Part shown: in pieces, positions 1 to 14,259 of the stretch
How positions within the stretch are numbered: the stretch's first letter is position 1
Layout: every line of letters begins with the position of its first letter
DNA from: Sulfurovum sp.
Lineage (GTDB): Bacteria; Campylobacterota; Campylobacteria; Campylobacterales; Sulfurovaceae
Assembly: GCA_030622375.1 (NCBI GenBank)
Contig: JAUXGC010000023.1
Coordinates: 1 to 14,259 of the forward strand
Length of the DNA stretch: 14,259 nucleotides
Direction: 5' to 3'
Position numbers and translations under genes: made by a program
The notes under the pieces: generated by a model
Told to the model about the DNA's origin: nothing
Database searches by the model: none
Seen by the model: the letters and a program-made list of their open reading frames with translations, nothing else

Positions 1-65
1 CCTGGAGTCATCCAAACTTTAGCGATAGCCGCTTTTCTTTTTCCTGTTGCATAAATAGTTGCCAT
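1..65 (-). CDS. rpsI: 30S ribosomal protein S9 (N-terminal 21 codons, cut by window edge)
   Basis: Only the first 21 codons are in the window; the protein begins MATIYATGKRKAAIAKVWM. The ATGKRKxAxAxV pattern is the conserved N-terminus of bacterial S9, a small-subunit protein whose C-terminal tail reaches the P site. The start ATG (65-63) lies two bases after the rplM stop codon (70-68). Its Shine-Dalgarno sequence AAGGGAG sits 7 bases upstream, inside the end of rplM, so the two are almost certainly co-transcribed and translationally coupled, as is usual for rplM-rpsI. The rest of the gene lies beyond position 1, so nothing can be said about its completeness. Confidence 0.95.
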   Translation of the reverse strand, partial: MATIYATGKRKAAIAKVWMTP

Positions 66-67
66 GT

Positions 68-496
68 TTACGCTCCCTTATTTATTTGTGCAGTATGTGG
101 ATGCTCAGCACCAACATATACTTTAAGTTTTTTAAGCATTGCTCTACCAAGAGTAGTCTTTGGAAGCATACCTCTTACAGCTTGTCTGAAAAGTTTCTCA
201 GTATGATTTTCTAACATATCACCCAATTTTTTACTTTTCGTAGAACCAAAATAACCAGAGTGAGTAAAATACTCTTTATCTTCTAGCTTGTTTGCGCCTG
301 TAAATTTTGCTTTTTGAGCATTGATAATAACAACATAGTCACCACAATCTACATTTGGTGTAAATGATGGCTTATGTTTGCCTCTAAGAAGTGTTGCTAC
401 TTCAGTTAAGATACGACCAAAAGTTTTACCTTCAGCGTCGATCAAAACCCAGTCACGAGTTACGTCAGCAGGTTTAAGAACTGATGTTAATTTCAT
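68..496 (-). CDS. rplM: 50S ribosomal protein L13
   Basis: The 142-residue product has the full length usual for bacterial L13, an early-assembling 23S rRNA-binding protein of the large subunit. Family signatures are visible in order: WVLIDAEGKTFGRILTEVA (residues 16-34), LRGKHKPSFTPNVDCGDYVV (37-56), the YFTHSGYFGS stretch (76-85) and the C-terminal RGMLPKTTLGRAMLKKLKVY segment with the AEHPH motif. The ATG has AAGGA 7 bases upstream. The gene leads the rplM-rpsI pair with a 2-base gap to rpsI. A promoter-like -10 box lies about 45 bases upstream, and a small hairpin lies in the presumed leader. The preceding HepT toxin gene is separated by about 95 bases, so the ribosomal pair probably has its own promoter. 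Confidence 0.98.
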   Translation of the reverse strand: MKLTSVLKPADVTRDWVLIDAEGKTFGRILTEVATLLRGKHKPSFTPNVDCGDYVVIINAQKAKFTGANKLEDKEYFTHSGYFGSTKSKKLGDMLENHTEKLFRQAVRGMLPKTTLGRAMLKKLKVYVGAEHPHTAQINKGA

Positions 497-540
497 GTTG
501 AATCCTTGTTAAAATGAGAGCCATAGCTCTTTTGTGGACG

Positions 541-550
541 AATAATACCC
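541..550 (-). promoter_or_regulatory. Probable promoter of rplM-rpsI (-10 box)
   Basis: On the minus strand the stretch GGGTATTATT carries a -10-like TATTAT (547-542), preceded by a very AT-rich region with T/A runs, as in Campylobacterota sigma70 promoters that lack a clear -35 box. The start site would fall near 535, giving a leader of about 40 bases before the rplM ATG. That leader contains a 5-bp hairpin (AGAGC, loop, GCTCT at 517-530). Assignment is by pattern only. Confidence 0.45.
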
Positions 551-554
551 ATTT

Positions 555-593
555 AACCTTAAAATTTATTTAAATTAAAGTTAATTTAAGGTT
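555..593 (-). terminator. AT-rich inverted repeat at the end of hepT, possible weak terminator
   Basis: Arms AACCTTAAA (555-563) and TTTAAGGTT (585-593) are perfect 9-bp complements around a 21-base loop. The right arm overlaps the hepT stop codon. The stem is AT-rich and no clean T-run follows on the minus strand, so intrinsic termination would be weak. It could equally be part of the AT-rich upstream element of the rplM promoter. Confidence 0.25.
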
Positions 594-936
594 ATAGAAG
601 TTTTTTTGCTTGTTCTTTTATATTTGGAAGGTCATTTCGTATAGTATCTTCAATGATATTATCATCAACACTATCATAATCATGGGCTATATAGTTTCTC
701 ACTGCACTTATGCCCCTTAAGTCAGCATCTGAAAAGTTTTCTAGGATTTTAAAGGCATTTTCATCTTTCAGTTTTGAAAATTGTTCTGCTATTTTAATAA
801 GGTGCATTCGTATAGCAGGCTTTATAATTCTATTTTCTATTGCATCTGTGATTTTGATATCAAAGTCACCTAAAATATATTCGATATCCTCTATACTTTT
901 TATAATACTTTCTATTCTCAAAAGTGAATCAGACAT
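592..936 (-). CDS. hepT: HepT-like HEPN ribonuclease toxin
   Basis: The 114-residue, mostly helical protein has the HEPN catalytic motif RX4HXY as RNYIAHDY (R80, H85, Y87 counted from the chosen start). In the HepT family this motif is a metal-independent RNase site, reported to act on tRNA, and its tyrosine is the residue AMPylated by the partner antitoxin. The ATG at 936 is chosen over the in-frame upstream start at 975. It has AGAAAGA upstream and gives the short overlap (8 bases with the end of mntA) typical of these pairs, whereas the start at 975 has no Shine-Dalgarno and would overlap by 47 bases. The MntA-like gene directly upstream makes the assignment strong. The pair lies between addA and rplM, outside the conserved gene order, which suggests acquisition. 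Confidence 0.88.
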   Translation of the reverse strand: MSDSLLRIESIIKSIEDIEYILGDFDIKITDAIENRIIKPAIRMHLIKIAEQFSKLKDENAFKILENFSDADLRGISAVRNYIAHDYDSVDDNIIEDTIRNDLPNIKEQAKKLL

Positions 937-1252
937 GCAACATATCTTTCTGAATTTTATTTTTAAATCTAACATTATCTGAATTCATTGAAATGAGATC
1001 AACCTTAAGATGTAAGAGTTTTTGCAGTTCATCTTTTATTTCTTCTATACGCAATAATTTAGAAAATCCTCCTTTAAACTGCTTATCAAAAGTTTTAAAA
1101 TCTAATTTATATGCTATATCTATATCACTATACTTATTTGCATTTCCCTGTGCATAAGAACCAAATATACCAATAATTTCAAAACCCTCTTGTATATATT
1201 GTTTTTTCTTTTGTGATATAAGTGATACAATATTTTGTACTGTGTGTTTCAT
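929..1252 (-). CDS. mntA: MntA-like minimal nucleotidyltransferase antitoxin
   Basis: The 107-residue product has the nucleotidyltransferase signature GSX10DXD as GSYAQGNANKYSDIDI (G31-S32, D43, D45), with a likely third acidic residue in the following strand (KVDLIS, D85). All catalytic positions are present, so it should be active. Family knowledge: MntA neutralises HepT by adding AMP to the tyrosine of its RX4HXY motif. The gene overlaps hepT by 8 bases. Start choice: the frame opens at a TTG at 1282, but the ATG at 1252 is preferred because a textbook extended -10 box ends 8 bases before it, implying a leaderless mRNA. The TTG abuts the stop of a 16-codon mini-ORF and could be used by re-initiation, adding 10 residues. 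Confidence 0.87.
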   Translation of the reverse strand: MKHTVQNIVSLISQKKKQYIQEGFEIIGIFGSYAQGNANKYSDIDIAYKLDFKTFDKQFKGGFSKLLRIEEIKDELQKLLHLKVDLISMNSDNVRFKNKIQKDMLHV

Positions 1253-1259
1253 AATAGTG

Positions 1260-1268
1260 ATTATATCA
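1260..1268 (-). promoter_or_regulatory. Extended -10 promoter of mntA-hepT, probably leaderless
   Basis: Minus-strand TGATATAAT is a perfect extended -10 (TGnTATAAT). Its last base is 1260 and the mntA ATG begins at 1252, so the expected start site (6-8 bases downstream) coincides with the start codon. No Shine-Dalgarno sequence precedes that ATG. The pair could also be read from upstream through addA. Confidence 0.5.
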
Positions 1269-1282
1269 TAAATTAAGATCAA

Positions 1283-1333
1283 CTATTTTCTTAAATGTAT
1301 AAATTTATCAAATTTCTGTATCTCTTTTTCCAT
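1283..1333 (-). CDS. 16-codon mini-ORF between addA and mntA
   Basis: A short frame encodes MEKEIQKFDKFIHLRK. It has a strong ribosome binding site: AGGAG overlaps the addA stop codon, 6 bases before the ATG. Its stop TAG (1285-1283) directly abuts the TTG that opens the mntA frame. It may be a translated leader peptide that couples addA, or its own translation, to mntA. It may instead be the surviving start of a gene truncated when the toxin-antitoxin pair arrived. I recognise no family, and the peptide is rich in Lys, Glu and Ile. The good ribosome binding site is the only positive evidence. Confidence 0.3.
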   Translation of the reverse strand: MEKEIQKFDKFIHLRK

Positions 1334-1342
1334 TTTATTCTC

Positions 1343-4063
1343 CTATATTTTCTTTAGTTCTATTCCTTCATTTAAAAGATAAACTATCATTCCTTCAGCC
1401 CTCTTTCCAGTGATATTTGCAATAGCTTTTTTATAATGCCCTACTTGACTTTGATGTTTTAACGCATACTTTTCTGAGCTCTTATAGTCAACTACTAAAC
1501 AATGCTCATCATACTCCAATAACAAATCTATTTGCTTGAGTTCTCCCTCAAAACTTAGCGACTGTTCTTTAGTAATTTTAGCACCAGATAGCATCTGTTG
1601 AAACGCTTCATCTTCTATAAGGTTTCTAACACGCTGTTCTATTTGCCTTAGGCTATTAGCAGTTAATTGTTGCCCGTAACGATTCTGTAATGAAATCATC
1701 GCAGACCCTAAACTCTCCTCATCAAAATTACCCAACATTTCCAAAGCATAATGAAGAGCTGTGCCAAACAAGATGGCTTCATAATCTTTTTCACTCTCCT
1801 CATCTTGCTTGACTATCTCTTGTGTCCCATAGTTAGAAATAACAACACTATCCACTTCATTGATTTGGTGGGCAGGAATGCCCATCCTACATGGTTTTAA
1901 TTCCCCTACACTTATCACTTCCATACCTATCTCATCAAAAATAGACCCCTTAGGCTTACGTATGACTATCAGCCCCTCTGCTGCACGAGTTAAAGCCACA
2001 TAAAGCACATTTTTTCTATCTTTAAGTGCAGAGGACTTTCTCTCTTCCATTATAGAGTCGTACTCATCATCAAAATTCTCTCTGCCTTTTGTTCGGTAGA
2101 GTATTTTATCTATATACAAGTTGTCATTATAGTGGTATACAAGTGCAGATTTATCACTATTGGGTCGTGTTAGTTTGTCTAACAGTATGACATACTCAAA
2201 CTCCAAGCCTTTAGAGCCGTGAATCGTCATTATCTTTGCACCATGCACCGTATTTGAAGCTACAGATATACTAGAGGTTTCAAACTCTTCTATAAATGTA
2301 GGAATATCAGAAAAGCTTGAGCTAAACTCCAATAGATTCAATATATTTAAATCATCATCGAAATACCCAAACTCTCGCACAAGTCTATCAACTACCTGCA
2401 AAGGAGACATAAAAGCAGAGAACCAAGAAGTATCTATATCTTTAAGCAATTTTCCTACTTTTAAAAGTAATGCTTTGGCGTCTATTTTTTCGCCATAAAA
2501 GAGGTAAGATACCATCGCGACCAGTGCTGCAATTTTAGGAATACTCTTCAAGGAGCTAGAAGTCTTTAAGAGTGTGTCTATCTCCTCATGCTGACAAGCT
2601 TCTTGCAGACTTTGTCCATCTTTGTTAGTATTAACCAAAAAGGCAATGTCATCCACATTTACTCCTACATCCAAAAGCCTTTTAGCTTGTTTCACTGCCT
2701 CATCTATAATCTCTTCAGACTCTAACACCTCTACATAACCCTCAGATGCACCAGTAAAGCTCTTCTGGGGCACATACCCATCCATAACAGGCTCAAACCA
2801 CCTATTTACTTGCTCCACAACATTTTTAGAACTTCGGTAGTTGGTATCCATGGGCAATATCTTTACACCATAATTCTCTGCCACCTTGTCAAACAACTCT
2901 TCCACTCCACCACGGAAACGGTAAAGCGACTGCTTAGTATCTCCCACATAAAAAAAACTCTTAAATTCACTCTGTCCATGCCCTGCAAAGATTTCATCTA
3001 TGAGTGGTTTTAGAAGCAAAAATTGCAAAGTGGAAGTGTCTTGAAACTCATCGAGTAGTATATGTTTAAACTTGGCATCTATTTTAAAATACAAAAACTC
3101 TTTACTTATGCTCTCATGTAAAAGTCTATAGGTAAAATATGTCAAATCATCAAAACTCAAAACCCCTGAAAGTTTTGCATTTGTTATGTTTGCATTTCTA
3201 TAATAGTCATATATTTTAAAAAGACTATGCAAAACTACTGACTCTTTAGCTTTTACCCAAAGCTTCAAAGCCTCTTTGAGTTGTTTGTAAATAGACTCTA
3301 TCTCATCATTCATACTCTTTTTAAACCAAGAGTGCTCCCCTAAAAACTCTTTTTCAAACAGACCTTTACCAAACAATTCTTTCACACTTTTTGTTTCAAA
3401 CTGCCCCATGCACCGTTTTGTAGATTTGGCATTTTCAAGGGCTTTTACCATAGATACCCTAAGCACTTCTATCTGATCTTCTTGTTTTCTCAAAGAGAAT
3501 GAGAGCTCCTCTTGCTCTGGCAATAGAGGATCCACCTTATAAAAATTCTGCATCAAATCAAAGATTTTTCCAAATCGTTTATCTTCTATATCTATAGCCA
3601 ACTTCACAAGAGAAGAGAGCAATCCCTCTGCTTGTACTTCTTCAAGAAAATGCAACTCCAACTTCTCATGACCCTGCTCTTTAGTCACAAAATCAGGCTC
3701 AAGCCCCAACTCCAAAGAGGCAGAACGCAGTATGGAAGAAAAAAAGCTATCAAGTGTCACGATATAAGAAGTACTAGACAAAAACCTGGTCAACACCGCT
3801 GGCTGCTTCTCGAACAATACCTCTTTAATAAATCCAGTCTCCATCAAAACAGCTTCTAAAAATGCTTTATTGTCCCCAAGAGTACGCAAAGAGTCCACCA
3901 CCCTCTCACGCATTTCTGCTGCTGCCTTGTTAGTAAAGGTCGCTGCCAATATACTACTAGGTGACTCTCCCATAAAAAGTAGTGATATGTAACGAACCGA
4001 AAGTGCAAAGGTTTTACCTGACCCTGCTGAGGCGGAGTAGGCTAAAAATGGTTTAAAACTCAT
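1343..4063 (-). CDS. addA: AddA/RecB-like UvrD-family helicase-nuclease subunit
   Basis: This is a superfamily 1A ATP-dependent helicase with a C-terminal PD-(D/E)XK nuclease, the AddA subunit that partners AddB in processing double-strand breaks for RecA. Counted from the TTG at 4069, the motifs are: Walker A ASAGSGKT (13-20), motif II DEFQDT (340-345), motif III GDTKQSLYRFRGG (about 376-388), motif IV DTNYRSS (408-414), motif V TIHGSKGLEFEYVIL (615-629) and motif VI VALTRAAEGL (691-700). The nuclease residues follow: H773 in FGTALH, D848 in QIDLL, and D861/K863 in VVDYKSS. All are intact, so the enzyme should be active. The ATG at 4063 is preferred; the TTG at 4069, six bases upstream, is an alternative with closer spacing to GAAGGG (4080-4075). 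A repeat element begins at 4081, so the leader abuts repeat DNA. At about 906 residues it is shorter than Bacillus AddA, as is common in this phylum. Confidence 0.93.
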   Translation of the reverse strand: MSFKPFLAYSASAGSGKTFALSVRYISLLFMGESPSSILAATFTNKAAAEMRERVVDSLRTLGDNKAFLEAVLMETGFIKEVLFEKQPAVLTRFLSSTSYIVTLDSFFSSILRSASLELGLEPDFVTKEQGHEKLELHFLEEVQAEGLLSSLVKLAIDIEDKRFGKIFDLMQNFYKVDPLLPEQEELSFSLRKQEDQIEVLRVSMVKALENAKSTKRCMGQFETKSVKELFGKGLFEKEFLGEHSWFKKSMNDEIESIYKQLKEALKLWVKAKESVVLHSLFKIYDYYRNANITNAKLSGVLSFDDLTYFTYRLLHESISKEFLYFKIDAKFKHILLDEFQDTSTLQFLLLKPLIDEIFAGHGQSEFKSFFYVGDTKQSLYRFRGGVEELFDKVAENYGVKILPMDTNYRSSKNVVEQVNRWFEPVMDGYVPQKSFTGASEGYVEVLESEEIIDEAVKQAKRLLDVGVNVDDIAFLVNTNKDGQSLQEACQHEEIDTLLKTSSSLKSIPKIAALVAMVSYLFYGEKIDAKALLLKVGKLLKDIDTSWFSAFMSPLQVVDRLVREFGYFDDDLNILNLLEFSSSFSDIPTFIEEFETSSISVASNTVHGAKIMTIHGSKGLEFEYVILLDKLTRPNSDKSALVYHYNDNLYIDKILYRTKGRENFDDEYDSIMEERKSSALKDRKNVLYVALTRAAEGLIVIRKPKGSIFDEIGMEVISVGELKPCRMGIPAHQINEVDSVVISNYGTQEIVKQDEESEKDYEAILFGTALHYALEMLGNFDEESLGSAMISLQNRYGQQLTANSLRQIEQRVRNLIEDEAFQQMLSGAKITKEQSLSFEGELKQIDLLLEYDEHCLVVDYKSSEKYALKHQSQVGHYKKAIANITGKRAEGMIVYLLNEGIELKKI

Positions 4064-4080
4064 ATACAACCATGCCCTTC

Positions 4081-4181
4081 GGAAGTGTAGACTTTAGTCC
4101 CACCCCACAATCCTAACTGTAAGGAGATTTTGTGTTTTAAAAATAATTTTAACTTCTGGTGGGAGTAAACTCTCCACTTCC
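4081..4181. repeat. BIME-like 101-bp repeat, copy 1
   Basis: Two inverted REP-type hairpins flank a spacer. The left arm (4081-4104) starts GGAAGTG and ends CCCACC. The right arm (4153-4181) carries GTGGGAG-TAAA-CTCTCCAC followed by TTCC. The spacer shares CACAATCC-AACT-TAAGG with copies 2 and 3, then diverges. The right arm starts 2 bases after the transposase stop codon, and the left arm ends against the addA ribosome binding region. Copy length is exactly 101 bases, the same as copies 2 and 3. Confidence 0.9.
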
Positions 4182-4183
4182 TG

Positions 4184-4708
4184 CTATTCATACAAACCAT
4201 AAAATCTCTCCCTTGCATCATCTAATCCTGCTTTTATAGCGTTATACTTTATATAGTCATATACCAAAGAAAAATGCTCTTCATTTCGTATAAGTTTATC
4301 AAAATAATCACTAGCCCATACTTGACCTTTTCTATCAAGTAAAGTATTAACTATATGAGTAGAGCCACCTTTTAATATACGCATAATATTTTTCAATTCA
4401 TCATTCTGTTTAAAAAGTATATGAATGTGATTTGGCACTATGGTTAAAGCCATTAATTCATACATCTTTTTATCATAACTTTGAAAGTACTTTTGAATGT
4501 CCAAAACAATTTGTCCATTTAAAAATACTCCATTTTCTGACTTGTCTAAATAAGTATCTATTTTGTACTGCTTTAACCTTTCAGAGTCACTACTACCATA
4601 TATCTTTTTGATATATTCATCCATGCTCTCCTTTGTTCTAAATGTTACAAATTGATAATGGTCTTTCATGTCTATATGTGGGAGATTTGAATGTTTTACT
4701 TTGGTCAA
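4184..4708 (-). CDS. REP-associated tyrosine transposase (RAYT, Y1/HUH family)
   Basis: The 174-residue protein belongs to the IS200/IS605-like Y1 transposase fold. The metal-binding HUH pair is in VPNHIHILF (H94, H96), and the predicted nucleophile is Y152 in YIKYNAIKAGL, which matches the RAYT signature YIxxNPxKAGL apart from Ala for Pro. WASDYFDKLIRNEEHF (131-146) matches the usual W-x-x-x-F-D-x-x-I-R segment before it. Such enzymes nick and rejoin single-stranded DNA at REP hairpins. The start is TTG at 4708, supported by AAAGGA 6 bases upstream; the next in-frame ATG would remove 13 residues and lacks such a site. The length is typical and both active-site motifs are intact, so it is probably functional. 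REP hairpins sit 2 bases after its stop and 26 bases before its start. It lies between addB and addA, outside the conserved gene order. Confidence 0.9.
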   Translation of the reverse strand: MTKVKHSNLPHIDMKDHYQFVTFRTKESMDEYIKKIYGSSDSERLKQYKIDTYLDKSENGVFLNGQIVLDIQKYFQSYDKKMYELMALTIVPNHIHILFKQNDELKNIMRILKGGSTHIVNTLLDRKGQVWASDYFDKLIRNEEHFSLVYDYIKYNAIKAGLDDARERFYGLYE

Positions 4709-4734
4709 TTATATTCCTTTAACATACGCTCTTC

Positions 4735-4758
4735 GGAAGTGGAGAGTTTACTCCCACC
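4735..4758 (+). repeat. Single REP hairpin upstream of the RAYT gene
   Basis: GGAA is followed by GTGGAGAGTTTACTCCCAC and C. The fold is a GTGG/CCAC stem, one bulged A, a GAG/CTC stem and a TTTA loop. It is the exact reverse complement of the right-hand arms of BIME-like copies 1 and 2. It stands alone, 7 bases before copy 2, so this cluster holds three hairpins. Confidence 0.85.
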
Positions 4759-4765
4759 TACTCTT

Positions 4766-4866
4766 GGAAGTGGAGACTTTTAGTCCCACACACAATCCCA
4801 ACTATAAGGAAATTTTATATTTCTATCTCAGTTACAGCTTCTGGTGGGAGTAAACTCTCCACTTCC
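4766..4866. repeat. BIME-like 101-bp repeat, copy 2
   Basis: Left arm 4766-4789 (GGAAGTGGAGACTTTTAGTC, then CCAC), spacer 4790-4837, right arm 4838-4866 identical to that of copy 1. The spacer closely matches copy 3 (CACAATCC-AACTATAAG, AATTTTATATTTCT, TCAGTTA). The similarity to copy 3 continues for TTGAT beyond the right end. The left arm shows a paired change (GACT/AGTC in place of GAG/CTC) that preserves the stem. Confidence 0.9.
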
Positions 4867-4939
4867 TTGATATGGCTACTTACATTTAAAGTTTAATACC
4901 AAACCCAAACATTTCAAAAATACAAAAACAAAGGTCAAA

Positions 4940-5500
4940 TTATTGTCTGCCTCGTACACAACGAACATAGTACTTGCGTGTCTTATAGTAGTGGCGTGTG
5001 TGGCTATCCTTAAAGAGCACGAGCCACGCGCCCCCAGTATCGGATACATACACGGAAGAAGACCAGTAGTAGTCTGAGGCAGAAAATCCTTTTTTTCTAT
5101 AGCAAGATTGATATTTTGGGTCTCCAATATTTTCAATATCTGCATCCACTACCCCTCCGCAATCAGTGATGACTTTTTTAAGTTCATAAATATTTGGTAG
5201 CCTTCCTCCACTGACACTGCAGATTGTTTGTGCATCTTGCCAGTTTGCACTACACATACCTTTATATAGTTCTCCACCATTACTACTGCAAGTACTGCTA
5301 CTAGGGGTTATCCATTTATCTGCTTCTCTTTTGAGGGTGCTTGTTTTCCTAGCTAAACCGCAAATGCTACTTATCTCTGTTTTTGAGAACCCCTTATCTA
5401 TGAGCTTCATCACTTCACTCTTGCTACAATCTGCATGGCTACTGCTACCAAACAAAGCCATTAGCAAAATAATTATGCCTAATTTTATTACTGTTTTCAT
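4940..5500 (-). CDS. Secreted DUF1566 (Lcl C-terminal domain) protein
   Basis: The 186-residue product has a clear Sec signal peptide, MKTVIKLGIIILLMALFGSSSHA, with cleavage likely after A23. There is no lipobox, so it should be periplasmic or exported. Residues 25-47 form a short helical motif with the pattern SEVMKLIDKGFSKTEISSIC. This is followed by a Cys-rich DUF1566 domain: WQDAQTICSVSGGRLPNIYELKKVI (87-111), YYWSSSVYV (144-152), AWLVLF (158-163) and a closing YYVRCVRG. That domain has a C-type-lectin/FGE-like fold in known relatives and occurs in surface proteins; the ligand is unknown. AAGG lies 6 bases before the ATG. A weak -10-like TAAAAT (5534-5529) precedes it. The gene stands alone between BIME-like copies 2 and 3, inside the DNA that separates addB from addA, so it may have arrived with them. 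Confidence 0.8.
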   Translation of the reverse strand: MKTVIKLGIIILLMALFGSSSHADCSKSEVMKLIDKGFSKTEISSICGLARKTSTLKREADKWITPSSSTCSSNGGELYKGMCSANWQDAQTICSVSGGRLPNIYELKKVITDCGGVVDADIENIGDPKYQSCYRKKGFSASDYYWSSSVYVSDTGGAWLVLFKDSHTRHYYKTRKYYVRCVRGRQ

Positions 5501-5567
5501 GTTTTGCCTTGTTGTTTTGATAGTAATGATTTTACTCTATTTTGTCTTAAGTTGGCATATGCTCTTT

Positions 5568-5668
5568 GGAAGTGAAGAGTTCACTCTCACCTCACAATCC
5601 AAACTATAAGTCAATTTTATATTTCTGTTTCAGTTATAACTTCTAGTGGGAGTAAACTCTCCACTTCC
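5568..5668. repeat. BIME-like 101-bp repeat, copy 3
   Basis: The left arm 5568-5591 is the most changed: GTGAAGAGTTCACTCTCAC. It still folds as GTGA/TCAC, bulged A, GAG/CTC with a TTCA loop, because both sides of one base pair changed together. The right arm 5640-5668 carries AGTGGGAG but is otherwise identical to copies 1 and 2. It lies 10 bases downstream of the addB stop codon and upstream of the DUF1566 gene. Confidence 0.9.
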
Positions 5669-5678
5669 TTGATGATTA

Positions 5679-8036
5679 TTATAGATACTCCCCTCTCTCA
5701 CACATCAATGCAAACTCACACCACTTACAAGTTTTCAAGTCTTCACATTTTTGGGCTACAAAACTTTTCGTTTGTTTAAGCTCTATGATGTACTCAAACA
5801 GTAACTCATTTTTTTCTTCTAGAGCTGTTATCTCTTCTATATTTCCATTTTCAAATATTTTTACGAAAGCTAGGTTTATATTTTGGTATTTACTACTTAG
5901 CATTTGAGAATAGATGCTCATCTGTAAATCTGTTAGTGTTTCTAGGTTTTTAGTTTTGTTTGCCTCTTTGGTGGAGCCACTTTTGTAGTCTAGCACCAAA
6001 GTATGAGTAGCATTTTGGTCTATACGGTCTATGCGTCCTTTGAAGCGTAAACCTCCTATGTCACCTTGAGCTTCTTTTTCTCTCTCCACTACTCTCCAAC
6101 CTGTGCTAAAATGCTCTATCTGTGAGCTTACAAAACCTTTGAGTTTCTCTTTCCACAATAGTTTTTGATAAGCTATTTTAGCATCATCAAAAGGGAGTAA
6201 CTTATCTAAAAGAGTATCTATACTTTTTTGCATCTCCTCTCTGCTCTCATAACTCTCTCTTTCTCTATGTAAGTGGTCTAAAAGTGAATGCAAAAATGAA
6301 CCCTCGTTTAACTCATCATCTTTTTTAGCTTGTATCTTTTGGATATGTTTGTAATAATATTTTCTCTTACACTCCAAATAAGTTTTAAGTCTTGAAGCAG
6401 ACCAAACAATAGCAAATGCATCAAAATTTTTGACCATAGGATCTTCTTGTGTAACTAGCTGTGATGGCTGGGAATAGAGTAAGTCAAATTGGGCTTGTAT
6501 TGGCTCTGCCTTTTTGAGTCCTAATTCATATAGAAATTTTGAGGGTAGCTTATTGTCGCTTGTGCTATAAAGTATGACAGATGTTTTGGCTTGTTCTAAT
6601 AATCGCTTGTAGTATTGCTTTTGCAAGGCTTCTCTATCATGTTTGGTAGGCAGATTAGCAAAGGCTCGCACTTGTGAATTTAAAAACTGGTCTTTACTAG
6701 AGGTAGCAGGGACTATGCCTTCGTTAAAATCTACTATGACCACACCCTCAAAACTCACCCCTCTGGTCTCTAGTACACCCATCACGGTAACAAGTCCCCC
6801 TCTAACATCATCTATAGTAATCTTCGAGAGAGCTTTTAGCCACAAAAAGAGCCACTCTTTTTGGCTTAGCTCTTCTGTTTCAAATATTTTTAAAAAGTGT
6901 AGATACTTCTCTTCTACTCTCTCACTATATTTCTCTTTTTTCTCTCCATCAACCAAAGGACTGTCTAATAATTTCAATCCATCAATAAGCGAAAAAAATA
7001 CTTCTACACTACATTTTTTTGTAGGTGTTAATTTTTCTATCTCTTTAAAGTCAAAACCATACTGTTCCAACAAATTTTTACTATTGCTATCATAACTTTG
7101 CCAATACCCATAAAGAGCTTCAAGTGATTTGCAAATACGCCCTTTGCTGTAATCATAACCCATAGCAAAGTTTAGGTTTTGATGTCTGTCAAAAAGTCTA
7201 AAGTGCTCTTTAAAACTCTCATCAGGCAAGATAAGGGCTATCTTTTCGGGCTTTATCCCAGACTTTACCATCTTTTCTATCTCTACAAATGCAACTGCTA
7301 TTTGCTCTTCTTTCTCCTCTACTGAATAGACTTTAGAATTTATATTTGTGTCATTATTTTCTTGGCTCAATATTTTTTTATCTGTCATGCTAAAACTAAT
7401 ATGTTTGTTGTTTGGCAAAATAATTCCCATAGACTTAAAGCGTTCTTGCATCTTCGTATTAAACTTAGAGGTTGCATAATATATAATAATTGGTACTATT
7501 TGTGAGATTTGTTCTACGAGTTCTAATTCAAAGTGACTTAAATATCCTTCTATATGTATCTCTATACTCTCATAGCTTTGCAAAAATCCAACGTTTACTT
7601 TATACAAGGTGGGAATAAAAGCTTTGTCGGTAAACCCACCTTTATCAAGTAGTTTTTTATAGTTTTCTAAAAGTATTTCCAATATATTAAGATGTTGTCC
7701 AAACTCTGCATAAGCATCGGCATCAGCTAAAGTCTTAAAGTCTATCTGCTCTCCTGCCAACTCTTCAAAAAACTTAAATAAGGCATCACTTTTACTAAAA
7801 AAACGGACTAAAGACAAATCTACTTTGAAATCTTTAAAAGCTTCAAAACTTGCTGCTTCACGCAGAAACAATATGCGTTTTATGGGGTCAATCATAACTC
7901 TATCTTCTAGAAGTATAGATCGCTGTTCAAACTCATCCATACGCATAAGTGTAGGCAAAAATCCATCCTGTTCTTTATACTGTGAACTTACTCTTCTTAA
8001 AGATCTTGATGTGGGGTAAATATGGAGTTGATTCAT
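5679..8036 (-). CDS. addB: AddB-like ATP-dependent nuclease subunit with Fe-S nuclease domain
   Basis: The 785-residue AddB partners AddA. The N-terminal helicase-like part (about 1-500) lacks a recognisable Walker A lysine motif, so it is likely a non-motor scanning subunit. It retains a motif-like LVTVMGVLETRGVSFEGVVI stretch near 415-434. The C-terminal PD-(D/E)XK nuclease shows D670 in GRID, D683/K685 in VLDYKSG, and Q705/Y709. Cysteines at C556 (LECKRKY) and in CKWCEFALMC (C770, C773, C779) are spaced as in the 4Fe-4S staple of AddB nucleases. All key residues are present. The ATG at 8036 has no Shine-Dalgarno; an extended -10 box ends 7 bases before it. addA would normally follow directly, but about 1.6 kb of repeat and accessory DNA now intervenes. 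The stop is followed 10 bases later by BIME-like copy 3. Confidence 0.92.
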   Translation of the reverse strand: MNQLHIYPTSRSLRRVSSQYKEQDGFLPTLMRMDEFEQRSILLEDRVMIDPIKRILFLREAASFEAFKDFKVDLSLVRFFSKSDALFKFFEELAGEQIDFKTLADADAYAEFGQHLNILEILLENYKKLLDKGGFTDKAFIPTLYKVNVGFLQSYESIEIHIEGYLSHFELELVEQISQIVPIIIYYATSKFNTKMQERFKSMGIILPNNKHISFSMTDKKILSQENNDTNINSKVYSVEEKEEQIAVAFVEIEKMVKSGIKPEKIALILPDESFKEHFRLFDRHQNLNFAMGYDYSKGRICKSLEALYGYWQSYDSNSKNLLEQYGFDFKEIEKLTPTKKCSVEVFFSLIDGLKLLDSPLVDGEKKEKYSERVEEKYLHFLKIFETEELSQKEWLFLWLKALSKITIDDVRGGLVTVMGVLETRGVSFEGVVIVDFNEGIVPATSSKDQFLNSQVRAFANLPTKHDREALQKQYYKRLLEQAKTSVILYSTSDNKLPSKFLYELGLKKAEPIQAQFDLLYSQPSQLVTQEDPMVKNFDAFAIVWSASRLKTYLECKRKYYYKHIQKIQAKKDDELNEGSFLHSLLDHLHRERESYESREEMQKSIDTLLDKLLPFDDAKIAYQKLLWKEKLKGFVSSQIEHFSTGWRVVEREKEAQGDIGGLRFKGRIDRIDQNATHTLVLDYKSGSTKEANKTKNLETLTDLQMSIYSQMLSSKYQNINLAFVKIFENGNIEEITALEEKNELLFEYIIELKQTKSFVAQKCEDLKTCKWCEFALMCERGEYL

Positions 8037-8042
8037 AGAAGA

Positions 8043-8051
8043 ATTATAACA
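8043..8051 (-). promoter_or_regulatory. Extended -10 promoter of addB, probably leaderless
   Basis: Minus-strand TGTTATAAT matches TGnTATAAT perfectly and ends at 8043. The six bases TCTTCT then lead directly to the addB ATG at 8036, so transcription is expected to begin at or within a base of the A of the start codon. The -35 region would fall inside the inverted REP pair and shows no TTGACA-like box. Transcription from the cco operon may also read through. Confidence 0.6.
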
Positions 8052-8059
8052 TAATTCAC

Positions 8060-8122
8060 GTAGGGTGTTGTGCCCTCACAACACCTTTAATATATTGGTG
8101 TTGTCAGGGGACAACACCCTAC
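8060..8122. repeat. Inverted pair of GTAG-type REP hairpins (second REP family)
   Basis: Plus-strand arm 8060-8085 reads GTAG then GGTGTTGTG-CCCT-CACAACACC. The opposite arm (8122-8097, minus strand) reads GTAG then GGTGTTGTC-CCCT-GACAACACC. Each is a perfect 9-bp stem with a 4-base loop, and the arms pair with each other at 23 of 25 positions around an 11-base AT spacer. GTAG before a hairpin is the tetranucleotide known from REPs bound by RAYT enzymes. The pair occupies the space between the ccoH-like stop codon and the addB promoter. There is no T-run, so it is not a standard intrinsic terminator. Confidence 0.8.
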
Positions 8123-8129
8123 AAAATTA

Positions 8130-8678
8130 TTAGGGTTTTAAGTATGCAGAGATTTGTGAGTACCCTGTACTCTCTCCTATTTTTGCTCTTAACTGCAGAG
8201 TATATCTACCTGCTTTAGTAATACTGATGTTGTTTATTTTGAATTTACCATTAGAAAATGGGATATTTTCAACCAAGTTATCCTCTCGTGTACTGTGAGG
8301 TCTGGTCAATAAAAATGTTACATTTGCATCTTCAATAGCTACTCCACTTTTATCTATAACACTGTAGTTAAAAGAGTTCATGCCTTCTGTTAGCCTAACA
8401 GGGTTGGGTTGAGCTACATTACTGTTTACATTATCAGTCATTACCATCGTCTCTGCATCTACAATCTTAATAGTATAATGTTTATCAAATGCTATTTTAC
8501 TCTGCATAATCTCATTGATGGTAATATCGGCTATTTGATACTTCATCATATACTCATTTGAGTCTTGTACCGGCATCGAAGAGGCAGTCTTTACTGTCCA
8601 ATAACTAAGAGTCATACCTAAAAATAGAAACCCAAGTATCATATGTGGCCAATAAGTTTTCTCTTTATTCTTTGCCAT
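8130..8678 (-). CDS. ccoH: FixH/CcoH-like cbb3 oxidase assembly protein
   Basis: The 182-residue protein has one N-terminal membrane helix (about residues 11-32, WPHMILGFLFLGMTLSYWTVKTA) and a periplasmic beta-rich domain. That domain contains VRLTEGMNSFNYSVIDKSGVAIEDANVTFLLTRP and ends AGRYTLQLRAKIG. The layout fits the FixH/CcoH family, which in other bacteria binds CcoN or the CcoNO core and is needed for a stable cbb3 oxidase; copper delivery has been proposed. AAGGA lies 7 bases before the ATG. It overlaps the preceding TPM-like gene by 14 bases, so it is the last gene of the cco transcription unit. The family call rests on topology, motif feel and context, as I cannot run a profile search. 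Confidence 0.7.
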   Translation of the reverse strand: MAKNKEKTYWPHMILGFLFLGMTLSYWTVKTASSMPVQDSNEYMMKYQIADITINEIMQSKIAFDKHYTIKIVDAETMVMTDNVNSNVAQPNPVRLTEGMNSFNYSVIDKSGVAIEDANVTFLLTRPHSTREDNLVENIPFSNGKFKINNISITKAGRYTLQLRAKIGESTGYSQISAYLKP

Positions 8679-9294
8679 TTTTCATCCTTCTAAGTATTGG
8701 TCTTACTATAAATATCCATAACACTAACAGTGCACCAATAATTACAATGACTCTTAAGACTGAAATGATTACTCTCGTCTCATTTGGAAGTGTTGTAGTC
8801 ATCTCAACATTTTTTGAAGAAGCAATTTGATCTGCTAACTCAGAAAAACCCTGCAACACCCCTATAGTATGTTTATCTTCCATACTATTTTTATCTTTTG
8901 CTGATACAACATCTATAGTTGCATCTATAACATCACTTTTATCATAAAGTTCTGTTAACTCTTTAGATGATGGTATGAGCGCTACTCTTCCTTTTTCACC
9001 AGACTTTACTGTAATGATAGCATTAGGTGCAAATATCAACATTACATACGGCTTGCTTGTGCTAGCTTCATATCTCTTACTGTACTCAACCAAGTTAAAT
9101 TTCTCTGGGAAATTTTCATTTGTTGCAATAACATATCCAGATATACCTGTCTTCAAGAGCAGTTCATCAGCCATCTTTTCAATTAATATTGAAGCTTCAG
9201 GTTTTAAAATGTCATCTTTGAGAATATGTGTTGCGTTAAGCAGAAGAGGAAGCAACAAAGCAAGCAAGGTGAACCTTACTTGTGCTTTGAACAT
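8665..9294 (-). CDS. TPM-domain-like membrane-anchored periplasmic protein in cco operon
   Basis: The 209-residue protein has a signal sequence (MFKAQVRFTLLALLLPLLLNA), a periplasmic domain and a C-terminal membrane helix (about 177-197, VLRVIVIIGALLVLWIFIV), then a basic cytoplasmic tail RRMKNGKE. The domain runs IEKMADELLLKTGISGYVIAT (33-53), PYVMLIFAPNAIITVKSG (82-99) and TIGVLQGFSELADQI (143-157). This order resembles TPM (DUF477) domains, found in redox and metal-associated envelope proteins, though I cannot confirm this. The ATG lies 3 bases after the 33-codon ORF, with AGGAT upstream overlapping it, and the 3' end overlaps ccoH. Its place in the oxidase operon suggests a role in cbb3 assembly or quality control. 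The specific function is unknown. Confidence 0.6.
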   Translation of the reverse strand: MFKAQVRFTLLALLLPLLLNATHILKDDILKPEASILIEKMADELLLKTGISGYVIATNENFPEKFNLVEYSKRYEASTSKPYVMLIFAPNAIITVKSGEKGRVALIPSSKELTELYDKSDVIDATIDVVSAKDKNSMEDKHTIGVLQGFSELADQIASSKNVEMTTTLPNETRVIISVLRVIVIIGALLVLWIFIVRPILRRMKNGKE

Positions 9295-9297
9295 ATA

Positions 9298-9399
9298 TTA
9301 TCCTATATAGAGGTTATTGCCAGTAAGAACGGCCCATGCTGTATAAGCAGCAAAAATAACCATACTCAAGCTCAAAACTTTATCCATAATTGTAATCAT
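9298..9399 (-). CDS. 33-residue single-helix membrane microprotein in the cco operon
   Basis: This frame begins MITIMDKVLSLSMVIFAAYT and ends GNNLYIG. A hydrophobic helix spans roughly residues 8-26. It has a good ribosome binding site (AAAGGATAAAAA before the ATG). It starts 18 bases after the DUF4006-like stop, and its stop lies 3 bases before the next ATG, so it fits exactly into the operon. An in-frame second ATG would give 29 residues. Small one-helix subunits (for example CcoM of Pseudomonas stutzeri) are known in cbb3 oxidases. No sequence similarity to them is claimed; the role as a minor subunit or assembly peptide is inferred from size, topology and position. Confidence 0.65.
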   Translation of the reverse strand: MITIMDKVLSLSMVIFAAYTAWAVLTGNNLYIG

Positions 9400-9416
9400 T
9401 TTTTATCCTTTATGAA

Positions 9417-9647
9417 TTATTTAGCATCTTGAAATGCAAAATTTGCATTCTCTTCGCTAATTGCTTTTACATTATCTAAACTATTTGTAATAGGTGAAGC
9501 ATCGTAAAAATTACTTGCACTACCTTGCTGTACCCCAATAGCCCATGCTGTTAAACCAAAAGCAATAGCAAGTAAAAGTGCAGTTGCTATAAGCATACCT
9601 GTTACACCACTGAGGGAAAAAACCCCTCTGTTTGTATTGTCTGCCAT
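9417..9647 (-). CDS. DUF4006-like small membrane protein behind ccoP
   Basis: The 76-residue protein has one membrane helix (about residues 17-37, TGMLIATALLLAIAFGLTAWA) and a short polar tail. It matches my memory of DUF4006, a small family of Campylobacterota encoded just after ccoNOQP; this is not checked. The ATG lies 3 bases after the ccoP stop, and the ribosome binding site AAAGGA lies within the last ccoP codons, so translation is coupled to ccoP. A structural or assembly role in the cbb3 oxidase is inferred from position only. Confidence 0.75.
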   Translation of the reverse strand: MADNTNRGVFSLSGVTGMLIATALLLAIAFGLTAWAIGVQQGSASNFYDASPITNSLDNVKAISEENANFAFQDAK

Positions 9648-9650
9648 CTC

Positions 9651-10538
9651 TTATCCTTTCAACGTTGCGATATAAGCCGCAAGTGCTTTCATTTGCACTG
9701 GAGTCATTCTGTCATGATAAGCGGGCATAGTACCTAGTACACCTTTTTTACCATTTTTGATGACATTACTTACAAGCGTCTCATCAAACACAGTAAGGTC
9801 TGGAGACATACCTGCCATACCTTTACCGTCTGCTCCATGACAACTTGCACATGCTCCATATGATGCAGGTTGTTCACCTTGCATACCTCCAGCAATATAT
9901 GTTGCTATAGCTTCAGCATCTGCACCTTGTGCCATCATTGGAGGCATAGCACCCATAGGATAGCCCAACTGGTTTGAACCATTTTTAATCACATCAAGTA
10001 ATTGTGTTTTACTCATTCTGTTCGTAAAGTCATGTGCTTTACCTGAAAGACCATCACCCGTACTACCATGACATGGTGCACACTGCACCAAGAAAATAGA
10101 TTCACCCATTTGCGTAAGTGTTGCAGCATCTGGGTTTGCATGTATTTCTTGGAACTTAGTATTGTAAGCTATAACTTCTTCATTATATTGACCTATCTGA
10201 CTAAACGCATTTATAGGGTACCCTGAAATCATATACCACATAGCCCAAATCGCTGTTCCTAGCCATGAGTATGCCCAACCACTTGGAAGTTCATTTGTAT
10301 ACTCACCAATACCATCCCAGTTCGTATCAACAAGTTCACCACTTGCTGTATCTGATTTCATCTGGTTGATATACTTAGTAGATACACCTACTGTCAGCGC
10401 CGCAATTGCTATGGCACCAATTATTGTAATCATATTTATAGGATCACTCAAATCAATATTCATCGACTTTACTACAAAAATTGTAGCGCCGATAAGCACT
10501 GCTGCGAACAGAAGTCCTTTTATCATTAACGCATTCAT
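9651..10538 (-). CDS. ccoP: cbb3-type cytochrome c oxidase subunit III (dihaem cytochrome c)
   Basis: The 295-residue CcoP relays electrons to the CcoNO core from periplasmic donors. The N-terminal FixP-type anchor has hydrophobic segments (about 5-25, 33-52 and 88-105), and the conserved WDGIGEYTNELPSGW precedes the last one. Two c-type haem sites follow: CAPCH (C153, C156, H157) and CASCH (C230, C233, H234). Likely Met ligands are M198 (GAMPPM) and M271 (GTMPAY). It overlaps ccoQ by four bases (ATGA), with AAAGGAG 8 bases before the start. The length and haem count are normal for the family. It is part of the ccoNOQP operon in canonical order. Confidence 0.97.
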   Translation of the reverse strand: MNALMIKGLLFAAVLIGATIFVVKSMNIDLSDPINMITIIGAIAIAALTVGVSTKYINQMKSDTASGELVDTNWDGIGEYTNELPSGWAYSWLGTAIWAMWYMISGYPINAFSQIGQYNEEVIAYNTKFQEIHANPDAATLTQMGESIFLVQCAPCHGSTGDGLSGKAHDFTNRMSKTQLLDVIKNGSNQLGYPMGAMPPMMAQGADAEAIATYIAGGMQGEQPASYGACASCHGADGKGMAGMSPDLTVFDETLVSNVIKNGKKGVLGTMPAYHDRMTPVQMKALAAYIATLKG

Positions 10539-10753
10539 TTCTTTTGCTCCTTTTTTTCACTTGAGGCTACAGAACTACTATTAATAGTCTTGCTGTCGAT
10601 TTCATCATCTAAAGCAAGATTAGATAACTTTTCATAGTCCTTTTCACCTTTTTTTTCGCTCCTATAGAGGTAAACTATGTACCAATACAGTATCCCCACC
10701 AAAAAAATAGTCATAAAGAGAGCGGCATAAGCCTGAAATTCTCTAATATCCAT
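10535..10753 (-). CDS. ccoQ: cbb3-type cytochrome c oxidase subunit IV
   Basis: The 72-residue protein has a single N-terminal membrane helix (about 7-30, QAYAALFMTIFLVGILYWYIVYLY) followed by a charged cytoplasmic tail rich in Lys, Glu and Ser. This is the usual CcoQ form, though the tail is somewhat longer than many. CcoQ helps stabilise CcoP with the core complex. It begins 8 bases after the ccoO stop with only a weak ribosome binding site, so coupled translation is likely. It overlaps ccoP by four bases. Identification relies on position between ccoO and ccoP plus topology, since CcoQ is poorly conserved in sequence. Confidence 0.92.
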   Translation of the reverse strand: MDIREFQAYAALFMTIFLVGILYWYIVYLYRSEKKGEKDYEKLSNLALDDEIDSKTINSSSVASSEKKEQKK

Positions 10754-10761
10754 CTTTTTTA

Positions 10762-11427
10762 CTACTTCAATCTATTCATATACGCTATGATTGCAACAAC
10801 TTCAGGAATATTTCCTGCTGCAACTGCATCTTTAACATCTTGATTTTTCATATCGGCAGCGATAGCCTTTGCATCAGCCAACACTTTTGGCTTATGTGCT
10901 TCCCAAGCTGCTTTTGTAGCCTGAAACTCATCACCATATGGTGTTGCGAATACATTTTTAACAGTAACTGCCTCAGCATATGCTGTTTCAATATCTGCTA
11001 AGTTAGTAAACTGATGTTTATAAGCTGGCATAATAGAACCAGGGACTACATCTATAGGTTCCCACATATGGTTTTCATGCCAATCTGTTGTTCTATAGTT
11101 ACCTATACGGTGAAGGTCTGGACCGGTTCTTTTTGAACCCCAAAGGAATGGTCTATCATAAGCATACTCTCCAGAGAGTGAATACTGACCATATCTATCA
11201 GTTTCTGCTTTAAAGGGACGAATCATTTGTGAATGACATGCGATACATGCATCCTTTTTATAAACTTCTTTGCCTGCAAGCTCAAGTACCGTGTAAGGCT
11301 TAAGCCCTACTACTGGTCTTGATGATTCAGCAAAGTTAGGCAGGATTGTAATAATCCCTGCAAATGCGATAACCAAAAATACTCCTACTGCAAAGAAGAA
11401 TGGATTTTTTTCTAACCAATGAAACAT
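10762..11427 (-). CDS. ccoO: cbb3-type cytochrome c oxidase subunit II (monohaem cytochrome c)
   Basis: The 221-residue CcoO has an N-terminal membrane anchor (about 10-30) and a periplasmic cytochrome c domain. The haem site is CIACH (C61, C64, H65) in the family signature CIACHSQMIRPFKAETDRYG, with M133 in GSIMPAYKHQF as the likely sixth ligand. The conserved RTGPDLHRIGNY segment (100-111) is present. The gene starts 14 bases after ccoN. Its ribosome binding site is a perfect TAAGGAGGT overlapping the ccoN stop codon, 8 bases from the ATG, which is the strongest site in the operon. CcoO passes electrons to the CcoN haems and is obligatory for the complex. Confidence 0.98.
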   Translation of the reverse strand: MFHWLEKNPFFFAVGVFLVIAFAGIITILPNFAESSRPVVGLKPYTVLELAGKEVYKKDACIACHSQMIRPFKAETDRYGQYSLSGEYAYDRPFLWGSKRTGPDLHRIGNYRTTDWHENHMWEPIDVVPGSIMPAYKHQFTNLADIETAYAEAVTVKNVFATPYGDEFQATKAAWEAHKPKVLADAKAIAADMKNQDVKDAVAAGNIPEVVAIIAYMNRLK

Positions 11428-11441
11428 AATAACCTACCTCC

Positions 11442-12908
11442 TTATGCCATAGGTGATTTAAACTGAGGCTCTTCTGTTAACTCTCTAGAAGAAGACATAG
11501 TTTTAATCATATTGTAAGCGAATATTACGAAACCAACAAAGTATAATACACCTGAAAGTGTTCTAATCGCATAGTAAGGATGAAGTACGGTTACTGTATC
11601 GATGAAGCTATACATCAAGTTACCATACTCATCAACTGCTCTCCACATCATACCTTGTGTGATACCTGCAATCCACATAGAGGTAAAGTAAAGAACAACA
11701 GCTGTTGTTTGAAGCCAAAATTGTACTTCAATAAGTTTTCTAGAGTAAATCTCTCTTTTAAACATTCTAGGAGCCATATGGAATAGTGATGCCATAATCA
11801 TAAATGTAACCCAGCCAAGTACCCCATCGTGAACATGCCCAGGAATCCAGTCTGTAAAGTGCGCAATCGCATTTACCGATTTAATCGCTTGGATAGGACC
11901 TTCAAGTGTTGAAAGCATATAGAATGTAGATGCTAGTACCATAAATTTGATTAGTGGATTTTCAGTTAACTGATTCCACTCACCTTTCATAGTAAGGAGC
12001 ATGTTAATCGCTGAACCCCAAGATGGTAAAATAAGTACTATTGAAAATACTGATGCCATAGTCTGTACCCAATCTGGCACTGGAGAATAGAGAAGGTGAT
12101 GCGCACCAGCCCAAAGGTAAAGAAACATTAATCCCCAGAAAGAGAGGAGTGACAATTTATATGAATAAATTGCTTGACCAGACTCTTTTGGAAGGAAGTA
12201 ATAAATCATTCCCACAATAGGAACGGTAAATCCGAATGCAACCGCATTATGACCATACCACCACTGAACCATCGCATCATTTGCACCAGAGTACATAGAG
12301 ACTGAGTGCATAATACTACCAAGTCCACCAGAAGCAAAATAAGTAGGTACTGCCATGTTGTTAAAAATGTAAAGCATGGCTATCCCTAAGAAGGTCGCAA
12401 TGTAATACCACATAGAGATATAAAGTACTTTTTCTCTTCTGATACCAATCAAACCAAAGATTGAGATACCCCAAAGTACCCATAAGATAACAATGGCAAC
12501 ATCAGCTGGCCACTCATACTGTGCATATTCTTTAGATTGAGAATAGCCCATAAGAAGTGTGATTGTAGCAAAAAGTGCTCCAAAAAACCAAATCCAAAAG
12601 TGAAGTTTACCAATAAACATCAAAAATTTGGACTCTGCCATAGATACTTTAAGCACTCTTTGTCCTACATAATAGAATGTGGCAAAAACTCCACCTACTG
12701 TAAATCCAAAAATAGCCGTGTTTGTATGAACTGGTCTTAATCTTGAAAAAGTACCATATTCACCAATTAAATAGTTAAGTTCTGGAAATGCTAGTTGTGC
12801 CGCTATAAGCGTACCAATAAGCATAGCTAAAAATCCAAACAAAATTGTTGCGTAAGTAAACAATTTTGCTACGGAATAATCGTATTCCAATGCTGCATTT
12901 GATTGCAT
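11442..12908 (-). CDS. ccoN: cbb3-type cytochrome c oxidase catalytic subunit I
   Basis: The 488-residue, 12-helix haem-copper oxidase subunit reduces O2 to water with high affinity. All expected ligands are visible: H61 (RPVHTNTAIFGF) and H360 for low-spin haem b, H358 (GHVHDGVLGW) for haem b3, and H220 (WWYGHNAVAF), H270 and H271 (AGAHHLLYS) for CuB. Y264 (FLYLWAGAHH) stands six residues before the HH pair, like the cross-linked tyrosine of cbb3 enzymes. It is the first gene of the operon. The ATG has AAGGGGG close upstream; another ATG four bases earlier is out of frame. A -10-like TATAAT lies about 60 bases before the start. The product should be active and suits microaerobic life. Confidence 0.98.
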   Translation of the reverse strand: MQSNAALEYDYSVAKLFTYATILFGFLAMLIGTLIAAQLAFPELNYLIGEYGTFSRLRPVHTNTAIFGFTVGGVFATFYYVGQRVLKVSMAESKFLMFIGKLHFWIWFFGALFATITLLMGYSQSKEYAQYEWPADVAIVILWVLWGISIFGLIGIRREKVLYISMWYYIATFLGIAMLYIFNNMAVPTYFASGGLGSIMHSVSMYSGANDAMVQWWYGHNAVAFGFTVPIVGMIYYFLPKESGQAIYSYKLSLLSFWGLMFLYLWAGAHHLLYSPVPDWVQTMASVFSIVLILPSWGSAINMLLTMKGEWNQLTENPLIKFMVLASTFYMLSTLEGPIQAIKSVNAIAHFTDWIPGHVHDGVLGWVTFMIMASLFHMAPRMFKREIYSRKLIEVQFWLQTTAVVLYFTSMWIAGITQGMMWRAVDEYGNLMYSFIDTVTVLHPYYAIRTLSGVLYFVGFVIFAYNMIKTMSSSRELTEEPQFKSPMA

Positions 12909-12931
12909 GCATACCCCCTTATAAAAAATTT

Positions 12932-12980
12932 ATGTTGAAAAATGACAATATCTGACAACATTCAATTGAATTATATGTTG
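12932..12980. promoter_or_regulatory. Candidate operator repeats overlapping the ccoN promoter
   Basis: Three copies of ATGTTG/CAACAT occur in alternating orientation: ATGTTG 12932-12937, CAACAT 12956-12961 and ATGTTG 12975-12980. Two TGACAA repeats start exactly 10 bp apart (12943 and 12953), and a perfect 10-bp palindrome TTCAATTGAA lies at 12961-12970. They surround the -10 box and the presumed start site. No FNR-type TTGAT-N4-ATCAA is present. The AT-rich background makes chance matches possible. Confidence 0.3.
12970..12975 (-). promoter_or_regulatory. Probable -10 box of the cco operon promoter
   Basis: Minus-strand TATAAT (12975-12970) is a consensus -10, with AT-rich, T-run-containing DNA upstream and no clear -35 box, as is usual in this phylum. 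The start site would be near 12963, giving a leader of about 55 bases. It is the only consensus -10 I see in the 209-base gap between ddl and ccoN. Confidence 0.5.
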
Positions 12981-13014
12981 TTTTCTTACAAATAAAGCTT
13001 AAAATTAAAGAAGT

Positions 13015-13045
13015 AAAAAAGATTTGTTAAATTATTTTTAACAAA
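13015..13045 (-). terminator. Putative intrinsic terminator of ddl
   Basis: On the minus strand TTTGTTAAA-AATAA-TTTAACAAA forms a perfect 9-bp stem with a 5-base loop (13045-13023). It is followed by TCTTTTTT (13022-13015), a fair U-tract. The stem is AT-rich, so efficiency is uncertain. It lies about 70 bases after the ddl stop and upstream of the ccoN promoter, where it would insulate the two units. Confidence 0.55.
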
Positions 13046-13117
13046 AGGGAGGAAATGGTAACAAACAGCGTGTAGAACGATAAGTTTCAAGATTCAATCA
13101 GAGTTATTTACTCCTAA

Positions 13118-14158
13118 TTACACTTTTCCTTTTGCACTTTGAATAGAGTGAATATAGTCATAATTAACTATAATGTTTTGTTCATTTGGTAAATTTTTAA
13201 ATAATCTATTTATCATTCCTTCAAAATCTGGAAATAGATAATTTGCCATAGAACCTGGTATGGGATTAATCTCATTCAGCAACACTTCATCATCTACAAC
13301 AAAAAAGTCACAACGCATAATACTTCCTTTAAAGAGTGGGTTATAAATCTTTTTGAAGCTATCTTGGATTTTATCTTTCAACTCTTTAGATATATCTGCT
13401 TCTAGCACTTGTGAATCACGAGAGAAATCCATATATTTTTTCTCAAAATCTAAAAACTCCTCTTTCTGTGGCTCTTCTACTATAGAGAGTTCCCAATCAT
13501 TCGTGTAAGCTCCTGCCTGATTAAACTCTTTTACTCCCTCAATGAACGGTTCTATTATTACATCTGTATCAAACTCAAAGGCAACATCAAGTGCATAGTC
13601 AAACTCTCCTTCATTTTTAACGATACTTACACCGATACTACTACCTAAACGTACAGGTTTGATGATAACAGGGTATGGCATAGTAATTTTTCTCTCATCA
13701 TTTTTTGAGAGATATTCATACTCTACAGTTTTTACCCCAAGGCTATCTGCTAAAAACTTAGTGTAGAGTTTGTTGTAAGAGAGTGCTGAGGCTTCCATGC
13801 GAGGTGAAATAAATGGAATGTTAAAAAACTCCATCATTGAAGCTATTTTACCATCCTCTCCATCTCTACCATGAATAAGATTCAGTGCAACATCAAAATC
13901 TACATCTTTGCTTCCAAACATGCCATCTATAAAGAAACCGCCATTTTTTAGTGTGAGTTTTTTTCTTGTTTTATACTCACCTGAAGAGAAAAGTTTAGAG
14001 TTAATTTTATCTGTATCTATGAGATAAAATTCTCTATTAGCACTCACAAATATATATGTTAAGGTACTTTTTTTCAGTACTTTTTTCATAGTAATAGCAG
14101 AGACAATGCTTATCTCATGTTCAAAGCTTGATCCACCAAATAGAATGGCTATATTCAT
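13118..14158 (-). CDS. ddl: D-alanine--D-alanine ligase
   Basis: The 346-residue ATP-grasp enzyme joins two D-Ala for peptidoglycan precursors in the cytoplasm. It shows the N-terminal signature FGGSSFEHEISIVSA (E15 contacts the first D-Ala), LIHGRDGEDG (94-103), the ATP-binding VIIKPVRLGSSIGVS stretch (164-178), metal-binding D284 (RCDFFV), and NEINPIPGSM (295-304) in place of the usual NTxPGMT. All catalytic blocks are intact and the length is normal for the longer epsilonproteobacterial form. AAAGGA lies 7 bases before the ATG. It appears to be transcribed separately from ccoN, with a terminator-like hairpin after it. It is not part of the ccoNOQP-addBA core neighbourhood I recall from Campylobacter, so its position marks a junction particular to this lineage. 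Confidence 0.96.
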   Translation of the reverse strand: MNIAILFGGSSFEHEISIVSAITMKKVLKKSTLTYIFVSANREFYLIDTDKINSKLFSSGEYKTRKKLTLKNGGFFIDGMFGSKDVDFDVALNLIHGRDGEDGKIASMMEFFNIPFISPRMEASALSYNKLYTKFLADSLGVKTVEYEYLSKNDERKITMPYPVIIKPVRLGSSIGVSIVKNEGEFDYALDVAFEFDTDVIIEPFIEGVKEFNQAGAYTNDWELSIVEEPQKEEFLDFEKKYMDFSRDSQVLEADISKELKDKIQDSFKKIYNPLFKGSIMRCDFFVVDDEVLLNEINPIPGSMANYLFPDFEGMINRLFKNLPNEQNIIVNYDYIHSIQSAKGKV

Positions 14159-14217
14159 TTTATTTCCTTTTGTTTATTCAAATTTCCTGTTATTTGACTT
14201 GTGGCGTTGCTTCTCTC

Positions 14218-14239
14218 CTTACTTTTCTAGAAAAGTAAG
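14218..14239. repeat. 22-bp perfect palindrome upstream of ddl
   Basis: Arms CTTACTTTTCT and AGAAAAGTAAG meet with no loop, giving 11 perfect base pairs. The following GCAAAAGTCGTC and the whole block resemble, from memory, dispersed intergenic repeats seen in several bacterial genomes, often mis-called as short ORFs. It lies 60 bases before the ddl start near the window edge. It could act as a cruciform, a protein site or a terminator for an upstream gene, but there is no T-run. Confidence 0.55.
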
Positions 14240-14259
14240 CAAAAGTCGTCATGGCTCTC

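Follow-up and report, generated by a model that had tools for sequence, protein, structure and literature searches.

The window, that is the whole stretch of 14,259 nucleotides of Sulfurovum sp. contig JAUXGC010000023.1 that we analyzed, carries a RAYT gene between addB and addA, accompanied by several repeats of one REP type and by a protein gene with an Lcl_C domain (Table 1). The original prediction had three inverted-REP units of 101 bp and one single REP around an intact RAYT gene, and all of these positions held. Each 101-bp unit consists of two inverted REPs with outward tags and a body of approximately 55 bp, and all three units fold end to end into a long hairpin. REPIN 2 and REPIN 3 are 77-81% identical to REPIN 1, and the left arm of REPIN 2 is 24 nt long owing to its extra T. 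The sequence of the single REP recurs without mismatch, in inverted orientation, in the arms at 4159-4181, 4844-4866 and 5646-5668, and the RAYT gene is itself flanked by inverted GGAA-tagged REPs (4158-4181 and 4735-4758) that are 100% complementary over 24 nt. The GTAG-tagged REPIN on the far side of addB folds into a single long hairpin. Elsewhere in the window, an overlapping gene pair (592-1282) resembles a HepT/MntA type VII toxin-antitoxin, with scores below the NCBIfam cut-offs. Lcl_C-like reading frames were also seen within 1.5 kb of the RAYT at three other loci (L025, L027 and L323), which may be chance if the gene is common.

Table 1. Features of the addB/addA region in the window.
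Feature	Position	Strand	Remarks
addA (UvrD-type helicase-nuclease)	1343..4069	-	Neighbour at the insertion junction; name chosen for its domains and its addB partner
REPIN 1	4081..4181	none	101 bp, GGAA tags facing outward
RAYT / TnpA-REP-like Y1 HUH transposase gene	4184..4708	-	174 aa, TTG start
Single REP	4735..4757	+	GGAA and bulged hairpin
REPIN 2	4766..4866	none	101 bp; one inserted T in the left arm
Lcl_C-domain protein gene	4940..5500	-	186 aa; between REPIN 2 and REPIN 3
REPIN 3	5568..5668	none	101 bp; left arm with a compensated G-C to A-T stem change
addB (PDDEXK_1 nuclease-helicase partner)	5679..8036	-	Neighbour at the insertion junction; name given in this analysis
Canonical GTAG-tagged REPIN, second REP family	8060..8122	none	63 bp

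The HUH of the RAYT is H93-I-H95 (numbered in the 174-aa reading) and its catalytic Tyr is most likely Y151, as judged from the RAYT motif; the three residues are invariant in an alignment of 35 sequences. The protein scored 35.4 bits against Pfam Y1_Tnp (cut-off 23) and the best structural match of its predicted model was the E. coli RAYT (PDB 4ER8), which bears out the predicted RAYT with an intact HUH pair and Tyr. A search of the PDB by sequence alone found no relative. With the NCBIfam RAYT model NF047646 the protein reached 62 bits (E 5.7e-17), below the 80-bit cut-off of that model. The motif NP(L/V)(R/K)xG beside the Tyr and a conserved Thr near the N-terminus have been described as RAYT marks (PMC2817692). 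The window protein has NAIKAG at the place of the former motif and its lineage mostly NA or NP, and T21, which all 35 aligned sequences share, is a candidate for the N-terminal Thr. Many near-identical transposase copies, the mark of IS200/IS605 elements, were not seen, as the 76% complete genome of the window gave one match to the window RAYT, its remaining Y1 hits being different proteins, and other genomes of the genus gave one or two matches each. Plasmids (E limit 1e-15), phages (E limit 1e-10) and, with the P0064 query, viral contigs yielded no relative. A third Y1 type, with the motif ENH[IL]H (nine loci), has several hits in some genomes, and CTCGTTCC-type terminal repeats flank it at L095, L101, L110 and L111.

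The REP consists of 5'-GGAA followed by the hairpin GTGG(a)GAS-TTYA-STCCCAC, in which a single base is bulged. In the assembly of the window genome (1.43 Mb in 202 contigs) we found 30 matches to this pattern at up to 3 mismatches and none to the reversed control pattern, so the repeat has further copies in the genome, as the original prediction implied. When REP variants were folded as single-stranded DNA, three of five gave the bulged hairpin; the remaining two, left arms of REPIN 1 and REPIN 3 that have diverged, folded otherwise when alone. Among 111 distinct REPs (distinct copies from the loci fetched by that stage) the stem positions covaried clearly, with p=1.6e-15 for the pair 8-20 and p=3.5e-13 for 12-17, kinship being ignored, as compared to p=0.03-0.39 for three off-register control pairs. 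Pair 8-20 was GC in 70 REPs and AT in 27, pair 12-17 was CG in 79 and GC in 14, and pair 11-18 was AT in 82 and GC in 12. The consensus used for collecting left positions 8, 20, 12 and 17 free independently, hence these pairs were not forced, and together with the copy number the covariation identifies a palindromic multi-copy hairpin 3' of a tag, that is, a REP.

The published definition of REPs has a 5' tetranucleotide GT[A/G]G (PMC3686654), and in the window it is GGAA that precedes the covarying stem. Alternatively, the RAYT/REP system could be an ordinary one that uses GTGG as its tag, GGAA being a mere flank of the stem. In favour of this, GTGG is an accepted tag (PMC3686654) and directly follows GGAA in the commonest REP. 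The tag bases were G in 100, G in 100, A in 93 and A in 106 of the 111 REPs, a conservation that is partly built in, since the collecting consensus contained GGAA. However, in 27 of the 111 REPs the fourth base of GTGG is A and its stem partner has changed with it, at two positions that were collected independently, which is the behaviour of a stem. Moreover, lineage REPs found without the collecting pattern have GGAA in front of unrelated stems, e.g. CCGACAGC or GCAAGG. We therefore regard GTGG as an improbable tag.

The window genome holds 16 REPINs, each built from two inverted REPs at a fixed distance. Their lengths are 70-71 bp (four), 100-102 bp (eight), 134-135 bp (three) and 126 bp (one). 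Thus, 101 bp is a local size class, one of three main sizes here (about 70, 101 and 134 bp). The lengths of 86 REPINs from 13 genomes pile up near 57, 70, 101 and 134 bp; they come from loci retrieved in these 13 genomes, out of 23 that gave a REP match, and cover only part of the hits there. One entry of the window genome ('132', in the 134 bin) is the single REP plus REPIN 2. As the size bins were drawn after the lengths were known, the p-value for the 68 of 86 REPINs that fall into them is descriptive only. Body likeness exceeded the 99th percentile of shuffles in 56% (70 bp), 54% (101 bp) and 68% (134 bp) of the pairs within a class, in 7% of the pairs within the 57-bp class, and in 2-5% of the pairs between the three larger classes. 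This likeness within classes suggests that whole units are inherited or copied. The proposal that the whole 101-bp unit is what is copied is in line with the likeness of the bodies, although the idea is that of the published REPIN (Bertels and Rainey 2011, PMC3116915) and other sizes coexist with 101 bp. Helical phasing, considered because 70, 101 and 134 bp are 31-33 bp apart, was rejected as the origin of the classes. Neither 57 bp nor many of the other lengths agree with it, and descent accounts better for bodies that resemble each other inside a class but mostly not across classes. A clean target site of the REPINs was also sought. The 4 nt before the REP tag are poor in G, and within 6 nt of the REPs CT (0.48 vs. 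0.25), TC (0.45 vs. 0.26) and TT (0.58 vs. 0.43) were all enriched, so that cleavage at TT cannot be told from cleavage at CT.

RAYTs of the window lineage were found in 12 of 78 genomes of the genus (E 1e-8) and, across the order, in 22 of 398 sampled genomes, which belong to 10 of 87 genera (E 1e-25). At the 30 lineage loci from Campylobacterales, at least one GGRD-tagged hairpin lay within 500 bp of the RAYT in 25 and at least two in 21; the corresponding numbers for GTRG-tagged hairpins were 5 loci with one and none with two. Nine loci were without two GG-tagged hairpins, and the bulged REPs of the window itself are among those that score poorly. Conversely, at seven loci with GTAG-type RAYTs, of which one belongs to the window genome and six to further genomes of the genus, two or more GTRG hairpins were present in six and two or more GGRD hairpins in two. 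Control loci gave GGRD in 1 of 30 and GTRG in 2 of 30 (25 addA loci without this RAYT and five other Y1 loci, one of them under the scan length), and shuffled flanks, which keep base composition only, gave GGRD in 0 of 30. When no tag was assumed, GGAA was the commonest 4-mer before strict 18-nt hairpins, in 7 of the 30 lineage loci, followed by AAAG and TTTG (4 each), GGAG and GGAT (3 each) and GTAG (2). A set of 24 hand-picked REPs was kept out of this evidence. Both types of tag are present in the window genome, where a second, canonical family has 54 matches to GTAGGGTG..CACC (0 in the control), some of which are both strands of one palindrome, and where a GTAG-type RAYT on another contig (C170) has two REPs of this family upstream.

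In the E. coli enzyme the region that contacts the tag comprises Q95, E100, H101 and R104, beside W94 (PMC6006769). All seven GTAG-type RAYTs here have WQ....EH..R; this set includes L094 and leaves out L091, and the seven loci of the tag count the reverse. In the GGAA lineage Q follows W at +1 in 3 of 28 proteins, D stands at +6 in 27, H at +7 in none and R at +10 in 27 (29 loci scanned, with the broken L027 left out; L025 is without the motif), and the window RAYT reads W130-A-S-D-Y-F-D-K-L-I-R140. We hypothesize that the changed residues are linked to the changed tag. E100D, and sometimes H101R, also occur in subclasses associated with GTAG (PMC6006769), hence these changes alone need not alter the tag.

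The addB/addA junction was read in 30 addA loci of the 67 genomes with an addA match, and 21 of the 30 show addB too. The two genes overlap in 10 of these 21 loci of the genus and are spaced by 537-1406 bp in the other 11. Besides the window genome (G000), G004 has the RAYT between addB and addA; in G074 and G015 the contig ends on one side of the RAYT, whose visible neighbour is addA in G074 and addB in G015. In G004 and G015 the RAYT gene sits inside one outward pair of REPs, resembling a REPIN with the gene as its body. In G066 the junction holds a REPIN, and in G425, from another family, it holds a RAYT from a different clade, separated from addB by two further reading frames. Other inserts are found there in additional genomes, which makes addB/addA a general insertion spot. 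Three genomes of the genus (L254, L256 and L268) share a homologous-looking junction insert of 537-551 bp that carries no window-type REP. No paper on a RAYT at the addAB junction was found among the matches listed (20 of 451).

The clearest comparison at this site is between G004, which we take to be strain NBC37-1, and its sister G002, a comparison of two genomes that gives no polarity. G002 is 96-97% identical to G004 on both sides of the junction and has a RAYT-less site with the addB/addA overlap intact, and G004 has 635 extra bases there. Mismatches between the two are not clearly raised by the site (7 in the first 100 bases on the left and 4 on the right). Concurrently, G004 has 19 REP matches and G002 a single one, which is common to both. 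Of 13 REP loci in G004, one is shared (L169), three are absent at readable sites (L170, L173 and L175) and nine are uncalled. L170 corresponds to a 97-bp stretch absent in G002, which extends beyond the REPs by 16 and 23 bases, L173 lies between 17-bp direct repeats, and L175 lies inside a larger inverted-repeat element. Such an element, ATTAAGCTAA...TTAGCTTAAT, was seen around or beside the REPs and REPINs at L168, L172, L175 and L178, and its end is multi-copy in G002 as well. With an empty site in G002 and one REP match as compared to 19, gain and loss of the RAYT are likelier than strict inheritance.

Alternatively, the RAYT may be old at addB/addA and vertically inherited, with many losses and with empty alleles restored by recombination. 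This is in line with the homologous-looking right junctions of G000 and G074 and left junctions of G015 and G066, with the REPIN in G066 at the expected place of the RAYT, and with RAYT and AddB identities that fall in parallel among G000, G015 and G004 (66/71, 60/64 and 62/65). However, the same overlap in 10 of 21 loci makes the empty state probably ancestral, the G004 insert includes 5 and 18 bases outside the REPs, so that excision at the REPs would not restore the overlap, and a RAYT of another clade occupies the same junction in another family (G425). We regard an old, repeatedly lost RAYT as a serious if rather doubtful alternative, which is compatible with a GGAA-tagged system and competes only with the idea of a mobile RAYT gene.

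Among 66 genomes of the genus without a match to the lineage (E 1e-8), 17 had at least one REP and seven had at least eight. Repeats in relatives without any RAYT had been named as an argument against the original prediction, and for this lineage the seven genomes are such a case. Matches to the RAYT model of another kind were present in five of the seven (G044, G065, G066, G067 and, weakly, G038), and no RAYT-model match of any kind was found in G005 and G051. Other RAYT-model matches were present in 13 of the 15 REP-bearing genomes searched, and at 30 loci of such matches (L088-L117) no window-type REP was found. The addA start is missing from the assemblies of G005, G044 and G067 and the contig of G065 begins just before a REP next to addA, which leaves G038 (99% complete), G051 and G066 as REP-rich genomes whose junction is not missing. 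In eight genomes whose RAYTs belong to the lineage but are more distant, REP numbers were 0, 3, 0, 0, 0, 0, 3 and 0. REPs may thus persist after their RAYT is lost, which has been reported for E. coli (PMC8049555).

The persistence of REPs in genomes without the lineage RAYT would also be expected if the REPINs were host elements, such as terminators or mRNA stabilisers, and the RAYT a bystander or domesticated for another task. RAYTs have been described as domesticated, single-copy, vertically inherited genes that do not copy themselves (PMC8049555), and the parallel RAYT and AddB identities fit here too. Against this, the number of REPs follows the presence of the RAYT, G004 and G002 differ in both, and the junction is lacking or broken in four of the seven RAYT-less REP-rich assemblies. 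We find a pure host function of the REPINs unlikely.

Taken together, our results point to a REPIN/RAYT system in which the RAYT belongs to a Campylobacterales lineage and the REPs are tagged not with GTAG but with a GGAA-type tetranucleotide, one that starts with GG; we assign this reading a probability of roughly 0.8. The support comes from sequence, namely the hairpin and its covariation, the genome-wide copies, the size classes, the association of tag and lineage, the predicted fold and the presence or absence at addB/addA. In such a system the RAYT would probably bind the single-stranded hairpin, read the GGAA tag beside it, possibly via the changed residues, and nick nearby DNA through the HUH/Tyr site. 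A unit bounded by two outward-tagged REPs would thereby be moved or copied, and this unit may be a short body of a fixed class (a REPIN) or the RAYT gene itself, as in G004 and G015. A tentative extension, which we put forward without much confidence, is that the lineage has recoded its guide (GGAA-type tags and W-x-D-K-R) and that the RAYT is a mobile, REP-bounded gene that repeatedly entered addB/addA, with REPINs expanding afterwards. If true, this would run against the view of RAYTs as strictly vertical and not self-copying. Horizontal transfer of RAYTs, and formation of new REPs after transfer, have been proposed earlier (PMC2817692, PMC3686654). GT[A/G]G is treated as a defining mark of REPs, and a natural lineage that combines another tag with changes at the tag-reading residues of the E. 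coli enzyme lends itself to studying how target DNA is selected by Y1 enzymes. Both tag types are present in one genus, and both REP families in the window genome, which puts a tag-swap comparison to hand, and the G004/G002 pair is a natural case for asking if gain of a RAYT drives REPIN expansion.

A RAYT with REP pairs and local expansion in a Campylobacterota host, as predicted, is thus supported; the GGAA tag, the other size classes and the GTAG-tagged REPIN at 8060-8122 had not been part of the original interpretation, which stands in part. Its value as a useful new case outside the gammaproteobacteria is weakened, because GTAG repeats have been published for all proteobacterial divisions including epsilon, and Sulfurovum NBC37-1 has both GTAG and CGTC repeats (PMC3733652). 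A search of open-licence papers for 'repetitive extragenic palindromic' together with 'Campylobacterota' gave none. What looks new is the tag, GGAA instead of GT[A/G]G; no prior account of a RAYT with a GGAA tag was found in the open-licence literature, where the sole match concerned small RNAs of Alcanivorax.

The closest comparison is the E. coli TnpA-REP (4ER8) with its REPtron, which shares the HUH/Y1 fold, the inverted flanking REPs, the bulged hairpin and a conserved 5' tetranucleotide. It differs in the tag (GTAG vs. GGAA here) and in the residues W-Q-E-H-R (W-A-D-K-R here), and the E. coli enzyme accepts no altered form of GTAG (PMC8266576). The REPINs of Pseudomonas fluorescens SBW25 are likewise inverted pairs at fixed spacing (71 and 110 bp) that form a mobile doublet (PMC3116915), whereas here one REP type bounds several classes (about 57, 70, 101 and 134 bp) and copies number tens as compared to hundreds in SBW25 (PMC3116915). 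The GTAG and CGTC repeats of NBC37-1 are short tagged palindromes from the same genus, in which dimers usually have the tags outside (PMC3733652), and some RAYT-like genes flanked by TIRs with the motif GGGGWSAS are similar in having flanking repeats that do not start with GT (PMC3733652). The sections of that paper considered here name GTAG, CGTC and GGGGWSAS, and the GGAA family, with its 19 matches in G004, is absent from them. Finally, TnpA-REP subclass 2.4, or RAYT group 4, resembles the lineage in its NH[IFV]H, in a YIxNN[P]-like motif and in its scatter over phyla (PMC6006769), but its median distance from HUH to Tyr is 88 residues (PMC6006769), as compared to 58 in the window RAYT, and in the lineage described here the residue at +1 after W is mostly A, S or E rather than Q and the tag is not GT[AG]G.
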